Shown one piece after another: positions 1 to 60,965 of a stretch of 60,965 nucleotides of DNA. Location of the stretch: assembly GCA_016188575.1 (NCBI GenBank), contig JACPHN010000196.1, forward strand, positions 1-60,965, written 5' to 3'. The translations under genes were made by a program, and so were the position numbers. The notes under the pieces are model-generated. The model saw only the letters and a list, made by a program, of their open reading frames with translations, ran no database searches and was not told the origin of the DNA. Each line of letters opens with the position of its first letter. Positions within the stretch are counted from its first letter, which is position 1. The stretch is from Candidatus Schekmanbacteria bacterium (GTDB taxonomy: Bacteria; CSSED10-310; JACPHN01).

Positions 1-1
1 A

Positions 2-283
2 TGGGCGACGCCGGAGCTGGCGAAAGCCCGCGCGGAGCTGGAGCGGCTGGCGGCGAGCCCGGAGCTGCGCCGGCAGTACGAGGGCCGCATCGACTGGCTC
101 CGGGACTACATCACCGACATGGAGGGCTCGTTCGAGGACGGCCTGGAGAAGGGCCGGGATGAAGGACAGCAGCGGGAGCGAGCCTTGCTCCGCTCGATGG
201 TTTCCCGCGGCCTGACCGTCGAGCAGATTTGTGAGCTGACGGGCATGGCCGCCGCGGACGTGCGGCGGGCACTCGAACTGTAG
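2..283 (+). CDS. C-terminal end of an Rpn-type PD-(D/E)XK nuclease/transposase-like protein (5' cut by window edge)
   Basis: The reading frame is open from base 2 to a TAG at 281-283 and gives about 93 residues. The visible part has a charged helix, a Lys/Arg/Glu/Gly/Gln-rich stretch (EKGRDEGQQRERALL) and a last segment (TVEQICELTGMAAADVRRAL) that resembles the C-terminal helix-turn-helix-like tail of Rpn-family recombination-promoting nucleases (PD-(D/E)XK putative transposases). The catalytic part lies outside the window. Part of this sequence (bases 47-88) occurs again, without the rest of the gene, at 25123-25164 behind another Rpn-like gene. The assignment rests on the tail alone. Confidence 0.55.
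   Translation, partial: WATPELAKARAELERLAASPELRRQYEGRIDWLRDYITDMEGSFEDGLEKGRDEGQQRERALLRSMVSRGLTVEQICELTGMAAADVRRALEL
47..88 (+). repeat. 42-bp exact repeat, copy 1 (second copy at 25123-25164)
   Basis: These 42 bases, encoding LAASPELRRQYEGR in the Rpn-type tail, are identical to 25123-25164. The second copy lies in intergenic DNA behind an Rpn-like gene, so it is probably the remnant of a paralogue. Confidence 0.9.
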
Positions 284-443
284 CCCCGCCGGGCGCATCG
301 GCCGCAACGGCTTGCTCCGGAGGTCGGCTGTCGCGTCGACGTCGAAGAGGCGGTGGATGCGGGACGTGGCCTCCTGCTTCCCGCGAGCGAACTGGCCTGC
401 TAGACTGCTCAATAGCGCAACTGCACAGGGAAAACAGACGTCC

Positions 444-2258
444 ATGGCCTCGCTCGTGATCACGCAAGTCAGCGGTGAAGAGACGCGATTGCGTCTTCGA
501 GAGGAGATCTTTACCATTGGCCGGCATGCGGGTAGCGATCTGCACCTCGACGGACCAGGGGTCTCGCGAGACCACGCACGAATCGTTTGCGAGGACGGTG
601 TCTACTTCATCGAGGACCTGGGCAGCCGGCTCGGCACGCTGGTTGACGGCCGGCCGGTGCGCCGGGAGCGCCTTTGGGATGGCTGCGCGATCGAGATCGC
701 AACGTATCGGATCGGTTTCCGAGGCGATGAGCCGTCCGCGGACGCCGACGCCACGATCGGACCCGGCTTCGAGCTTCCCGCTGCGGTGCGGCGCCAGCTC
801 ACCGTGACCGCGGACCTGCCTGCCGCTTTGGCGGCGACCGATTCCATCGGCTTTGACCTCGATGCGGGGACGGGACCGGACGCTCAAGGCGACGCTGTCG
901 ACCGCACGACCAAGCTAGTCGTAGTTTGCGGGGGAGCGGTGGTGGGCGAGCACGTTCTCGAGAATCTCCCGATCTCGATCGGACGCGGTTCGGAAAACGA
1001 CATCGTCTTGAAAGGCATCGAGGTATCGCGGCGGCACGCGACCCTCACCTTCGACATGACGAGGTGCCAGTTCGTCGTGCGGGACCTCGACTCGGCCAAC
1101 GGGACGTTCGTGAGTGGAGCGCCCGTCGAGACTGAAGCCATGATTGCCCACGGGGCAGAGATTTCGATTGGCGAGTTTACGTTGCTGTTCCGGTGTCCGT
1201 GGCGTCCGACGGATACGGCGCCGGCGGACCCGAGCATGCCGGCCGAACCGCTCCAGGGCATCACGCTGCATGAGGAAATGCCGGCAACGAAGGACCCGGA
1301 CGGCGGCTCGGCCGCGCGTGAAGATGGCGTTGCGCAAGGCGGCGAGCTGATCCTGGTCGTACGCGGCGGGCCAACCGCGGGGCGCACGGTTCACGTCGAT
1401 CTCGACGATCTGGAGGAGCTGGCAATCGGACGCGACGAGGCCGCTGAGATTCGCCTCGACGACGAGAGCGTCTCGCGTCGACATGCGCTCATTACGCGGA
1501 CGCCGATGCGCCTGGAGCTACAGGATCTGGGAAGCATGAACGGGACGACGCAAAACGGCGCGCCGGTCGATCGGTGCGAGCTCGCCGAGGGTGACCTGCT
1601 GCAGTTCGGCAGCATCGCCGTGCAGGTGGAGCGGCTGTGGATTCCACGGCCCGAGCCCGTCGAGGCCCCGGCGCCGCCGTCCGCGCGGCTGCCGCGATGG
1701 GCGGTGCGCGCCGCGGCCGGGCTCGCCGCAGCGGTGACGGCGGCGGCGGTCATCGTTCTGATCGCCCTGGCCATGGGGCGCTCCGGAACCTCCTTCGTGG
1801 CCACCACCGGCGGCGCGCCAACCCTGTCGCCGCCTCTCGAGCAGTCCCCTGCGTCCGCTCCGCTCGCGAAGCCCGGCTCGTCGGCCGCGGTCCGCCGCTC
1901 GCGTCCCACGAGCCGCACCGATCCTCTGGAAAGCGCCCAACGCGCTCTCGCCGCCGGACAGTACCAGGAGGCCCGCGACCAGTTCTCGCGGGTGCTCGCG
2001 GCGGACCCCGATCAGGCCGACGCCAACGCCGCGATTCGGCAGATCGAGGCCCATGCGCGCCGGCTCTACCGGAGCAACCGGCACCTGCTGGCTCTCGATC
2101 CCGAGCGAGCGCGTGAAGGACTTCGCGAGGTCGTCGCCATGCTTCCGGATGACCACATCCTGTCCCGCATGGCGCGCAAGGAGCTTCCCGAGCTGCAGGA
2201 GGACGAGAGCGCCGAGGCGGCCCTGGGCGGGGCTCCAATCGACTATCTTACGGATTGA
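444..2258 (+). CDS. Triple-FHA-domain, single-span membrane protein with a C-terminal TPR-like region
   Basis: The 604-residue protein carries three forkhead-associated phosphothreonine-binding domains at about residues 22-92, 175-248 and 325-395. Each has the GR...SR.H...NG pattern: IGRHAGSD with SRDHARI (the third element is G-T here), IGRGSEND with SRRHATL and SANGTFV, and IGRDEAAE with SRRHALI and SMNGTTQ. A Pro-rich stretch and one hydrophobic helix (about 419-444) follow, then a Pro/Ser linker and a helical TPR-like region (about 494-600). The FHA domains should therefore face the cytoplasm and the TPR region the periplasm. ATG 444 was chosen because the first FHA strand begins directly after it; the frame is open further upstream but without domain content. 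Such proteins read Ser/Thr kinase output. The target is unknown. Confidence 0.85.
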   Translation: MASLVITQVSGEETRLRLREEIFTIGRHAGSDLHLDGPGVSRDHARIVCEDGVYFIEDLGSRLGTLVDGRPVRRERLWDGCAIEIATYRIGFRGDEPSADADATIGPGFELPAAVRRQLTVTADLPAALAATDSIGFDLDAGTGPDAQGDAVDRTTKLVVVCGGAVVGEHVLENLPISIGRGSENDIVLKGIEVSRRHATLTFDMTRCQFVVRDLDSANGTFVSGAPVETEAMIAHGAEISIGEFTLLFRCPWRPTDTAPADPSMPAEPLQGITLHEEMPATKDPDGGSAAREDGVAQGGELILVVRGGPTAGRTVHVDLDDLEELAIGRDEAAEIRLDDESVSRRHALITRTPMRLELQDLGSMNGTTQNGAPVDRCELAEGDLLQFGSIAVQVERLWIPRPEPVEAPAPPSARLPRWAVRAAAGLAAAVTAAAVIVLIALAMGRSGTSFVATTGGAPTLSPPLEQSPASAPLAKPGSSAAVRRSRPTSRTDPLESAQRALAAGQYQEARDQFSRVLAADPDQADANAAIRQIEAHARRLYRSNRHLLALDPERAREGLREVVAMLPDDHILSRMARKELPELQEDESAEAALGGAPIDYLTD

Positions 2259-2451
2259 GGCCATCCAGGCGCATGAGGCGCCGAGGATCCGAAGCGAGCC
2301 GCCCCAGGGGGGGCCGAGGACCCGGGCGACCGGGCCGCCACCTTCGCGAGGCTTGCGGCGGTCATCCGGCCTCCGGGTCGGTGTCGATGCGATCGCGACG
2401 GCCGCGGGCAGCCTGGGCGGCCCGCGGTCGTCCGTCGTGGCGCGCTCCGAG

Positions 2452-3807
2452 CTACGGAACGATCCGCCGTTGCCGCTGGAATGCGGCTCGGCCCACGTTT
2501 TGGTTGTCGTCGCCGGCGACGACCTCGCCCTCGTAGCGCCACTCGCTCGTGGTGGTGATCGAGCCGCGCAAGGAGCCGGTGCACTCCAGCTCGACTCTAT
2601 ACCGTCGCCCGTCGGCGGCGTTCGCTCCGAGGGAAGTTGGGGGCCCGAGCTGGGCGCAGGCGAGCGGAACGTTGGCGCCCCCGACGATCGCCGCCTTGAC
2701 ATTGGCGCCGATGTCCAGAGGCGTTGCCGACTCCGCGCAGCCCTGGTCCGCCGCTTGCACGATCATGCGCACGCGCGGCTTGAAGATCCCTTGCCGCAAC
2801 TGACCCGCCGCCATCCGGGGCAGGCCGATGTCGATCACGCTGAGCTCCCTGCCCGCCTTGGTGTGCGCGACCTGGGTGATTCGCGGCGGCTGCCGATCCG
2901 CCTGGCAGCCGCCCGGGCACGGGACAATCTGGGGAATGAAGCGAATGGGAGCGTCGGCCGCCGCCCCCGGCTTTGGCTCGATCAGCGAGCAGGCACCCAC
3001 GCCACCGAGGCCGAGCATGCTTTCCTCCGTCAGGTTCAACGCCAGATCGGTCGCGCGCAGCCGCACCTCGTACAGCACTACCCACGCGTCGGATCGATCC
3101 GGAAGCTCGCCTGCCGCCACGTTTACGAGACCCTGGGTGGGAAACTCGCACGAGAAACGATCACCGGCCCGCTGGATGCCATTTCCACCGCAATACAGCC
3201 AGTCGGTCAGCGGGGTCAACTCTCTGAGGGGCAACCCACCGCCAAGCAACACGAAGCGCACATAGAACGACGATAGAAATCCACACTGCTCCACATCATG
3301 CGCCTGGACGATGCTGCCGATCCGAAAGCGCGGAGTTCGATCCTGATCCGCCCACACCAGCCTGGCCGTTACGGAGTAGTCATCAATGAAGGGAGGTTGA
3401 TCGTCGAATGGGCATAGCGGCGAGTAGATCTCGAACGAGCAGCCGTCCGGACCCACACGCGCGTCGGGCTGCTTGGCCCAGGAGCTGTCGATGCACTTGT
3501 CGCGGTCGTCCGGCACGCCATCGCCGTCCTTGTCGGGTTTTGCCGTTTCCGTCTCGGTCTCCACGAAGATCGGTGACGCCTGACCCCAGGCTGCCTGCGG
3601 ATCGAAGCCCTGGATCGAGGTGCGGAGCTCGAGCTTCGGCAGCGTCACCTTGACGGGGGTGGGAGTCTTGGTCGGTGGGGTTGGTGTGGTGGTCTTGGTC
3701 GAGGGAGTCGGAGTCCCTGACTTGGTCACCTGCGCGAAAGCGGAGCTCGCCGCAAGGCAGGCGGCAAGCGCGGCCGTCGCTGCGGTCACAGGCCATCGGT
3801 TCATCAT
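2452..3807 (-). CDS. Secreted hypothetical protein with a thrombospondin type 3-like Ca-binding repeat
   Basis: About 450 residues. It starts with a Sec signal peptide (MMNRWPVTAATAALAACL, cleavage probably after SSAFA), followed by a Thr/Pro/Lys-rich low-complexity linker with repeated TPTP-type motifs. A DKDGDGVPDDRDKC motif at about residue 100 is a thrombospondin type 3/OmpA-linker-like calcium-binding repeat. The rest is Cys-containing and unrecognised. An AGGAGG ribosome site lies 5 nt before ATG 3807 and 8 nt before ATG 3804, so either can serve. The start overlaps the stop of the upstream gene (ATGA), so the two are translationally coupled. Its partner carries the same type of repeat, which suggests a common extracellular or envelope location. 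Confidence 0.75.
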   Translation of the reverse strand: MMNRWPVTAATAALAACLAASSAFAQVTKSGTPTPSTKTTTPTPPTKTPTPVKVTLPKLELRTSIQGFDPQAAWGQASPIFVETETETAKPDKDGDGVPDDRDKCIDSSWAKQPDARVGPDGCSFEIYSPLCPFDDQPPFIDDYSVTARLVWADQDRTPRFRIGSIVQAHDVEQCGFLSSFYVRFVLLGGGLPLRELTPLTDWLYCGGNGIQRAGDRFSCEFPTQGLVNVAAGELPDRSDAWVVLYEVRLRATDLALNLTEESMLGLGGVGACSLIEPKPGAAADAPIRFIPQIVPCPGGCQADRQPPRITQVAHTKAGRELSVIDIGLPRMAAGQLRQGIFKPRVRMIVQAADQGCAESATPLDIGANVKAAIVGGANVPLACAQLGPPTSLGANAADGRRYRVELECTGSLRGSITTTSEWRYEGEVVAGDDNQNVGRAAFQRQRRIVP

Positions 3808-6800
3808 CCTTGCCTCCTCACGCGTGCGGAAACGGGGTCCAGTACATCCTGTCGGTCTGCCGCATTGCAGCCGTCGGAGTCGACCGCGCCGGCTTGCGGG
3901 TCCGTGCGCGGACACAGGTCGCGCGCATCGGGGACGCCATCGTGGTCCGAGTCGGTCCGGCAGCCGTAGGACGGACTGTCGCGCTCCAGAATGACATCCT
4001 GCAACACCGGGTTCAGGGCGCCCAGCACCTCGTCGGCCTGCCCGCTGCGAGCATCGACGGGCTCGTTCGGGCAGCGGTCCCATTCGTCGGGAACGCCGTC
4101 CGCATCAGTATCCCGGTAGGGATCGGGTTGCCCCATTCCCTGCGCCAAAGAGCGCCGGAGGGCTCGGCTGAAAGCAGCCAGGCACTCGGGAGCCGCGTTG
4201 TTGCCCATGGCGCATTCGCTGCGTAAGAGGTTTTGCGCGCGCCACACCCGGGTAAGCTCGTCGACACACTGCTGCGCCTCGCTGCTGCCGAGGCCCGAGC
4301 ATTCGCAGGCCGTCAGGCTCGTGGCATGCTCGAGAGTCGCGCCGGCGGCTCGATGCCTGGCGAGGGTCTCCTCCCAGCACCGGGTGCTATCGTCTTCGGC
4401 GACGGTGACGATCGGCACGCCGGCGGGGTCGACTCCCGCGCCTTGCCAGCCGGAATCGCACATCGCGCCTTCCTGCGCCAGAGCGCGCCGGGCGTTCACG
4501 AAGATCAGCGCCAGCGTGGCCACGCCGTTGGCGATCGCGCCGTCCGCCGTGCGCACGAATTCCGCGGTGCCGATGTGGGTCTTGACCATGCGGCCCTCAA
4601 GCGCTGCCCACAGCTCGATGTCGTCTCGGTCACGCTCGAACATCAGGCCGTCGCGCCACAGCAACGCGCCATGAATGGTGGCGGCGTTGTTCTGCGTCAT
4701 GGCCGCGGTGCGCAACGCCGTGGCCAGCCCGAGCCGCCGGATGGCAAAACCCGCGCATTGCTTGCCTCTGGCCAGCTCGCCCATCAGGGTGCGAAGCTCC
4801 CGTTCTGCCGACTTGACTTGTTGCCACATCGGCGACTGGCGGCTGAGGTCTTTGCGATTGATCTGCTCGAGCCCTGTAAAGTCCAGAGCGACCGTGTTGT
4901 TTCCCCGGCGCACCGCGTTGTAGCGGACGATGTAGAGCGGGGGAAGCGCCGGGTGTTGTGGATCCTCGGCATCGCTGAGGTCCGCCGAGGCGCCCAGGTA
5001 GTCCTTCACGAAGTTCTCCCAGTAGTTGTGGCCAAAGCTCGAAGTCGGGGCCAGATGATGCGGAACGGTCAGGTCGGAGATCATGTGCAGCATGGTCGAC
5101 AGACCGTAGAGGCGCACCGACGGATCCTGGCCAATGCCCAGGAGGTACTCGGGGATGCCGTCCGTCGTTTCCTGGTCGCAGTCAGCGCGGCGATCGCTAC
5201 AGCGATTGGTGAAAGCGGAGGGGTAGTCCGCAATTGGCATGATCTCTCGGTCACGACCCGGATACGGTACCCCCGGCATGCGACCCGAGATCCACATCGC
5301 CCAGCCGTCGAGGGCGGCGTCGATGGCGGGCACGTTGGCCATGGCCGGCAGCGGCTTGCTGGTGAAACGGTCCTTACTGTCCGTTGCTCGGCAGTCCGTG
5401 GAGGGAAATCCGTCGTTGGTGGCCAGTAGCCCGCAACCCGCGCGCCGCCTCATCAGCATGTTGCCCGACTCGCGGAATGACACGAAAGCGCCGAACTCGG
5501 CCGCTCCGTGAGCGATCTTGTCGTCGGTTTCGCCGTGCCCCGCCCGGCCGGTATCGCCGATCAGGTGGAATGGAATCGCCCCCCCTTCCCACTGGTAGCC
5601 ACCCGCCGCTCTGGGCGCGAAGGGGGTTCCAGAGCCATCGGACTCCTCGAAGACAGAGTACCCGTCGATGAAGTAGCGGCGCCCGAGTCGATCGTTCGGC
5701 CCGAGACCCGCGATGTGGCGAGCGACGGTTGTGGGATTGCGGAAATCGTACCGGGGCGGCGCCTTGGCGGTATTGTTCGGGCTGAACAGGTCGATGAAGT
5801 GGCTCATCGCGGTCCACGAGGTCAACCCGGCGGGGTCATAGTAGGGTTTCTCGGCAACTGTGATGGCTTTCTGGTACTGGGCCAGGTACGTGTTCATGAC
5901 CCGCTTGCACTCGTTGCCGATCTCGAGGCCATTGTTCTTGCAGAAGTCGTAGAGGTCACGCATGCGCACTCGTACGAGCTTGGTGATGGCCGACTCGGAG
6001 CCGGCAAAGGCCCAACTCTTGAGGATGTCCATGCTCGGCAGCCACTGCGCGAGCTCCTCGCAATCGTCGTCGGAGACGCCATCCCAGACCTTGGCGTCGC
6101 GGTCGAGGTCTCCCTCCTCGGCGAAGTCGAGGCCGATCAGGATGTCTTCGGCGACGCTGGTTTCGCATCGCATGAGCGCCTGCTTGGCCAGCTCGGTAGC
6201 CAAGGCGGCTCCGGCCGCTTCGAACGGCGCCTCGGCGGCCTCGACGGCATCCTCGCATAAGTCCGTAAGAAGGCAACCGATACCCAGAGACGCCACACAG
6301 CAGGCCACCTCGGCGGCATCGTCCCCCCAACTTGGGCCGCTCGGCAGGGAACCGAGAATGCGCGCGCGGGTCGCGCGGTAGATCCTGGAGGTGCCGATCC
6401 AGAGATCCGTCGGCTCGTCGCCGTGGGCGGACAGGTATCCGAGAACCGGGGCCGGTGCGGTCTCCAGAACCTGGCCCGGGATGATCGTTCGCTGCTCGGT
6501 ATCGAGCAGCGGTGGATCGCGCTTGGGCGCCTGGGGGCCGTTGCTCATGCGTTCGGGGTGCGCGAACCAGGGGTCGATCCCGATCATCTTCCACGATTCC
6601 TCGGTCGCATCTCTTCCCTGATCGAGGTGCATATCCCGACGCCGCTGGAGGTTGGCTTCCGGCATCTCCATCCGGTAGTCTCGGAACATCTGTAGCGTCA
6701 GTCTGGCCTCCTGGGCCGTGATGCCGTCGCTGACGATCTCTCTGGCTTCTACTTTCTCGAGATAGCGCAGGGCGAGATTGGCGAGCGCATGATGGGAATC

Positions 6801-6932
6801 CTCGATGTGCGCTCGTGCCGGGGCGGCCTGCAGCATGAGCAGCGCGGCGAGGACAGCGGCGAGTCCGCCCCCGAACGCAACCCTCTTTGGGCGCGCGCCG
6901 GGTCGGAGAGACTCCGAGCTTCTGGTCTTCAT
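3804..6932 (-). CDS. Large secreted protein, zinc phospholipase C/P1-nuclease-like core, C-terminal Ca-binding repeats
   Basis: The 1042-residue product starts at ATG 6932, with AGGAGGT 5 nt upstream and a long signal peptide ending near APARA. Right after the signal is a His-rich segment (HIEDSHHALANLAL). At about residue 640 is LHMISDLTVPHH, resembling the H..D...P.H zinc site of zinc-dependent phospholipase C and S1/P1 nucleases. The C-terminus has two thrombospondin type 3-like motifs (DTDADGVPDEWDRCP and DSDHDGVPDARDLCP). I infer a calcium-stabilised secreted hydrolase of the zinc PLC fold. The rest matches nothing I recognise, so substrate and activity are unknown. Its stop overlaps the start of the downstream secreted gene. 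Confidence 0.65.
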   Translation of the reverse strand: MKTRSSESLRPGARPKRVAFGGGLAAVLAALLMLQAAPARAHIEDSHHALANLALRYLEKVEAREIVSDGITAQEARLTLQMFRDYRMEMPEANLQRRRDMHLDQGRDATEESWKMIGIDPWFAHPERMSNGPQAPKRDPPLLDTEQRTIIPGQVLETAPAPVLGYLSAHGDEPTDLWIGTSRIYRATRARILGSLPSGPSWGDDAAEVACCVASLGIGCLLTDLCEDAVEAAEAPFEAAGAALATELAKQALMRCETSVAEDILIGLDFAEEGDLDRDAKVWDGVSDDDCEELAQWLPSMDILKSWAFAGSESAITKLVRVRMRDLYDFCKNNGLEIGNECKRVMNTYLAQYQKAITVAEKPYYDPAGLTSWTAMSHFIDLFSPNNTAKAPPRYDFRNPTTVARHIAGLGPNDRLGRRYFIDGYSVFEESDGSGTPFAPRAAGGYQWEGGAIPFHLIGDTGRAGHGETDDKIAHGAAEFGAFVSFRESGNMLMRRRAGCGLLATNDGFPSTDCRATDSKDRFTSKPLPAMANVPAIDAALDGWAMWISGRMPGVPYPGRDREIMPIADYPSAFTNRCSDRRADCDQETTDGIPEYLLGIGQDPSVRLYGLSTMLHMISDLTVPHHLAPTSSFGHNYWENFVKDYLGASADLSDAEDPQHPALPPLYIVRYNAVRRGNNTVALDFTGLEQINRKDLSRQSPMWQQVKSAERELRTLMGELARGKQCAGFAIRRLGLATALRTAAMTQNNAATIHGALLWRDGLMFERDRDDIELWAALEGRMVKTHIGTAEFVRTADGAIANGVATLALIFVNARRALAQEGAMCDSGWQGAGVDPAGVPIVTVAEDDSTRCWEETLARHRAAGATLEHATSLTACECSGLGSSEAQQCVDELTRVWRAQNLLRSECAMGNNAAPECLAAFSRALRRSLAQGMGQPDPYRDTDADGVPDEWDRCPNEPVDARSGQADEVLGALNPVLQDVILERDSPSYGCRTDSDHDGVPDARDLCPRTDPQAGAVDSDGCNAADRQDVLDPVSARVRRQG

Positions 6933-7487
6933 GTGACCTCCTTGTGGTGTAATCGAAGCACTTCTCTGGCGCATTTTAGCAAAATGTGTGCCGGGTAAGC
7001 GCGGTCGCCCGAGGGCAACAGGGAGGCCCGGCCGAAACCGGTCGGCGGGCCGGAACGCGGACGCCTTCAGTGTAGCGGCGCAGTCGTGAAGGGCGAAAGG
7101 TAGGAGCACGATCGCGGGGAGCGGCGGCATGTCGCGTCGCCGCACCGCGGGGGAAGGCATCGCACATCCTAAAGACGTCACACGTCATCCTTTCAGCGGC
7201 ACATCGGCTCCAAGCACGTCGATCCGCCACTACCGCGTTACCACGCGCCTGAGATTCCTGACGCGGCAGTGTTGGGTTGGTAGCGATCGAGCCACAGTCG
7301 CTGGGGGGTATTTTGCTTGTCAGCAACCCTCTCGAAACGTGAATTTCTTGCGATTTTCTTTTCCCCGGGGGGCCGGAGGACGCTTGACAGGCCGCGGCGT
7401 TCGTCCTAGATTGGCAACAAGCTGGGAAGGCAGAATGAACGGCAAGAATCCAGCCTCCTATAGAGTAGAGATGGCGAGCTCGGGACG
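6933..7487. other. Divergent intergenic region
   Basis: This 555-bp region lies between the divergent PLC-like gene and the NtrC-like gene. It holds the sigma-70-type promoter at 7384-7412. No convincing gene was seen. The one long open frame across it (from about 7129) lacks recognisable content and ends inside the next gene's start. Confidence 0.6.
7384..7412 (+). promoter_or_regulatory. Sigma-70-type promoter for the NtrC-like activator
   Basis: A perfect -35 hexamer TTGACA (7384-7389) is followed after 17 bp by TAGATT (7407-7412). A start near 7419 would give a leader of about 70 nt before GTG 7488. The spacing is optimal and the match is good, but it is a prediction. Confidence 0.6.
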
Positions 7488-8903
7488 GTGAGCGCAGCGA
7501 CCGGTCTCGACCGCAAACCCCGCATCCTGGTGGTTGACGACGACCCGCTCGGGTGCAAGCTGCTGCGGGTGATCCTGGCTCCGGAGGGTTTCGAGGTCGA
7601 TGCGGCCGGAACTGCCGCGCAGGCCCTGGCCCGCTGCTCGTCCGCGCCACCAGACGTCATCATCCTCGACCTCCGGCTTCCCGACAGGGACGGGCTCGAG
7701 TTCCTCCGCTCCGTCCATGCATCCAACCCGCAGGTCTCCGTCATCATCCTCACCGCCTATGCCGAGGTGAAGACGGCGGTGCAGGCAATCCAGCTCGGTG
7801 CCCTGAACTACCTGACGAAGCCCGTGGACCGAGAGGAGATCGTCATCGTCGTTCGCCGCGCGCTCGAGCACCGGCTACTGCTTCTCGAGGTCGACGAGCT
7901 TCGCCGGCAGCGGACCGCAGCCTCGCATCTCGCAACCTCGATGGGGGGCAGCCGTCCGGTGCGAAACCTGATCGAGCAGGTGGACGTCGTGGCGCCCTCG
8001 GACTTTACCGTCCTCCTCACGGGAGAGACGGGCACGGGCAAGGAGCTGGTCGCGCGGGCGGTCCACCACAACAGCCCGCGGCGCGACCGGCCGCTCGTCG
8101 CTCTCGACTGTGGGGCGATTCCCGAGGCGCTCCTCGAGTCCGAGCTCTTCGGCTACGAGCGGGGTGCCTTCACTGGCGCCGAGCAAAAGCGCGAGGGGCA
8201 TTTCCAGCTTGCCGAGGGAGGCACGCTGTTCCTCGATGAGGTTGGCAACCTCCCGCTGGCGCTGCAGAGCAAGCTGCTTCGGGTGCTCGAGTCTCGCGAA
8301 GTGCGGCCGGTTGGCGGCACCAGGCTCACGCCTCTGGACGTCCGGTTCGTGGCCGCGACGAACGAGGAGCTCCCCAGGCGGGTGCACGACGGCACGTTTC
8401 GCGAGGACCTCTACTACCGGCTCGCCCAGTTCACGATCGCTCTGCCGCCGCTTCGCGAGCGCCGGGAGGACATTCCTTACCTGGTGCAACGCTTCTTGGA
8501 GGATGCCAGCGTCGAGCTGAGGCGCCCGGTGCAGGCGGTAACCCCGGACGCACTCGCGGCTCGGGCCGGCCACGACTGGCCGGGCAACGTGCGGGAGCTC
8601 CGCAACCTCGTCCGCCAGGCGGTGTTGCGAAGCAAGACTCTGGTGCTGGACCGGACCGTGGTCGGGCCGATGCTCGAGCGACCAGTCGCGAGCCAGATGC
8701 GGCGCACCGAGTCGCAGCCCATCGCGGGCCGGACGGTCCGCGAGATCGCCGAGAGCGCCGCCGAGGAGGCCGAACGGGCCGCAATCGTCCAGACGCTCGC
8801 GGCGGCGCGAGGCAACAAGACCCAGGCGGCGCGCGTCTTGGGGACGGATTTCAAGACTCTCCACCTCAAGATGAAGCGCTACGGTATCCGACCGGGAGAC
8901 TGA
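7488..8903 (+). CDS. NtrC-family sigma-54-dependent response regulator (REC-AAA-Fis HTH)
   Basis: The 471-residue protein has a receiver domain (about 12-128; acidic pocket VVDDD, phospho-acceptor Asp61 in ILDLRLPDRDG, Lys111). The AAA+ domain (about 150-385) shows Walker A GETGTGKE (179-186), the intact sigma-54 contact loop GAFTGA (226-231), Walker B GGTLFLDE and a DGTFREDLYYRL segment. A Fis-type helix-turn-helix is at about 430-468. All parts needed to activate sigma-54 RNA polymerase are present. The GTG start gives a complete receiver; no strong ribosome site is visible. The next gene on the same strand, 330 bp away, has a near-consensus -24/-12 promoter, so this protein probably drives the kinase locus. 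The cognate kinase is likely one of the hybrid kinases downstream (inference). Confidence 0.93.
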   Translation: MSAATGLDRKPRILVVDDDPLGCKLLRVILAPEGFEVDAAGTAAQALARCSSAPPDVIILDLRLPDRDGLEFLRSVHASNPQVSVIILTAYAEVKTAVQAIQLGALNYLTKPVDREEIVIVVRRALEHRLLLLEVDELRRQRTAASHLATSMGGSRPVRNLIEQVDVVAPSDFTVLLTGETGTGKELVARAVHHNSPRRDRPLVALDCGAIPEALLESELFGYERGAFTGAEQKREGHFQLAEGGTLFLDEVGNLPLALQSKLLRVLESREVRPVGGTRLTPLDVRFVAATNEELPRRVHDGTFREDLYYRLAQFTIALPPLRERREDIPYLVQRFLEDASVELRRPVQAVTPDALAARAGHDWPGNVRELRNLVRQAVLRSKTLVLDRTVVGPMLERPVASQMRRTESQPIAGRTVREIAESAAEEAERAAIVQTLAAARGNKTQAARVLGTDFKTLHLKMKRYGIRPGD

Positions 8904-8925
8904 CGACCCCGCTTTTTTCGGCATC

Positions 8926-9062
8926 GGCCGAATGTGCTTTACACCTGAGGCCGCCACGCAGGGGCGCGATTTATCGCGGCCGGTCGTCGCGGCCGGTAAT
9001 CCGGGCGGATCATTGCCCGATGATCCCCGGCCCGGCATTGGGGCGCGATGAATCGCGCCCCT
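8926..9062. repeat. Dispersed hairpin-rich repeat, copy 1 (inverted relative to 25164-25292)
   Basis: The reverse complement of this segment aligns over its whole length with 25164-25292 with only scattered differences, for example in ACCTGAGGCCGC, CGGTCGTCGCGGCCGGTAAT and GGGGCGCGATGAATCGCGCC. It contains near-palindromes built on GGCGCGAT/ATCGCGCC. It has no coding content and looks like a small intergenic REP/MITE-like element. Confidence 0.75.
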
Positions 9063-9233
9063 CCGCGCCTCCCGCACCTGCCCACGAATCTGTCCGGCTG
9101 CGCGTCGGCGGGCGCGGGCGGCAGGGAAGCCTGGCACCGGAACCATGGCGCCCGCACCAGGCTGGGGCTCCCCCGCGGCCGGTTTTCGCGGTAATCGCCG
9201 CACAACGGCGCGTTCTCGACGTCGCACACCAGG

Positions 9234-9249
9234 TGGCACGCATCGTGCT
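9234..9249 (+). promoter_or_regulatory. Sigma-54 (-24/-12) promoter of the pseudokinase/ATPase/sensor locus
   Basis: TGGCACGCATCGTGCT matches the TGGCACG-N4-TTGCW consensus except for one base (G for the first T of the -12 element). The invariant GG and GC have the correct spacing. Transcription would start near 9258, just before the AGGAGG ribosome site (9263-9268) of the ATG at 9278. The preceding gene encodes a GAFTGA-containing activator. Confidence 0.6.
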
Positions 9250-9277
9250 TACTGCGCCAGACAGGAGGCTCGCAACG

Positions 9278-10177
9278 ATGTTCCCCAACTACGAAATTCT
9301 GGAAATGATCGCGGAGACCCCGCGAGCGGCCGTCTACAAGGCGTACCACCGGAAGAACCCCCAGCGGCTGCTCGTCCTCAAGGTGCTCAAAGCCATCGGC
9401 CTCTCGGAGTATGAGCAGACGCAGATCCGGCAGAGAATCGAGCACCTTCGGGTCCTTGACGACCCGGCGCTGCTCGTGCCGGTCGCCCTCGGAGTGCGCG
9501 ACGGGGTCTGCTTCCTGACACAGGACTACTTCGAGGGGATCACGCTCGACCATCTCCGGGAGGCTGCGGCGCGCCTGCGCATGAGCGACTTTCTGACGAT
9601 GGCATGCCGGATCGCCCGGGCGCTGGGCAGGGCGCACGAAGCGGGGATCATCCATGGCGGCATCAAACCGTCGAACATCCTCGTCGACCTCGCCACGCTC
9701 GAGGTTCGGCTCGTCGATTTCATCGGCGCCGTCGATGTCCGGGACCTCAGCCACTTCATCTACGACCACAACTTCGTGCGGGGCACTCTCGCCTATACAT
9801 CTCCCGAGCAGACCGGCAGAATCAATCATCGACTGGCCTTCTCGTCGGATCTCTACTCCCTCGGGATCGTGTTCTACGAGCTGCTGACCGGGAAACTGCC
9901 CTACCCCTCGGACGACCCGCTCGAGGTGATCCACTCCCACCTCGCCCGGGAGGCGCGGCGAGTCCACGAGCTCGAGCCCAGCGTCCCGGCAGCGCTCTCC
10001 GCAATCGTGGGAAAGCTCATGCTCAAGCAGCCCGAGAAGCGGTATCAGACAGCGGGTGGGCTGCTCCCCGACCTGACGCGGTGCCGGGACGAGTTCTCGG
10101 CGATCGGCACGGTGCGGGAGTTTCCCTGGAAAAGAGTGTGGGTCTTCAGACCGTCACGTTCGTCTCCAAGATGGTAG
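9278..10177 (+). CDS. Protein kinase-like domain protein, predicted pseudokinase
   Basis: The 299-residue product has a Ser/Thr kinase fold: N-lobe with VLK (Lys35), C-lobe motif IIHGGIKPSNILVD, SPEQ after the activation loop, and DLYSLGIVFYELLTGKLPY. The HRD catalytic Asp is replaced by Gly (HGG, residues 126-128) and DFG reads DFI, although its metal-binding Asp148 remains. Phosphotransfer is therefore doubtful. AGGAGG precedes ATG 9278. In relatives this domain is fused to the AAA ATPase that follows. Here the frame ends at a TAG (10175-10177), and the ATPase continues in another frame through ATGGTAG. One base added to the CCC run near 10130 would join them, so this is either a natural split, a frameshift mutation or a sequencing error. 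Confidence 0.7.
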   Translation: MFPNYEILEMIAETPRAAVYKAYHRKNPQRLLVLKVLKAIGLSEYEQTQIRQRIEHLRVLDDPALLVPVALGVRDGVCFLTQDYFEGITLDHLREAAARLRMSDFLTMACRIARALGRAHEAGIIHGGIKPSNILVDLATLEVRLVDFIGAVDVRDLSHFIYDHNFVRGTLAYTSPEQTGRINHRLAFSSDLYSLGIVFYELLTGKLPYPSDDPLEVIHSHLAREARRVHELEPSVPAALSAIVGKLMLKQPEKRYQTAGGLLPDLTRCRDEFSAIGTVREFPWKRVWVFRPSRSSPRW

Positions 10178-13100
10178 GCCGCGAACGGGAATCCGAGCTC
10201 ATTCTCTCGGAGTACGAAACAGTCGCGGCCGGCGAGTTCCGGTCGCTTTTCATCTCAGGGCTTTCAGGGATTGGAAAGACGCGCCTGATCCAGGAGCTGC
10301 ACCGGCCAATCGTGAGTCATCGGGGCTACTTTGCATCGGGCAAATTCGACGTCTACCAGCGAAACATCCCGTATAGCTCGCTCATTCAGGCGCTGAGGGG
10401 CCTGGTGCGGACCTTGCTCACGGAGAGCGACGAGCAAGTCGCGCTCTGGAAGAGCCGCATCCTGGCGGCGATCGGCAAGCACGGAAAGGTGCTCACGGAC
10501 GTGATTTCGGAGCTCGCCGTGCTGATCGGGCCGCAGCCGAGCGTCAAGGCGCTGCCGCCCGTGGAGTCCCTGAACCGCTTCCGCGACACCTTCGACCGCT
10601 TCGTCGCCTGCCTGGCGAGCGCGGAGAACCCGCTGACGCTGTTCATCGACGACCTTCAGTGGTGCGACGCCGCGTCCTTCGACTTCTTGACCAACATCCT
10701 CGCGAACCACGAGTCCCATCCGCATCTTTTCCTCCTCGGCGCGTACCGGCACAACGAAGTCGACTCGAGCCACCCCCTCAGGAAGCTGGTTCGGAACGCC
10801 GAGGGGAAAGGCTGGCCGCGCGCGCAGATCCGCCTCGCGCCGCTCGCGCCGCAGCATTGCCATGACATGGTCGCCTACATCCTCGACTCGCCCCGGTCGC
10901 AGACCCGGGCGCTGGCGGGATTCGTGGCCGAGCTCAGCGAGGGGAACCCCCTCTACGTGAGCGAGTGCCTGTCCTATCTCCACAACGAGGGTCTCCTCTA
11001 CCGAGACGACGATGGCCAGTGGCGGTGGGACCTCGCCAAGATCCGGCGATCGGACATGCCGAGGACAGTGGTGGCGCTGTTCGGCGCCAAAATTCGGAAG
11101 CTGCCGGCGGAGCTCGTGTCCCTGCTCGAATACTGCGCGTGCATGGGAAACACGTTTTCGCCATCCGAGCTTGCCACTCTTGGGGGGATGACGCTCGCGG
11201 CGGTGTTCACCTGGCTGAAACCGGCACTCGCAAAGGGGCTGCTCGTCGAAGCGAGAGGCCAGCTCCAGTTCATCCACGATCGGGTGCAGGAGGCGGTGCT
11301 AGGGTCGATCGCGCCCGTCGAGCGGCGGCGAATCCACCGGCAGGTGGGCGAGCATCTGCTCTCGGCCATTCCGTTGGGCAGAGATCTCGAGCAGGTCGAC
11401 AATCTGTTCACCATCGTCTCTCACCTGAACCTGGGGAGGTCCGAGGAGCTGACGCCGGAGGAGGCGCGCTTTCTGTCCGCTCTCAACTACCACGCCGGCA
11501 ACAAGGCGCTCGGCTCGCTCGCGGTGGCGGCGGCCAACGACTACTTCGGTCTCGCGCGGGAGCTGCTGGTTGAGGACTGCTGGCAGGACCCGCACTACGA
11601 GCGCACCTTCAGGATCTTCATCCAGGCGATCGAGACCGCCAATCGGGGCCTGGCCTACTTCGGCAAGGCGATCCCGGCGAGCCCCGCAGAGGCGAACGAG
11701 CGGCGCGCGCTCCTCATGGAGCAGATCGCGGCCCAGGACCTCGACGTTCGCGAGGCAATCCTCGGCATGCCCTTCACTACCGACCGCAGGAGCCGCATCG
11801 AGCTCGCCTTCTACAGCGAGCTTATCCCGGACCTTTACATGTCCGGTCTCGTCCCCCAGCTCTACCTCTCCGCCGCGCAGTCGACGGCGCATTGCCTCGC
11901 CGGCGGCATGGACGAGAGCGTCATCTACTCCTTCAGCATCATGGGCCTCCAGCTCGGCGAGCGCGACGAGTTCGCACAGGCGTTCCTGTACGAGGACCTC
12001 GCCCGGGATCTCTCGGCTCGGCACCCGAACACCTTCGGAGCCACCCGCGGAATGAACGGTATCGTCTGGTGTAACGCGCACTCGCGAAGCCACCCGCGGG
12101 AAATCGTCGACTACTGCCTGAAGTCGATCCAGTGCGGCAAGAACTGCGGCGACCTGTATAACGCCGGGCTCTCGTACGGGCCCCTGATGTGGAATCTCCA
12201 GGTCCAGGGCGCGGATCTCGAGGTCATCGAGGACTGCGCGCGAGAATGCCTCCAGTTTTCCGCGAAATACGACCTCTCCTTCTCCGTGGGTCTCGCGGAG
12301 GCGATGCAGGCGGGATGGGTCGGGCCAATGAAGGGAAGCCCGCCACAGCTTCCCATGGAGGACCGGCTGCGGGATTGGGAGCGGAACAACCACGTGGCAT
12401 CCGCGGGTAGCTATTTCGTCCATCGGGCGCTCGCGCATTACTATCTCGGAGAGCATGAAGCAGCCGAGCGCCACCTCGAAGAAGTTCGACGCTATCTGAC
12501 GGGCCTGACCGACAATGTTCTGAAGCGGCAGTGGCACGTCTTCCTGGTCCTCAACGAGCTCGAGCTTCACGACCGGCGCGGCGGTGAGCAGGGCGAGCTG
12601 ATGGCGACGATCCGGCCGCTGCTCGAGCGAATCGAGACCTGGGCGGAGCTCGGGCCGCTCCTCCGCCCGTACCTCGCCTTCGTCCACGCCGAGATCGAGC
12701 GGGTCACGGGGAACGCCCGGGAGGCGACGGCTCGCTTCCTGGATGCGATTCACACCGCGCACGAGCAGGGGTACACCTTGCTCGAGGGTCACCTCAACGA
12801 GTGCCTGGGCAGGCACCTCGAGCGGGCGGGCCGGTCCTCGCCGTGGGTCTATTTCCGGGAGGCGGCGCGCCTGTATAGAAAATGCCGGGCGGACCGGAAG
12901 GAGGTTCGCCTCGTCGAGGAGTATCCCGAGCACTTCGAGGCCGAGGCGCCCCGGCGGCCGCGCAGTGACGCCGAGACCACAGCCGCAGCCGCGGCCGGGA
13001 CCACGGCCGCGCGTCCCGACCTGGACCTCAGCTACTTCGAGCGGATGCGCGCCGCGGTCACGTCGGACGAGCCGCCGCAGGTCCGGCTCGAACAGGTCAT

Positions 13101-13560
13101 GAGCGCCGTGATCGCGGGCTCGGGTGCAGAGCGCGGCCATCTCTTCCTGGACGAGCCCGGCGGCTCCACGCGGCCCTGGGACGACGGCCCGGAGGCCTGT
13201 CGGGCGATCGTTCGGTACGTCCAGCGGACCGGGGAGCGGATCATTCTGTCCGACGCGTCACGCGAGGGACCGTTCCGCGACAACCCGGAGGTGCAGTTCC
13301 GGCGGGCCCGCTCCGTGCTGTGTCTGCCGCTCTGCGAGCGAGGGCGAGCGAGGGGGGTCCTGTACCTCGAGAACCGCCTGGCGGCCGGGGTCTTCACGCC
13401 GGAGCGGACGAGGACCGCGGAGCTGCTCGCCTCGTGGGCGACGCTGGCCATGGAGAACGCGCGGCTCGCCGACCGGCTCACAATGGTCGATGACCGGACC
13501 GGGCGGCCGGCGGACATCCAGGCTTATGGCACCACCGGGTCCGAATGGGCGGGTCGATAG
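10171..13560 (+). CDS. AAA/NACHT-like signalling ATPase with TPR-like middle and C-terminal GAF domain
   Basis: From ATG 10171 the product has 1129 residues. It begins with MVGRERE, typical of the predicted-ATPase domain of kinase-ATPase-sensor fusions. Walker A is SGLSGIGKTRL and Walker B is LTLFIDDLQWCD. A long helical TPR-like region occupies roughly residues 400-930, then an Ala/Thr linker and a GAF domain (about 960-1110). Unlike the classical trifunctional proteins it has no histidine kinase module of its own; the next gene supplies one. The ATG overlaps the pseudokinase stop codon, with no ribosome site of its own, so translation depends on coupling or on a restored fusion. The first part of the same frame (9604-10170) is an out-of-frame shadow of the kinase and is not included. 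Confidence 0.75.
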   Translation: MVGRERESELILSEYETVAAGEFRSLFISGLSGIGKTRLIQELHRPIVSHRGYFASGKFDVYQRNIPYSSLIQALRGLVRTLLTESDEQVALWKSRILAAIGKHGKVLTDVISELAVLIGPQPSVKALPPVESLNRFRDTFDRFVACLASAENPLTLFIDDLQWCDAASFDFLTNILANHESHPHLFLLGAYRHNEVDSSHPLRKLVRNAEGKGWPRAQIRLAPLAPQHCHDMVAYILDSPRSQTRALAGFVAELSEGNPLYVSECLSYLHNEGLLYRDDDGQWRWDLAKIRRSDMPRTVVALFGAKIRKLPAELVSLLEYCACMGNTFSPSELATLGGMTLAAVFTWLKPALAKGLLVEARGQLQFIHDRVQEAVLGSIAPVERRRIHRQVGEHLLSAIPLGRDLEQVDNLFTIVSHLNLGRSEELTPEEARFLSALNYHAGNKALGSLAVAAANDYFGLARELLVEDCWQDPHYERTFRIFIQAIETANRGLAYFGKAIPASPAEANERRALLMEQIAAQDLDVREAILGMPFTTDRRSRIELAFYSELIPDLYMSGLVPQLYLSAAQSTAHCLAGGMDESVIYSFSIMGLQLGERDEFAQAFLYEDLARDLSARHPNTFGATRGMNGIVWCNAHSRSHPREIVDYCLKSIQCGKNCGDLYNAGLSYGPLMWNLQVQGADLEVIEDCARECLQFSAKYDLSFSVGLAEAMQAGWVGPMKGSPPQLPMEDRLRDWERNNHVASAGSYFVHRALAHYYLGEHEAAERHLEEVRRYLTGLTDNVLKRQWHVFLVLNELELHDRRGGEQGELMATIRPLLERIETWAELGPLLRPYLAFVHAEIERVTGNAREATARFLDAIHTAHEQGYTLLEGHLNECLGRHLERAGRSSPWVYFREAARLYRKCRADRKEVRLVEEYPEHFEAEAPRRPRSDAETTAAAAAGTTAARPDLDLSYFERMRAAVTSDEPPQVRLEQVMSAVIAGSGAERGHLFLDEPGGSTRPWDDGPEACRAIVRYVQRTGERIILSDASREGPFRDNPEVQFRRARSVLCLPLCERGRARGVLYLENRLAAGVFTPERTRTAELLASWATLAMENARLADRLTMVDDRTGRPADIQAYGTTGSEWAGR

Positions 13561-13571
13561 AGGAGCGAGCA

Positions 13572-16500
13572 ATGGAAACAGCAGCGGCAGCGGTAAAGAT
13601 GAAGCTCTTCGACGCGGCGATCGTCGGCAACGCGCCCGAGGCCATGGAGCTCATGGCGAATATCCTCGAATCCTCGACGGAGTACTCGATCATAGGCAAG
13701 GATCTCGACGGCAAGATCCTCCTCTGGAACGAAGGCGCCCGCCGGCTCTACGGGTACGAACCGGAAGAGGTGGTGGGCCGCGCGAGCTCATCGATCCTCC
13801 ACACGGAGGAGGACGTGCAGGCGGGGAAACCCGCCGAGATCCTCGAGGCGGCGCTGGCGCACGGCAAGTGGGAGGGCACGATCCAACGTCGCCGCAAGGA
13901 CGGCGAGGTGTTCACGGCGCGCGTGGTCATCACCCCGCGGCGCGGCCGCCACGGGCAGGCCATCGGGTATCTCCTGATTTCCAAGGACATCTCGGATGAG
14001 ATCCGGCTCACGGACCAGCTCAGATCGACCCAGCTCTACACGCGATCGCTCATCGAGTCGAACATCGACGCGCTGATGACCACCGACCCGCTCGGAATCA
14101 TCAGCGATGTCAACCGGCAAATGGTGACGCTGACGGGATACACGCGCGAGGAGCTCATCGGGTCGCGGTTCAAGAGCTACTTCACCGATCCGGGCCGAGC
14201 CGAGGATGGCATCAAGCAGGTCCTGCGCGAGGGCCAGGTGACGAACTACGAGCTGACGGCGCTCGCGAAGACCGGCAGGATGACCGTCGTTTCCTACAAT
14301 GCGTCCACTTTCCGCGATGCGGATGGCCGGCTCCAGGGGGTCTTCGCGGCGGCCCGTGACATCACCGAGCAAAAGGAGCTCGAACGGCAGCTCCGGGAGT
14401 CCGAGGCCTACAACCGGGGCCTGATCGAAGCCTCCGTGGATGGGCTGGTCACCGTCAACCCGATGCTCGACATCACAGATGTCAACGACACGATGTGCCG
14501 GATGGCCGGGTATTCCCGGCAGGAGCTGATCGGGAAGCGGTTTCCCAGCTACTTCACGGATCCGAAGCGCGCGGCTGCAGGGGTGCGGCTCACGCTCGAC
14601 CGCGGGGCGGTCACGAGCTACCAGCTCACCCTCCTGGGTGCCGACGGCCGGGAGCGGGTGGTCGCCCTGAACGCCGCGATCTTCCGGGACGAGGCGGGCG
14701 CGGTGCGCGGGGTTTTTGCCAGCGCGCGCGACTCCACCGAGCAGACCCGCCTCCAGGAGCAGCTCGCGGAAGAGCGCGCCTACGTGCGGGGGCTCTTCGA
14801 GGCCAGCGTCGACGGTCTGGTTACCGTCGACCAGGCCATGGTGATCACGGACGTCAACGAGACCATGTGTCGCATGGCCGGCCGACGGCGCAGTCAGCTC
14901 ATTGGATCCTCGTTCCCCACCTACTTCGCCGAGTCAGACCGCGCGGCCGAAGGGGTGCTGCTCACCTTCCGGCAGCGGGCGGTCACCAACTACGTGCTGA
15001 CGCTTCAGGCGGCGGACAGGCGGCAGTTCCCGGTGTCCTTCAATGCCGCGGTCTTCACGGACGCCGCGGGCAAGGTGCGGGGGATCTTCGCGAGCGCCCG
15101 CGACATCACCGCGCAGAAAGGACTCGAGTCTCAGCTCCAGGCCTCCGAGCTTTACACCCGGACGCTGTTCGAATCGAACATCGACGCGCTCATGACCACC
15201 GACCCGCTCGGGGTGGTCACCGACGTCAACGAGCAGATGGAGCTCCTCACGGGCCGAGCTCGAGAGGAGCTCGTCGGCACCCCCTTCAAGACCTTCTTCA
15301 CCGACCCCGGCCGGGCCGAGGATGGTATCGAGCTCGTACTGCGGGAGGGAAAGGTCCAGAACTACGAGCTCACGGCGCGCACCAAAGAGGGCAAGGAGAC
15401 GGTGATCTCCTATAACGCGACCACCTTCGCCGACCGCGACGGGAAACTCCGGGGCGTGTTCGCCGCAGCGCGCGACATCACCGAGCAAAAGGAGCTCGAG
15501 CGGCAGCTTCGGGAATCGCAGGCATACAACCGGGGGCTCATCGAGGCCTCCGTAGACGGACTGGTCACCGTCGACCCGGAAGGCTTCATCAGCGACGTCA
15601 ACGATCGTATCTGCCAGCTCTCGGGCTATACCCGGGCGGAGCTCCTCGGCGCACCTTTCGCGGATTACTTCACAGACGCAGAACGCGCCCGCGCCGGTGT
15701 GAGGAAGACCTTCGAACAGGGGGTGGTTACCGACTACGCGCTCACCTTGGTGACCCGCACCCGCCGACTACTCCAGGTGTCGTTCAACGCCTCGGTCTTC
15801 CGCGATCCATCCGGCAACGTTCGCGGGATCTTCGCCTCGGCCCGCGACATCACCGACCGGCTTCGCCTGGAGGAGCAGCTCCGCGAGCAACAGACCTACC
15901 TGCGCGGTCTCATCGAGTCCTCAGTCGACGGCCTGGTCACGGTCGATCCGGAGGGGTACATCACCGACGTCAATGAGCAGCTTTGCCGGATGACGCGCTA
16001 CAGCCGCGAGGCGCTCGTCGGATCGGCTTTCAAGAGCTATTTCACCGAGCCCGGCCTCGCGGAGGCCGGAGTCCGGCTGACGCTCGCGGAGGGGGCCGTC
16101 ACCAATTACGAGCTCGTGCTGCGGACCAAGACCGGGCCCAAGGCGACGGTATCGTTCAACGCCTCGGTGTTCCGCGACGCCGACGGTCTGGTGCAGGGCA
16201 TCTTCGCGAGCGCCCGGGACATCAGCGAGCAAGCCCGTCTCCAGGCACAGCTCGTCGACCAGCAGGCTTACAACCGGTCGCTGATCGAGGCAAGCGCGGA
16301 CGCGCTCTTCGCGATCGCGCCCGACGGCGTGGTCATCGACGTCAACGAGGAGGCCACGCGGCTCACGGGGTATTCGCGAAAGCACCTGGTCAACTCGCGG
16401 TTCCCGATTTACTTCACGGAGCCGGAGCAGGCGTACGCCGGCGTGCAGCATACGCTGGCGGCGGGCCGCGTGCTCGCCTACGAGCTCATGCTGATTACCC

Positions 16501-18605
16501 GGCATGGGCGCCGCATCCCGGTCAGCTTGAACGCGGGGGTGTTCTCCGACGCAGCGGGGAAGCCGCTCGGCGTCCTCGCGGCCGCCCGCGATATCGCGGA
16601 ACAGAAAAATCTCACCCAGCAGCTTCGCGACCAGCAAACCTACTCCCGGTCGCTCATCGAGTCGAATATCGACGCGTTGATGACGACCGACCCGCTCGGC
16701 ACGATCACGGACGTCAACGAGCAGATGTGTAGGGTGACGGGATCGAGCCGCGCAGCGCTCGTGGGGACCCCGTTCCGGGACTACGTAACCGACCCGGCGC
16801 GGGCCGAGGACGGCATCCGCCGGGTGCTGGCGGACGGCAAGGTGATCAACTACGAGCTCACGATCCGGTCTCGCGAGGGCAAGGAGACGGTGGTCTCGTA
16901 CAACGCAACCACCTTCACGGGGGCCGACGGCAAGCTCCATGGCGTGTTCGCGGCGGCGCGGGACGTCTCCGCACAGAAAGCGCTCGAGTACGAGATCAAC
17001 CGGCGCAGCCAGCAGCTCACGGAGGCGACGACGTTTCTTCACAACATTCTGGAAAGCTCGACGGAGTACTCGATCATCGCCAAGGACCTCGAGGGGACGA
17101 TCCTGACCTGGAACGAGGGCGCCCGGCGAACCTACGGCTACTCCGCCGAGGAGATGGTCGGCAAGATCAACTCTCGGGTCCTCCACACCCCGGAGGACAT
17201 CGAATCCGGGCGCGCGGATGCGGCGCTCGCCACCGCACTCTACACGGGCAAGTTCGAGGGTGAGCTGCTGCGGGTGCGCAAGAATGGGCAGCGGTTCAGC
17301 GCCCACGTCGCCATCACGCTCCGGCGCGACGCCACGGGGACACCGATCGGCTACGTCCTCATCTCGAAGGACATCTCGGCACAGAAGGTGCTCGAGGAGC
17401 AGCTTCGGCGGAAGAACGACGAGCTCGAGACCCAGAACCGGCGCATCGAGCAGACCAACCGGATGAAGAGCGAGTTCCTGGCGAACATGTCCCACGAGCT
17501 CCGCACCCCGCTCAACGGCATCATCGGCTTCGCCGAGCTCATCCATGCCGGCAAGGCCGGGCCGGTTTCGGAGATGCACCACGAATATCTGGGTGACATC
17601 CTGACGAGCGCCCGACACCTCCTGCAGCTCGTCAACGACGTCCTCGACCTCGCCAAGGTAGAGTCGGGCAAGATCGAGCTCCGAGCCGAGCCTCTCCAGC
17701 TCGACCATCTGGTGGGGGAAGTGCGGGACGTCCTGCGCGCCATTGCCAGCAAGAAGCGGATTCGGCTGGAGGCCGCCGTCGACCCGGCGGTTCGAGAGGT
17801 GGTGGGCGACCCGTCGAGAATCAAGCAGATCCTGTACAACTTCCTCTCGAACGCGTTGAAGTTCACCGCGGAGGAGGGGCGGGTGACCGTCCGATGCCTT
17901 CCCGAGGGGGCGGCGAGCTTCCGGCTCGAGGTCCAGGACACGGGGATCGGAATCCATCCGGACGATATGGGGCGCCTGTTCGTCGAGTTTCAGCAGCTCG
18001 ACGGGAGCAGTGCGAAACGGTTCCAGGGGACGGGGCTGGGCCTGGCGCTCACCCGGCGCCTCGCCGAGGCCTGTGGCGGGAGGGTAGAGGTCCAGAGCCA
18101 GGTCGGCGTGGGCAGCACCTTCGCCGCGGTGCTGCCGCGCCGGCTGGGCGAGCAGCAGGAAGAGGCCGGCGCACTGGTGGTCGCGGCCCAGCGGGGCGGC
18201 CCGGCCATCCTCGTCGTGGAGGACGATCGCGCAGAGCGCGAGTGGCTGGTGCGGGCCCTCGACGACGCCGGCTACGGCGTCGTGGCGGTGGGATCCGGCA
18301 AGGAGGCGCTGCAGGTCGCCGCAGACTGGCATTTCGCGGCCATCACGCTGGACCTCCTGCTCCCGGACATGAGTGGTTGGGAGCTGCTCGCGGCAGTGCG
18401 GGCGACCGCCACGCACCACGACCTCGCAGCCGTGGTGGTGACGGTGGCCGCCGACGCGAAACCGGCGCCGGGCCACGCCATCGCCGGCATCCTGAGGAAG
18501 CCGGCGACGGCCGAGGAACTGATCGCCGCCCTGTGCCGCGCCGGCGTACCGGCACCGGCGACCGTCCTGTCCCAGCAACAGAAGGAGGAGTCCGTTGGCC
18601 GGTGA
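13572..18605 (+). CDS. Hybrid sensor histidine kinase with ten PAS domains
   Basis: 1677 residues with no membrane segments, so probably cytoplasmic. PAS1 and PAS10 resemble each other (both start NILESSTEYSII) and flank eight further PAS domains, each exactly 124 residues. HisKA follows, with His1308 in ANMSHELRTPLNG, then HATPase_c (DTGIGIHPDD, GTGLGLALT) and a C-terminal receiver (Asp1594 in LDLLLPDMSG). Kinase and receiver active sites are complete. ATG 13572 is preferred over 13545 because AGGAG lies 6 nt upstream of it, and it leaves an 11-nt gap to the ATPase gene. The PAS array may bind several small ligands or act as a long signalling rod. The neighbouring pseudokinase/ATPase-GAF proteins are likely partners. 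Confidence 0.9.
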   Translation: METAAAAVKMKLFDAAIVGNAPEAMELMANILESSTEYSIIGKDLDGKILLWNEGARRLYGYEPEEVVGRASSSILHTEEDVQAGKPAEILEAALAHGKWEGTIQRRRKDGEVFTARVVITPRRGRHGQAIGYLLISKDISDEIRLTDQLRSTQLYTRSLIESNIDALMTTDPLGIISDVNRQMVTLTGYTREELIGSRFKSYFTDPGRAEDGIKQVLREGQVTNYELTALAKTGRMTVVSYNASTFRDADGRLQGVFAAARDITEQKELERQLRESEAYNRGLIEASVDGLVTVNPMLDITDVNDTMCRMAGYSRQELIGKRFPSYFTDPKRAAAGVRLTLDRGAVTSYQLTLLGADGRERVVALNAAIFRDEAGAVRGVFASARDSTEQTRLQEQLAEERAYVRGLFEASVDGLVTVDQAMVITDVNETMCRMAGRRRSQLIGSSFPTYFAESDRAAEGVLLTFRQRAVTNYVLTLQAADRRQFPVSFNAAVFTDAAGKVRGIFASARDITAQKGLESQLQASELYTRTLFESNIDALMTTDPLGVVTDVNEQMELLTGRAREELVGTPFKTFFTDPGRAEDGIELVLREGKVQNYELTARTKEGKETVISYNATTFADRDGKLRGVFAAARDITEQKELERQLRESQAYNRGLIEASVDGLVTVDPEGFISDVNDRICQLSGYTRAELLGAPFADYFTDAERARAGVRKTFEQGVVTDYALTLVTRTRRLLQVSFNASVFRDPSGNVRGIFASARDITDRLRLEEQLREQQTYLRGLIESSVDGLVTVDPEGYITDVNEQLCRMTRYSREALVGSAFKSYFTEPGLAEAGVRLTLAEGAVTNYELVLRTKTGPKATVSFNASVFRDADGLVQGIFASARDISEQARLQAQLVDQQAYNRSLIEASADALFAIAPDGVVIDVNEEATRLTGYSRKHLVNSRFPIYFTEPEQAYAGVQHTLAAGRVLAYELMLITRHGRRIPVSLNAGVFSDAAGKPLGVLAAARDIAEQKNLTQQLRDQQTYSRSLIESNIDALMTTDPLGTITDVNEQMCRVTGSSRAALVGTPFRDYVTDPARAEDGIRRVLADGKVINYELTIRSREGKETVVSYNATTFTGADGKLHGVFAAARDVSAQKALEYEINRRSQQLTEATTFLHNILESSTEYSIIAKDLEGTILTWNEGARRTYGYSAEEMVGKINSRVLHTPEDIESGRADAALATALYTGKFEGELLRVRKNGQRFSAHVAITLRRDATGTPIGYVLISKDISAQKVLEEQLRRKNDELETQNRRIEQTNRMKSEFLANMSHELRTPLNGIIGFAELIHAGKAGPVSEMHHEYLGDILTSARHLLQLVNDVLDLAKVESGKIELRAEPLQLDHLVGEVRDVLRAIASKKRIRLEAAVDPAVREVVGDPSRIKQILYNFLSNALKFTAEEGRVTVRCLPEGAASFRLEVQDTGIGIHPDDMGRLFVEFQQLDGSSAKRFQGTGLGLALTRRLAEACGGRVEVQSQVGVGSTFAAVLPRRLGEQQEEAGALVVAAQRGGPAILVVEDDRAEREWLVRALDDAGYGVVAVGSGKEALQVAADWHFAAITLDLLLPDMSGWELLAAVRATATHHDLAAVVVTVAADAKPAPGHAIAGILRKPATAEELIAALCRAGVPAPATVLSQQQKEESVGR
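14046..17021 (+). repeat. Eight tandem 372-bp units encoding PAS2-PAS9
   Basis: Starting at codon TCG 14046 (SLIESNIDAL), every PAS unit begins exactly 372 bp after the previous one. I checked unit starts at 14046, 14418 and 16650, and the protein alignment shows no indels in any unit. Units alternate between SNIDALMTTDPLG-type (2, 5, 9) and ASVDGLVTV-type domains (3, 4, 6; SSVDGLVTV in 7). This suggests duplication of blocks rather than single units. Confidence 0.85.
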
Positions 18606-18858
18606 ACCCATCCTGGTCGTCGAGCACCTCCCGATCAACCGCAAGCTCATGCTGGTGCTGACTCGCCGGATGAAGGCTGCGCCCGAGACGCGTAACCTCT
18701 GCGTCATCGCCGTGACCTCGTACGCCATGAACGGCGACGAGCTGAAGGCGCGACAGGCGGGGTGCGACGGATACATCACCAAGCCCGTGGATGCGCGGGC
18801 CCTGTTGGAGTTAGCTGCCAGGTCCCTCGCCCGGGGGAGGCAGGAAGGACAATCATGA
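18595..18858 (+). CDS. Stub receiver protein lacking the phospho-acceptor region
   Basis: 87 residues. It starts like a CheY receiver (ILVVEHLPINRKLMLVL) and ends like one (RNLCVIAVTSYAMNGDELKARQ, then GCDGYITKPVD). About 35-40 residues in the middle, including the strand that carries the phosphorylated Asp, are missing. The second acidic residue is also His (VVEHL, normally VVEDN). The reading frame is intact across the deletion. It probably starts at TTG 18595, with AAGGAGG a few bases upstream, inside the end of the histidine kinase gene. Its stop overlaps the next ATG (ATGA). It could be a non-phosphorylatable adaptor or a decayed gene held only by translational coupling. Confidence 0.6.
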   Translation: MAGEPILVVEHLPINRKLMLVLTRRMKAAPETRNLCVIAVTSYAMNGDELKARQAGCDGYITKPVDARALLELAARSLARGRQEGQS

Positions 18859-21761
18859 ACCGATCGACGATTCTCGTGGTCGAGGACAACCCCACGACCC
18901 GCAAGCTACTTCGCGTCACACTTCAGATGGAAGGCTACCCGGTGGTCGAGGCGGCGGACGGGGCCGCGGCGCTCACCGTGGCCGCGCAGCTCCGCCCGAA
19001 CCTCATTCTTCAGGATCTCATGCTCCCGGACACGGATGGCCTCGAGCTCGCGCTGCAGCTCCGCCGGGTGATGGACGACCGGGAGGTCCCGATCATCGCT
19101 GTTTCCGGGTTTCTCGCCCGGATGGAGGACGCCCGCGCCAGGGACGTGGGCTTCACGGGGTTCCTGCTGAAGCCGGTGGAGCGGGTTCGGCTGTTGGAGA
19201 TGGTCCGGGCTCAGCTCCCGGCCATCCGAGCGGTCCCGGTCGCGGCGCTGGCGGGACGCCGGGTTCTCATCGTCGACGACGACCCCGTGGAACGGAAGCT
19301 GCTTCGCATTCTCTTCGAGAGCCTGGGGGCCCAGGTCGCGACTGCGACCGATGGCCAAGGGGCGCTCGCTGCCGCGCGCTCCTTGCCACCGGACGCGTTC
19401 GTGTCGGACGTGCTGATGTCGGGGCTGGACGACTTCGACCTCGCGGCCGAGGTGCGCAAGGACACCCGCCTGGGGAGCGTGCCGGTCGTGCTGGTGACCT
19501 CTCATCCGGTGGAGAGCTCGGATCGGGAGCTCGCCCGGCGCGTGGGGGCCAATCGCCTGGTGTTCCGAACGCCGGGCCTGCAAGAAGCCGTCGATGCGCT
19601 GCTGGAGTCGCTTGCGGAGACCGCTCCACCGTTGACCGAAAGTCCGTCGCCGCGGACCTCGCGATGCACACGGCTCGAGCGCCGACTTCAGGAACAGGTA
19701 CAGGCGAACAAGGAGCTCACTCGGCAGCGCGCGATTCAGGAGGCCGAGATCGCCATGCTGCGGCGCATCCACGAAGACTCTTCGGGCGGCGGGTGCTCCA
19801 GCACCACCCCGGCGCTGGGCGAGCTCCTCGCGAGCTGCCTGGACGCGGCCGGGATCTCGCGCGGAGCGCTTTATCTGCGCGACGAGCGGGGAGAGCTCGC
19901 CTTCGAGCAGGCGGTGGGTTACCCCGATGAGGGCGCGGGCGGGCCGGGAGCGTTCTTCGGCCAGCGGGACTTTCTGCAGGCCGCGGCTACCGCCGCCGGG
20001 CCGGTGGCCATCCCCTCTCCCGACTGCGATGGAGCGACAGTGGCGGCGCTGCTCGCGGCGGCAGGCGTGTCCTCGGCGCTCGTCGTCCCACTGTTCTGGG
20101 CGAAAAATCAGCTCGGTGTGCTCTTCTTGGGCTCGAGCACGACGGACGTCACCGGCCCCGATTCCGTCAGCTTTGCGGCCACGCTCGGTGCCAAGATCGG
20201 TCAGACTCTCGCGCTCGTGAGCGCGGTTTCGCACCTGGCGCGGAGCGAAGAGCGCTACCGGAGGATCGTCGAGACCGCTGCGGAGGGAATCTGGATGGTG
20301 GACGCCGACGGGCGCACCACGTTTGCGAACCAGCGCATGGCCGAGATCCTCGGAGAGACCCCGGAATCCATGCAGGGCCGGGGGCTGATGGATTGGAGGT
20401 GGCCAGAAGACCAGGAGGTCACGCGGGAATTGTTTGCGCGCCGGCACCATGGGGTCTCCGAGCGGATTGACGTCAAGCTCAGGCGCCATGACGGCGGGAC
20501 GGTGTTCGTGGAGATGAGCGCCACGCCGATCATGCAGAATGGAGAGATGGCCGGAGCGCTCGCGCTGTTCAGCGATGTCACGGAGCTGCGGAAGGCTCAG
20601 GCGCAGATCATGACCTCCGACCGCATGGCCTCGATCGGGCTGCTGGCGGCCGGGGTGGGCCACGAAATCAACAACCCGCTCACCGGCGTCATCGGCTACC
20701 TGCAGCTCGCGCAGATGAAGGCAGCGCACCTGGCGTGCGCGCACGACAGCATACCCGGGGATGCCGCCGACTTGCAGGCCGACCTGCGTGAGGCCCTCGC
20801 AGCGGCGTGGCAGGTCTCCCGGATCGTCAAGGATCTCAAGATCTTCTCGCGACACCGCGAGCAGGCGGTGACTGCCGTCGACGTCCACGACGTTCTGGAG
20901 TCCACGGTGCGGATGGCGTGGAACGAGATTCGCCATCGCTCCCGTCTGGTCAGGGAGTACGGAGAGATTCCGCCGGTGCTCGGCAATGAATCTCGCCTCG
21001 GGCAGGTCTTCCTGAATCTGATCATGAACGCCGTTCAGGCGATTCCGGACGGGAAGGCGCACGCCAACGAAATTCGGATCCTCACCGGAACCGCCCCCGA
21101 CGGCCGCGTGGTGATCGAGATCGCGGACACCGGGAGCGGTATCCCGCCCGAAATCCTCGGGCGCCTGTTCACCCCATTCGTGACGACCAAGCCCGTGGGC
21201 ATCGGTACGGGCATCGGCCTGTCGATCTGCCACCGCATCGTGACCGACCTGGGCGGGGAAATCACCGCGGAGAGCAAGCCAGGCGAGGGCGCCCGATTTC
21301 GGGTCATCCTTCCGGCCGCTGCCAAGGCGGCGCCCGAGCCGCCAGTAGCTGCCGAAACGACGCCCGCTGGGCGCCGGGGGCGGGTGCTGGTAATCGACGA
21401 CGAGGAAATGATCTGCGGGCTGATCCGGACGATTCTCGCGGACGAGCACGAGGTCAGCGTCACGGCGCACGCCGTGGAGGCGCTCCAGTGGATCGCGAGC
21501 GGCGAGCGCTTCGACCTCATCCTGTGCGACGCGATGATGCCTGTCATGTCGGGGGCGGAGTTCCTGTCCGGCCTGGGCATTTCGGCACCCGACCTGGTCG
21601 ACAGGGTCGTGCTCATGACGGGGGGGACATTCACGCGGCCCACGCGCGAGCTCGTGGCGCGGCACCCGGGGGGCTACCTGGAGAAGCCGTTCGAAGCGAC
21701 CCGGCTCCTCCAGATCGTCAGCAGCCGGGTGGGAGGACAACGGTGCTCGTTACCGGCGTGA
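18855..21761 (+). CDS. Hybrid histidine kinase REC-REC-GAF-PAS-HisKA-HATPase-REC
   Basis: 968 residues. Two N-terminal receivers come first (ILVVEDNPTTRKLLR with LQDLMLPDTDG; VLIVDDDPVERKLLR with VSDVLMSGLDD), followed by a coiled coil at about 285-320. Next are a GAF domain (about 330-460), a PAS domain (about 470-585), HisKA with GVGHEINNPLTG, HATPase_c (ADTGSGIPPE, GTGIGLSI) and a C-terminal receiver (LVIDDEEMIC, LCDAMMPVMSG). There is no membrane segment. ATG 18855 overlaps the stop of the stub receiver gene and has GGAAGGA upstream. With receivers at both ends it can sit in the middle of a phosphorelay; the 10-PAS kinase and the NtrC-like activator are plausible partners. Confidence 0.9.
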   Translation: MNRSTILVVEDNPTTRKLLRVTLQMEGYPVVEAADGAAALTVAAQLRPNLILQDLMLPDTDGLELALQLRRVMDDREVPIIAVSGFLARMEDARARDVGFTGFLLKPVERVRLLEMVRAQLPAIRAVPVAALAGRRVLIVDDDPVERKLLRILFESLGAQVATATDGQGALAAARSLPPDAFVSDVLMSGLDDFDLAAEVRKDTRLGSVPVVLVTSHPVESSDRELARRVGANRLVFRTPGLQEAVDALLESLAETAPPLTESPSPRTSRCTRLERRLQEQVQANKELTRQRAIQEAEIAMLRRIHEDSSGGGCSSTTPALGELLASCLDAAGISRGALYLRDERGELAFEQAVGYPDEGAGGPGAFFGQRDFLQAAATAAGPVAIPSPDCDGATVAALLAAAGVSSALVVPLFWAKNQLGVLFLGSSTTDVTGPDSVSFAATLGAKIGQTLALVSAVSHLARSEERYRRIVETAAEGIWMVDADGRTTFANQRMAEILGETPESMQGRGLMDWRWPEDQEVTRELFARRHHGVSERIDVKLRRHDGGTVFVEMSATPIMQNGEMAGALALFSDVTELRKAQAQIMTSDRMASIGLLAAGVGHEINNPLTGVIGYLQLAQMKAAHLACAHDSIPGDAADLQADLREALAAAWQVSRIVKDLKIFSRHREQAVTAVDVHDVLESTVRMAWNEIRHRSRLVREYGEIPPVLGNESRLGQVFLNLIMNAVQAIPDGKAHANEIRILTGTAPDGRVVIEIADTGSGIPPEILGRLFTPFVTTKPVGIGTGIGLSICHRIVTDLGGEITAESKPGEGARFRVILPAAAKAAPEPPVAAETTPAGRRGRVLVIDDEEMICGLIRTILADEHEVSVTAHAVEALQWIASGERFDLILCDAMMPVMSGAEFLSGLGISAPDLVDRVVLMTGGTFTRPTRELVARHPGGYLEKPFEATRLLQIVSSRVGGQRCSLPA

Positions 21762-21782
21762 TGCCCAGGTTGCGCCGGGGTA

Positions 21783-21852
21783 TCCGGTGGGAAGCTCACG
21801 TTGCGAGGTCGTCCGTTTCCTCCGGCGCGGGTCGGTGGTGCCGGTGTGGAAC
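21783..21852. repeat. Short dispersed repeat, copy 1 (second copy 38577-38640)
   Basis: About 65 bp, of which GAGGTCGTCCGTTTC and TCCGGCGCGGGTCGG are shared with the second copy. In both copies a plus-strand frame reads (C/Y)EVVRF(L/I)RRGS.VPV.N and then stops. Both copies sit at the 3' edge of a gene block. Origin unknown. Confidence 0.7.
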
Positions 21853-23300
21853 TAATAACTGAGCACTTTCGTGTGGCCGCACGAGCCGCAGTGCAAGTAG
21901 ACCTCCCGATCGATGTCCGTGGCCGGAGTGTTGGCGTTCCCGTGGGTCGTCATCGCGAAATCACGCACCAGCGTGCCGCGTCCACAGCGGCCGCATTCTT
22001 CGTCCAGGTACGCGTGTTTACGGCGAAACTTGCGGATCTTCGCGGAGAGCTGTTCGCTCAGGGATGTTGCACGCCGCTTCAGCAGGCGCAGCTCCGCGGC
22101 GGCCTCGACGTGCCCCACCTGCAAGGCCAGTTGCAAGGGAGTCTGCTTCAGGCTCTTGGTGCGCACGTCCTTGGCGGCTCCATGCTCCAGGAGACAATCG
22201 ATGATCTTGGTGGCCCCGCCTCTCGCGGCGTTGTGGAGCAGGGTCTGCCCGTCGCGCCGGGACTGCCACTGGAGCGAGGCTCCGCGTGCCACCAAGAGCT
22301 CGAAGACATCGGCGTCGCCATTGCGAGCCGCGTGGACGATAATGGGGGCTTCCTGTTCGTATGGGCAGCCGCCTGGGTAATGGTCTTTGAGAGGGAACTT
22401 CCGCAGGCTGTCCGCACGACGTTCGATCAGGAGGCGGCCGATCGGGCCGTGCCAGTGGAAGATCGCGGTTCGCAGCGGCGTCCAGCCGCCCTCGGAGCGC
22501 GGATTGACCGTGGCCCCATGGTCGAGCAAGAGGCGGACCATCGGCTCGTATCCGCGGGATGCCGCCAGGTGGAGCGGACGCTCCTTTCTCGACGAGCTGG
22601 CCTCCACGTCCGCTCCGTGGGCGAGTAGCAGGCGGGTCACGTGGATCTGTCCCTGGTCGGCCGCAAAGTGCAGGGGCGTCTGCCGCTCGTCGTTTCTGCA
22701 TTGTGCCAGGCGCTTGTCCGCCGCGAGGAGCTCTTCGACCAGCTCGACAAGGCCGCCCTGGCCGGAGCTGAACAGCAGCTCCGGCGACTCCTGCGCCCGC
22801 GCTCCACGCGCTCGCAGTAGCCGCACGAGGCCGGAGTGCCCTTTGCGGGCCGCGCAGTGAGGCGGAGTCAGCTTCTTGGCCGCCGCCACGTTCGGGTCGA
22901 TGCCCCGATCCAGCAGCAGCTCGACGAACCAGCTCAGCCCGCCGGAGGCGGCGGAGTGGATGACCTGCCAGCCTTGCCCGTCGGCTGCATGGATATCGGC
23001 TCCTGCCTCCAGGAGGCAGCGGATCGTGGCCTCCTGGCCAGCTTCGGCGGCGAGCATCAGAGGGGTCCGGCCGGCTCGCCAGCCTCCGGCAATTCTTGCG
23101 TCGACGGCGGCGCCGCGCGCGAGAAGCAGTCCGACCACGGCCAGAGATCCTCGGTCGGCCGCCAGGTGCAGAGGTCTGACCTTGCCACCGCCCTAGGCCG
23201 CGAAACGGAGCTCGGGCGAGACCCCAGCAGCGAGGATCTTGCCGACCCTTGCGGCTTCGCCAGCTTGTAGTGCGGCCCGAAGCTTCTTCCTGTAGTCCAT
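21852..23300 (-). pseudogene. Ankyrin-repeat protein gene with C-terminal zinc-ribbon-like motif, interrupted by an in-frame TAG
   Basis: A start with its own ribosome site (AGGAG 6 nt before ATG 23300) leads into MDYRKKLRAALQAGEAARV. After 35 codons the frame meets TAG (23193-23195) and then continues unbroken for 446 codons. These hold about ten ankyrin repeats (TPLHFAADQGQIHVTRLLL and similar). The C-terminus carries two CxxC pairs (CGRCGRG, CGSCGH) that could form a zinc ribbon. The frame before and after the TAG belongs to one ankyrin protein (LRFAA-stop-GGGKVRPLHLAADRG), so a CAG-to-TAG change is the simplest explanation. A sequencing error or suppression remains possible. The decayed kinase gene lies directly upstream. 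Confidence 0.7.
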
Positions 23301-23329
23301 CGCTGCTCCTGTCCGCGGCGCGGCCTTGC

Positions 23330-23609
23330 GCGTAGATGTCCGAGCGGTGATCCGCCTTCCCGTGTCCTGGCTCCGGCGCCATGTACTCCGGGGTCCCCGC
23401 GATCGTCCCCGTCCGCGACAGCACCGCGCTTCCGCCCGAAAGCGCTCGATAAAGCCGTCCTCGTGGGCAAAGTGCGCCGGCAGCACCTTGATCGCCACGT
23501 CCCGGTCGAGCGACGGCTGATAGGCCTTGTACACCTCCGCCATCCCGCCCTTGCCGATTTTCTGAATGACCCGGTACGGGCCCAGGTTCACGCCTACGAG
23601 GTCACGCAT
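23330..23609 (-). pseudogene. Remnant of a Ser/Thr protein kinase
   Basis: From ATG 23609 the frame gives a clear kinase N-lobe: YRVIQKIGKGGMAEVYKA, then VAIKVLPAHFA. It then breaks off, and an activation-segment piece (GTIAGTPEYMAPE, then GKADHRSDIYA) continues in a different frame. About 100 residues with the catalytic loop and DFG are missing, and the C-lobe is lost. The gene is an internally deleted, frameshifted remnant. Intact versions of such kinases are often fused to or neighboured by repeat domains, so it may once have regulated the ankyrin protein. Confidence 0.75.
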
Positions 23610-23913
23610 GGGTCTACTCGCGCCAGGGTGGAAGGTCTATCGTATGCCGGCAAGGCGTCGTGTCAGCCTGTTGAAGGAATTACGACCCGTGCTTTCCTCA
23701 TCCTGGCGCGTAATCGGCAGATTGTAAAGTTGAACAGAGGAGGGAGATCAGGAAAGGCGCGGCAACGCGCTCGCGCCCGCCTACCGAAACGCCGCGCCGG
23801 GAGCGGGGCCCCCCAGGTCCCAACCGCCCTCCGACGGCAGCAGCGCCACTGCGCCAGGAGCGTGGCAGCACCGCGGCGGAGCGGCGGCGGAAGTGGCACG
23901 ACGGCCTCCCGCC
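23610..23913. other. Intergenic region, nothing recognised
   Basis: These 304 bp lie between the kinase remnant and the Rpn-like gene. I see no gene, repeat or convincing promoter. Confidence 0.5.
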
Positions 23914-24936
23914 TCAGGCTTCCGTCTCTTGCTCCTCAGCAGGTCCGGCTGCCCCCGCGGCCTGCTCCCGGTCGATCTCCGCGGCCAGACGCCGCAGCTC
24001 CTTGGCGCCCAGCTTTCGCGCGATCGCCTGGTGACCCGTTTCCGCAATTACCCTGTCCAGGCCGACTTTCTCGATGACCCGGCCCAGACCAACCTCCTCG
24101 ATGACCTGGTCCAGACCGACCTCCTTGATGACCTGGTCCAGACCGACCTCCTTGATGACCTGGTCCAGACCGACCTCCTTGATGACCTGGTCCAGGCCGA
24201 CCTCCTTGATGACCTGGCCCAGGCCGACCTCCTTGATGACCTGGCCCAGGCCGACTTCGCTTATGACCCGCTTGATCCCCAGGTCTTCGACGGCGCCGCG
24301 AATGTCCAGTTGCGTGACCGCCATTTCGTCTCTCCTTTCTTCCAGGTATCGCCGCACCAATGCGCGGCGAAACACCGCGACCCGGGCCAGGTAGGCGCCC
24401 GCCCACGCCGGCGGCGCGCTCTGCAGCAGCCGCCACGCCCGCGCCTCGCTGCCGAAATACAGCACCCACGCCACGTGCTCCTCCCGGTCGTCCAGCGCGT
24501 CCACGCCCCAGACGTAGATGTTGCACAGCCGACCCGGCAGCACGTACAGCCCGGCTACCGCCGCCACCGGCGTCAGCTCCCCGCCGGTGGTCAGCTCTTC
24601 AGCTACCGCCGCCCCCACCATCAGCCCCGAGACGTGCTCCCCTGCCCACATTCGTCCGCCCTCCTCCGCCTCACGTTCCAGCAGAAGCTGCACCCGGGCC
24701 GCGAACCTCAACAGGTCCAATCGCGACAGGTGCGACCCCGGAGCCTTGTTCTCGACAGCCAGCAGCCCCGCCGGCAAGAATCGGTCGAGCGGCGCAAAGC
24801 TCACCCGCCCCCAGATCGCCAGATCCACGTGCAGCGCGCCACCCGCGACCCGGCGCTTGCTCTCCAGCGCGCCCGCACCGCGACCGAACCAGCGGATCCA
24901 CGCTTTCTCTTGCAGGTCGTCGGATTCGAATGCCAT
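23914..24936 (-). CDS. Rpn/PD-(D/E)XK-like protein with an 11-residue tandem repeat
   Basis: 340 residues from ATG 24936 (MAFESDDLQEKAW; weak AGGGAA ribosome site). The N-terminal 200 residues contain LLAVENKAPGSHLSRLDLLRF and VWGVDALDDREEHVAWVLYF, compatible with a PD-(D/E)XK-type fold (the ENK could be the E-x-K of such a site). No family match is certain. Residues about 215-290 are nine or so copies of an 11-residue repeat (VGLDQVIKEVG-type), encoded by a 33-bp minisatellite. The tail is Ala/Glu-rich. The fragment behind it (25123-25164) matches the tail of the Rpn-type gene at the window start, so this locus belongs to the same family of mobile or expanded genes. Confidence 0.55.
   Translation of the reverse strand: MAFESDDLQEKAWIRWFGRGAGALESKRRVAGGALHVDLAIWGRVSFAPLDRFLPAGLLAVENKAPGSHLSRLDLLRFAARVQLLLEREAEEGGRMWAGEHVSGLMVGAAVAEELTTGGELTPVAAVAGLYVLPGRLCNIYVWGVDALDDREEHVAWVLYFGSEARAWRLLQSAPPAWAGAYLARVAVFRRALVRRYLEERRDEMAVTQLDIRGAVEDLGIKRVISEVGLGQVIKEVGLGQVIKEVGLDQVIKEVGLDQVIKEVGLDQVIKEVGLDQVIEEVGLGRVIEKVGLDRVIAETGHQAIARKLGAKELRRLAAEIDREQAAGAAGPAEEQETEA
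24060..24290 (-). repeat. 33-bp coding minisatellite
   Basis: Consecutive copies of a 33-bp unit (core GACCTGGTCCAGACCGACCT on the plus strand) run through the 3' half of the Rpn-like gene. Each copy encodes 11 residues such as IKEVGLDQVIK. The four central copies are almost identical and the outer ones diverge (LGQ, EEVGLGR, EKVGLDR). There are no spacers, so it is not a CRISPR array. Confidence 0.9.
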
Positions 24937-25122
24937 TTCCCTGCTGACCTTTCGGGGGCGGAGCGGGCGAGGGCCCCACGATCCCGCCTTCAGTATAGCC
25001 CACCGGTACCGGCGGCGTCCATCAGCAGCGGCGTCCATCAGCAGCGGCGTCCATCAGGATGGCGCCGTCCTCGAGAGGTTTCGCCGGCTCTCGGCGAGTG
25101 GCGGCCGCCGCGAAATCGGGCG

Positions 25123-25164
25123 CTGGCGGCGAGCCCGGAGCTGCGCCGGCAGTACGAGGGCCGC
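25123..25164 (+). repeat. 42-bp exact repeat, copy 2 (first copy 47-88)
   Basis: Identical to bases 47-88 of the Rpn-type tail at the start of the window. The flanks differ. The copy runs directly into the dispersed repeat that starts at 25164, so an insertion or recombination joint lies at this boundary. Confidence 0.9.
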
Positions 25165-25292
25165 GAGGCGCGATTCATCGCGCCCCAATACCCGGCCGAA
25201 GATGATCCGCCCCGATTACCGGCCGCGACGACCGGGCGCGATCAATCGCGCCCCTGCGTCGCGGCCTCAGGTGCAAAGCAGATTCGGCCGAC
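25164..25292. repeat. Dispersed hairpin-rich repeat, copy 2 (inverted relative to 8926-9062)
   Basis: Reverse-complement match to 8926-9062, with the same GCGCGATTCATCGCGCCCC and ATTACCGGCCGCGACGACCG blocks. It is non-coding. Confidence 0.75.
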
Positions 25293-25432
25293 GCCGGAAT
25301 GCGGGGCAATCCTCGATGCGGCCGGGAACAACGCTCAACGCCTACTGGGATAGGCTCCAAGGAAGCCACTGCCGCCAGGCACCCGACGCAACGCTCGCGG
25401 CACCCGGCGGCAGTCGGCCCCTCGCCGCCGGC

Positions 25433-27244
25433 CTAGACCGTGATCGGCGCCCGATGCTTCATCACGTTTTCCATGGCGCGCATCGTGCGCGCGTCCGGCA
25501 TGAACTTCGGATCGGTGTAGCCGCTCGCGTCGGCGGCGTTGGCCGGGTCGAACGTGGCCTTGATGCGCTGCGTGTACTTGTCGTAGTCCAGGCAGGCCGG
25601 CGAATAGAGCGCGTGGGACGGCGGTGCCACGGCGTTCAGGCTGTCGCCGCAATGTGTCTCGATGCACGCCAGGTTGGTCTCGAAGATGTACTCGAGAATA
25701 CGATCGGAGCGGGTCTGGTCGCGCTGGTCGTACTGGCAGATCTCCTCCAGATGCGCGTACGCTCCGGCCTCGTACAACCCTCCCCAGGCCGCGTCACCGC
25801 CGTCGTCGACGATCACGCCCTCGTCGATGTACTTGCGCTTGACCTGCTCGCCGACGCGGCAGCCGCGGATCGCGTTGTCCCAGGTGGTCAGCGCGCCCAT
25901 GGCCGTCCAAAACGTCCCGGCGAACCGGAATATCGCGCGAATCATCGACCCCATGCGGATGGTGCTCTGGTAGCTGACGCTCGGAATGCCGCCCAGGCCC
26001 CGCCGCCAACCGTGTCGGCGCACATCGCGCGCGACGATCCCCAGAAATCCCGGCACCGACCGCAGCATCTTCCCGGTGCCAACGCTCTTGACGGTCGCGC
26101 GGATCCAGCCCCATTGCATGAGCATGCCGTTCCACGACATGTCGTTGGTCAGCGCGCCGCCGCCGCACTCCTCCATGATCTGGCGCAGCACCCGCCGCTG
26201 GTAGCGCGCCTCCTCCTTGTGCCTGGCTGTCATCACGCAACCGATCGAGTAGGACATCTCGTGAAGGAGCGGAATGCGAAACAGCTCTTCGGCCTCCGCG
26301 GAGCTGGTCGCGAGCAGCCCGACGAGCCCCGAGGGTCCGGTGCGCGCGGCGATGGTGGCGATTTCGGCCTCGCCGAGCCGGTAGCCGAGCTCGCCGACGT
26401 TATCCCAGTCCGCGACGATCAGCATGCCGCCGGTGTGCTCCTTGGGAATCTCCGTGTAGTAGGCCGGAGCGGCGCCGGATTGCTCGAGGTGTGCGGGTCC
26501 TTCCCACGGATAAAGCTTGACCGCGGCGCGCGTGAACACGCCGAGACCTCCGAGCGCGCCCGCGAAGCCGCGGATGATGCCGCGAATCGAAAAGCCCGGA
26601 CCGTCGCCCAGAAAATCGTCGCCGCTGGCGTCGAACGAACCACACTGGACGACTTGCCCGTCGGGCGTCACCCACTCGAATCCCAGGAGGTTGCGGTTGG
26701 AAAAGCCCATGGAAATGCCATCTCCGCTCTGCCCCATCATGGAGGTGGCGGAGGCGAGCACCGAAGCCTGGGCGCCGCAACCAGCGATGTGGGTGTTCAG
26801 ACCCACGCGCATCGCTTCGGTCTGCAACTGGTTGCCCGTGACGTAGGGTTGGATGACGGCATACATGTTCTCCTCATCGATTCGCACAATCTGGTCCATG
26901 CGCCGGAGGTCGATTTGCACGACGCGGTTGGGAACCGCCGGCCCCGCCCATACCCCCATGCCCGTGCTGAAGGCCTTGTACTGGACTCCGTGAGTGTTAC
27001 ACAGGCGCACGATCGCGGCCACGTCCTGCGTGTCTCCCGGTAGCGCCACGGCGATCGGCCGCGGCAGGTAGTTAGAGCCATGTGTGGCTTCGGCCAGGTA
27101 CTGCCAGGCGTAGGTATCGAGCAGACACGGATCCGTCTCGACCCACTGAGGTCCGAGCACCGCTTCCAGGTCGGCGATGAGCTGGCTGTGATCGACTTGG
27201 GCGGAGAGGCTCGGCTGCTCCGCGAGGTTGGTATGGAACGTCAT
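25433..27244 (-). CDS. FAD-linked oxidase of the GlcD/vanillyl-alcohol oxidase superfamily
   Basis: 603 residues from ATG 27244 (AAGGAG 7 nt upstream; ATGA overlap with the stop of the Fe-S gene). The N-terminal half is a PCMH-type FAD-binding domain: PRPIAVALPGDTQDVAAIVRL, then GMGVWAGPAVPNRVVQIDL and ENMYAVIQPYVTGNQL. The segment GCGAQASVLASATSMMGQ is followed by GISMGFSNRNLLGFEWVTPDG. The C-terminal part is the FAD-linked oxidase cap. It is the last gene of an FAD/Fe-S/FAD operon, which resembles the glcDEF arrangement of two flavoproteins with one Fe-S protein. It probably oxidises a hydroxy acid or alcohol and passes electrons to the Fe-S protein. The substrate is unknown. Confidence 0.8.
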   Translation of the reverse strand: MTFHTNLAEQPSLSAQVDHSQLIADLEAVLGPQWVETDPCLLDTYAWQYLAEATHGSNYLPRPIAVALPGDTQDVAAIVRLCNTHGVQYKAFSTGMGVWAGPAVPNRVVQIDLRRMDQIVRIDEENMYAVIQPYVTGNQLQTEAMRVGLNTHIAGCGAQASVLASATSMMGQSGDGISMGFSNRNLLGFEWVTPDGQVVQCGSFDASGDDFLGDGPGFSIRGIIRGFAGALGGLGVFTRAAVKLYPWEGPAHLEQSGAAPAYYTEIPKEHTGGMLIVADWDNVGELGYRLGEAEIATIAARTGPSGLVGLLATSSAEAEELFRIPLLHEMSYSIGCVMTARHKEEARYQRRVLRQIMEECGGGALTNDMSWNGMLMQWGWIRATVKSVGTGKMLRSVPGFLGIVARDVRRHGWRRGLGGIPSVSYQSTIRMGSMIRAIFRFAGTFWTAMGALTTWDNAIRGCRVGEQVKRKYIDEGVIVDDGGDAAWGGLYEAGAYAHLEEICQYDQRDQTRSDRILEYIFETNLACIETHCGDSLNAVAPPSHALYSPACLDYDKYTQRIKATFDPANAADASGYTDPKFMPDARTMRAMENVMKHRAPITV

Positions 27245-28557
27245 GAGGCACTCCTTTCGTACCCGAAAACGGCGGTGGCGAGCAGCTCGCTCAGGGTTGC
27301 GACGCGCACCTGGGGGACCGCGCCGCCGGCCACGGCAGCGCTGAGATGGGCGTGGGTCTGGGGACATTCGCTGACGACCGTGTCGATGCCGGCGGTCACG
27401 GCTTCCCGGAGTCGCCGCTCGGCGGCATGCCGGGCCAGATCTGGAAAGGCGCGCCATGCCTGGCCGGTCTCTCCGGCGTCATAGGCGTATTCGCGCCGGC
27501 GGAAGAGCTCCCGCACGATGAGCCCCGGCAGTGCTCCCAGAAGCTGGCGCGGCGCTTCGTAACAACCCTCGCGGCCGTGGTTGACCGGCCGCGGTGGCAC
27601 GGTCACAACCATCTGCCCGAAGCGGCGCTCTTCCCGCCCCTCCCAGGGGCGAAACGGTTCGGACAGGCGGCCGAGGTAGGGCGAGTCGTGCCAGCCCACG
27701 GCGGCGCATTGCCGGTGGCGCGGCGTCAGCCGGCCGCGGGCGAGCGCCTCCGCATAGACCTCGGTGAGATGCCGGATGCGAGCGCGCACGGGAGCATGCC
27801 GCGGCACCTGGTTGCGCAGCGTGGCGTAGTCCTCGGCCGACAGGCATACGACCTCCTGCGCGCGCGCGCGGTCCAGTGCCGCGGCCGCGGCGGCCGCCAG
27901 CTCCACAAAGAGCGCGCGGTCGCCGATCTCCAGGGCGGCACGGCCGGTGTACGGTTCGGCGTCGAGCAGGCGATAGCGGATGCCAGCGGCGTCGAGCAGC
28001 CGGAAGATCGCCCGGAGATGCTCGTGGTGGTGGCGCAGGTGGCGAAAGTGCGGGCCGATCCACACGACGGTCGTGGCACTCGCCACCGGGGAAGGCCGCG
28101 CATGCTCGCGCCAGTCGCCGCCCTCGGCATCGGCCTCGGGCAGCGGATGACCCTGGCGCCTCACCGTCTCCAACACGCGCGCATGCTCCGGAAGCGGTCC
28201 CAGCTCGGTGAACACCCGAGCGCGCAGCGCCAAAATCACCTCCTGCACCTCGATGTCGGAGCTGAACTTGCACGAGACGTCGCACCCGCCACAGGCGGTA
28301 CAGGCGAACACCGCGCGGCGCACGGCCTCGGTGACGCGCGAGCGGCCGTCGACCAGGCTGTTGCTCATGGTCACCATGCCGCCGCCCGAGTTGAAATGTC
28401 CTTTCAGCTCGTCATAGCTCGGGCAGATGGTGCCGGCCTCCTTCCGCTCGACGATCGTCAGCGGCGGAAACTTGCAGAGGTTGCAGCGCGGGCACTTGCC
28501 GGAAAGCGGCCGCAACTGTTCCAGGGTCTCGTACCGGTTGGTCAATAACGCTTGCAT
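27241..28557 (-). CDS. Fe-S cluster electron-transfer protein, GlcF/HdrD-like
   Basis: 438 residues from ATG 28557 (AAGGAG upstream). Two N-terminal cysteine groups (CPRCNLC then CPSY; CTACGGCDVSC) can hold two [4Fe-4S] clusters. The C-terminal half is laid out like the CCG-domain region of GlcF/HdrD proteins, but the usual Cys residues are mostly replaced (GWHDSPYLGRL where CHDxCxLGR is expected; GREGCYEAPR where CCG is expected). The non-cubane or menaquinone-linked function of classical homologues is therefore not assured. It lies 21 nt after the upstream FAD gene and overlaps the downstream one, so the three subunits are probably one complex. Confidence 0.78.
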   Translation of the reverse strand: MQALLTNRYETLEQLRPLSGKCPRCNLCKFPPLTIVERKEAGTICPSYDELKGHFNSGGGMVTMSNSLVDGRSRVTEAVRRAVFACTACGGCDVSCKFSSDIEVQEVILALRARVFTELGPLPEHARVLETVRRQGHPLPEADAEGGDWREHARPSPVASATTVVWIGPHFRHLRHHHEHLRAIFRLLDAAGIRYRLLDAEPYTGRAALEIGDRALFVELAAAAAAALDRARAQEVVCLSAEDYATLRNQVPRHAPVRARIRHLTEVYAEALARGRLTPRHRQCAAVGWHDSPYLGRLSEPFRPWEGREERRFGQMVVTVPPRPVNHGREGCYEAPRQLLGALPGLIVRELFRRREYAYDAGETGQAWRAFPDLARHAAERRLREAVTAGIDTVVSECPQTHAHLSAAVAGGAVPQVRVATLSELLATAVFGYERSAS

Positions 28558-28578
28558 TGTCGATCTCCTTTTTCGCCT

Positions 28579-30066
28579 TCACTCCACCGCGTTGAGCGCG
28601 AGGGCGCGCGAAACGTCCAGACGGCCCGGCGCCAACACGGCATCGGGGTCAAACATGGCCTTTACCTTAGGGACGACCCACGCGGTGGAGCAGCGCGCGA
28701 AGGCGATCTCGCTCCACGGGCCGTACGGGCGGCTGAAGAAAGCTCCCGCTCCCGAGAGCTGGTGCGCCAGGCCTTGCGTCCACGCCTCGACGCGCTCGCG
28801 CTCGCCGGCGGCGTGAGGCACGATGACCTCGAAGTGGCAGCAGCGTCCCGCCACCTGCGGTTGCACGTACACCAGCGGTGAGCGCTCGGGAGCGCCCGGC
28901 GCCGTCGCGGCGGCGGCGACCAGCGCGTGGAAACGCGGCGTCCTGTCAAGCGTGGTCTGGAAGAAGAGCTCGCGCGCGTGCATCTCGCCGGCGTGCTTCC
29001 AGTACGGCGCCGTGGAGTACTGCTCCGGGCACGTGAGGCGCCGGAGCAGCGCCTCCTCCGAGCCCACGGGGGGATGGGCCGGTTGCAGACCGGTCTGCGC
29101 GTACAGCTCGTCGATCTCACGATGAACGTAGCGTCGCTTGTCCTCCGGGAAGTAGCGGGCCGCTCCCAGGGAATAGACCAGATACCAGGGCCGGGTGCGG
29201 CCGGCGGCGATGGCGACGTCCTCGCGCTCGGTTTCGCACAGCGCGGCCAGCGCTGGCCCGTTCACCACAAAGGCGATGTCCGCAAACCCGCGCCGCAGCA
29301 ACATGCGCACGGCGCGCACGAGTGGCGCCAGGGACTCTGCCGCGGTCAGGTGCAGCGTCTCCCACTCGGGGAGGCGTTCCGCCTTGGCGGAGCACCACGT
29401 GACGATGCCAACCGACCCCTGCGCCCCCTGCACGATGCGCATCAGATCCGATTGGCCGGGGCCGAGCGGGCTTTTCTGCGCGTCGCCGGCGGCCCACTGG
29501 TCTTCGAGCGTGCCGGGGCCGGCGGCGGCTCCCGTGCGAAAGTATTCGCCGGTACCGAACACCACTTCGGTGCACAGCAGCGGGTCGCTGATGTCCCACT
29601 GGAAGCGCGGGTAGATGGTGGGCTCGCGCTCCAGATAGGCGGCGAGCGCCGATTTCCCGGGCCGGGGACACAACGGCAACAGCGCCCGCAGGCCGTGGTT
29701 GCGCAGTGCAGGAGCAAGCTGGGAGAAGGTGACGCCGGCCTGGAAGAGCGAGACGCGGTTGCGTCGATCGATGCGCAGGACGCGTTGCAGGGACGAGAGA
29801 TCGACGACGATGGTGTTGTCGGCGCAGGTGGTGTCACCGCGATGGTGCGCGCCGCTCGAGCTTACGGGAACCAGCGACAAGTGCAGTGCCCGGGCGGCAC
29901 GGACGAGCGCCTGGACGTCGCCGGCGCCTTGTGGATAGGCGACAGCCAGAGGGAGCGCGCCGGCGAAGCCGTTGGCGTCGGTGCGAAACGTCTCCCGGAT
30001 GGGGAGGCTTTCGTCGAGTCGCAGCATGGGCAGGTGGGACTGGAGCTGGGGGATGGGATTGGTCAC
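28579..30066 (-). CDS. Second FAD-linked oxidase subunit, GlcE/GlcD-like
   Basis: 495 residues from GTG 30066 with GAGGTG just upstream. It has a PCMH-type FAD domain: PLAVAYPQGAGDVQALVRA, VPVSSSGAHHRGDTT where the Gly-rich loop lies, and TIVVDLSSLQRVLRIDRRN. A long oxidase C-terminal domain follows, ending ALLAPGRLD-like (VLAPGRLDVS). It is first in the operon. A 16-bp TetR-type palindrome (30096-30111) lies 30 bp upstream of the start, so expression is probably repressed by the TetR protein encoded upstream. Confidence 0.78.
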   Translation of the reverse strand: MTNPIPQLQSHLPMLRLDESLPIRETFRTDANGFAGALPLAVAYPQGAGDVQALVRAARALHLSLVPVSSSGAHHRGDTTCADNTIVVDLSSLQRVLRIDRRNRVSLFQAGVTFSQLAPALRNHGLRALLPLCPRPGKSALAAYLEREPTIYPRFQWDISDPLLCTEVVFGTGEYFRTGAAAGPGTLEDQWAAGDAQKSPLGPGQSDLMRIVQGAQGSVGIVTWCSAKAERLPEWETLHLTAAESLAPLVRAVRMLLRRGFADIAFVVNGPALAALCETEREDVAIAAGRTRPWYLVYSLGAARYFPEDKRRYVHREIDELYAQTGLQPAHPPVGSEEALLRRLTCPEQYSTAPYWKHAGEMHARELFFQTTLDRTPRFHALVAAAATAPGAPERSPLVYVQPQVAGRCCHFEVIVPHAAGERERVEAWTQGLAHQLSGAGAFFSRPYGPWSEIAFARCSTAWVVPKVKAMFDPDAVLAPGRLDVSRALALNAVE

Positions 30067-30095
30067 AGGGCACCTCTTGGGGTAGTGGAGTCAGA

Positions 30096-30111
30096 TACCG
30101 ACATGCCGGTA
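30096..30111. promoter_or_regulatory. TetR operator, copy 1 (upstream of FAD/Fe-S operon)
   Basis: TACCGACATGCCGGTA is a 16-bp near-perfect palindrome 30 bp upstream of the first oxidase gene. The same motif occurs at two other places around tetR. Confidence 0.65.
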
Positions 30112-30388
30112 CTGACGACGGCAAACGACTGGAAGGGAGGGACGATGCGGCAAGGTTCGCGCCGCAGATTGCTTGACGTCACCGGACAACGGAGCGCGGG
30201 ATCCACCGCCTGCGGGGCGTCGCGACAACAGCGCCCCCCTCCGTCCCGCCGCGGGCGGGGGGAGGTGAGCGGGGCGAGTACGGCGGGCGATTGCCGGAGG
30301 CGACTCCCCCCGCGCGCGGGGGAGGTGAGGGTGGGGGGCAGAGTCGGTTGGTGCAGGGGAGATCGCCACAAGTTTTTCTCGGCTCCGA

Positions 30389-30404
30389 TACCGACATGCC
30401 GGTA
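30389..30404. promoter_or_regulatory. TetR operator, copy 2
   Basis: TACCGACATGCCGGTA, identical to copy 1 and extended by flanking A/T to an 18-bp palindrome. It lies 40 bp downstream of the tetR stop and 320 bp upstream of the oxidase start. Confidence 0.6.
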
Positions 30405-30443
30405 TTGGCCGCGCCGGCTTCCCCTCGTCTTTGTCTTCATCCC

Positions 30444-31088
30444 TCACCTCGCCGGCGCCAGCGCCGCGAGCGCCATCGCCGCCACGTCCGCGGCGAGCGC
30501 GTCGAGATCCACCTCGGCGCTCTCATCAATGAGGTACTTGAACGCCACGTGCATCACTCCCCCGAGCAAGAACGTCGCGAGCTGCGTGGCGTCCGGAAAC
30601 TTCCGTATCACCCCGATCGCCATCGCCTGCCGCAGCTCGTCCGCGACCACGGCAATCTGCTGATTCTGGATCAGCCGGAACAGGTCGCCCGTCGCGGCAT
30701 TCTTCGCCAGCGCCTCGCGCAGAAAAATGTTGTAAATGTCCCGGTGCTCGCGAAAATGCGCAAAGATCTCGTGAAAACGCGCCGCTACCAGGTCCTGCAC
30801 CGAGCCTCCCGCGAGCGGCAGCACGCCCTTGCGATAGAACGGTTCCATGCGCTCCAGCAGGCGCCGCGCGTGCTCGCCGAGAAGCTCGCGAAACAGGTCG
30901 TGCTTGCTGCCGAAGTACTCGTAAAACGTGCCGCGGCCGATGCCGGCGGCCTTGCAGATGTGGGCCACGCTCGTTCGCTCGTAGCCCCGCTGCGCGAAGA
31001 CGCGCACCGAAACGTCGAGCAACGACTGACGCCGCTCGTCGGCGGGCATCCGCGGAGCGCGATTGGTGTGGGCTTGTGGTTCAGACAT
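30444..31088 (-). CDS. TetR-family transcriptional regulator
   Basis: 214 residues. The N-terminal helix-turn-helix (about residues 18-65) reads LLDVSVRVFAQRGYERTSVA, HICKAAGIGRGTFYEYFGSK, as is typical of TetR repressors. The C-terminal helical ligand/dimer domain is less conserved. ATG 31088 is directly preceded by an operator-like palindrome (31096-31111), so autoregulation is likely. Two more operator copies lie between this gene and the FAD/Fe-S/FAD operon on the same strand, which makes that operon the probable target. The ligand is presumably a substrate of the oxidases (inference). Confidence 0.9.
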   Translation of the reverse strand: MSEPQAHTNRAPRMPADERRQSLLDVSVRVFAQRGYERTSVAHICKAAGIGRGTFYEYFGSKHDLFRELLGEHARRLLERMEPFYRKGVLPLAGGSVQDLVAARFHEIFAHFREHRDIYNIFLREALAKNAATGDLFRLIQNQQIAVVADELRQAMAIGVIRKFPDATQLATFLLGGVMHVAFKYLIDESAEVDLDALAADVAAMALAALAPAR

Positions 31089-31095
31089 GGTTTAG

Positions 31096-31111
31096 TACCG
31101 ACATGTCAGTA
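31096..31111. promoter_or_regulatory. TetR operator, copy 3 (tetR / DUF697 divergent promoter)
   Basis: TACCGACATGTCAGTA differs from the other copies in two bases and keeps the dyad. It lies 8 bp upstream of tetR and overlaps a TATAAT box (31113-31118) facing the divergent gene, so it could control both directions. Confidence 0.6.
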
Positions 31112-31112
31112 C

Positions 31113-31118
31113 TATAAT
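31113..31118 (+). promoter_or_regulatory. -10 element of the divergent promoter
   Basis: TATAAT is perfect and lies 110 bp upstream of ATG 31228. No good -35 is present (GTTTAG at optimal spacing). The reverse strand offers TATAGT for tetR, so the promoters overlap the operator. Confidence 0.4.
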
Positions 31119-31227
31119 GCGCTCCCCCCCACCCGTCAAGCACTGCGCTCGTTGCGGCGCATGCCCCCGTGCGTCTATGAATATCTCGTCGCATTCCGGG
31201 ATGCTCACGCCAGTCGGGAGGAACGAG

Positions 31228-31821
31228 ATGGGTCACATGGACACGATCAACCGCGTCATGCACGGCGGCTACGACAACGCTTCGGACGAGGAGCGCGTGG
31301 CGGCTGTTCGCGACATGATCGAGGTTTGCTCCACGGCCGCCGCCGCCGTGGCCATTCAGCCGATCCCGCTCGTCGACATCGCGCTGATCTCGCCGATCCA
31401 GATCGCGATGGTCCAAGCTGTCGGCAGAATTCACGGCCATCGCCTCGACAGAAAGGCGGTGCTCGAGATGCTATCGACCTTCGGCGCCAGTCTCGTGGCC
31501 CAGAATGCGATCATGGCCGCCTCCAAGCTTATCCCGTTCCTCGGTTGGCTGATCTCGGCCTCGGTCGCCTACGCCCTCACCTACGCCGTAGGGGAAGTGA
31601 GCGACCACTACTTCCGGAGCGGCCGCGGTCTCGCCGCGCGCGACCTGAAAGAGCACTTCGATCGCGTGTACAAATCGAAAAAGGCCGAGCAAGAGGCGCG
31701 GTTCAAGAGAAGCGGCGACCTCAAGGACCGTCTCGAGCAGCTCAAGGCAGCACATCGCGACGGCATCCTCACCGATGAGGAGCTCGCGCGCAAGAAGGAA
31801 GAAATTCTCAGCAAGTTCTGA
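31228..31821 (+). CDS. DUF697-type membrane-associated protein with C-terminal SHOCT domain
   Basis: 197 residues from ATG 31228 (GGGAGGA 5 nt upstream). The middle has two hydrophobic helices (around AAAAVAIQPIPLVDIALISP and SKLIPFLGWLISASVAYALT) of the type seen in DUF697/GTPase-associated proteins. The last 35 residues (LKDRLEQLKAAHRDGILTDE and the following EELARKKEEIL) form a SHOCT oligomerisation motif. It is divergent from tetR and may share its operator. Function unknown. Confidence 0.7.
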   Translation: MGHMDTINRVMHGGYDNASDEERVAAVRDMIEVCSTAAAAVAIQPIPLVDIALISPIQIAMVQAVGRIHGHRLDRKAVLEMLSTFGASLVAQNAIMAASKLIPFLGWLISASVAYALTYAVGEVSDHYFRSGRGLAARDLKEHFDRVYKSKKAEQEARFKRSGDLKDRLEQLKAAHRDGILTDEELARKKEEILSKF

Positions 31822-31839
31822 GGGCAGCGCCGCGACCGG

Positions 31840-32769
31840 CTAGTCGCCGTCCTGAGGCAGCTCGCCGGGTTCCACCAGGGTGCGCCCGGAGTCACTCAGC
31901 AGCTCGACGGGAATCAGCAGGATCTGCCCCACCACGAGCTTGTTTGGGTCGGTGATCTGGTTGGCGCCGGCGAGCGCGGCAACCTTCTTCGGGTCGCCTG
32001 TCAGCCGCTTGGCGATCAGCTCGAGCGTGTCCGCGGCGCGCACGCGGTAGCGCGCATACGGGTCGGGTGGCGTTTCCTCCGGCGCGATGGTCGGAGCCGG
32101 CTCCTCGGCGACCAGGAACAACGGTTCATCGGGGTTGAGCCCGCCGGCGATGGTGTCAAACTGCGCCGTGTGCTCGCCCAGGCGGTCCAGCGCGGTGCCG
32201 CAGTCCAGCAGGTAGAGGCGCGCCCGCCCGAGCATGACGTAGAGCCGCCACTGCAGGACGTCCTTGCCGGCGCCCTCGCTGGCGGCGTAGCGGTACACCA
32301 CTGCTGGCCCGCCCACCCACGGGAATTCATCGGTACCGAGCTCCTGAAAGCCGGGCCGAGCGGCGACGCGTTCGCGCAGCAGCGCGACCGGAGTGGCGAG
32401 GAGTCTCGCCGCCGGCACACCTGCCTGCAGATTCGCGCCAATTCCATACGCCGCGGGCTGCACGATTGACAGCCGGGCCAGCGATGAATCCTGGACGCTC
32501 GCCGGAAACAGGATGAGCGCCGGGTCGCCCGCCGTATCGCGCGGGGTGTACGCTTCCCAGCCGGTAGGAACCTGGAGAAAGGCGCTGTCCAGCCGCACTC
32601 CGGCACCCGCTCCGGACAGGGGGACAAGCACGTAGCCCGACGGCGCCTGGCGCTTCGCCGTGGCGCAGCCGGCGATGAGCGCCGCGAGGATCGTACCCGC
32701 CGCGATCCACCGTACCGCTGTCTCCCCCTTCGCCTGCCGGCGTGCGCCTGACCGCGCCTCGAATCCCAC
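31840..32769 (-). CDS. LysM-domain lipoprotein
   Basis: 309 residues from GTG 32769. After a basic n-region, the hydrophobic stretch WIAAGTILAALIAGC ends in a lipobox with the lipidated Cys at about residue 35. The C-terminal LysM domain (YRVRAADTLELIAKRLTGDP, then LVVGQILLIP) should bind peptidoglycan. The middle is an unrecognised 170-residue domain. It lies 3 nt after minE and is the last gene of the min operon here, so a role at the cell wall during division is plausible. No strong ribosome site precedes the GTG; coupling to minE may help. Confidence 0.7.
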   Translation of the reverse strand: MGFEARSGARRQAKGETAVRWIAAGTILAALIAGCATAKRQAPSGYVLVPLSGAGAGVRLDSAFLQVPTGWEAYTPRDTAGDPALILFPASVQDSSLARLSIVQPAAYGIGANLQAGVPAARLLATPVALLRERVAARPGFQELGTDEFPWVGGPAVVYRYAASEGAGKDVLQWRLYVMLGRARLYLLDCGTALDRLGEHTAQFDTIAGGLNPDEPLFLVAEEPAPTIAPEETPPDPYARYRVRAADTLELIAKRLTGDPKKVAALAGANQITDPNKLVVGQILLIPVELLSDSGRTLVEPGELPQDGD

Positions 32770-32772
32770 GGC

Positions 32773-33042
32773 TCAGATCCGCGCCATCGATCGCCGCGGC
32801 GGGGGAAGCTGCACGTTGATCTCCAGCACGTCACACCCGTCGACGTGATCGACCTGAAGCTGAACTTGCCCGTCCTCGACGGTGACGTACTTGCGAATCA
32901 CGTCGATGAGATCTTTCTGCAGCGAAGGCAAATAATCCTGGGCGCTCACCTGCGCGCGCTCGCGAGCGATGACGATCTGCAAGCGATCCTTGGCCGTGGC
33001 GGCGCTGCGTTTCGTTGGTAGGAAATACTCGAGTATCCGCAT
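32773..33042 (-). CDS. minE: Cell division topological specificity factor MinE
   Basis: 89 residues, the usual MinE length. The N-terminal part (FLPTKRSAATAKDRLQIVIA) is the MinD-binding/membrane-switching segment, and the C-terminal half is the dimerising topological-specificity domain (LQKDLIDVIRKYVTVEDGQV). It releases MinD from the membrane and makes the Min system oscillate, so that the division ring forms at midcell. It starts 3 nt after minD, with GGGAA upstream. Confidence 0.95.
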   Translation of the reverse strand: MRILEYFLPTKRSAATAKDRLQIVIARERAQVSAQDYLPSLQKDLIDVIRKYVTVEDGQVQLQVDHVDGCDVLEINVQLPPPRRSMARI

Positions 33043-33045
33043 GGG

Positions 33046-33855
33046 TCAATTCCCAAACAGCCGGCTCAGGATTCCACGCGGCTTCCCGTTGAGGAAACGG
33101 TGCGGGACATCACGGCCCAGCAACCGCTCGACCGCCTCGAGGTATGCTTCCCCGGCCTCGCTGCGTCCATTGAGCACCACGGGAGTTCCCGAGTTCGACG
33201 ACTCGAGCACCGCCGGCGACTCGGGAATGACGCCGAGCAGCGGAATCGCGAGGATTTCCAGGACGTCTGCCACCGATAGCATTTCCCCGCGCTTGGCGCG
33301 CCGGGCGTCGTAGCGCGACAGCAGCAGGTGCTCCCGAACCGGCGCATCACCGTCGATGGCGCGTTTCGTCTTGCTGGCCAGCAGCCCGATGATGCGGTCG
33401 GAATCGCGCACGGATGAAACCTCGGGATTGGTGACGACGATCGCCTCGTCCGCCCAGTACATGGCCGCGAACGCGCCGTGCTCGATGCCGGCGGGCGAGT
33501 CGCAAACAATGACGTCGAAGTCGGCCGACAGCTCGTCCAGCACCTTTTTTACGCCCTCGAGCGTCAGCGCGGTCTTGTCACGCGTCTGCGAGGCGGGGAG
33601 TATGCTGAGGTTCTCCAGGCGCTTGTCCTTGATGAGCGCTTGCCGGAGCCTGGCCTCGCCCTGGATGACATTCACGAAATCGTATACCACGCGGCGCTCG
33701 CAACCCATGATAATGTCCAAATTTCGCAAGCCGATGTCGAAATCTACGACGGCGGTGCGCTTTCCGCGCAGCGCCAGCCCGGTGGCGATCGCGGCGCTCG
33801 TCGTGGTCTTGCCCACGCCGCCCTTGCCAGAGGTCACAACAATAATTCTGGACAC
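33046..33855 (-). CDS. minD: Septum site-determining ATPase MinD
   Basis: 269 residues. The deviant Walker A (SGKGGVGKTTT, residues 9-19), switch regions (VVDFDIGLRNLD, VIVCDSPAGIE) and a C-terminal amphipathic membrane-targeting helix (GILSRLFGN) are all present. MinD binds the membrane with ATP, recruits MinC, and is stimulated by MinE. Its position between minC and minE in one operon is the classical order. Confidence 0.96.
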   Translation of the reverse strand: MSRIIVVTSGKGGVGKTTTSAAIATGLALRGKRTAVVDFDIGLRNLDIIMGCERRVVYDFVNVIQGEARLRQALIKDKRLENLSILPASQTRDKTALTLEGVKKVLDELSADFDVIVCDSPAGIEHGAFAAMYWADEAIVVTNPEVSSVRDSDRIIGLLASKTKRAIDGDAPVREHLLLSRYDARRAKRGEMLSVADVLEILAIPLLGVIPESPAVLESSNSGTPVVLNGRSEAGEAYLEAVERLLGRDVPHRFLNGKPRGILSRLFGN

Positions 33856-33874
33856 CTACATTCCTCCAATACGT

Positions 33875-34741
33875 CTATTTCTTCGCGGCGAGCAGGGCGC
33901 TCAGCGGCTCGATCGTGAGTTTTTCGCCGTGCAGGAACACCTGGACGGCCTTGCCGATGTGCTCGCCCTGGAAGTCTTCGCTCAGCATATAGCTTCCGGC
34001 AATCGAGATGAGCTCCGCATCGAAACCTTGGCAAAAAATGCGCGCGCCTTCGTTACCCATGGCGCCCGCGATCGCGCGCCCGCGGAGCGGGCCGTAAACA
34101 TGGATATTACCCGCGGCGATCAGCTCCGCGCCAGAGCTCACCGCCCCCAGCACGATCAGATCGCCCCGCGCCGCATACAGCCGCTGGCCAGACCGCGCCG
34201 GATGGGGCACGATCACGCTTTCGGCGACCTCGCCGTGGCCTTCCACACCGGCATCCTTCGCCGTGGCGTCCATTGCACCGGCATCCTTCGCTGCGGTGGC
34301 CGCCTCCGCAGCCGTGACCGGCGCGGGAGGGGCCGCGGGCGGTGGCGGGGACGCCGCGGCGGGCGGCGGCGTCGCAACCGCGGCCGCTGGTTCGAGGACC
34401 TCGGGGGCCGCCTGGAGCTGCGGCGCCCGTGCCCGACCCTCCAGCGAGACAATCCCGATCCCGAGCTCCTCGGCGCGGGCCGCCAACAGGCCGGAGCTCC
34501 GCTGCACCCCGACGAGCGCCAGCCCGCAAGCGCGCACCGCCCGCGCCAGCTCTGCGAGATCGACGGCCTCGGCCGCACTTTCGACGGGGCTCAAATCCAG
34601 CACCACCGGCGCGTTCCGAAAGTAGCCCGGCGCTTTTCCCGTGGCCGCCGCCAGGTCATGCTCCACAGCGCGAAGGTCCGTCACCAGCACGCGTATGACG
34701 GTCAGGGGCGCGAAACGGCCTTTCAGTTCAATGGAGCTCAT
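33875..34741 (-). CDS. minC: Septum site-determining protein MinC
   Basis: 288 residues. The N-terminal domain (about 1-105; FtsZ inhibition) includes FRNAPVVLDLSP. A long Ala/Pro-rich linker follows (about 110-175), with a small internal duplication (KDAGAMDATAKDAG). The C-terminal beta-helix domain (about 180-285; MinD binding) contains VIVLGAVSSGAEL-like (LIVLGAVSSGAEL) and GNIHVYGPLRGRAIAG. The linker is longer than in enteric MinC. ATG 34741 has no strong ribosome site. Confidence 0.94.
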   Translation of the reverse strand: MSSIELKGRFAPLTVIRVLVTDLRAVEHDLAAATGKAPGYFRNAPVVLDLSPVESAAEAVDLAELARAVRACGLALVGVQRSSGLLAARAEELGIGIVSLEGRARAPQLQAAPEVLEPAAAVATPPPAAASPPPPAAPPAPVTAAEAATAAKDAGAMDATAKDAGVEGHGEVAESVIVPHPARSGQRLYAARGDLIVLGAVSSGAELIAAGNIHVYGPLRGRAIAGAMGNEGARIFCQGFDAELISIAGSYMLSEDFQGEHIGKAVQVFLHGEKLTIEPLSALLAAKK

Positions 34742-34962
34742 GCGGTAAGTCGGAGAGCGTCAGGTGTGGGTACTGCACGATAGCCAGTCCGGCGCTCTTC
34801 TGCAAGCTTCGCGGCCACCGCGGATGGACGCCCGACTGCGCGCTTGACTCTCGGGCTCCGGCGACGTATCGTTTCCCCAGTGTTGCCGCGTCCCGGATGG
34901 GGACGCGAGCCACCCGCGACCACGCTTGCGGAGGTGGCGCTTCCTTCTCGCGGGAGGATGGG

Positions 34963-36318
34963 ATGGGCGAGCAGAAGAGCATTGCCACGAGCCGCATTGC
35001 CAGATTGGCAAGCGTCGGGAACCTCGCGTTTGGCTTCACCACGAGCCTGACCAAGGCCGCGGGCCGCACCGTGGTCGGACAGGATCGCGCGAAGACCGCG
35101 GAGAGCTTTCATCGCGACGCCGCCCAAACATTGCTGTCCACGCTGGCAGGAATGAAAGGTCTGCCGATGAAGGTCGGCCAGCTCCTCTCTTATGTGGATG
35201 ACTTTGTCCCCGAGACCTACCGCCGGATCTACGGGGAGACGCTGGCGGCGCTGCAGGTCAAGGCGCACCCCATGCGCTGGAACGAGATCCGCGGGGTCAT
35301 GGAGCGTGACCTCGGGAGAAATCCCGAGTCGGCCTTCCTGGACTTTGACCGAGCTCCGATCGCGGCGGCTTCCATCGGCCAGGTCTACCGGGCCACGCTG
35401 CGCGATGGGCGGAAAGTCGCCGTGAAAGTCCAGTATCCGGGAATCAAGGACGCGATCGAGAGCGACCTGAAGAACCTCGACCTGCTCCGCCACGCCCTGG
35501 GTCTCATCCTGCCCAAGGTGGACGTGGAGCGATCGCTGGCGGACATCGTCGATCGCCTCCGCGAGGAATGTGACTACGGCTGTGAGCTCTGCAACCAGAT
35601 CGAATTCGCGAAAATCTGGCGCAACGACTCCCAGGTCCTCGTGCCCGCCATGATCGAGGAGCTATGCGGCGAGCACGTGCTCGTCAGCGAGCTGGTTTCG
35701 GGAGACAGTTTCGCGGAAATGCTCGCGGGCGCCGACCAGCAGCGCAAATCGGCTTACGGCATGGTCCTGTTCAAGTTTCTGTTCGCATCGCTCTATTGCC
35801 ACGGCATGTTCAATGCCGATCCGCATCCGGGAAACTACCTCTTTCTCCCCGATGGCCGCGTCGCCTTTCTCGATTTTGGCTGCGTGCAGCGCTATGGCCC
35901 CGACCTCGTGCGCTCGTTTCACGCCGCGCGGTCCGGCGTGCTGCAAGGTCGCCGGGACGGCGAGTTTCGGGCTCTGCTGCGCAACGCGTACGGAATACCC
36001 GAGGACGTAGACGACGAGGAATGGGACTTCTTGATCGACTACATCGCCTGTTGCATGGATCCTATCCGCGAGGATCGCCTGTTTCGGTACGATCGGGAAT
36101 ACACCGAGAAGCTCGCGGATGTGGGCATGAAGGGAGCGATGATGGGGGCAAGAAAGGCCATGCGCAAGGGAATCCGTGAAGCCAAGGCTCCCGGCATGGT
36201 CTTTCTGAACCGGATTCAGTATGGGTTCGCGTCGGTGCTGGCCGCGATGCAAGCCGAGGCCAACTGGTACCGCTTGATGGCGGAGATCGACGCGCTTTAT
36301 TTGGGTGCACCGTCATGA
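34963..36318 (+). CDS. ABC1/UbiB/ADCK-family atypical kinase
   Basis: 451 residues from ATG 34963 (GGGAGG 5 nt upstream). Motifs of the family: GLPMKVGQLLSY (KxGQ), IAAASIGQVYRATL (Ala-rich loop), VAVKVQYPG (catalytic Lys), FNADPHPGNYLF and VAFLDFGCVQ (DFG). These proteins bind nucleotide and support quinone/isoprenoid lipid metabolism; many are ATPases rather than protein kinases. No membrane helix is obvious. The stop overlaps the start of the YceI-like gene (ATGA), which suggests a joint role; YceI proteins bind polyisoprenoids (family knowledge), consistent with lipid handling. Confidence 0.88.
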   Translation: MGEQKSIATSRIARLASVGNLAFGFTTSLTKAAGRTVVGQDRAKTAESFHRDAAQTLLSTLAGMKGLPMKVGQLLSYVDDFVPETYRRIYGETLAALQVKAHPMRWNEIRGVMERDLGRNPESAFLDFDRAPIAAASIGQVYRATLRDGRKVAVKVQYPGIKDAIESDLKNLDLLRHALGLILPKVDVERSLADIVDRLREECDYGCELCNQIEFAKIWRNDSQVLVPAMIEELCGEHVLVSELVSGDSFAEMLAGADQQRKSAYGMVLFKFLFASLYCHGMFNADPHPGNYLFLPDGRVAFLDFGCVQRYGPDLVRSFHAARSGVLQGRRDGEFRALLRNAYGIPEDVDDEEWDFLIDYIACCMDPIREDRLFRYDREYTEKLADVGMKGAMMGARKAMRKGIREAKAPGMVFLNRIQYGFASVLAAMQAEANWYRLMAEIDALYLGAPS

Positions 36319-36821
36319 TACTCACGAACGGTACGATCAAGGCGTTCACGTACAAGGCCGGCTTGCTGTCGGCGGTCGCGCACGACCTGCGGCTGTCGCT
36401 GCGGCGGTTCGAGGTCCGCGTCGAGGGCGACTCGCTGTCGGCGCGATTCTGGCCGAGCTCCTTCGAGGTCGACGGCGCGATCGAAAACGGCGAGCTTGCC
36501 GTCGACCGCCTCGGTGAAAAGGACAGGCGCGATATCTACAGCAATCTGACAGCGAAAGTGTTGCTGGTGGAGTCTCACCCGGAAATTCGGTATCGCGGCC
36601 GCATTGAGGAGAGCCCGGCCGAGGTGCGCTTGCGCGGCCAGCTCGAGATGCTTGGTGAGAGCGTCGACACGCCGCTGACGCTGCTACCGAGCGGTGGCCG
36701 GCTTGTCGGCGAGGTCACGATCATACCGACGCAGTGGGGAATCAAACCCTTTAGCGCCGCATTCGGGACGATCAAGCTTCAGGATCGCGTGCGCCTGACC
36801 TTTGACCTGCCGCGGGCGTAG
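36315..36821 (+). CDS. YceI-like (lipocalin-type) protein
   Basis: 168 residues. Features of the YceI beta-barrel: an N-terminal strand followed by SAVAHDLRLSLRRFEV, the central IYSNLTAKVLLVESHPEIRY, and C-terminal IKPFSAAFGTIKLQDRVRL. Unlike most YceI proteins it has no signal peptide, so it should be cytoplasmic. Coupled by ATGA overlap to the ABC1-type gene. Confidence 0.78.
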   Translation: MILTNGTIKAFTYKAGLLSAVAHDLRLSLRRFEVRVEGDSLSARFWPSSFEVDGAIENGELAVDRLGEKDRRDIYSNLTAKVLLVESHPEIRYRGRIEESPAEVRLRGQLEMLGESVDTPLTLLPSGGRLVGEVTIIPTQWGIKPFSAAFGTIKLQDRVRLTFDLPRA

Positions 36822-36893
36822 GCGCTTATCCCCTTCCCCCGTCTCCCGCTTGCGATCGTGATGCACATTGTCGCGCGCTCGCTGCTCCGGCGC

Positions 36894-37445
36894 TCACGGC
36901 GTGGCGCCGCCACCCGCGTGCAGCTTGATATCGACATCGACGGCCAGCTCATCGGCGAGGCGCTCGAGCGCCTCGCGCAAGCGCCTGCCGCCCACCGACG
37001 GCGGGATCGCCACCAGCGCTCGCATCGCGAACAGCGGGGCGCCGGTCAACGGCGCATTGGATACCGACGCGCTCAGCTCCTCCACGTTTGCCCCTTCGTG
37101 CGCCAGAAACGCGGCGATGGCGTGAACGATGCCCTCGTGGTCGGCCCCGGTGACCACGATTTCGTGTGGCACGAAGCCGGCGAATCGCCCCGTCGCCGCG
37201 GCCGCGTCGGTAGTTCGGGAGAACAGCCGTAACCCTTCCTCGTCAAGCTGCTCGCACGCCGTCATCAACCGCGACAACGCGGACTCGTCGATCGACACGA
37301 GCAATATTCCGGCAAAATCGCCGCCGAGCCGCGCCATCCGGCTCTGCTCGAGGTTTCCCCCGCAGTCGAGGATCACCTTGGTGATGCGTTCGACGAGCCC
37401 CGCGCGATCCGGGCTGACCAGGGTGATCAGAACGCTCTCTCTCAT
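36894..37445 (-). CDS. Tandem ACT-domain protein, GcvR-like
   Basis: 183 residues with two ACT domains. The first (about 5-80) reads LITLVSPDRAGLVERITKVI and CGGNLEQSRMARLGGDFAG; the second (about 93-175) reads EIVVTGADHEGIVHAIAAFL and GANVEELSASVSNAPLTG. The layout matches glycine-cleavage regulator GcvR-type proteins, which sense amino acids. AAGGAG lies 6 nt upstream of ATG 37445. No gcv gene is near, so the regulatory target is unknown. Confidence 0.82.
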   Translation of the reverse strand: MRESVLITLVSPDRAGLVERITKVILDCGGNLEQSRMARLGGDFAGILLVSIDESALSRLMTACEQLDEEGLRLFSRTTDAAAATGRFAGFVPHEIVVTGADHEGIVHAIAAFLAHEGANVEELSASVSNAPLTGAPLFAMRALVAIPPSVGGRRLREALERLADELAVDVDIKLHAGGGATP

Positions 37446-37493
37446 GCCATTCTCCTTCTTGTGAACAGCGCGTACCGGTGTGCGGAGGCGCCT

Positions 37494-38495
37494 TCAGCGG
37501 TGCGGTTCGCCGTCCTGCCGGCGGCGGTGCCTGGAAAAAAACGACCAGATGACCTCACTGGCGGAAATGTCGCGGTTCGGCGGTCCGATGAGACCTTCCG
37601 CAAATGCCGGTCCCCCGGGCCAGCTATGCGCGCCCCCGGCCATTGTGTAGAGCTCGACCTCGCTTTCGTCCCGGCATCCCGACCAGCTTTCGCGGACCAC
37701 GCCCTGGCCGTCGCCATCGCGATCGGGAAGCTCGACTCGCTGCGGCGCCGACCCGCAGCCGGACGCGGCGGCGATGGCCGCCATCGTCTCACGAATAGGT
37801 GGAAAGGCGACCTTCGCGAGCGACCTCCTGCCGATGCCGCCCGCATAGGGCACGTGGTCGTCCGCGGTGCCATGAAAATGAACGATGGACACGGGCGGCG
37901 CTCCCTGGCGCCAGGGCGGCTTCAGCATGGGGGCCGCCACCGGTGCGACCGCGGCAAAGCGGTCGCCGAGGTCGCGCGCCAGGCGGTAACACATCAGCGC
38001 GCCATTGGACATGCCCGTCGCATACACCCGCGACCGATCTACGCGCACCCAGCTCTGCACGTCCGCGAGCACGGCACGGACGTACGCGATATCGTCCACC
38101 CGGTGAGTTGCCGCGTACCCGCAGCAGTAGCCGCCGTTCCACGTAAGCAGCCGGCGCCGAAACCTGCCGGTCCCGGCTGGATACAGTGTCACGAATCCCA
38201 ATCTCGCGCCGAGCTCGTGCAACAGCGACATCTCCGCCATTCCCTGCGGCGCGCCACCGCCGCCATGGAAAACCAGAACGACTGGCCAGCCATCGGCGGG
38301 CGCTTGCCCCGGAGGTACGAACGCGAAATACGCCCGCTCCATGTCGCCGGCGCTTACCGCTCGTTCGACGCGATCGGACCACCGCGGGCGAGGCGCCGAC
38401 TCCTCTGGCTGCTCCGCCAGGGCGCCGCCCGGAGCGGCCGCAAACGCCAACAGCAGCGCCAGGAGGGCGCGCACCGCCATTCTACCCGGAATCAT
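37494..38495 (-). CDS. Secreted esterase/depolymerase (LpqC/PHB-depolymerase, feruloyl esterase type)
   Basis: About 333 residues. A signal peptide (AVRALLALLLAFAAAPGGAL) precedes an alpha/beta-hydrolase domain: oxyanion region VVLVFHGGGGAP, nucleophile elbow GMSNGALMCYRLA, acid HGTADDHVPY and catalytic His in GGAHSWPGG. A CCGYAATHRVDDIAYVRAVL segment is typical of this esterase family. The start is uncertain: ATG 38495 or ATG 38480, neither with a strong ribosome site. It probably hydrolyses polyester or aromatic-ester substrates outside the cytoplasm. Confidence 0.85.
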   Translation of the reverse strand: MIPGRMAVRALLALLLAFAAAPGGALAEQPEESAPRPRWSDRVERAVSAGDMERAYFAFVPPGQAPADGWPVVLVFHGGGGAPQGMAEMSLLHELGARLGFVTLYPAGTGRFRRRLLTWNGGYCCGYAATHRVDDIAYVRAVLADVQSWVRVDRSRVYATGMSNGALMCYRLARDLGDRFAAVAPVAAPMLKPPWRQGAPPVSIVHFHGTADDHVPYAGGIGRRSLAKVAFPPIRETMAAIAAASGCGSAPQRVELPDRDGDGQGVVRESWSGCRDESEVELYTMAGGAHSWPGGPAFAEGLIGPPNRDISASEVIWSFFSRHRRRQDGEPHR

Positions 38496-38576
38496 CTGCC
38501 GGGAGCGGCGGGATTCCAGGTCCGAATCTTCGGCGTCGGCCAATATCGGGTTTCCTCCCTTACATTTTTCTAGTGG

Positions 38577-38640
38577 GAAACTCAGCTTACGAGGTCGTCC
38601 GTTTCATCCGGCGCGGGTCGGCGGTGCCGGTGGAAAACTA
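38577..38640. repeat. Short dispersed repeat, copy 2 (first copy 21783-21852)
   Basis: Shares GAGGTCGTCCGTTTC, TCCGGCGCGGGTCGG and GGTGCCGGTG with copy 1, and the plus-strand reading YEVVRFIRRGSAVPVEN-stop. It lies 20 bp before the first integron-type element of the cassette region. Confidence 0.7.
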
Positions 38641-38662
38641 ATATGCGATGGGCTTCAGTGAC

Positions 38663-38817
38663 AACGGGGCGCCGGGTCAGCGGCAGCACCCGGAGGCAGT
38701 TTACTACCGCAGGGCGCTGTCCGCTGCACCCGGTTGTTCTGCAGCGCGGATCAGCGCGGCGGAACAGCCGGGCCTTGCCCGGCGCCCCGTTCTTCCGACG
38801 CGCAGCGTCGGAAGAAC
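38663..38817 (-). mobile_element. ORF-less integron cassette with long structured attC, copy A (155 bp)
   Basis: One of five nearly identical units (others at 42325, 43966, 45570 and 58806). On the minus strand it starts GTTCTTCCGACGC, folds back on GCGTCGGAAGAAC, and ends in an attC whose outer arms AACGGGGCGCCGGG / CCCGGCGCCCCGTT are perfectly complementary. Inner arms CAGCGGCAGC / GTCCGCTGCA and a GGTAGTTTACTACC-type hairpin (here GGCAGTTTACTACC) fill the centre. It has no coding capacity. This copy borders the truncated res gene and is the edge of the array. Confidence 0.8.
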
Positions 38818-39230
38818 AAAGGCTTATGCGACCCCGCGATGTGGCGATGATCGGGAAACGAAACCTGCAAGCAATCGGCCCCCACGCACATCCGATGCGC
38901 CTCGACGCAGAAGAAGAAACGCCGCGCCTCGAATTCCTCCGGATCGCGCCAGTGATCGAGCAGCGGCTTGGTGATGCTGGAAACGCCCGGATAGCACGCC
39001 TCGCGCCAGGCTTTGACGCGCGGGCGGATCTGGTTGACCAGCGGAATCTCCACCAAGACGCCGGGGTCGTCGAAGGCTTTGGACTCGCCCGAGGCGACCA
39101 CATACCCCGCCGGGCGGCGGCCCATCACTAGATCGAAGGTTCGCGTCTCGCGCTCGTAGCGCCAGTGACGCGCTGGCTCCTCGTAGGGCGAGTTGATGAT
39201 GAGCCGGTCGATGGTGCAGCGGGGCGTCAT
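38818..39230 (-). pseudogene. res: 5' fragment of a type III restriction enzyme helicase/endonuclease (Res) gene
   Basis: From ATG 39230 the fragment reads [44 protein letters not shown] and RDPEEFEARRFFFC, the N-terminal start of a large DEAD/H-box type III-like restriction subunit. After about 110 residues the similarity ends, and the frame runs into the ORF-less cassette at 38817. All helicase and nuclease motifs are absent. Its start overlaps the hepT stop (ATGA). The attC this cassette should carry is also missing, which points to a deletion that removed both. Confidence 0.75.
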
Positions 39231-39637
39231 TCCTGCTCCGGAGGCACCAACGGCTCGATGGCAGTAATCAAGGCAGGAATATCGTTCGTAACAATCTCCC
39301 ACACTTTCATCCCTTCGTCAGCCGGTCCGAAACCCCGCCCTAACATGTCGCCGGCCTGAAGGCCGGCATCCGTATTGGTCAAATCAAGACGAAAATAGTC
39401 GTGAGCGATTCGATGTCGCATTGCGACAATCTCAGGCCATGGAATGGCTGGGTGGGAGATCTTGGTGCCGTCAGAGACTTTTCTGGCTGCCTCGCCGATG
39501 TTCTCCAGGGCTTTCGCAATGGCGTGCTGGTGCAAATGACTTTGCTGAAACTGCTCCCAGGTGAGATCGCGGCTGAATTCCAAGACGAGCCTGCCTGCGA
39601 TCAGAATATCCAGCAGATGGGCTTCATCGCGCCACAT
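39227..39637 (-). CDS. hepT: HepT-like HEPN ribonuclease toxin
   Basis: 136 residues of the DUF86/HepT family. [17 protein letters not shown]-type helix ([18 protein letters not shown]) and the catalytic Rx4HxY motif in [14 protein letters not shown] are intact. It pairs with the MNT nucleotidyltransferase encoded just upstream (14-nt overlap); MntA AMPylates or otherwise neutralises HepT (established for this pair). The pair lies inside a type III restriction-modification operon between mod and res. Both TA genes look intact while mod and res are broken. Confidence 0.85.
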
Positions 39638-39938
39638 AGATGCTCTCCACGCTGCTCAGTATGTGCTTGCGGCGAATATAGTTCTCGCTTTGCTCGATCA
39701 GGCGCCTCTCGACCAGATCCACCTTTCGGCCGCAAAGGCCTTCCAATTCCTTCGTCATCTCCTGGAAGTGCTCAAAGCCCCAATGTGCGTCAGCTTCGAA
39801 CGCTACCAGAACGTCCACGTCGCTGTCCGGCCGGAAGTCGTCGCGCAGCACAGACCCGAATAATGAAAACTCGACGATCTTCCATTTTTGACAAAACTCG
39901 GCGACGGCTTGTTGCGGAATGTCGGTTTTGAGGCTCAT
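39624..39938 (-). CDS. mntA: MntA-like minimal nucleotidyltransferase antitoxin
   Basis: 104 residues. The nucleotidyltransferase signature [19 protein letters not shown] (GSx8-10DxD) and the third acidic strand (KVDLVERR) are present. Start ATG 39938 overlaps the mod stop (ATGA), and the end overlaps hepT. It should act as the antitoxin that modifies HepT. Confidence 0.85.
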
Positions 39939-42283
39939 GGTTCCACCTCCATCACCTTCAGGCTCTCAATGCCCCGGTCGTCCACGATCTTGACGGCGAT
40001 GCGCTGGTGCTCGCCCGGCTCGAAGGGCAGCGACACCGTGCCCCGGAAGGCTTCGATCCGATCCTCGTCGATCTCGGCCTTGAGGTTCCTCGCCAGCCGC
40101 GGCCAGACCTCCTCCGCCCCGGCCATGGGGAAGAAGACTTGGCGCGGGTAGAGGCTGCGCCCGTCGTAGTCGGTGTCGAGCAACCAAACGGCGATCTTGC
40201 CCTCGCCGCCCGATTCGATGCCGCCGGTCTTGGTGCTGCAGTGCGAAGCCGTGCACCGAGACGCGGAGCTTGCCCTTGTGCTCGCCCCTGGCGATGCGCT
40301 CCACCTGCACGTCCGGCTGGCCGATGAGCCAGAAGGATTCGTTGCTGGCCCGCTTCTTCTTGAGGTCGTCGGTGAGCAGGTCGGCGTTCATCTGCGCCTT
40401 GAGCAGGGTCACGCCCGGCCAGTTGGTCTCGTCGATGTCCTTGGCAGCCTCGGGATCGAACTGGAAGGCGGCGAAGACGATGAGCTTCGGCTTGGGCACC
40501 AGCGTCTGCGCCTCTGCGATGGCCCGCACCACCTGGCGCCGTTCCAGCGGCGCGTGCTCCGGGCCGACGGAGACGACGATGCGCTGCGGGGCATAGGCAG
40601 GGCCGGTCTCGCGCGCCCGATCCGCACCTTCGTCGCTGGGCCGCGTCTCGCCGTCGGCGCGCAGATGGCGGCAGCCGGGCAGCGGCTCCAGCCGGGCGAA
40701 GCGGATGTGCTGGCCTGCCTTGCCGCGAATGCCTGTGCGCAGCAGCCCATCGCGCCATTCCCCCTGGCGCAAGGTCTCGCCGGAGCGGGCGATAGAAACG
40801 TCGACGACTTGCGGCGCGCCCTCCAACAGTTCCTCCACCGACTTCACCGCCGGCGCGGGCACGGCCTCGACCGTGAACGGCCCGGCGACGCGAGTCTTCT
40901 TGCGGTCCACGAAGGGCTGGTCGTAGAGCGTTTCTTGCGGTGCGTGGCGGGCGATGGCGGCGTCTATCTGCTCGCGCGTCATCCCTTCGCGGATGTCCGG
41001 GTTGTTGGCGATAGACCTGAGCGTGACGTGCGGCACGGTCTTGTACCTGAAGCCGCTACCGACGCCATCCTGCGGGTGGGTCAGCTCGTAGTAGTCGAAG
41101 ACGGCGGTCATCAACCGTTGCTTGGCCAGCGTGAGCGCCACGCGCGAGGTGTCGCAGGTCATCCAGCGTCGACCCCACTGCTCGGCCACGTGGGCGGTGG
41201 TGCCGGAGCCGCAAGTGGGGTCGAAGACCAAGTCGTCGGGGTCGGTGGTCGTCAGAAGGCAGCGTTGGATGACTGCCGTCGCAGTTTGAGCTGCATAAAC
41301 CTTCGGATCTGAGAAACCGCTTTGCCATGCATCATCCCAAACGTTATGTACTGGCCGCAGCGGGAAGTCATCCAAGTAGCGGACGAAGCAAAGAGTGTTA
41401 CCAATGGTCATCAAACGGCCAGCGCTTGCAAGCTTCTCCATTCCACCGATATTTGTCTTCCATCCCCCCTTTCTCGGCTCAAACATTCTCCCATCAAACC
41501 GGTTGTCGTCCGAAAACCAATCAGGCATCGAAAACACCCTACCTGAAACACCTCATCCATCAACTCCCGCACGTGGTGCACGTTCTCGTCGCTGATCTGT
41601 ACGAAGATGCTGCCGCTCTCGGTCTAGAGTTCCCGCACCAGCAGCCGGTCGCGCAGGTAGGTGAGGTAGGAGGGGATGCCCAGCTCCCAGGTGTCGCGGA
41701 AGGCGCGGATCTGCTCCGGCTCGGCGGTCAGGTCCTCGTCCCTGCCGTCCTTCACGTCGCGCTTGTTGACGAAGGGCTGGAAGTTGGAGCCGTAGCCGAT
41801 GCCGTAGGGCGGGTCGAGGTAGACCATCTGCAGCTTGCCGGCCATGCCCTCCTTCTCCAGCAGGGAGCTCATCACCAGCAGGCTGTCGCCCGCCACCAAG
41901 CGGTTCGACCAGCCGTGGGCGTGCTGGTAGAGCTCGATGGCCTGACGCAGGGGTTCTTGCCGCTCGAGCTCGAAAAGCGGCATCTGGACTGCTCCGTCGC
42001 CGTTGCGCTTGCGCACCGCCGCGATGATGGTGCGCGGCTCGATGCGCTCGAGGACGTGCAGCGAGACGGTGGGAACCTCGAACGACGTGTGCTCGGCCTT
42101 GCCCGCCCAGTGTAGCTGCGGGTCCACATGCGGGTCATAGGCGTATGCCTTCTTCGCCCCCGCGTCCGGGTCCGTGTCCGGCGTCACCAGCCCGACGGGC
42201 GGGTTGTTGGCGCGTTCTTTGCCGCGATGCTCGGAGGATTCGATCGGGCGTTTGGTTATGGTCTTCTTCTTTCGTTCCCTCAA
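39935..42283 (-). pseudogene. mod: Type III DNA adenine methyltransferase (Mod), broken by a stop and two frameshifts
   Basis: The first part (42283-41624) carries NRLVAGDSLLVMSSLL and the catalytic DPPYGIGYGSN. A TAG at 41624-41626 interrupts REL[18 protein letters not shown]. Near 41540 the frame shifts, probably with loss of the central target-recognition region. The continuing frame (41537-about 40245) has [17 protein letters not shown] and the AdoMet motif LVFDPTCGSGTTAHVAEQWG. A second shift near 40240 leads to the final part (IAVWLLDTDYDGRS, then [14 protein letters not shown]) ending at 39935. Mod would have made N6-methyladenine together with Res. It is now almost certainly inactive. 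The 5' end lies 40 bp inside the cassette boundary at 42325. Confidence 0.8.
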
Positions 42284-42324
42284 GTCCTGCCTGTTGGTTT
42301 CATCATGCGCTGGTTCGGGAGGCT

Positions 42325-42479
42325 AACGGGGCGCCGGGTCAGCGGCAGCGCTCGGAGGTAGTCTACTACCGCAGGGCGCTGTCCGCTGCAGGCGGTTATT
42401 CTGGCGCGCGGATCAGCGCGGCGGAACAACTGGGCCTTGCCCGGCGCCCCGTTCTTCCGACGCGCAGCGTCGGAAGAAC
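42325..42479 (-). mobile_element. ORF-less integron cassette with long structured attC, copy B (155 bp)
   Basis: Same architecture as copy A with few substitutions. The R' end at 42327-42321 (GTTAGCC) starts the restriction-modification cassette on the minus strand. The 5' end (GTTCTTCC) joins the attC at 42477-42521. Confidence 0.8.
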
Positions 42480-42521
42480 GTCGTGCGTCACCTGCGGGGC
42501 GCGCACTTGTTCTCTTGCTGG
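42477..42521 (-). other. attC site of the secreted-protein cassette
   Basis: On the minus strand the R'' arm CCAGCAAGAGAAC (42521-42509) is the exact reverse complement of the 5' end of the same cassette, GTTCTCTTGCTGG at 43968-43956 (13 nt). The inner arms GTGCG/CGCAC are short. R' is GTT at the junction with copy B. Confidence 0.75.
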
Positions 42522-42834
42522 CCACGATGTGGCCTGTCCTCGCGCCCTTGATGGCTGCTGTTCTTTGTCTTGATCCGTTTGAGATGCCCCCTCCGGTTCG
42601 CCAAGTCCGCACTTTCTTTCGCCATCGGCGGCGAGAGCTTGGAACCTGGCCTTGGCGACGAGTCGAGCTTCCTCGCCCACACTCTTCTGTATCGACTGGG
42701 ACAGGCGGCATTCGTAGTCCCCGCGGACGCGTCTGGAGGATGGAGGCAACACACCTCTTGTCCAATCAATGGCATTCTGTACGCTGAACCGTTCAAGGGC
42801 AGTCCCTTGGCACCGGCCGGAAGGCAGTTTGAGC
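42522..42834. other. 3' part of cassette, no gene recognised
   Basis: About 310 bp lie between the secreted-protein gene and its attC. Open frames exist on both strands, but none has recognisable content or a ribosome site. Confidence 0.45.
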
Positions 42835-43662
42835 TCAGAAGCACCACGCCCGACTTGCCTCATTGTCTCCGACGGAGACGTCAAGATACCCGGTGACATC
42901 GCGCGGCATGTCCTCAGCAGAGGTGCAGCCGAGCTCGGACAGTTCGTATTTCGTGTCCCCCTTGACGAAGGAAAAAACCTGGTCTGAACAGCGGCCAGTA
43001 CCCCTGATGTCCCACTCGCCGCCAGAGACGTCCATGTCTGGTACGTCAGGAAGGAACCGGGGCTTGTCCCAGGCCCGATAACGGATCCGGGGGCGGACGA
43101 CCGCAGCACTATGGCTGTTGGACTCGACGACGATCCGCTGCTTCTCGGTCTCGCAGGTGAATTCCAGCCCCAGCGGCGCGGGCTTCTTCGGATCGGCCTC
43201 AGGTCGGGGCAGGTTGACTTTCTGGATGCGCCAGAACCCAGTCTCGCCCGGGCCGGTCGGATAGGCCCACAGCAAGCCGTTGGCGAAGGGCATCTCCTCA
43301 TAATTGGTGAGGTTGTCGCGGGTAGATTTCAGAACACGCTCTCGAAGCTCGGGTGGAAACGCCTGATCGAATCCATTCTCAAGCGCACGGGGGTTCTCCA
43401 ACGAAGTGATGCTGAAGTCAGGATGGTTGATCCGCAGAGGGAACTTGACCAGGAGAGCCATTGCCGCAGCGTCGTGGCGCGCAAAGGCACCGCGGAGCTC
43501 ACGGTCGAACCGGTCCTGGTTGGCCTGGAGAGCGACCCAGGGCTCTTCTCGGGCGGGAGTCGGGGCCACAAGGGGCGTAGGCTCGACAGCCAGCGTTCGG
43601 CCGACGATGGCCAAGCTTGACACCGCGACGAGTGAGGCCACGGCAAGTAATGGCGATCTCAT
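42835..43662 (-). CDS. Secreted hypothetical protein (integron cassette gene)
   Basis: 275 residues from ATG 43662, with AGGAGAGGT shortly upstream. A signal peptide (MRSPLLAVASLVAVSSLAIV) is followed by a Pro-rich stretch and an unrecognised domain with WALQANQDRFDRELR-like (WVALQANQDRFDRELR) and GLLWAYPTGPGETGFWRIQK. The end has an SRAWCF tail. Two or three Cys may form disulfides. It is the only recognisable gene of a 1.45-kb cassette, on the coding strand expected from the attC orientation. Function unknown. Confidence 0.65.
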   Translation of the reverse strand: MRSPLLAVASLVAVSSLAIVGRTLAVEPTPLVAPTPAREEPWVALQANQDRFDRELRGAFARHDAAAMALLVKFPLRINHPDFSITSLENPRALENGFDQAFPPELRERVLKSTRDNLTNYEEMPFANGLLWAYPTGPGETGFWRIQKVNLPRPEADPKKPAPLGLEFTCETEKQRIVVESNSHSAAVVRPRIRYRAWDKPRFLPDVPDMDVSGGEWDIRGTGRCSDQVFSFVKGDTKYELSELGCTSAEDMPRDVTGYLDVSVGDNEASRAWCF

Positions 43663-43965
43663 GGAATGACCTCTCCTCACAGCGGGGGAGTCACTCGAGC
43701 AAGGTGCGACCGAGCGTCCACGCCACAATGACTTGACGGTTTCTTCACGCACCCAACTAGTATCCATCGCGTTTTCCGTGTGTGTTAGGGATCAGTTGAT
43801 GCTGGCATGAGCCACACGGGCATGGCACGTGGGCTTGGGCGAGACGTCTAACTTCGGTCCTCATGAGGGAAGTCCTTGTGTCTGCCCCAACCGGTCGTAT
43901 GTTGCGTTCTGGTGTCCTCAGTTGTTCCTTGTTCGCGTCATGCACCGCACGCCGCCCAGCAAGAG
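43663..43965. other. 5' leader of the secreted-protein cassette, nothing recognised
   Basis: About 300 bp lie between the cassette 5' end and the gene. Small minus-strand frames are open but show no family features. A cassette promoter may lie here; I could not pick one. Confidence 0.4.
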
Positions 43966-44120
43966 AACGGGGCGCCGGGTCAGCGGCAGCACCCGGAGGT
44001 AGTTTACTACCGCAGAGCGCTGTCCGCTGCACCCGGTTGTGCTGCCGCGCGGATCAGCGCGGCGGAACAGCCGGGCCTTGCCCGGCGCCCCGTTCTTCCG
44101 ACGCGCAGCGTCGGAAGAAC
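43966..44120 (-). mobile_element. ORF-less integron cassette with long structured attC, copy C (155 bp)
   Basis: Contains the perfect hairpin GGTAGTTTACTACC and outer arms AACGGGGCGCC / GGCGCCCCGTT. Its R' opens the secreted-protein cassette (GTTCTCTTGCTGG). Confidence 0.8.
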
Positions 44121-44173
44121 GCCCAGCATCAGCGGCGGCGTACAGCGCCGTCCGCTGCATGCTGTTGTTATGC
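44118..44173 (-). other. attC site of the nuclease-like cassette
   Basis: A classical short attC on the minus strand: R'' GCATAAC (44173-44167), inner arms GCATGCAGCGGACGGCGC and GCCGCCGCTGATGC, and R' GCGTT at the junction with copy C. R'' plus two bases (CGGCATAAC) is the reverse complement of the cassette's 5' end GTTATGCCG at 45572-45564. Confidence 0.8.
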
Positions 44174-44194
44174 CGCTCTTCGATCCCAGTGGTT

Positions 44195-45490
44195 TCACGA
44201 CAGCGCACGTGCCACTGCCTCCACCGCCTTCATCCCATGTCCAAACCGTGCCATCGAGTGACGGTGCACCTCCAGTTCGCTGTACGGCAGGAACCGCACG
44301 CTCAGGTCGCTGATCCGGCTGAACGCAGGCCGAGCCAGTTGGGCACGCACCTGCTCCTCGCGATCGTCTGGGGCGACGAGGAATAGCCCTCTTGCAGACT
44401 CCACCGCCGGTCCTAGCGCCAGATCGAGCAAACGGACGATGCCCGAGTAAATCGATGTTGTGTGCTCCACTTCGAACGCCGCGGCTACACGCCCCGCACC
44501 TTGTTCGAGCCACAGCACGTCGATGAGCCGCACCGCATCTCCGCCCGTTCGAGCCGTGAGCGCCTCAGGTAACGCCTTCAGGCAGCCATCACCCAGCCGT
44601 CCCCCAGCATATGCCCGGCTGCGGTCGTTGGACGCAACCCATACCTCGAACCCCAATCCGCTCCCCAGGTCACGAAGCCAGCCTTGCACCTCCGTGTGTG
44701 TCCGGTCTCCCTCTCGCGCGGCGGCCAGCAGCTTCTCGGCCTTGGCGCCTTCTTCGCGGACACGGGCAAGGTCGGCCGTCCACGCGGCGTGCGCCGCCTC
44801 GTCGTCAGCTCTCGGCGGCGCAGCATACCTTCCCGAACCGAGATCGAAGAGGAGACTCGCGATGGCTCCGAGATCGTTCGACAAGAGATCCCGATAGCGC
44901 GAGTTCGTCGCGACGACGCCTGACCGCATGGCCAGGTACTCGTCCCAGCGGCCCAGCTTCACGTTTGCACCCGTGAGCGCGTTGTATCCCTTGACGATCG
45001 CGGTGTTGAACGGCGGTGCAATTGTCGGGTGCATGAAGTAGATGAGATTCGCGGTGGCCGGGCCCAAACCCTTGATCTTCCGGCTGTCGATGTCCCGGAT
45101 TGCCGCGACCACGCCCCCCTCCTCGTTGCAGCAGACGCATGCGTTCAGGAACCGCGCGAAAGCCAGCTGATTGTCGCGGTTCTCGTAGATGTCTGGGATT
45201 CGCAGCTTGGGCTTCCAGAGAAACGCGTGATCGGCGCCCTTGAATATCTGCCGTTGCTCGGCGATGGATCCGACCACGGTTTCGAGAGACGAACCCTTGT
45301 ACACGTTCCCGAATGCGCCCGCGTCAATCTCCGCGATGACCTGTCCGATGCCGCGCCGGATTGACCGGAAGTTCTTGAGCCGCTCTTCCCACAGGAACCA
45401 CGTTTGGTAGGTCGCGTTCGGATCGGCCTTCCACCGCGCTAGGAGCGCCCGCATTGGGTCGCGGTCGGAGGAGATCGTCTCAGCTTTCAA
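44195..45490 (-). CDS. Putative restriction endonuclease-like protein with HhH-like segment (integron cassette gene)
   Basis: 431 residues from TTG 45490, which has GAGAGGAG 6 nt upstream; ATG 45454 is the alternative. The N-terminal half has IKGLGPATANLIYFMHP followed by FNTAIVKGYNALTG, reminiscent of a helix-hairpin-helix region. The C-terminal half has IDVLWLEQGAGRVAAAFEVE followed by HTTSIYSGIVRLLDLA, a segment seen in restriction endonuclease-like hypotheticals (possible PD-(D/E)XK: D...E-x-E). It forms a complete cassette with the attC at 44118-44173. A defence role is likely by context; enzymatic activity is not shown. Confidence 0.6.
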   Translation of the reverse strand: MKAETISSDRDPMRALLARWKADPNATYQTWFLWEERLKNFRSIRRGIGQVIAEIDAGAFGNVYKGSSLETVVGSIAEQRQIFKGADHAFLWKPKLRIPDIYENRDNQLAFARFLNACVCCNEEGGVVAAIRDIDSRKIKGLGPATANLIYFMHPTIAPPFNTAIVKGYNALTGANVKLGRWDEYLAMRSGVVATNSRYRDLLSNDLGAIASLLFDLGSGRYAAPPRADDEAAHAAWTADLARVREEGAKAEKLLAAAREGDRTHTEVQGWLRDLGSGLGFEVWVASNDRSRAYAGGRLGDGCLKALPEALTARTGGDAVRLIDVLWLEQGAGRVAAAFEVEHTTSIYSGIVRLLDLALGPAVESARGLFLVAPDDREEQVRAQLARPAFSRISDLSVRFLPYSELEVHRHSMARFGHGMKAVEAVARALS

Positions 45491-45569
45491 TTTAGACTCC
45501 TCTCGGTGGATGACTCTGCGACGCGAACGGCTTCGCACCTGCGATCGGGAGGTCTCGGCCGGTCGGCAT

Positions 45570-45722
45570 AACGGGCGCCGGGTCAGCGGCAGCGCCCGGA
45601 GGTAGTTTACTACCGCAGGGCGATGTCCGCTGCACCCGGTTGTTCTGCAGCGCGAATCAGCGCGGCGGAACAACCGGGTCTTGCCCGGCGCCCGTTCTTC
45701 CGACGCGCAGCGTCGGAAGAAC
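45570..45722 (-). mobile_element. ORF-less integron cassette with long structured attC, copy D (153 bp)
   Basis: Two bp shorter than copies A-C: GGGG becomes GGG in one outer arm and CCCC becomes CCC in the other, so pairing is kept. R' (GTTATGC) is the start of the nuclease-like cassette. Confidence 0.8.
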
Positions 45723-45777
45723 GTCGTGCATTAGCTGCGCGAGCTTGCGAGCGTCAGCTGCATGCACTTGTTCTGTG
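45720..45777 (-). other. attC-like site
   Basis: Minus strand: R'' CACAGAAC, inner arms GCATGCAGCTGACGCTCGC / GCGCAGCTAATGC, R' GACGTTC at the junction with copy D. The matching 5' end (GTTCTGTG) was not found upstream, as expected if the IS insertions removed it. Confidence 0.65.
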
Positions 45778-45791
45778 GCGCTCTGGAGCTC

Positions 45792-46264
45792 CTACCGTAT
45801 GTCGGCCCGAATGGCCTGTATTCGTTCGTCGAGATCTGGAATGAGCTCCTCCGGTGCCGTTTCCTGGACCCATCGGTTCATCAAACGGGCGTGAGCGAAG
45901 AGGAGCTCATAGCTCAACGTGAGGGACTTGAGTACGTCGGTCCAGAATGTCTTGCGGATATCGTCAGCATGACACGGGCCGTCTTTTCCGTCGACGAACT
46001 CGTCAGGCACGACAATGAACAGTTGTTTGAGTCTATGCCCAACACTTTGGCTCTCTCGGCCAAACCATCTCTTTCGTCTCAGTTGTCGAACCAGTGTTTG
46101 CCGAAGTCATTGTCCATCGTGAAGAGCCGGCCTATCCATACCACTGGATTCCACTCAAGCAGTGCCAGCGATTCGGCCATTTGACGGTACGTCGGTGTCA
46201 CGATGGAGGCATCCGGACCATCAACATACTCGAATATCCTTACGCCACTTTCTGGGTCGGTCAT
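45792..46264 (-). pseudogene. Cassette ORF of unknown function, apparently frameshifted
   Basis: Two minus-strand frames follow each other. One (46264-46079) encodes MTDPESGVRIFEYVDGPDAS and continues to FGKHWFDN. The other (open from about 46085, recognisable as WFGRESQSVGHRLKQLFIVV) ends at 45792 with ELIPDLDERIQAIRADIR. They could be one frameshifted protein or two small genes. No family recognised. The position just 5' of an attC supports a cassette gene. Confidence 0.4.
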
Positions 46265-46302
46265 GAATCATGTCCAGGATGTGTTGAGGTGTAATACCCC
46301 AG

Positions 46303-46727
46303 TTACTCGCGGGGAAGGAAGTCGATATGGACGTGCTCGTCGTGGCGGACCCAGGCCCGAGTCCTCATGAAACTGGGTTGGATCGGGCCGAGCATGGCGC
46401 CGTGCACGGTCTTGAGCAGTAGAGGGATGTACGGCGGATAGAGGATGACCCTCTGAATCTTGAGCCGGTGCTTCTCGATCTGGACCCTCAGTTCGTGAAG
46501 TAGCTCCGCGAGCGCGTCGAAGTCGATAGTCAGTGGTCCAGCATGTCCAGCTTCATCGAGCTCCAGGCCATATCCAAACAGATCCCATGGCCAGGTGGGG
46601 ACGTTGACCGAGGTGCCGTCCTGGTCACGGAGCGGGACAAAGATGTCGACGCTCAGCCCATTCTGATGAGTCTTGTGGCGCCAGAAGGTTCCACCGCGTC
46701 GGAGGCCGGTCTCCCCGACGATGAACA
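46303..46727 (-). pseudogene. Truncated M74/MepA-like murein endopeptidase
   Basis: The surviving C-terminal 140 residues have HKTHQNGLSVDIFVPLRD (His/Asp zinc ligands) and WVRHDEHVHIDF (HxxHxH), as in penicillin-insensitive murein endopeptidases. At 46727 the reading frame enters the inverted repeat of an ISKra4 remnant, so the N-terminus and signal peptide are lost. An open frame continues through the IS end to 46890, but those residues are not part of the original protein. Confidence 0.7.
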
Positions 46728-46947
46728 GGGTGTCCATCCGGAATGTGGGACTTAGCCGTTTTGACCCATTGGCACAGTATTGGCAGGCGTCCATCGGGGT
46801 GGTCTTGCCTTCTCGTCCACGGTAAATGGGCGTTGGAATCGGGGCAGGAGCTCCCGGAAGGCGACCTCGAATCGATTCGACTGGTTCCATGAGCGCAGCG
46901 TCAGGATTGCCTGGCCGCCATTCCCGAGCGCTTCAGGCGCTGCGTGA
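46728..46947 (-). mobile_element. ISKra4-type remnant (3' end of a second element)
   Basis: Begins with GGGTGTCCATCCGGAATGTG (46728-46747), a diverged version of the intact element's inverted repeat. It contains the transposase C-terminal segment GGQAILTLRSWNQSNRFE in reverse frame. It is cut off where the intact element starts at 46948. Confidence 0.75.
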
Positions 46948-48602
46948 GGGTGTCCGTCCGGAATACCGGACTCATCTGTTTGGACAAATTGGTGCGACGT
47001 TGGGGGGCGTCCATCGGGGTGGTTTGGCCTTCGCGTCAATAGTGACGGGTTGTCGAAATCGACGTAGAACCTGTTAGAGGGCGTGCTCGAAGCGATTGGA
47101 CTGGTTCCATGAGCGCAGCGTCAGAATTGCCTGTCCTCCGGGGATACGCCAGCTCATTCCCGAGCGCTTCAGGCGCTGGGTGACCAGAGTCTTGCAGGCC
47201 GCTTCCTGCACGCCGCTGCCGATCGGGAGATGCCGCGCACGATAGGCAGCGTAGCACATCTGATGGCGATGCTTCTCAAAGTAGCCGAGGTTTTCTTCGA
47301 TGATCTCGCGGTTCTTGGCAGAGCTGTGGTCGCGTCGATAGCGCAGTGCGCGAATGAGGTCGGCCACGCCATTGCGGTCTGCAATGAGCTTGTCGTGCCA
47401 CAAAGCGATGTCAGCTTTGGCGATCGTCTCGCTGCTCGCATAAGCGCGCAGTGCCTCGGCGGCATGTTCCATGGCGTGAAAGAAGTCGATGATCTCCTCA
47501 GTGGATTCGATCCCGAGCGTGGTCACAGTCTCGCGGATGATTCGCGAGTTCTCCTCGGCGCCATCGGCCACGGCGACTACCACCGCCTGCGGATAGCGTT
47601 CCCGGATTGCCGCGAGCTCCGCTTCGAGCTGGGCATGCAAGGTCACCTTGTGAGATTCGGGCATGCGCGCCAAACGGATGGTGTGAAGTCGTTTGCCTTT
47701 CCCATCGTACAGCGAAATGGTCCCGCAACCCGCCTCCTTGAACCGCTGCGTGGGCGCTGCCTTTCCAGCCCCCACCTGCTCCGTCTTCGCGTCCTTGAGC
47801 GGTGTCATGACGCCATCCAGCGAGACGGCAATGCAGGCTACGCCGGACACCTCAGGCAGTCTCTCCACGGCTCTGATTTCCGCTTCGATGTCCTGACGGT
47901 TCTCCTCGGCGACCTCGTTGAGCAGCTTGGGAAGTCGGTCCAAGCTGCTCGCCGACGCGGTCATCCCGGCAGCAGCGACGAGCAGCCGATGCGCTTCGGC
48001 AGGCGTCGTTGCCTGGACAAATAGGGCGGCGATGCTCGCCGCCCGAGGCGTCCAGAAGTCGCTTACCAAACCGATACGCATCTTGAGCGGTGCTACCAGC
48101 TTTCCCCCATGGCCCCCGCGTTCTTCATAAAGAGCGTAGGCAATCTGCGTCGGGCCGAAGGTGGACATGATTTCAGCCGAGCCATCCTCGCGCCGCCGGC
48201 GGAATGCCTTCTCGTCGACGACGATACCATTCGCTCGCACGTCGAGCTGGCCGATTAGCGCCGCGGTAATCTCGCTGCCGCAGCGATTCAGAAAATCCCG
48301 GAGACGCACCTCGATGCCGGCGAAATCCTCTGCGATCTCGTCCGGTGCACCACTCATTTCCTGCTCGACATACACCGATAAGCACCGAAAGGCTTCGCTC
48401 GACTCGAGCTTGAGGTGGGCATCGGAGATGGACTCGGGACGCGAATTCTGCAACAATGTCACGGGGCTGTCCTCCTCAATGGGTGTCAACTACTACTTCA
48501 TCGTACCGGGTTGACACCGTGGACGGTCCCATTGTGCTTCGTCATGGCGTCCGCTCTGAATTCCGCCAAGTTGGCAAAGTCCGGTATTCCGGACGGACAC
48601 CC
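46948..48602 (-). mobile_element. ISKra4-family insertion sequence with perfect 25-bp inverted repeats
   Basis: The left end 46948-46972 and right end 48578-48602 are exact reverse complements (start GGGTGTCCGTCCGGAATACC). The element is 1.65 kb and carries one transposase gene. It is inserted next to or inside the older remnant, and 21 bp from the attC at 48623. No clear target duplication was seen. Confidence 0.85.
47074..48462 (-). CDS. ISKra4-family transposase
   Basis: 462 residues from GTG 48462 (GAGGAGG 8 nt upstream). The DDE triad can be placed at VSLDGVMTPL, VADGAEEN and GSGVQEAACKTLV. The C-terminal GGQAILTLRSWNQSNRFE is characteristic of this family and is repeated in the neighbouring remnant. 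Inverted repeats and gene are intact, so the element may be active. Confidence 0.88.
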   Translation of the reverse strand: MTLLQNSRPESISDAHLKLESSEAFRCLSVYVEQEMSGAPDEIAEDFAGIEVRLRDFLNRCGSEITAALIGQLDVRANGIVVDEKAFRRRREDGSAEIMSTFGPTQIAYALYEERGGHGGKLVAPLKMRIGLVSDFWTPRAASIAALFVQATTPAEAHRLLVAAAGMTASASSLDRLPKLLNEVAEENRQDIEAEIRAVERLPEVSGVACIAVSLDGVMTPLKDAKTEQVGAGKAAPTQRFKEAGCGTISLYDGKGKRLHTIRLARMPESHKVTLHAQLEAELAAIRERYPQAVVVAVADGAEENSRIIRETVTTLGIESTEEIIDFFHAMEHAAEALRAYASSETIAKADIALWHDKLIADRNGVADLIRALRYRRDHSSAKNREIIEENLGYFEKHRHQMCYAAYRARHLPIGSGVQEAACKTLVTQRLKRSGMSWRIPGGQAILTLRSWNQSNRFEHAL

Positions 48603-48622
48603 CCATCGCGCCGCGTCCTTCG

Positions 48623-48686
48623 AACGGGGCGCCGGTTCAGCGGCGGGCCGCGCAGCGGACCGTCCGCTGCAAGCGGTTGTTCGGCA
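48623..48686 (-). other. attC site behind the PIN/antitoxin pair
   Basis: Minus strand: R'' TGCCGAAC (48686-48679), inner arms CTTGCAGCGGACGG / CCGCCGCTGAACCGG and R' CCCCGTTCG. It lies 17 nt after the antitoxin stop. The R'' is also complementary to the 5' end of the cas cassette at 58801-58808. Confidence 0.75.
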
Positions 48687-48703
48687 GCGGACGACCGCAG
48701 CAC

Positions 48704-48880
48704 TCACGATGCCTTCCGATCTGCCTTGGCCTTACGCGGAGGAAGCCGCACCGCTTTCCGACCGCTTTGTGCCTGCCTGGCCTTCGCAGCCTCGGCAATC
48801 TTCCGGATGTCGTTTCCGGATGCACTCGACAGCGCCTCGCGGATAGCGTGAATCTCTTCGATGATCGGATCAGGTTCCAT
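48704..48880 (-). CDS. Small antitoxin-like protein
   Basis: 58 residues from ATG 48880 (AAGGGAG 7 nt upstream): MEPDPIIEEIHAIREALSSA, then DIRKIAEAAKARQAQSG and a basic tail LPPRKAKADRKAS. The N-terminal half resembles short antitoxins paired with PIN toxins (EEIHAIREAL helix). It starts 5 nt after the PIN gene stop, so the usual antitoxin-first order is reversed. It was found by reading the minus strand directly below the PIN gene. Confidence 0.7.
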   Translation of the reverse strand: MEPDPIIEEIHAIREALSSASGNDIRKIAEAAKARQAQSGRKAVRLPPRKAKADRKAS

Positions 48881-48885
48881 CGCAG

Positions 48886-49356
48886 TTACTCCCTTGGCAA
48901 CTCAACCGGTGTGCAGATGATTGGCGGCTCGACGCCCGCGAAGCGGCAGAGATCTTCGATTCTGCGACGCAATGAGGCATTGGCGATGTGTTTGCAATTC
49001 CAGGTCAGTAGGTAGTCCATGCCGTGGACCGCAGCCATCGCAACGTGAAGAGCATCAACTCGCGCCTTCGGCGGCAGAGCGCCGCCCGCAACAAGGCTTT
49101 CGGCCAGCAGGATCGCTTCCTCCGTAACTTCCAGGAGCATGGCCTCCTGGAGTGTAGCGAGACGGCTGGCGGCTGCGCGCTCGTCTCCGGCTGCGGCTTC
49201 GTCGAGAACGAACTGTGACGTGAACAGGTCGAAGCTCTCGCGCGTTGCCCACCAATCACGGGTCACTTGCTGGTGCGCGGCACGGATGAGGTCGTGGCTT
49301 GGCAAGGCGGTCAGGTAGCTGACGATCGATGTCTCGATGTACGTTTTAGGGTTCAT
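48886..49356 (-). CDS. PIN-domain ribonuclease toxin (VapC-like)
   Basis: About 156 residues from ATG 49356 (GTG 49362 is an alternative). PIN-fold motifs: KTYIETSIVSYLTA at the N-terminus (Glu in place of the first Asp), TSQFVLDEAAAGD, ARVDALHVAMAAVHGMDYLL and TWNCKHIANA. The metal-site acidic residues are present except for the conservative first substitution. It pairs with the downstream antitoxin-like gene. Toxin/antitoxin pairs are typical stabilising cargo of integron arrays. Confidence 0.82.
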   Translation of the reverse strand: MNPKTYIETSIVSYLTALPSHDLIRAAHQQVTRDWWATRESFDLFTSQFVLDEAAAGDERAAASRLATLQEAMLLEVTEEAILLAESLVAGGALPPKARVDALHVAMAAVHGMDYLLTWNCKHIANASLRRRIEDLCRFAGVEPPIICTPVELPRE

Positions 49357-49386
49357 GGGCACTCATCTATCCTACCTTGAGAGTCG

Positions 49387-49447
49387 GCCTCACGCCTCGG
49401 TTCAGCGGCGGCGCGCAGCGCCGTCCGCTGCATGCTGTTGTTCGGCA
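49387..49447 (-). other. attC site of the type III CRISPR-Cas cassette, with a mutated core
   Basis: Minus strand: R'' TGCCGAAC (49447-49440), inner arms GCATGCAGCGGACGGCGC / GCCGCCGCTGAACCGAG, then GGCGTGAGGC where GGCGTTAGGC is expected. The recombination triplet GTT is GTG. R'' is the exact reverse complement of GTTCGGCA at the 5' end of the cas cassette (58808-58801). Confidence 0.8.
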
Positions 49448-49539
49448 GCCATCCTTCGGGGCCATGCTTCCTTCTCATTCTCGATTGCAGATGATCAAGC
49501 TGTGTCCGTAGACATGATCCATGACGCTTGTTTCCCGAG

Positions 49540-50997
49540 TCAGAGGTTCAACAGGCGGGTCTTGACCGTCGCGACAAGCTTGTTGCAGAGTGCCCACGGC
49601 TGCGACACTCGAAGCTCGCGCAGCACTTCCTGGACGAGGGGCTGGGCCAAGAACGTGTCGCCGGTGGACCACAGCGCAGCCTCCTGCATGCGACGACGGG
49701 CATCGTCCATGAGCTCCGGCGTCGGCTCGTTGTGTGCCACATCGTTGCGCAGCTCGCGGATGTCGCTTCCAAGCGCATTGTCCAGCTTCGTCAGGGCGTC
49801 CGACTCGAGGAAGTACTTCGCGATTCTGGCCGCAGGTCCCCCGTCACCGTCGAAGACCCAGTACCAGTCGACCCCATCGACTTGGTCCTTGATCTCGAAC
49901 GGCCGCTTGCGATCGTCATCGGACCCGTCGTTCTTGCGAATCAACTTGTCGCCTGCAGGCGCGTCGCCCCTCCGGAGCCTGAAATGGCGGCGTCGCTTGG
50001 GATCGGGCGAGCGCTCGAAGTGCTCGAGCAGGCGATCCCACAGGGCCGCCTCGAAGAACGCCACTGTGCCGTGAACGGCCCTGGGGATGTCTCCCGCGCG
50101 GAGCGCGAGCTCGACGCGCAACGCCGCGCGGACGGCCATGCGCTGGTGAGTCAGGACGGAGAAGTCGCACTCGGTGGGAATTGGGAGTGACGAGGCAAAG
50201 CAGGCAAGCCACTCGATGACCTGCGTCCATCGGCGCTCGACTTCGTCGGCATGGAGCGGCTCGGCGACCGCCCACGCACCGAGCAGATTGCCTCTGGCGA
50301 TGAGCTCGAGCGCTCTGCGACGAGCCTGAAACGAAGCGAGTGGCTCAGGCTTGGACATGCGTGCGACGGCACGATCCGCGGTCGGCGGGCTCGCTCTCGT
50401 CCCGTCGGCCACCTCGAGCGCCTCGACAGGAACCGATGCGTGCAGCCGAACGATCTCTTCGACCAAGTTGGTAACGACAGGGAAGCCTCCGGTCGCCGCA
50501 ACCAAGATACGCGATGGCATCACCGCCTCGATGGCGTCGCGCACCGCGCCGTCGAGCCGATGCACGACCTCGCGACGAATCACGGCGTCGTGCGGCTCTT
50601 CGCGGTCTTCGAGACGCTCCCGGTCACGCAAGTACGCATGGCGACGAACCGTTCGGACCCCCTTGGCCTTCAGGCGGGCTTCCAGCACAGTGCCCGCGAA
50701 GTGCGGATCGCCGGGAGCGGCGCCCGGTGCACGGCGCGTCTCGAGCACCAGCGCCGCATCAGGGAGCACCTCGCGCAGGACCGCGTCCAGCTTGGGCGTG
50801 CAGAGGTTCAGCTCTCCGTCGACGAGTATCTCGATGGAACGCTCTTTCTGTACGGGCGTGTCGTCAAGGATGTACCCGCGCCGCTCGATCTCGAAATGCA
50901 GCGCCGCGCAGCGATCCCTGCTCAGCTCCCGACGAACACCATCGACGACGAGCTGCACGTCGCTCTGGCCCGCTGTCAGCACGAGCAAGGTCGTCAT
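49540..50997 (-). CDS. CARF-HEPN ribonuclease, Csm6/Csx1-like
   Basis: 485 residues from ATG 50997 (ATGA overlap with the RAMP gene). The N-terminal Rossmann-like CARF domain runs MTTLLVLTAGQSDVQLVVDG to about residue 200, with ILVAATGGFPVVTNLVEEIV as the ligand loop region. The C-terminal domain has the HEPN RxxxxH motif in ELRNDVAHNEPT (R417, H422). In type III systems such proteins are switched on by cyclic oligoadenylate made by Cas10 and then degrade RNA. The Cas10-like gene of the operon keeps its GGDD site, so this is the probable second-messenger receptor. Confidence 0.82.
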   Translation of the reverse strand: MTTLLVLTAGQSDVQLVVDGVRRELSRDRCAALHFEIERRGYILDDTPVQKERSIEILVDGELNLCTPKLDAVLREVLPDAALVLETRRAPGAAPGDPHFAGTVLEARLKAKGVRTVRRHAYLRDRERLEDREEPHDAVIRREVVHRLDGAVRDAIEAVMPSRILVAATGGFPVVTNLVEEIVRLHASVPVEALEVADGTRASPPTADRAVARMSKPEPLASFQARRRALELIARGNLLGAWAVAEPLHADEVERRWTQVIEWLACFASSLPIPTECDFSVLTHQRMAVRAALRVELALRAGDIPRAVHGTVAFFEAALWDRLLEHFERSPDPKRRRHFRLRRGDAPAGDKLIRKNDGSDDDRKRPFEIKDQVDGVDWYWVFDGDGGPAARIAKYFLESDALTKLDNALGSDIRELRNDVAHNEPTPELMDDARRRMQEAALWSTGDTFLAQPLVQEVLRELRVSQPWALCNKLVATVKTRLLNL

Positions 50998-53270
50998 CGA
51001 GTGCCGCCGTTCTTGTAGCGGCGGTTGCGCGAGTGCTCGGCGCGCAACGTGGTGTGGAACGTATAGATGTTCTCGTTGCCGTCGCGGTCCCTGGCCCTCG
51101 GGTAGTCGGCCGCGTCCGGATGCCTGTGGCGATGTACGGCGAGCCACTCATCCTGCGTCGAGGTCTTCTGGTGGTTCTTCTTCACCCACGTGTCGAGCTC
51201 GGCTTCGGGCTTCAGCGTCGGAGTGCCGCCAACGTCATCGAGCAGCAGGAGCGCCTTGGCGTTGATGCGCACGGTGCCCAAGCCCAGCGGGCGCGCGTAG
51301 CCGAGCTTCGAGCAGTAGCCGTCGGCGTGCGTACCGCCGAGCACCGTTCGGAACTGGTGAGGACAGAGCGCAACCAGGATAGCCGCGAGTTCGGTGGCGT
51401 CGAGGTCGCGGAAGCGCACCGTGAAGCGGAACTTGCGCTGCGGCTTCGACGCCTCCATCGCGAGGGTGCTGCGGTCGTTGGCGCGGTTGGTGAGCGAATC
51501 GTCCTTCCACGGCTCGCCGGCGTACGCGTCTTTGCGATCGAGGTAGAACTTGCGACCGGCTAGCTCGCCAGGTTCGTCGTAGCCCGCGGCGTCGCCGTAG
51601 GTCACGAGCGTCGCCTTGTCAGAAGGGCGCGCTCTCGGATGATGAGGCTGCTTTAGGTAGTGCTCCAGGGCGCTCGGCCGAGGCATGCCCAGCTCCTTGA
51701 GGAACGTCGGCGGCAGGAAGCGCTGCTCGTCGGTGTCGTTGTCTCCGACCACCTCGAGACCCGCGTTCACCGAGACGCGGCCCATGAGCTGCGCATGATC
51801 GTCCTTTCCGATGCCTGCGCTGCCGTCGTTGTCCCCGGTGTAACCGAAGAGCCGTCGCACGGAAGACAGCCCCTTCGGTGCGCCGTCGGCATCCTGTGCG
51901 CGCTCGTCGTCGAGCGGGAACAGCCCGTGCCGCTCGAGCTTCGGAGCGTCAGCGTCCCTGCGAACCGAGTCGGTGTACGCCCAGCGGTAGTAGTAGTGCC
52001 AGCCGAGCGAGACAATGCACTTCTTGTCCGTGTCCCACTCGACCCAGACGAGATCGCCGGGCTGGAAGACCTCGCTCTTGGCCGCATCAAGGATGCGCTT
52101 GCGCGCGTCGTCGCCAACTTGCTTCCCGTCAGGATGCCGCTCGCTGAAGTGGCCGTGCTTGTCGTCGATGAGGTGACGGAGCGTTGAGAGGTATCCGTCC
52201 TGGGCCACCTGCGGCACATCAGCGCCCTCAATCTGCGTGTCGCGAAGAACCTTCAGTGACGAATGCAACGTCCGCTTCGAGTTGAGGTTCTGGCCAGCAC
52301 CTTGGCCCCCTCGATATGCGGCTCCGCCGTTCTCGTCGAAGCGAAAGTCGAACTTGTTTGCCCTCTTGTTGTACTCGAGGTCGGCGGGAAACAGCTCCAG
52401 CCGCTTCGGCACGCGCACCTGGTGTTCGCCGAACGCTCGTGTCCCGACGCCGTTCGCAGGAACGCGCGCGATTCGTGCAACCAGCTTCGGATTGGGCTGG
52501 TTCGGAAAGAGCGCGTTCGGCCGATACGAGTATGAGCGCTCGGCCACACGCTCCATCGGCGCTCCGAGGAGCGCGCCCAGTTCGTGGCGCAAGAGGCCCT
52601 TCAGCGAGTCGCCAGGAATGATGACGGGGCGCTTCCCCCACGGCGGGCGCAGCGGGCAGAGCACCGACTTCTTGGTGGCGAGTTGAACAACGCCGTCGAT
52701 GTTGGCCGGGAGCGGCCAGTCGCTCTCGGCGTTGCCCACCTGCCCCCGCTCCCAGCCGACCAGGAGCGGGGTCAGCGTCTCGATCTCGAGGCGGATCTCG
52801 CCGGAGAGCCTACCAGCGCTGCTCGTGCCGTCGTGCCACACAGGCGACGCGCTCGTCAGCTCGGTGGGCAGGGCAACGAAGCCGTAGGGCTTGCCAGGGA
52901 GAGGCTGGGCATTCGTCGTCGCCGCAGGTGCAGGGCGGCTTTGCTGGTGGCCACCACGCTGAGGCGAGCCGCCCTGCCGAGGATGCTGCGTGTTCGTCGA
53001 TCTCGGTGCTGCATTCGCGGCGATGGTCGTGTCGCCACTCGGAACCTCCTCGAGCCCGGCTCCGCCGAGCTTGGCGCGCACCTTCTCGATGTGCGCCTCC
53101 TTGGAGGCGCAGACGATGAGCTCGCTGGCGACGACGTGGCTGCTCACGATGTCGAGATGTGGCATCCCGAGCTGATTGCTCTTCAGCTTGTTGATAGCGC
53201 CCTGGTCGCGAGGCTTGCCGTCGAGCGTGCGAACGCGGATGCGGTGAGGTTTGTCGGGCTTGCCGGGCAT
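50994..53270 (-). CDS. Type III CRISPR RAMP protein (TIGR03986-like)
   Basis: 758 residues from ATG 53270, which overlaps the stop of the preceding gene (TGATG). After an N-terminal 150-residue region with a Gln/Pro/Gly-rich linker, the RAMP part starts at YGFVALPTELTSASPVWHDG, RLSGEIRLEIETLTPLLVGW, followed by PVIIPGDSLKGLLRHELGAL. A second RAMP-like half lies near the C-terminus (FRFTVRFRDLDATELAAIL; LGGTHADGYCSKLGYARPLG, glycine-rich). The pattern fits TIGR03986-type CRISPR RAMP proteins. It should form part of the crRNA-binding backbone. The family name is from memory of motifs, not a search. Confidence 0.75.
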   Translation of the reverse strand: MPGKPDKPHRIRVRTLDGKPRDQGAINKLKSNQLGMPHLDIVSSHVVASELIVCASKEAHIEKVRAKLGGAGLEEVPSGDTTIAANAAPRSTNTQHPRQGGSPQRGGHQQSRPAPAATTNAQPLPGKPYGFVALPTELTSASPVWHDGTSSAGRLSGEIRLEIETLTPLLVGWERGQVGNAESDWPLPANIDGVVQLATKKSVLCPLRPPWGKRPVIIPGDSLKGLLRHELGALLGAPMERVAERSYSYRPNALFPNQPNPKLVARIARVPANGVGTRAFGEHQVRVPKRLELFPADLEYNKRANKFDFRFDENGGAAYRGGQGAGQNLNSKRTLHSSLKVLRDTQIEGADVPQVAQDGYLSTLRHLIDDKHGHFSERHPDGKQVGDDARKRILDAAKSEVFQPGDLVWVEWDTDKKCIVSLGWHYYYRWAYTDSVRRDADAPKLERHGLFPLDDERAQDADGAPKGLSSVRRLFGYTGDNDGSAGIGKDDHAQLMGRVSVNAGLEVVGDNDTDEQRFLPPTFLKELGMPRPSALEHYLKQPHHPRARPSDKATLVTYGDAAGYDEPGELAGRKFYLDRKDAYAGEPWKDDSLTNRANDRSTLAMEASKPQRKFRFTVRFRDLDATELAAILVALCPHQFRTVLGGTHADGYCSKLGYARPLGLGTVRINAKALLLLDDVGGTPTLKPEAELDTWVKKNHQKTSTQDEWLAVHRHRHPDAADYPRARDRDGNENIYTFHTTLRAEHSRNRRYKNGGTR

Positions 53271-55162
53271 CAGCGCAGCTCCTTGGTAAGGGTGAAGCCG
53301 AGAAGCTCGCCGCCGAGGTGCCACTCGCGCAGGAGCACGTTGCCCTGGCCGGTGTTGGCTGACGAGAAGCGCTGGAAGCCGTGGAGCCGCGCAGGTGTGT
53401 GAACGACGGCAGTCTGCTTCGCGCCCTCGTCGCTCGATGCGACCTCCTCGATCAGCACGAAGCGCGCACCGCTCGATGTACGCACCGCGCGCCAGACCGC
53501 ACACTTGGCGTAGAATGCGACCTCGTCGACCTTGAGCGTATCTTCCTCAGGCCACTCGCGGCCGAAGGTCGCCGGAGGGGTGGTCAGGCCGAGATCAATG
53601 GTCGGATCGCACCACCACGCAACGAGTCCTTCGCCAAATGCTGCCTTCGCGAGCTTCGCGGCCTCGCCCAGCGTCAGTGTGGCGCAGTCGAGCGCGCCGT
53701 GCCTCGTCCGCACCCACGCCGCGGCAGCGCTGGGGCGTTCGATGAAGGTGCGCTTCGCGTGAGAACCAGTCGGCGTCGGAGGTTCAGGCTCCTCCGGCGG
53801 CGACCAGTCCCTCGTCTTCTTCACGTCGTCGACAGCCCACGGCTTCGCCTGCCATCTGCCCCAGCCAGCGCCGCGGGTCTTGTGCCCACCGATCGGCAGA
53901 TGCCCCAGCACGCCGAGCGCGACCTGACGATCGATGAGCGCGACGAGCGGCTCGACCTCCTCGGGCGTGGCTGCCTCGATGACGACGCGAACCGGGAACA
54001 CACCCTGGAGCACGCGCACGGCGTCGCGCATCGCGCTGCCGTACGAGCCAGCAGAGAACTCGTCCTCCGCGTGCATGTGCAGCTTTGCTGCCGCCCAGTC
54101 CTTCTCCGCGCGCGCGTCGCGGATGAGGATGCGGCTGCTCTTGTTGACCGTGCCGAATGCCTTGCCTGCGACATCATCCGGGCCGACGTCGCCTTGCACG
54201 AGGTGCGGGTCTTTCACCTCGCGCCCCGCAGCGCGCTCGGCGCGAGAGAAGGCATGGCGCAGCGGGCCGCGTACGCTCGCACCGGGAAGCAGCGGTCTCC
54301 CGCCTTCCATCAGGAGCGCGCGGTCGGTGCTCAGCGCGTCGGGTGTGCTGGCATTGCTCGCCCATGCAGGCTTGACCCATACCCCGTCACCCGTCGGTTG
54401 CACCGCGCGTTCGGTGTCGTGCGGACCGACGGCGAACATATCGAGGCCCCACGCGGCCTCGTTGGGCTCGGGCTTGTACTCGCCGAATGAGACGTTCACA
54501 TCGAGCGTGCGGAAGCACCACGAGCGCGTGGGCTCCACGACGGGCACGGCAGTGAGCGCGGTCGGCACCTCTACACGTCCCGATGCGATCCAGCGTTCGT
54601 AGCTCGCCTGATCGAAGCGGTACGCCGTTGGGTCTTCAAGGTGGCACCACCCAAGCCCGCGCGCCGCTCCGCCGCCGAGCCAGCAGCGTCCCTGCGCCCA
54701 GTGCTGCGCGAGCACGTAGCCGAGGATGCCCTCGGCCTCGCGACCTTCGGCCTCGCTCGTGACGTGCGACCAGTCGACGCGGAAGCTGAGCTGCCACTTC
54801 GTGCCCGCGGGGATGACCTCGCGGTCGTAGAGCACGCCGCCCGCGCGCGCCCCGGTCTTGTGGCGGATGCCAACGCCAGCCCGAACACGCGGAACGCCGG
54901 GCGCAGTCGCGTCCGCGAACTCCCATGCCGAGCGGCGCAGCGCGCCGTGCTTGATGTCGTCGCTGACGGCGCGCGGCAGCGGGTCGAAGAAGCGCTTCGC
55001 CATCGCGACGGCTGCGCCCTTGAGGCCGCGCCCCACGAGCGTCGGCACGCCATCGACGAGCGCGAAGGGCTGATCGGCGCTGCTCTCGCGATCGAGGCCC
55101 GATACCGAGAGGGCCGAATCCTGCACCAGGGTTGCGGTGAACAGAGTCAGCTTCGTAGTCAT
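53270..55162 (-). CDS. Double-RAMP (Cas7/Csm3-like) CRISPR protein
   Basis: 630 residues from ATG 55162 (ATGA overlap; AAGGGGG upstream). Two RAMP domains are recognisable by their N-terminal strand and Gly-rich helix: LVQDSALSVSGLDR with VPTLVGRGLKGAAVAMAKRF, and RALLMEGGRPLLPGASVRGP with LRHAFSRAERAAG. Gly-rich C-terminal loops LGGGAARGLGW and IGGHKTRGAGWGRW follow the two halves. Asp residues for target RNA cleavage (Csm3-type) may be present in the loop regions but cannot be assigned by eye. It is likely a fused pair of backbone subunits. Confidence 0.75.
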   Translation of the reverse strand: MTTKLTLFTATLVQDSALSVSGLDRESSADQPFALVDGVPTLVGRGLKGAAVAMAKRFFDPLPRAVSDDIKHGALRRSAWEFADATAPGVPRVRAGVGIRHKTGARAGGVLYDREVIPAGTKWQLSFRVDWSHVTSEAEGREAEGILGYVLAQHWAQGRCWLGGGAARGLGWCHLEDPTAYRFDQASYERWIASGRVEVPTALTAVPVVEPTRSWCFRTLDVNVSFGEYKPEPNEAAWGLDMFAVGPHDTERAVQPTGDGVWVKPAWASNASTPDALSTDRALLMEGGRPLLPGASVRGPLRHAFSRAERAAGREVKDPHLVQGDVGPDDVAGKAFGTVNKSSRILIRDARAEKDWAAAKLHMHAEDEFSAGSYGSAMRDAVRVLQGVFPVRVVIEAATPEEVEPLVALIDRQVALGVLGHLPIGGHKTRGAGWGRWQAKPWAVDDVKKTRDWSPPEEPEPPTPTGSHAKRTFIERPSAAAAWVRTRHGALDCATLTLGEAAKLAKAAFGEGLVAWWCDPTIDLGLTTPPATFGREWPEEDTLKVDEVAFYAKCAVWRAVRTSSGARFVLIEEVASSDEGAKQTAVVHTPARLHGFQRFSSANTGQGNVLLREWHLGGELLGFTLTKELR

Positions 55163-57210
55163 TGAGCCCCCTTGCGCAGAGCGGCGCGCAGCCAACGCAT
55201 GAAGAGCCGCGCGTGAAGAGCCCGCTGCTTGGGCTGGATCGCCCTGTCGTTGAGCTTGTCCAGGATCGCCTTCGCGTCCTTGTGCTTCCAGCTCTTGGCG
55301 CCCGCCGTCGTGGGGTTGAGGCGACCATCAATCGCGTTCGTATCGTTGCGTTCGAGATCGGCGACGAGGTCGAGCCACTGCGACAGGCTCGGCTTGCGAT
55401 CGCTGCCACCGCCGAGCTTTGCCAGTGAGTTGTGCGCCTTGAACCACTCCTGCGTCGTCGCGGCGATGGCCTCTTCGTCGACGTCGGCGGCAGGCGCCCG
55501 TGCGCTGCTCGCGCGAGCCTCTCCCGTCACGCCAGGAAGCACGGCGTCGAGTCGGAAGCGCCCGAAGCCCTCGTGCGTGCGCTCGCCGAGCCACTGCTCC
55601 TTCGCCACCCGCTCCGCGAGCTTCGTGATGCCTGCGCCCGAGACCTCGAAGACCGAGCCGCGCCGAATTGCGGCCGCGGGCATGCGCCACAGCCGCGAGG
55701 TGCCGTTGAAGCCGTGGACCATAACGGCGTCCTGCATCGTCTTGAGGGCGCCGTGCTCGTCCTTCACGATGGCGATGTCTGCGGTACCGGCGAGCTCGTG
55801 GAGGGCCGCCTCGTCGAGCGTCGTGCGCCAGCGAAGATACTCGTCGCGAACAAGCAGATCGGACGTCAGCGTGAGCAGCGCCTTCTCCGTCGCTTTCGCG
55901 ACCGAAGCAGCGCCAGACCACGCGAGGTGCACCACCTCGACCGGTGCGCCCGCACGCCCGACACGCAGCCAGCGGCGCCCTTCAAGGACGGGACCGAGCT
56001 TGTTCGCGAGCGCCTTCAGGTCGTCGGACGCGCCGTGAAGCTCGGCGAGGAAGTGCGTCTCCTCGACGATCTGCTCGACGGCGAAGAGCGACGCATCGAC
56101 CTGCTTCGGATCGGGCCGGCCGTTACGCAGACGTACGCGGCGCGCGGGGCGGAACGTCGTCCACGGCTCGCTCGCCGCCGCGCGGTAGACGAAGAGGTCG
56201 TCATCGGGGCGCTTGAGCTTCTCTGCCGCGCTCCACGCATCACGTCGATGATTCGGCGCCTTCGTCTGCGCCCACCACGGCACCTCGCCCGCTGAGCCCG
56301 TCGGCTTCTCGCTCTGGAGCGTGAGCGGCGCGGGCAGCACCTCTACGCTCTCGAGCATCGTCGGTGCCTGCGGCAGTGGCAGGGCGTCGCTCACCGAGAC
56401 GCGCCCCGAGGTCAGCACCGAAGCCGTGTCGCGATCGCCCTCGGCAATGAGCCACGCGGCGACCGCCCCAAGCAGCGTGCGCCCCGGCACGAAGGCGAGG
56501 CTCGGGATCAGGTTGTCGGGTGTCGCTGTCGCCGTGATGCAGAGCGGGTCGCGGTTCTTGAGCAAGAGCACGAGGCGGCCGGTCGGCGTCCCCAGCTTGT
56601 GCGTCGTGGCCGAGACCTCGGCGAGCGAGAGCTTCACCCGGCCCGCGCCCGTCGAGCGTCCGCCGCCGAGCGCGTCCACCTCCTGCACGAGCCGCTCCAG
56701 CGCTGGGAGCTCGCTCGCGGGCAGCTCGATCTCGCCCACGAGCTTGGTCCCGCTCGGCACGTACTCGATGACGCGCAGCGTGTCGTCCTTCGGCGCGCGG
56801 TTGTCGAACGCCTCGCGCGCCGTCGAGCGCCAGATGTGGCTCTCGGGGTTGCCCTTCTCGTACAGCGAGGTGAACACGGCGCGCTGGCGGTCGTTGCGCG
56901 CATAGTCGCCGCCCGCGCGGCCGAAAAACGCCTCGGCCTCCTTGTCTCCACGAAGCCTGCGGGCGGCGTCGCGCAATACCCCCTCGACGTGCGAGGCCCA
57001 GATGACGGGACGCCCACAGCGGTCGCGCGCAATGAGCGCGTCGATGCCGCCGCCTCCCGAGCCCGAGCCGAGGTGCGCGTCGGAGAGGAACTCTGCCGTC
57101 AGCGCGCGACGCACCCAGCCGTCGCCATCGCTTGCTGTTTCGCCGTCGGAACGGCCTGGCTCTGGCGCAGCCTGTCGCTTCGGGAAGAAGGCCTGGTGCT
57201 TCTTAGACAT
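55159..57210 (-). CDS. Multidomain RAMP protein with small-subunit-like C-terminal helical region
   Basis: 683 residues from ATG 57210 (AAGGAGG 6 nt upstream; 8-nt overlap with the Cas10-like gene). First RAMP domain: RRALTAEFLSDAHLGSGSGG, WASHVEGVLRDAARRLRG and ALGGGRSTGAGRVKLSL. Second RAMP domain: LVLLLKNRDPLCITATATPD, FVPGRTLLGAVAAWL and ERTHEGFGRFRLD. The last 130 residues are helical (WFKAHNSLAKLGGG, LHARLFMRWLRAALRKG) and could replace a separate Cas11 subunit. The closest idea is a Csx10-like Cas5/Cas7 fusion; exact homology is open. Confidence 0.7.
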   Translation of the reverse strand: MSKKHQAFFPKRQAAPEPGRSDGETASDGDGWVRRALTAEFLSDAHLGSGSGGGGIDALIARDRCGRPVIWASHVEGVLRDAARRLRGDKEAEAFFGRAGGDYARNDRQRAVFTSLYEKGNPESHIWRSTAREAFDNRAPKDDTLRVIEYVPSGTKLVGEIELPASELPALERLVQEVDALGGGRSTGAGRVKLSLAEVSATTHKLGTPTGRLVLLLKNRDPLCITATATPDNLIPSLAFVPGRTLLGAVAAWLIAEGDRDTASVLTSGRVSVSDALPLPQAPTMLESVEVLPAPLTLQSEKPTGSAGEVPWWAQTKAPNHRRDAWSAAEKLKRPDDDLFVYRAAASEPWTTFRPARRVRLRNGRPDPKQVDASLFAVEQIVEETHFLAELHGASDDLKALANKLGPVLEGRRWLRVGRAGAPVEVVHLAWSGAASVAKATEKALLTLTSDLLVRDEYLRWRTTLDEAALHELAGTADIAIVKDEHGALKTMQDAVMVHGFNGTSRLWRMPAAAIRRGSVFEVSGAGITKLAERVAKEQWLGERTHEGFGRFRLDAVLPGVTGEARASSARAPAADVDEEAIAATTQEWFKAHNSLAKLGGGSDRKPSLSQWLDLVADLERNDTNAIDGRLNPTTAGAKSWKHKDAKAILDKLNDRAIQPKQRALHARLFMRWLRAALRKGAQ

Positions 57211-58705
57211 GGGCGGCCTCCTTCTCGGCGTGCGTGCCTTCGACGCTGCGCCCGAGCCGTGCGATCTCGGCGATCTCGACGAGATCGAGCAGCGCGGTGA
57301 GCCACGCTCCGTTGCTCGAGGTGCGTCGCCACGGCTTCTCGACGCCCGCTTCTTCGAGCGCGCTCTTTGACTCTTTCGACAGCTCGGCGAACGCGAGCTC
57401 CGAGAGAGCGCGCCCGTGCGGGAGCTGATCCACGAGATAGCGAAGCTGCGACCGTGGCGCGCGTGTGAGCTGCCCGGCACCACGCACCAGCCCCTGCAAC
57501 GAGTCGAGTCCTTGGCCGAGGACGTCGACGGGCCTCTGCGAGAGCACGCGCGCGTCGTTGCCATTGCCGCGCAGCCAGTCGCGCCGGCGGACCTCCTCGG
57601 GATCGTCGACCCACGCGGTGCTGTAAACGGCCCAATCGACGACCGAGCGGCTCTTCTCGCCCGCGTCCTTGAAGGCACGGAAGCGCCGCTTCGCGGAGCT
57701 GGCGAGCTGTTCGGCCACCTCGTGAAGCCGATGAATCGGGATGGTGTGCTTGGCGAACACCACGCCCACGCCGAGCGTCAGCTTGAAGCCGTCGTCATCA
57801 GTCTGGAGAGACGCGAGCGCCTCGCACAGCGTGACGACGAAGGGCAGCGCGATCTCAGCGCGGCACACGAGCAAGAGGTCGTCCCCACCCAGCATCAGTG
57901 GGATGAGCGGCGCCTGTTCGTTGTCCGGGCAGTGCGCGTCGATAGCCTTCTGCACCGCGCGCCGCAGGAGCACGCGGCTCTGATGGAAGAACCTCGCGCG
58001 CTCGCTGTCCGTCTTGCCTGCGCCGCTGCCGACGCCGTTGCCGTCGGCGTGGATGAGCGCGAGGTAGCCATTGCCGACCAGCTCCTTTAGCTCCTGCGGG
58101 CGCCCCAGCTTCTTGAGCTTCGTAGTCTCGACCAGCAGACTGGCGAGGTCCGCCGCCGTGCCGTCTTCGGTGCGCTTCGCCGCCTCGTGCCGGTGTGCAA
58201 CGTCGAGCGATACGGCGGGGCGCTCGTCACCTTGCTCGACGATCGCCGACGCCAGCCCGCGCCCCGTCCACTCGCAGGGAGCGAGCACCGGCAGCTCCGT
58301 GGACAAGTGCACCTCGCTCTTGGCCAGCGGCGCGCCGTCGATCGAGATGCGGAAGCGGAGCCCCGGCGCGCTGTTCCGCAGGAGCTGCGCGGCTGCGTCA
58401 GCGAAGGCGCCGGCGCCGCTCGCGAATTGGGCCTCGAAGTGACCGCCGTCGCGCGCGAGGATGCCTTCCTTCGCGTCGGCCGTGGGATCGTCGTGCGCCT
58501 TCAGCGGATCGTTCGGATCGGCAGCGGGGTACGTCTCCACGCTCGGTGCGAGCGTCCAAGGGCGTCCAGTCTCCCGCGCGAGCCTCGGGAGAGCGACTCG
58601 CACCGTCTCGCCGAGGAGCGCGTTGGCGCCGACCATCGCGCGGAGGCGTGGAACGGCTAAGAGCCACGTCTGGACCCGCTGGAGCTCGATGTGGACTCTG
58701 GTCAC
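57203..58705 (-). CDS. Cas10-like protein (Cmr2-type palm domain with GGDD, no HD domain)
   Basis: 500 residues from GTG 58705, with GGAGG 6 nt upstream. The N-terminus (VHIELQRVQTWLLAVPRLRA, then MVGANALLGE) resembles the first strand and helix of Cas10/Cmr2 proteins. The palm carries YLALIHADGNGVG (216-226) and the catalytic LGGDDLLLV (272-280). There is no HD nuclease domain, and the protein is shorter than full Cas10 (typically 700-1000). Known biology: the GGDD palm makes cyclic oligoadenylates on target RNA binding. It is first in a five-gene operon in which every junction overlaps. DNase activity is not expected; RNA-guided signalling to the Csm6-like protein is. Confidence 0.82.
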   Translation of the reverse strand: MTRVHIELQRVQTWLLAVPRLRAMVGANALLGETVRVALPRLARETGRPWTLAPSVETYPAADPNDPLKAHDDPTADAKEGILARDGGHFEAQFASGAGAFADAAAQLLRNSAPGLRFRISIDGAPLAKSEVHLSTELPVLAPCEWTGRGLASAIVEQGDERPAVSLDVAHRHEAAKRTEDGTAADLASLLVETTKLKKLGRPQELKELVGNGYLALIHADGNGVGSGAGKTDSERARFFHQSRVLLRRAVQKAIDAHCPDNEQAPLIPLMLGGDDLLLVCRAEIALPFVVTLCEALASLQTDDDGFKLTLGVGVVFAKHTIPIHRLHEVAEQLASSAKRRFRAFKDAGEKSRSVVDWAVYSTAWVDDPEEVRRRDWLRGNGNDARVLSQRPVDVLGQGLDSLQGLVRGAGQLTRAPRSQLRYLVDQLPHGRALSELAFAELSKESKSALEEAGVEKPWRRTSSNGAWLTALLDLVEIAEIARLGRSVEGTHAEKEAAHV

Positions 58706-58805
58706 GTCACGCCTCCGAATTCCGAGAGTCGTCAGCAGACTCTCTCTCTCCGTTCCAACTTGCGAAACAAGCGAGCTTGTGGCTGCGGCCCTCACTGGTC
58801 TGCCG

Positions 58806-58958
58806 AACGGGCGCCGGGTCAGCGGCAGCGCCCGGAGGTAGTTTACTACCGCAGGGCGATGTCCGCTGCACCCGGTTGTTCTGCCGCGCGAATCAGCGCG
58901 GCGGAACAACCGGGTCTTGCCCGGCGCCCGTTCTTCCGACGCGCAGCGTCGGAAGAAC
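58806..58958 (-). mobile_element. ORF-less integron cassette with long structured attC, copy E (153 bp)
   Basis: Nearly identical to copy D at 45570, including the shortened GGG/CCC arms. Its R' (GTTCGGCA) opens the cas cassette. Its 5' end joins the attC at 58956-59011. It lies 101 bp upstream of the cas10-like GTG. Confidence 0.8.
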
Positions 58959-59011
58959 GCTCGGCATCAGCGGCGGCGCGGAGCGCCGTCCGCTGCATGC
59001 CGTTGTTAGAC
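58956..59011 (-). other. attC site of the coiled-coil protein cassette
   Basis: Minus strand: R'' GTCTAAC (59011-59005; a consensus RYYYAAC), inner arms GCATGCAGCGGACGGCGC / GCCGCCGCTGATGC and R' GCGTTC at copy E. The cassette's 5' end should read GTTAGAC; it is not present before 60965, so it is beyond the window or lost. Confidence 0.78.
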
Positions 59012-59016
59012 GGCCT

Positions 59017-60177
59017 CTAGCGCTTGGGAGCTTTGGACTCATGTTTGGTTGCCTCGCCCTCGCCGAGACGCGGACTGTCGCTGAATCTTGTAAGCAGGTT
59101 CCACAGAAGCCCGGTAACCTGATCACGCGAGTCCCCGGCAGTCGTAACGAGTGTATGGATCCCCTCGTAGCTCGGGAGGGGCAACTCCTTCATCGTCACG
59201 AAGACGGACGCAATCTCGGCGACAACCTTCGCCCGCTCCGCACCGCGAATCTCCGCGAGTGAGCGCTCCCGCTCGATGTCAAGCTCCATGTCGAGCTTCC
59301 TCTGTTCCCGAAGCGTCGATGCTTGCGCCTCCTTTACTTTCGCAACTTCCACTTCCTTTTCTGCAAGTTGCCGGTCTTCTTCAAGGCGCTTTGTCTTGTA
59401 CACAAACTCGTACTGAGCGCTGTTCTCCTTGATCTGTGCATTCCGCTCCTGCGCTGTACGCTGGCGATCCGCTTCGCTCTGCTGGAGCTCAGCTTGACGG
59501 GCTGATACGCGATCCTCTTCTTCTGCTTCCACAATCTTTCGATCCGCTTTCGCCCTGACACTCTCAGCCTTCGCGCGCTCGGCCTCGGCATTGAGCAGCT
59601 CCCGCTGCAGTAAAGTTTCCCGGAAGTGTTTGACGATTCCCTGCAGGGAGGGTTCACTGGAGGCGCGAGCTCTGAGCTCCGCGAGCTGATCGGACTCCGG
59701 CAGCTTCGGCGATAGCTCGATTGAGATGAGCTCGCCTACGAGTCGAGCTCTCGAGCACTCTTGTTGAACCTTCTGGTTGAGATCAGCCCTCGCCTGTTCG
59801 TGGTTCGCGAGGTCGAAGAACCCACTAGCGCGCACGAACGTCTGGATCGAGGCCCGAATGGACTGCGCCAGATTCTGCCGCTTGCAGACCTCCTCGGCAG
59901 ACACTCGCAAGATGTTCCGATATGTCGAGTAGCCGGAATCCCGAAGGAGATCTGCAAGGTTGCCCCGCGGGACCTCGATACGAACATCTGCCTTAGCCTC
60001 GAAGGCCACGCCCTCCTCGCTGCTTGCTTCGGCGGTCACCGAAGCGAAGGTAGGCGCGAAGCTCACGAAATAGACTTGATCGTATCTCCCCACGTAGATC
60101 GGTCTGCGAGGGGAAAGTGCGGAGTTGACCACCGCTTCAGACCCCGCAGGTACGTGGATCTCGTGCCTCCAAAGCAT
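59017..60177 (-). CDS. SPFH/band-7-like protein with long coiled coil (cassette gene)
   Basis: 386 residues from ATG 60177, with AGGAGGTGATTCCC directly upstream. The N-terminal 190 residues read like a band-7/prohibitin-type domain: RRPIYVGRYDQVYFVSF, VAFEAKADVRIEVPRGNLAD, ASIQTFVRASGFFDLANHEQ and LVGELISIELSPKLPES. Residues about 215-325 are a highly charged coiled coil (AEAERAKAESVRAKADRKIV and following). No membrane helix is obvious. It ends 6 bp before its attC. Band-7 proteins form membrane-associated rings; a role in defence is only suggested by the neighbourhood. Confidence 0.65.
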   Translation of the reverse strand: MLWRHEIHVPAGSEAVVNSALSPRRPIYVGRYDQVYFVSFAPTFASVTAEASSEEGVAFEAKADVRIEVPRGNLADLLRDSGYSTYRNILRVSAEEVCKRQNLAQSIRASIQTFVRASGFFDLANHEQARADLNQKVQQECSRARLVGELISIELSPKLPESDQLAELRARASSEPSLQGIVKHFRETLLQRELLNAEAERAKAESVRAKADRKIVEAEEEDRVSARQAELQQSEADRQRTAQERNAQIKENSAQYEFVYKTKRLEEDRQLAEKEVEVAKVKEAQASTLREQRKLDMELDIERERSLAEIRGAERAKVVAEIASVFVTMKELPLPSYEGIHTLVTTAGDSRDQVTGLLWNLLTRFSDSPRLGEGEATKHESKAPKR

Positions 60178-60182
60178 GGGAA

Positions 60183-60833
60183 TCACCTCCTCTTGGTGGT
60201 AGTCTGCTGGAGACGAGTAGCGTAGTAGTCGATCTGGGTAACGAACTCGTCTCGGCTCAGGAGTTCCTTGGTGACGCAACTGTAGAAGCAGACGTCAGAT
60301 GGAACCGTCAACGTTTGCGTACGGGCGTACTCGAGATAGATGTCGCCGATCTCCTCGGACACGTGCCTAGAGTAGGCGGCGCAGGTTCCAAGCATGAGAT
60401 AGCATTGAGCCAGAATGATCTCCGCCCTCTTTGTGAGTACGATTCTTCGCAGGCGCTCGAACACGTCCGCGAGGAGTTCCGATGGTGTCATCGCTAGATC
60501 CATGTCTATGGATCGCGCCAGTAGGAGTGCCTGGGCGAGAGAGTAATCGACGACGACCGGAAGCAACGAATCGGGCTCAACGTACTTAGGAAGGGAAGCG
60601 CGAGCTTTCTTATAGAGGCTCACGGCGAGGGCGCTGTTTACAAGTAGATTGCTCTGCTTTGGCTCCAAGTCCAGAGTATCCACGTAGCAATTAGCCCACT
60701 TCAGGTACAGAGTTGCTTTCAGGAAGGCTAGCTCCGGGCTCACCTCGGAGAGACGAAGCGCCTCGTCAACGTCGCTGAAGGCTTTCTCCAAAACGTCGCG
60801 CGGCCGCCGCAGGAAGTAGCAGAGTTCGCCCAC
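60183..60833 (-). CDS. Helical (TPR-like) hypothetical protein, N-terminus probably truncated
   Basis: 216 residues from GTG 60833. The sequence is helical with TPR-like periodicity (SPELAFLKATLYLKWANCYV; LPVVVDYSLAQALLLARSID) and ends TTTKRR, 5 nt before the coiled-coil gene, so the two are co-transcribed. Upstream of the GTG the frame continues for only a few codons (RSKIY) to a TGA and then enters DNA that looks like an IS end, so the real 5' part is probably lost. Family unknown. Confidence 0.5.
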   Translation of the reverse strand: MGELCYFLRRPRDVLEKAFSDVDEALRLSEVSPELAFLKATLYLKWANCYVDTLDLEPKQSNLLVNSALAVSLYKKARASLPKYVEPDSLLPVVVDYSLAQALLLARSIDMDLAMTPSELLADVFERLRRIVLTKRAEIILAQCYLMLGTCAAYSRHVSEEIGDIYLEYARTQTLTVPSDVCFYSCVTKELLSRDEFVTQIDYYATRLQQTTTKRR

Positions 60834-60854
60834 GTAGATCTTGGACCTTCAACG

Positions 60855-60965
60855 CTGGCGAAAAACGACCGGGGTGTGCCGGCGAAAAGTAGGCCAGACG
60901 GGGCGTGGCAGTTGGGTGGGTATGGCCGGGAGCAAGTAGGCCTGTGGTGGCTTGATCCGTGAACC
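60855..60965. mobile_element. Probable end of an IS21-like element
   Basis: The sequence GGCGAAAAACGACC followed at short distance by GGCGAAAAGTAGGCC and another AGTAGGCC resembles the multiple terminal repeats at IS21-family ends. No transposase is in view because the window stops here. It explains the cut N-terminus of the neighbouring gene. Confidence 0.4.

Follow-up and report, generated by a model that had tools for sequence, protein, structure and literature searches.

A shortened and mosaic nine-PAS array in a hybrid histidine kinase gene of Candidatus Schekmanbacteria

The window, by which we mean the whole stretch of 60,965 nucleotides analysed here, carries a single open reading frame for a hybrid histidine kinase of 1686 residues. 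Pfam analysis of the protein indicated ten PAS stretches (PAS_9, PAS or PAS_4), followed by HisKA (E-value 3.3e-22), HATPase_c (1.8e-26) and Response_reg (1e-13), which is the composition of a hybrid sensor histidine kinase. The PAS folds, detected as Pfam stretches and visible in AlphaFold models, are located N-terminal to HisKA as in tandem-PAS sensor kinases. The features of the locus are as follows, each PAS unit being given with its position in the canonical nine-unit array of related proteins, as assigned by identity comparison and unit tree.

13545..18605, + strand: hybrid histidine kinase gene, 1686 aa in one ORF (PAS_N, eight PAS units of 124 aa, PAS_C, HisKA, HATPase_c, receiver)
13647..14045, + strand: PAS_N (PAS1 of the earlier note), found family-wide with 73% mean identity
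14046..14417, + strand: PAS unit 1, canonical position 1, A type
14418..14789, + strand: PAS unit 2, canonical position 3, B type; canonical position 2 is missing before this unit
14790..15161, + strand: PAS unit 3, canonical position 4, B type
15162..15533, + strand: PAS unit 4, canonical position 5, A type
15534..15905, + strand: PAS unit 5, canonical position 6, B type
15906..16277, + strand: PAS unit 6, canonical position 7, B type
16278..16649, + strand: PAS unit 7, canonical position 8, divergent B' type
16650..17021, + strand: PAS unit 8, canonical position 9, A type; most closely related to unit 9 of the paralogue L009
17022..17400, + strand: PAS_C (PAS10 of the earlier note), PAS_N-like, preceded by a 28-residue linker, with Phe in place of the PAS_N Trp
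17463..17669, + strand: HisKA (Pfam), with the phospho-acceptor His 41 residues past the last PAS Asp
17805..18140, + strand: HATPase_c (Pfam)
18207..18533, + strand: receiver domain fused to the kinase (Pfam)
18595..18858, + strand: response-regulator gene downstream, in frame, TTG start, with about 40 residues missing from its middle

Related response-regulator genes adjoin the 3' end of the kinase gene in most relatives, and are full length in most of them. In the window, the adjoining regulator has lost the segment with the phospho-acceptor Asp and its acidic pair is changed (VVEH versus VVED/VDD), while the kinase carries a receiver of its own.

When the window was cut every 372 bp from position 14046, eight in-frame PAS units of 124 residues were obtained without any indel, and a direct-repeat search gave seven successive offsets of 372 bp. 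The exact register of eight PAS domains between 14046 and 17021, which had been described in the earlier note, is thus real. The same applies to two further observations made there: sequence differences come in blocks, and PAS_N and PAS_C are closer to each other than to the eight units (73% nucleotide identity over 156 nt, 13659/17043). In the present comparison, window units 1, 4 and 8 (canonical positions 1, 5 and 9) make up one subtype. Ungapped pairwise identity between the units was 40-75% at the amino acid level and 54-76% at the nucleotide level. The register has been kept, although the unit sequences are old and diverged.

To place this gene among its relatives, 84,980 species genomes were scanned with exact 8-mers from the query, half of them derived from the array. 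The scan gave 26 proteins with a complete array from about ten phyla (Pseudomonadota, Myxococcota, Chloroflexota, Acidobacteriota, Bacteroidota, Planctomycetota, Nitrospirota, Actinomycetota and Methylomirabilota), together with one fragment (L035) and one frame-broken copy from Polaromonas (L038). Nine units, almost always of 124 residues, were present in all 26 complete homologues, one of which, L025, bears an additional tenth PAS. The same order of nine units, with three more PAS domains after them, was also found in L054, a protein recovered by a pattern-free search that used no array peptides, and more divergent arrays exist (L009 and L055).

The family is rare and patchily distributed. 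Among the genomes of its own phylum the array was detected in one of eight, the window's own genome, and pattern-free searches of other groups gave members in 1/300, 1/195, 1/297, 1/396 and 3/95 genomes, the known seed genome being counted each time; in all these counts the top few candidates were scored per genome. The idea that the family is common among relatives was rejected on these counts. As to possible vehicles, no plasmid match was found in PLSDB at E 1e-100, and the array was absent from the viral contigs searched. The SURF_52 genome carries two nine-PAS kinases (L013 and L018) on different contigs, 96% identical in the array. The Polaromonas sp. P2-4 copy (L038, 9335-14554), in a chromosome listed as 'complete', is spread over several frames with most breaks at the ARDIT motif of successive units, and these breaks look like systematic sequencing error.

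Each position of the array has its own orthologues. In 4945 of 5400 comparisons, the best match of a unit in another locus was the unit at the same position. In the unit tree, positions 2, 3, 4, 6, 7 and 8 each formed an exact clade of 26-28 members across all species; position 9 formed a clade except for the window and L025 units, and positions 1 and 5 intermixed. Identity was 0.71-0.79 within a position and mostly 0.42-0.63 between positions; positions 1, 5 and 9 are 0.70-0.77 identical to one another. The order of subtypes is A-BBB-A-BBB'-A, with A at positions 1, 5 and 9, B at the others, and position 8 divergent. Identity between positions was no higher within species than between species, and the main family thus gives no hint that homogenisation is still going on.

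The eight units of the window correspond to canonical positions 1, 3, 4, 5, 6, 7, 8 and 9. Position 2 is gone as one exact block of 124 residues, and the deletion can be placed within roughly the first 15 codons of window unit 2, a stretch in which positions 2 and 3 are indistinguishable. The window array derives from a nine-unit one by in-register loss of position 2, and with eight units in place of the fixed nine it represents a derived, shortened relative, which retains the 124-residue period and the 21-residue linker between PAS domains. Duplication inside the array can be seen in the A type shared by positions 1, 5 and 9 and in weak affinities of 2 with 6 and of 3 with 7; it is older than the spread of the family. 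In a deeper tree of 112 units built with FastTree, position 3 joined position 4 (0.89) and position 2 weakly joined position 6 (0.24); an ancient duplication of a four-unit block inside the array is possible from this branching.

The window gene is a mosaic. A paralogue in the same genome, L009 on contig C237, likewise contains PAS_N, PAS_C, HisKA, HATPase and receivers, with A-type units at its positions 1, 5 and 9, but has nine units where the window has eight, and in its B units identity to the canonical positions has fallen to about 0.5-0.6. Over the stretch from PAS_N to canonical unit 8, the window protein was mostly 70-95% identical to proteins of other phyla (lower near the deletion) versus 45-72% to L009. 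From there on, across canonical unit 9, PAS_C, HisKA and HATPase, it was closest to L009 (70-87%); its kinase region was about 25-53% identical to that of most relatives, while L036 and L037 share its kinase class. The breakpoint is at canonical units 8/9, around 16600-16680, and the sequence comparison indicates that the last unit, PAS_C and the kinase derive from a paralogue-like gene. PAS_C was present in the window protein and in L009, and absent from the other 26 aligned proteins.

These findings bear on how the array arose. In the earlier note, expansion by block duplication inside an older PAS-PAS pair had been suggested. Taken as a recent expansion of one unit to eight in this lineage, inside a PAS1-PAS10 pair, this would fit the uniform register and the likeness of the two flanking domains, but nine position-matched orthologous units are found in other phyla, the array units of one species do not cluster together, and the window has lost a unit. 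Nor is PAS_C a remnant of an ancestral pair, because it is lacking in 26 of the 27 aligned proteins, is shared with L009, and arrived with the C-terminal part. Recent expansion in this lineage is thus highly improbable, and the picture of a local repeat expansion is replaced by that of an old array that loses or gains domains by whole heptads only. An assembly artefact, in which repeats were collapsed or expanded to a wrong copy number, could be suspected from a draft of 275 contigs and from eight units in the window against nine in relatives. Such an artefact is extremely improbable: exact repeats between units reach 26 nt at most, which makes collapse or expansion unlikely, what is absent is a particular diverged position, and the reading frame runs unbroken through 1686 codons.

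Strict selection on domain length, as proposed in the earlier note for a continuous helical signalling rod, is borne out by the relatives. Among 27 homologous arrays, 209 of 216 unit-to-unit distances were exactly 124 residues (no such distance can be measured for the final unit of an array, which was left out). Six of the deviations are internal indels in two loops, at columns 76-79 and 91-95, located before and between beta strands. The seventh, in L025, is a linker shorter by exactly 7 residues, at the point where a PAS of a different type is attached. Linkers were counted from the DIT-motif Asp to the start of the following PAS. They are 21 residues long in every array, but 14 ahead of the added PAS in L025 and L054, and 28 ahead of PAS_C in the window and L009. 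The phospho-acceptor His comes 27, 34 or 41 residues after the last PAS Asp, all 6 mod 7. Linkers therefore vary by whole heptads only, as in heptad-phased kinases, in agreement with the proposed constraint on helical register. AlphaFold models showed a continuous helix of 21-25 residues between successive PAS domains; in the monomer model (pTM 0.24) confidence was low where each linker enters the next PAS, and the inter-domain geometry is not fixed by the model.

Another multi-PAS protein of the same genome (L010, 6154-8574) has 14-residue, that is, two-heptad, linkers with irregular spacing. Its PAS type is that of the extra tenth PAS of L025 and resembles the extra domains of L054. As L010 also uses 14-residue linkers, heptad quantisation is general for tandem PAS proteins, and heptad dependence is established for the linkers of LOV- and PAS-kinases (PMC6798134). 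What is special in the nine-PAS family is the fixed number and order of units, not the heptad spacing. The occurrence of this array, almost without change, in scattered bacteria of about ten phyla suggests that length and order are important for the action of the protein.

In the cross-phylum set, which was partly selected by array peptides in an exact 8-mer scan that favours array-similar members and thereby inflates array similarity to an unknown degree, identity was 0.77 for the array (lowest pair 0.69), 0.73 for PAS_N, 0.72 for HisKA and 0.51 for HATPase. Identity at four-fold sites was 0.417 versus 0.361 expected from composition. Because this is near the expectation, with synonymous sites almost saturated, the likeness of the arrays reflects mainly purifying selection and not recent copying; a recent sweep of near-identical DNA across phyla was rejected on the same ground. 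Two classes of kinase core can be distinguished. Identity of the arrays was 0.769 within and 0.766 between the classes, while kinase identity was 0.62 within and 0.43 between them. The average kinase identity is thus lowered by swapping of kinase cores, and within one kinase class the array is still ahead (0.77 vs 0.62). The array behaves like a standard module, with different kinase cores swapped beneath it. The array tree mixes phyla, with Nitrospirota inside Myxococcota, Acidobacteriota with Aromatoleum, and Planctomycetota with Polyangiaceae. This mixing and the patchy distribution speak for horizontal transfer of the array gene, with the reservation that bins may be contaminated and that the tree alone is no proof.

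PAS_N differs from the array units in its possible ligand determinants. Its Trp is invariant in 26 of 26 proteins and aligns with the FAD-binding Trp of NifL (PAS1, 2gj3, E 1.6e-7) and with the flavin Trp of MmoS (3ewk), and is thus located at F-alpha as in the FAD-PAS domains of NifL, MmoS and Aer. Trp at F-alpha is a determinant of FAD-PAS (PMC10468136), and His at F-alpha is one of heme-PAS. The array units contain no conserved His and 2 Trp in 29,264 residues, fitting neither the heme-His nor the FAD-Trp determinant, and unlike the redox kinases NifL and MmoS they lack the flavin Trp. PAS_N perhaps binds flavin, as its alignment suggests, but its W-x-G motif also occurs in flavin-free PAS domains. 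The array units share near-invariant residues. A Cys at unit column 27 is conserved at positions 2, 3, 4, 6 and 7, but a Cys at this site is frequent in PAS consensus sequences and was therefore set aside as a redox site. A PDB fold search with a two-unit model gave generic tandem PAS structures (DosP, LOV-HK, FixL and MmoS) and no ligand clue.

Among known proteins, the closest in architecture are the multi-PAS sensor histidine kinases (PMC10468136), which are likewise soluble, carry many tandem PAS_9/PAS_4-type domains before HisKA-HATPase and in some cases a receiver, and reach up to 19 PAS domains in cyanobacteria. The present family differs from them in having nine units in all complete main-family relatives except the window, with positional orthology over about ten phyla and the order A-BBB-A-BBB'-A. 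Regularly spaced tandem PAS domains were noted in a review (PMC6798134), and YF1 and other LOV- and PAS-histidine kinases share the PAS-to-DHp helical linker that varies by whole heptads (PMC6798134); those proteins contain one or two PAS domains against nine or more here, and the LOV Cys motif is absent here. In the literature searched, no description was found of nine- or eleven-PAS kinases, or of a rule of fixed count and order.

We consider it somewhat more probable than not that the family forms a soluble rod of coiled-coil PAS domains relaying a signal from the distal PAS_N to an exchangeable kinase; the window carries a shortened mosaic member. The sensory half of the soluble kinase is a fixed, ordered array of PAS_N and nine 124-residue units on three-heptad helical linkers. 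Two chains would most likely pair lengthwise and build an unbroken coiled-coil rod. At its outer tip, PAS_N may change its state, perhaps through a flavin or redox signal, with the array as modulator. The linkers would carry this change as a twist or register shift to the DHp helices, which could then decide between kinase and phosphatase activity on the response regulator of the adjoining gene. A bolder extension is more tentative, and we hold it as doubtful: the array may be a portable, standardised sensor rod of nine PAS domains, fixed in length and order and with every fourth position of a separate subtype, which moves between phyla and kinase cores with hardly any change, its length and order being the selected function.

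Two other functions of the array have to be weighed against the relay. If each PAS position had its own ligand or cofactor, the order would represent nine sensors summed along the protein. That the positions are individually conserved and distinct agrees with such an integrator of multiple inputs, as does the frequent binding of ligands by PAS domains, conserved cavity residues being known in many PAS clusters (PMC10468136). We nevertheless regard it as rather unlikely, given the near-invariant residues common to the units, the lack of conserved His and near-absence of Trp, and the fact that positions 1, 5 and 9 are almost one domain. A scaffold or ruler that carries no signal, but sets the distance of the kinase, docks partners or forms filaments, would be expected to keep its count and length over large divergence, as observed, and could be conserved more than a kinase core that is exchanged. 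A passive spacer would not need a heptad phase that continues into the DHp helix and changes by whole heptads only, and the window copy tolerates the loss of a unit; this possibility appears quite unlikely. The relay along a coiled-coil rod is thus the reading that we retain.

PAS input domains usually diverge faster than their kinases, and proteins differ freely in how many PAS domains they have. In this family no part is more conserved than the input array, which has a set count and order and under which kinases are exchanged. The natural series of nine units, eight in the window and nine plus three in L054 offers a test of the distance and the strictness with which a coiled-coil rod of PAS domains carries a signal, and of whether the number of repeats matters.

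Two minor features were observed elsewhere in the window. Directly upstream of the kinase gene, at 9020-13560, a large Ser/Thr kinase-AAA_16-GAF protein is split between two frames near 10140, by either a real frameshift or a sequencing error; a related protein of 1500 residues near the L018 array is intact. At 24055-24268, a 27-bp tandem repeat was found in 7.9 copies with 92% matches.

Follow-up and report, generated by a model that had tools for sequence, protein, structure and literature searches.

Does a five-gene type III CRISPR-Cas effector operon that lies between attC sites constitute one integron gene cassette? The question is raised by a 60,965-nucleotide contig (JACPHN010000196.1; the window) of Candidatus Schekmanbacteria bacterium (GCA_016188575.1), for which an initial annotation had proposed that the whole operon was acquired as a single unit. 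From the sequence evidence set out below, an array-less type III-Dv-like effector operon was probably captured by the integron integrase of this genome as one 9.4-kb cassette within a cassette array.

Gene identities were checked by PADLOC, NCBIfam and PDB sequence searches, which agreed that all the minus-strand genes initially described are present: a Cas10 with a GGDD motif, three RAMP proteins and a CARF-HEPN protein, in five ORFs overlapping head to tail within 49394-58808 (Table 1). Cas10 was matched by the PADLOC models Cas10 (3e-68) and Cas10d (2e-31) and by Pfam Cas10-Cmr2_palm2, its top PDB match being 8s9t_C, the Cas10 of type III-Dv (9e-7); GGDD lies at residue 273, and no N-terminal HD domain was seen in the protein. 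The second gene product matched Cas5_IIId (3e-22) and Cas7_IIId in PADLOC and Csx10 in NCBIfam (4e-13), with 8s9t_A, Cas7-Cas5-Cas11, as its top PDB match. For Cas7-2x, PADLOC returned Cas7_IIId (6e-22) and Csm3, and the top PDB match was 8s9t_D, also Cas7-2x. The Csx19 subunit is present as the C-terminal domain of this protein: comparison with stand-alone Csx19 ORFs was not significant by single-sequence BLASTP, but was so by profile (hhalign E 8e-8, probability 94.5), and the PADLOC Csx19 model matched the same domain in one relative (1e-3). The CARF-HEPN protein carries the HEPN motif RNDVAH at residue 417, which is unchanged across 15 sequences save for V/I at one position, and a TTGG motif is also conserved.

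Table 1. Positions of the predicted cas genes, the proposed cassette and the adjoining integron features.
Feature	Positions	Strand	Details
attC of upstream cassette	58951..59015	-	R'' GTCTAAC; model R1 72.7 bits; hairpin z -4.5
Repeated mini-cassette without ORF, GTTCTTCCGACGC...CCCG	58806..58953	-	~146 bp; many genome copies
attC at 5' junction, end of repeated mini-cassette	58801..58888	-	R' GTTCGGC; model R1 73.0 bits; hairpin z -5.1
Proposed integron cassette	49394..58808	-	9414 bp; G/TTCGGCAG at 58808 to R' of own attC at 49394
Cas10	57203..58705	-	500 aa; GTG start; GGAGG Shine-Dalgarno; GGDD palm
Cas7-Cas5-Cas11-like fusion (Cas7-5-11)	55159..57210	-	683 aa
Cas7-2x with fused C-terminal Csx19-like domain (~180 aa)	53270..55162	-	630 aa
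Cas7-insertion (TIGR03986 RAMP)	50994..53270	-	758 aa; NCBIfam TIGR03986 3.5e-54, above cut-off
CARF-HEPN Csm6-like RNase	49540..50997	-	485 aa; PADLOC CARF, Csm6-like 1.6e-166
3' attC of cas cassette	49386..49450	-	R'' CTGCCGAAC; model R1 56.0 bits, E 5e-14
PIN-domain toxin (49362-48886) and small antitoxin-like ORF (48880-48704)	48704..49362	-	adjoins cas unit
attC after PIN/antitoxin unit	48618..48689	-	R'' also CTGCCGAAC; R' GTTCGAA; model R1 75.1 bits

Cas10, the fused Cas7-5-11, Cas7-2x and Cas7-insertion are thus all present as in type III-Dv (III-D2), and the locus is, as judged from its predicted proteins, a complete array-less effector operon of that kind. No CRISPR array, cas6 or adaptation genes were found in the cassette or the window; arrays, Cas6 and Cas1 were found at other places in the same genome. 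Adaptation genes are missing from many type III effectors, so their absence here does not disqualify the operon from type III-D.

An Rfam scan returned nothing at gathering thresholds, and attC sites were therefore modelled in this analysis. A mixed set of class 1 attC sites aligned poorly and was discarded. The covariance model employed (R1) was built from other attC sites of this genome, with the cas-flanking copies left out. It also detects attC sites of class 1 integrons (catB3, aadB and catB8), and finds attC beside both full-length intI genes. These two integrases scored above cut-off, and on one contig (C140) the order is intI, first cassette, attC; validated cassettes of about 0.5-1.5 kb are numerous in the genome. 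The sites flanking the operon, initially proposed as attC from the letters alone, were recovered by the model on both sides. At the upstream end, the cas junction coincides with the end of the mini-cassette, before which the upstream cassette has its attC; the start of the mini-cassette matches its own R'' at 8 of 9 positions, read by eye. The 5' junction of the cas unit has the G/TT form at R' of the preceding attC, reading CCC-G/TTCGGCAG at 58808, and the unit holds the operon alone with ~100 nt on either side. In the 3' attC, the L'/R' half is degenerate: R' reads GTGAGGC rather than GTTRRRY, L' is not complementary to L'', and the outer R/L stem is absent from the fold.

The R'' arm of a cassette's attC pairs with the 5' end of its own cassette, as both come from one circular molecule. 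Here, GTTCGGCAG at 58808-58800 is exactly complementary to R'' CTGCCGAAC at 49448-49440, over 9 bp and not the 8 bp first reported. Ordinary cassettes of this genome match over 7-13 bp, and 11 of 23 consecutive pairs match over at least 8 bp; among 1390 pairs from different contigs, used as the null, a match of at least 9 bp was seen in 0.9%. For the start of the cas unit specifically, a 9-bp match is found with about 1 of every 35 unrelated R'' arms; cassettes of this genome favour GTTCGGC as their start, and the effective chance of such a match is therefore closer to 3% than to 1 in 4096. The three other attC gaps longer than 4.5 kb (about 6, 9.4 and 4.7 kb) gave start/R'' matches of only 3 bp.

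The attC sites at both ends, a start/R'' match as long as in ordinary cassettes, the failure of other long gaps to show one, the lack of transposon ends and the full-length integrases with adjacent attC together make a single cassette the best explanation. It falls short of full support owing to the degenerate 3' attC, an R'' shared with the attC of the PIN/antitoxin unit, and the lack of an empty-site relative in the genomes searched. With GTG in place of GTT, the cas cassette may now be locked. Since the neighbouring attC has the same R'', the mobile unit could instead run from 58808 to 48625 (10.2 kb), comprising the cas operon and the PIN toxin-antitoxin pair (Pfam PIN 8e-5 for the toxin; the antitoxin-like gene was read as an ORF), and the cas unit may move only in this larger form. 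Such a larger unit, in which the site at 49386-49450 would be no more than a dead relic, is unlikely. The intact R' at 48618-48689 favours it, as does the start of the PIN unit, GTGAGGCCG, which fits its own R'' at no more than 6 of 9 positions; the latter could, however, be what is left of a full match after decay, PIN/antitoxin pairs are classic cassettes in their own right, and the site at 49386-49450 retains R'', L'', the core hairpin and its 56 bits.

That the operon instead entered an existing small cassette, or the array, through a transposon or homologous recombination between mini-cassette copies, with coincidental flanking attC, is similarly improbable. Such routes would accord with the plentiful mini-cassette repeats in the genome and with relatives that have spread without attC, within Hma or type I-G operons. 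No transposon ends were found at the operon edges, however, which have neither inverted ends nor duplications above chance (a 10-bp leader/tail inverted repeat is at chance level; relatives have 6-13 bp). No remnant cassette gene lies between start and attC, and the start/R'' match resembles that of true cassettes. Cargo of a phage or plasmid is unsupported, as viral contigs scanned with CARF and Cas10, and plasmids scanned with CARF, gave no match. Misassembly or misbinning at repeats has to be considered for a metagenome-style draft of 275 contigs, in which the upstream junction lies within a many-copy element and the terminal sequence of the contig, a multi-copy repeat common to ~20 contig ends, defeated end-overlap joining to an integrase contig. 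It is nevertheless very unlikely: mini-cassette copies diverge by several percent, G+C agrees with that of the host, and the two complementary 9-mers, both within the same low-copy 9.4-kb stretch, still match.

The same five-gene operon was found in 20 genomes from about eight phyla, with Cas10 60-79% identical. The check initially suggested, whether attC recurs around related cas10-like genes, had a negative outcome: in none of the 20 is the operon bounded by attC, and a search near 20 close and 30 distant relatives gave no convincing match. One weak candidate in Tahibacter (L095:869-934, 16.6 bits) was rejected, as by eye no GTT R' follows. No close relative was found among 386 related genomes. 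Relatives of the operon are flanked by non-integron DNA, an outcome initially put forward as refuting the cassette; it shows that the operon was not cassette-born, but not that it is no cassette here. Horizontal transfer has carried the operon into about eight phyla, which makes it a roaming effector module without an array, in this genome probably caught in cassette form.

Of characterized systems, the type III-Dv (III-D2) complex of Synechocystis PCC 6803 (PDB 8s9t; PMC11026444) provides the top PDB match for three of the complex's four subunits and shares the gene order Cas10, Cas7-Cas5-Cas11 fusion, Cas7-2x, Cas7-insertion, as well as a Csm6-type CARF accessory. In contrast to that system, sequence identity is low, the present operon is without cas6, cas1/2 and an array, csx19 is not separate but appears fused to the Cas7-2x C-terminus, and CARF-HEPN is the last operon gene. 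The III-D locus of Thiodictyon syntrophicum plasmid pTs485 (NZ_CP020372) is collinear (Cas10/RAMP/RAMP/TIGR03986, 31-36% identity), but belongs to a sister clade and has a separate Csx19 ORF, with cas1 alongside; no attC was found at this locus. Closer copies of the module (Cas10 66-77% identical, no adaptation genes inside) lie in or between genes of Hma (L096, L099, L106) or type I-G (L104, L105) operons, whereas the present one is attC-flanked. Anti-phage integron cassettes (Darracq 2025, Kieffer 2025, Getz 2025; cited in PMC12444791) are also attC-bounded with R''/start complementarity, but those in the part of the open literature searched consist of one gene or a few. A five-gene, 9.4-kb CRISPR effector operon in cassette form was not found in that literature.

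If mobility follows the usual course, IntI would recombine the folded bottom strand of attC, and a circle of G/TTCGGCAG, operon and attC with CTGCCGAAC would have been inserted downstream of the mini-cassette attC. By homology, the complex of Cas10, Cas7-5-11, Cas7-2x-Csx19 and Cas7-insertion would load crRNA from host arrays in trans, with host Cas6, and bind complementary phage RNA, which the Cas7 domains would cleave. Target binding would switch on the Cas10 GGDD palm, and the resulting cyclic oligoadenylate would activate the CARF-HEPN RNase; GGDD, CARF and HEPN, the motifs for such signalling and RNA cleavage, are present in the sequence. The chances are about even that the integrase mobilizes a complete multi-subunit CRISPR effector as one single-stranded cassette of 9.4-10.2 kb, and that this effector clade consists of portable array-less modules plugging into Hma operons, type I-G operons and integron arrays, with crRNAs supplied in trans.

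Work of 2025 showed that integrons store anti-phage genes, mostly in small cassettes. If the present reading is correct, integrons could mobilize entire effector complexes of adaptive immunity in addition to single genes, the size and complexity of integron cargo would rise roughly tenfold over the local norm, and adaptive immunity would be linked to integron shuffling. The locus would then also point to long cassettes as a class, one that could be overlooked by searches in which attC sites are assumed to lie close together. The five-gene clade, found in about eight phyla and repeatedly lodged in other defence operons, offers a tractable mobile type III effector that would use crRNAs in trans.

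For recognition of integron recombination sites, a covariance model was built from 14 aligned attC-like sites of the host draft genome (9.2 Mb, 275 contigs, 93.8% complete; the window is the entire contig C43), with the sites flanking the cas operon withheld. The initial annotation had placed five overlapping minus-strand genes between an upstream cassette junction and a downstream attC; both flanks scored as attC, as did 48618–48689 and 6 or 7 more sites in the window, down to 38.6 kb. Textbook class 1 attC sites, none used in building, were also detected (catB3, 40.5 bits; aadB, 36.2; catB8, 31.8), along with sites adjoining the genome's two full-length integron integrases (contigs C140 and C88). 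The C140 sequence reads directly as intI, then a first cassette starting GTTCGGCGGAC, then attC. The window elements are therefore integron attC sites, more than a mere repeat family. The C140 integrase (C140:2586–3530) has an extra N-terminal region and lies in inverse orientation, with the array following the 3′ end of intI; the first cassette there holds a HEAT-repeat gene and the second a BrnT-like toxin–antitoxin pair (names assigned by eye).

Features of the cas operon and its attC sites (window coordinates; attC scores from the covariance model)
Feature	Position	Strand	Size	Remark
attC	58951–59015			72.7 bits
attC	58801–58888			73.0 bits
Five-gene operon	58705–49540	minus		neighbouring genes overlap by a few bases
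Cas10	in 58705–49540	minus	500 aa	GGDD
Cas7-Cas5-Cas11-like fusion	in 58705–49540	minus	683 aa	
Cas7-2x	in 58705–49540	minus	630 aa	
Csx19-like domain fused to Cas7-2x C terminus	53270–53815			whole window clade; separate ORF in sister clade
TIGR03986 Cas7 with insertion	in 58705–49540	minus	758 aa	
CARF-HEPN protein	in 58705–49540	minus	485 aa	
attC	49386–49450			56.0 bits; 3′ attC of cas unit
attC	48618–48689			75.1 bits; end of PIN unit

The R″ arm of a cassette's attC pairs with the 5′ end of that same cassette. Exact start/R″ matches were measured from GTT onward for 23 consecutive attC pairs of the host genome, and most ordinary cassettes gave 7–13 bp. The cas unit, the proposed cassette holding the operon, starts with GTTCGGCAG at 58808 and carries the R″ arm CTGCCGAAC at 49448–49440, a 9-bp match that bears out the complementarity noted in the initial annotation. 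Matches of at least 9 bp were reached by 0.9% of 1390 attC pairs drawn from different contigs; because GTTCGGC is a common cassette start in this genome, the realistic chance level is ~3%. At three other attC gaps of >4.5 kb (C56, C102, C197), only 3 bp matched, so a long gap alone yields no match. The edges, 103 nt from start to operon and ~90 nt from CARF stop to R″, leave no room for more, and a search there for inverted ends or duplications gave nothing beyond chance level. The unit measures 9414 bp, against ~0.5–1.5 kb for validated neighbouring cassettes.

One weak point of the cassette reading is the 3′ attC, which is degenerate in its right half (R′ reads GTGAGGC, and L″ finds no pairing partner in L′); the outer stem present in the other sites is absent from its fold. 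The adjoining PIN unit, a PIN toxin with a small antitoxin-like ORF, is closed by an attC with the same R″ as the cas unit, which its own start matches at 6/9 positions; either the start of the PIN cassette has decayed, or the present unit is 58808–48625 (10.2 kb). Among the genomes searched, no relative with an empty site was found. Beside the PIN cassette, a transposase-like gene (47074–48489; 471 aa, named by eye) interrupts the array; incomplete tandem copies of the 3′ end of this gene remain at 46727–47139. Caution is due at the upstream junction of the cas unit, since it falls at a repeated ORF-less mini-cassette (~146 bp) in a draft assembly. Copies lie at 58806–58953, 45568–45717, 43968–44115, 42327–42474, and 38665–38817; nearly identical, they recur after most host cassettes, also on many other contigs, and act like a MITE of the integron. 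The sequence at the contig end (60840–60965) recurs at the ends of ~20 contigs, as a multi-copy element that breaks the assembly.

In the type III-Dv complex, Csx19 is a separate subunit needed for assembly (PMC11026444). Cas7-2x is ~115 aa longer in the window clade than in a Thiodictyon relative (630 versus 515 aa). The last ~180 residues of the longer form, conserved across 15 genomes, aligned as a profile with the stand-alone ~170-aa Csx19 ORF found at the matching place in the sister clade (E 8e-8, probability 94.5). Given this Csx19-like terminus and the other subunits, the operon appears from sequence to encode a full III-Dv complex plus a CARF-HEPN effector, with Csx19 fused in. Searches turned up no CRISPR array, cas6, or cas1 alongside the operon; elsewhere in the host genome there are CRISPR arrays, a single Cas6, and five contigs with Cas1 matches. 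By homology, crRNA from host arrays would be loaded into the complex, target RNA would be bound and then cut by the Cas7 domains, and cyclic oligoadenylate produced by the Cas10 palm would be followed by activation of the CARF-HEPN RNase. Integron biology suggests that IntI would have recombined the bottom strand of attC.

The host phylum is sparsely sampled and contributed only 7 other genomes to the relatives searched. In a scan with one genome per species, twenty loci had Cas10 60–79% identical, the next matches falling to ~38%, and were distributed over Pseudomonadota, Myxococcota, Planctomycetota, Chloroflexota, Chlorobiota, Cyanobacteriota, Acidobacteriota, and Actinomycetota. Phyla are intermixed in the Cas10 tree; in one tight group, for instance, a cyanobacterium joins HR30 and a Chlorobiota. 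Where the contig is long enough, most loci keep all five genes in collinear order (L107 is without a Cas7-2x match). The HEPN motif RN-D-[VI]-A-H is invariant, and most of the CARF TTGG region is conserved as well. A planctomycete locus (L108) is a decayed copy, with Cas10 1–444 joined directly to a CARF gene fragment and the Cas7 genes deleted.

Relatives with the operon flanked by unrelated DNA had been named in the initial annotation as evidence against a cassette. No convincing attC flanked any of the 20 loci; this speaks against a cassette origin of the operon, but not against its being a cassette in the host. In L096, L099, and L106 the operon splits an Hma helicase-methylase-ATPase operon, with HmaB upstream of it and HmaC downstream, and in L097, L098, and L102 Hma genes are alongside. 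In L105 its neighbours on either side are the type I-G genes Cas3g and Cas8g, and by similarity the same holds for L104; Cas3g-like or other type I-G-like genes are near L089, L090, L092, and L093. A small CRISPR array was nearby in only two loci (L093, L095). The operon is a roaming effector module, and the proposed integron cassette would be one form of it, so far known only in the host genome. Its placement in L096, L099, L104, L105, and L106 resembles that of a module plugged into a different defence operon.

Anti-phage systems as integron cassettes were reported in 2025 by Darracq, Getz, and Kieffer, as cited in PMC12444791. No CRISPR effector operon in cassette form was found in the open-access literature; because the search covered open-access papers only, priority is not established. 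Specialists would find the integron step surprising; the plug-in behaviour of the module is a side result that lends itself to testing.
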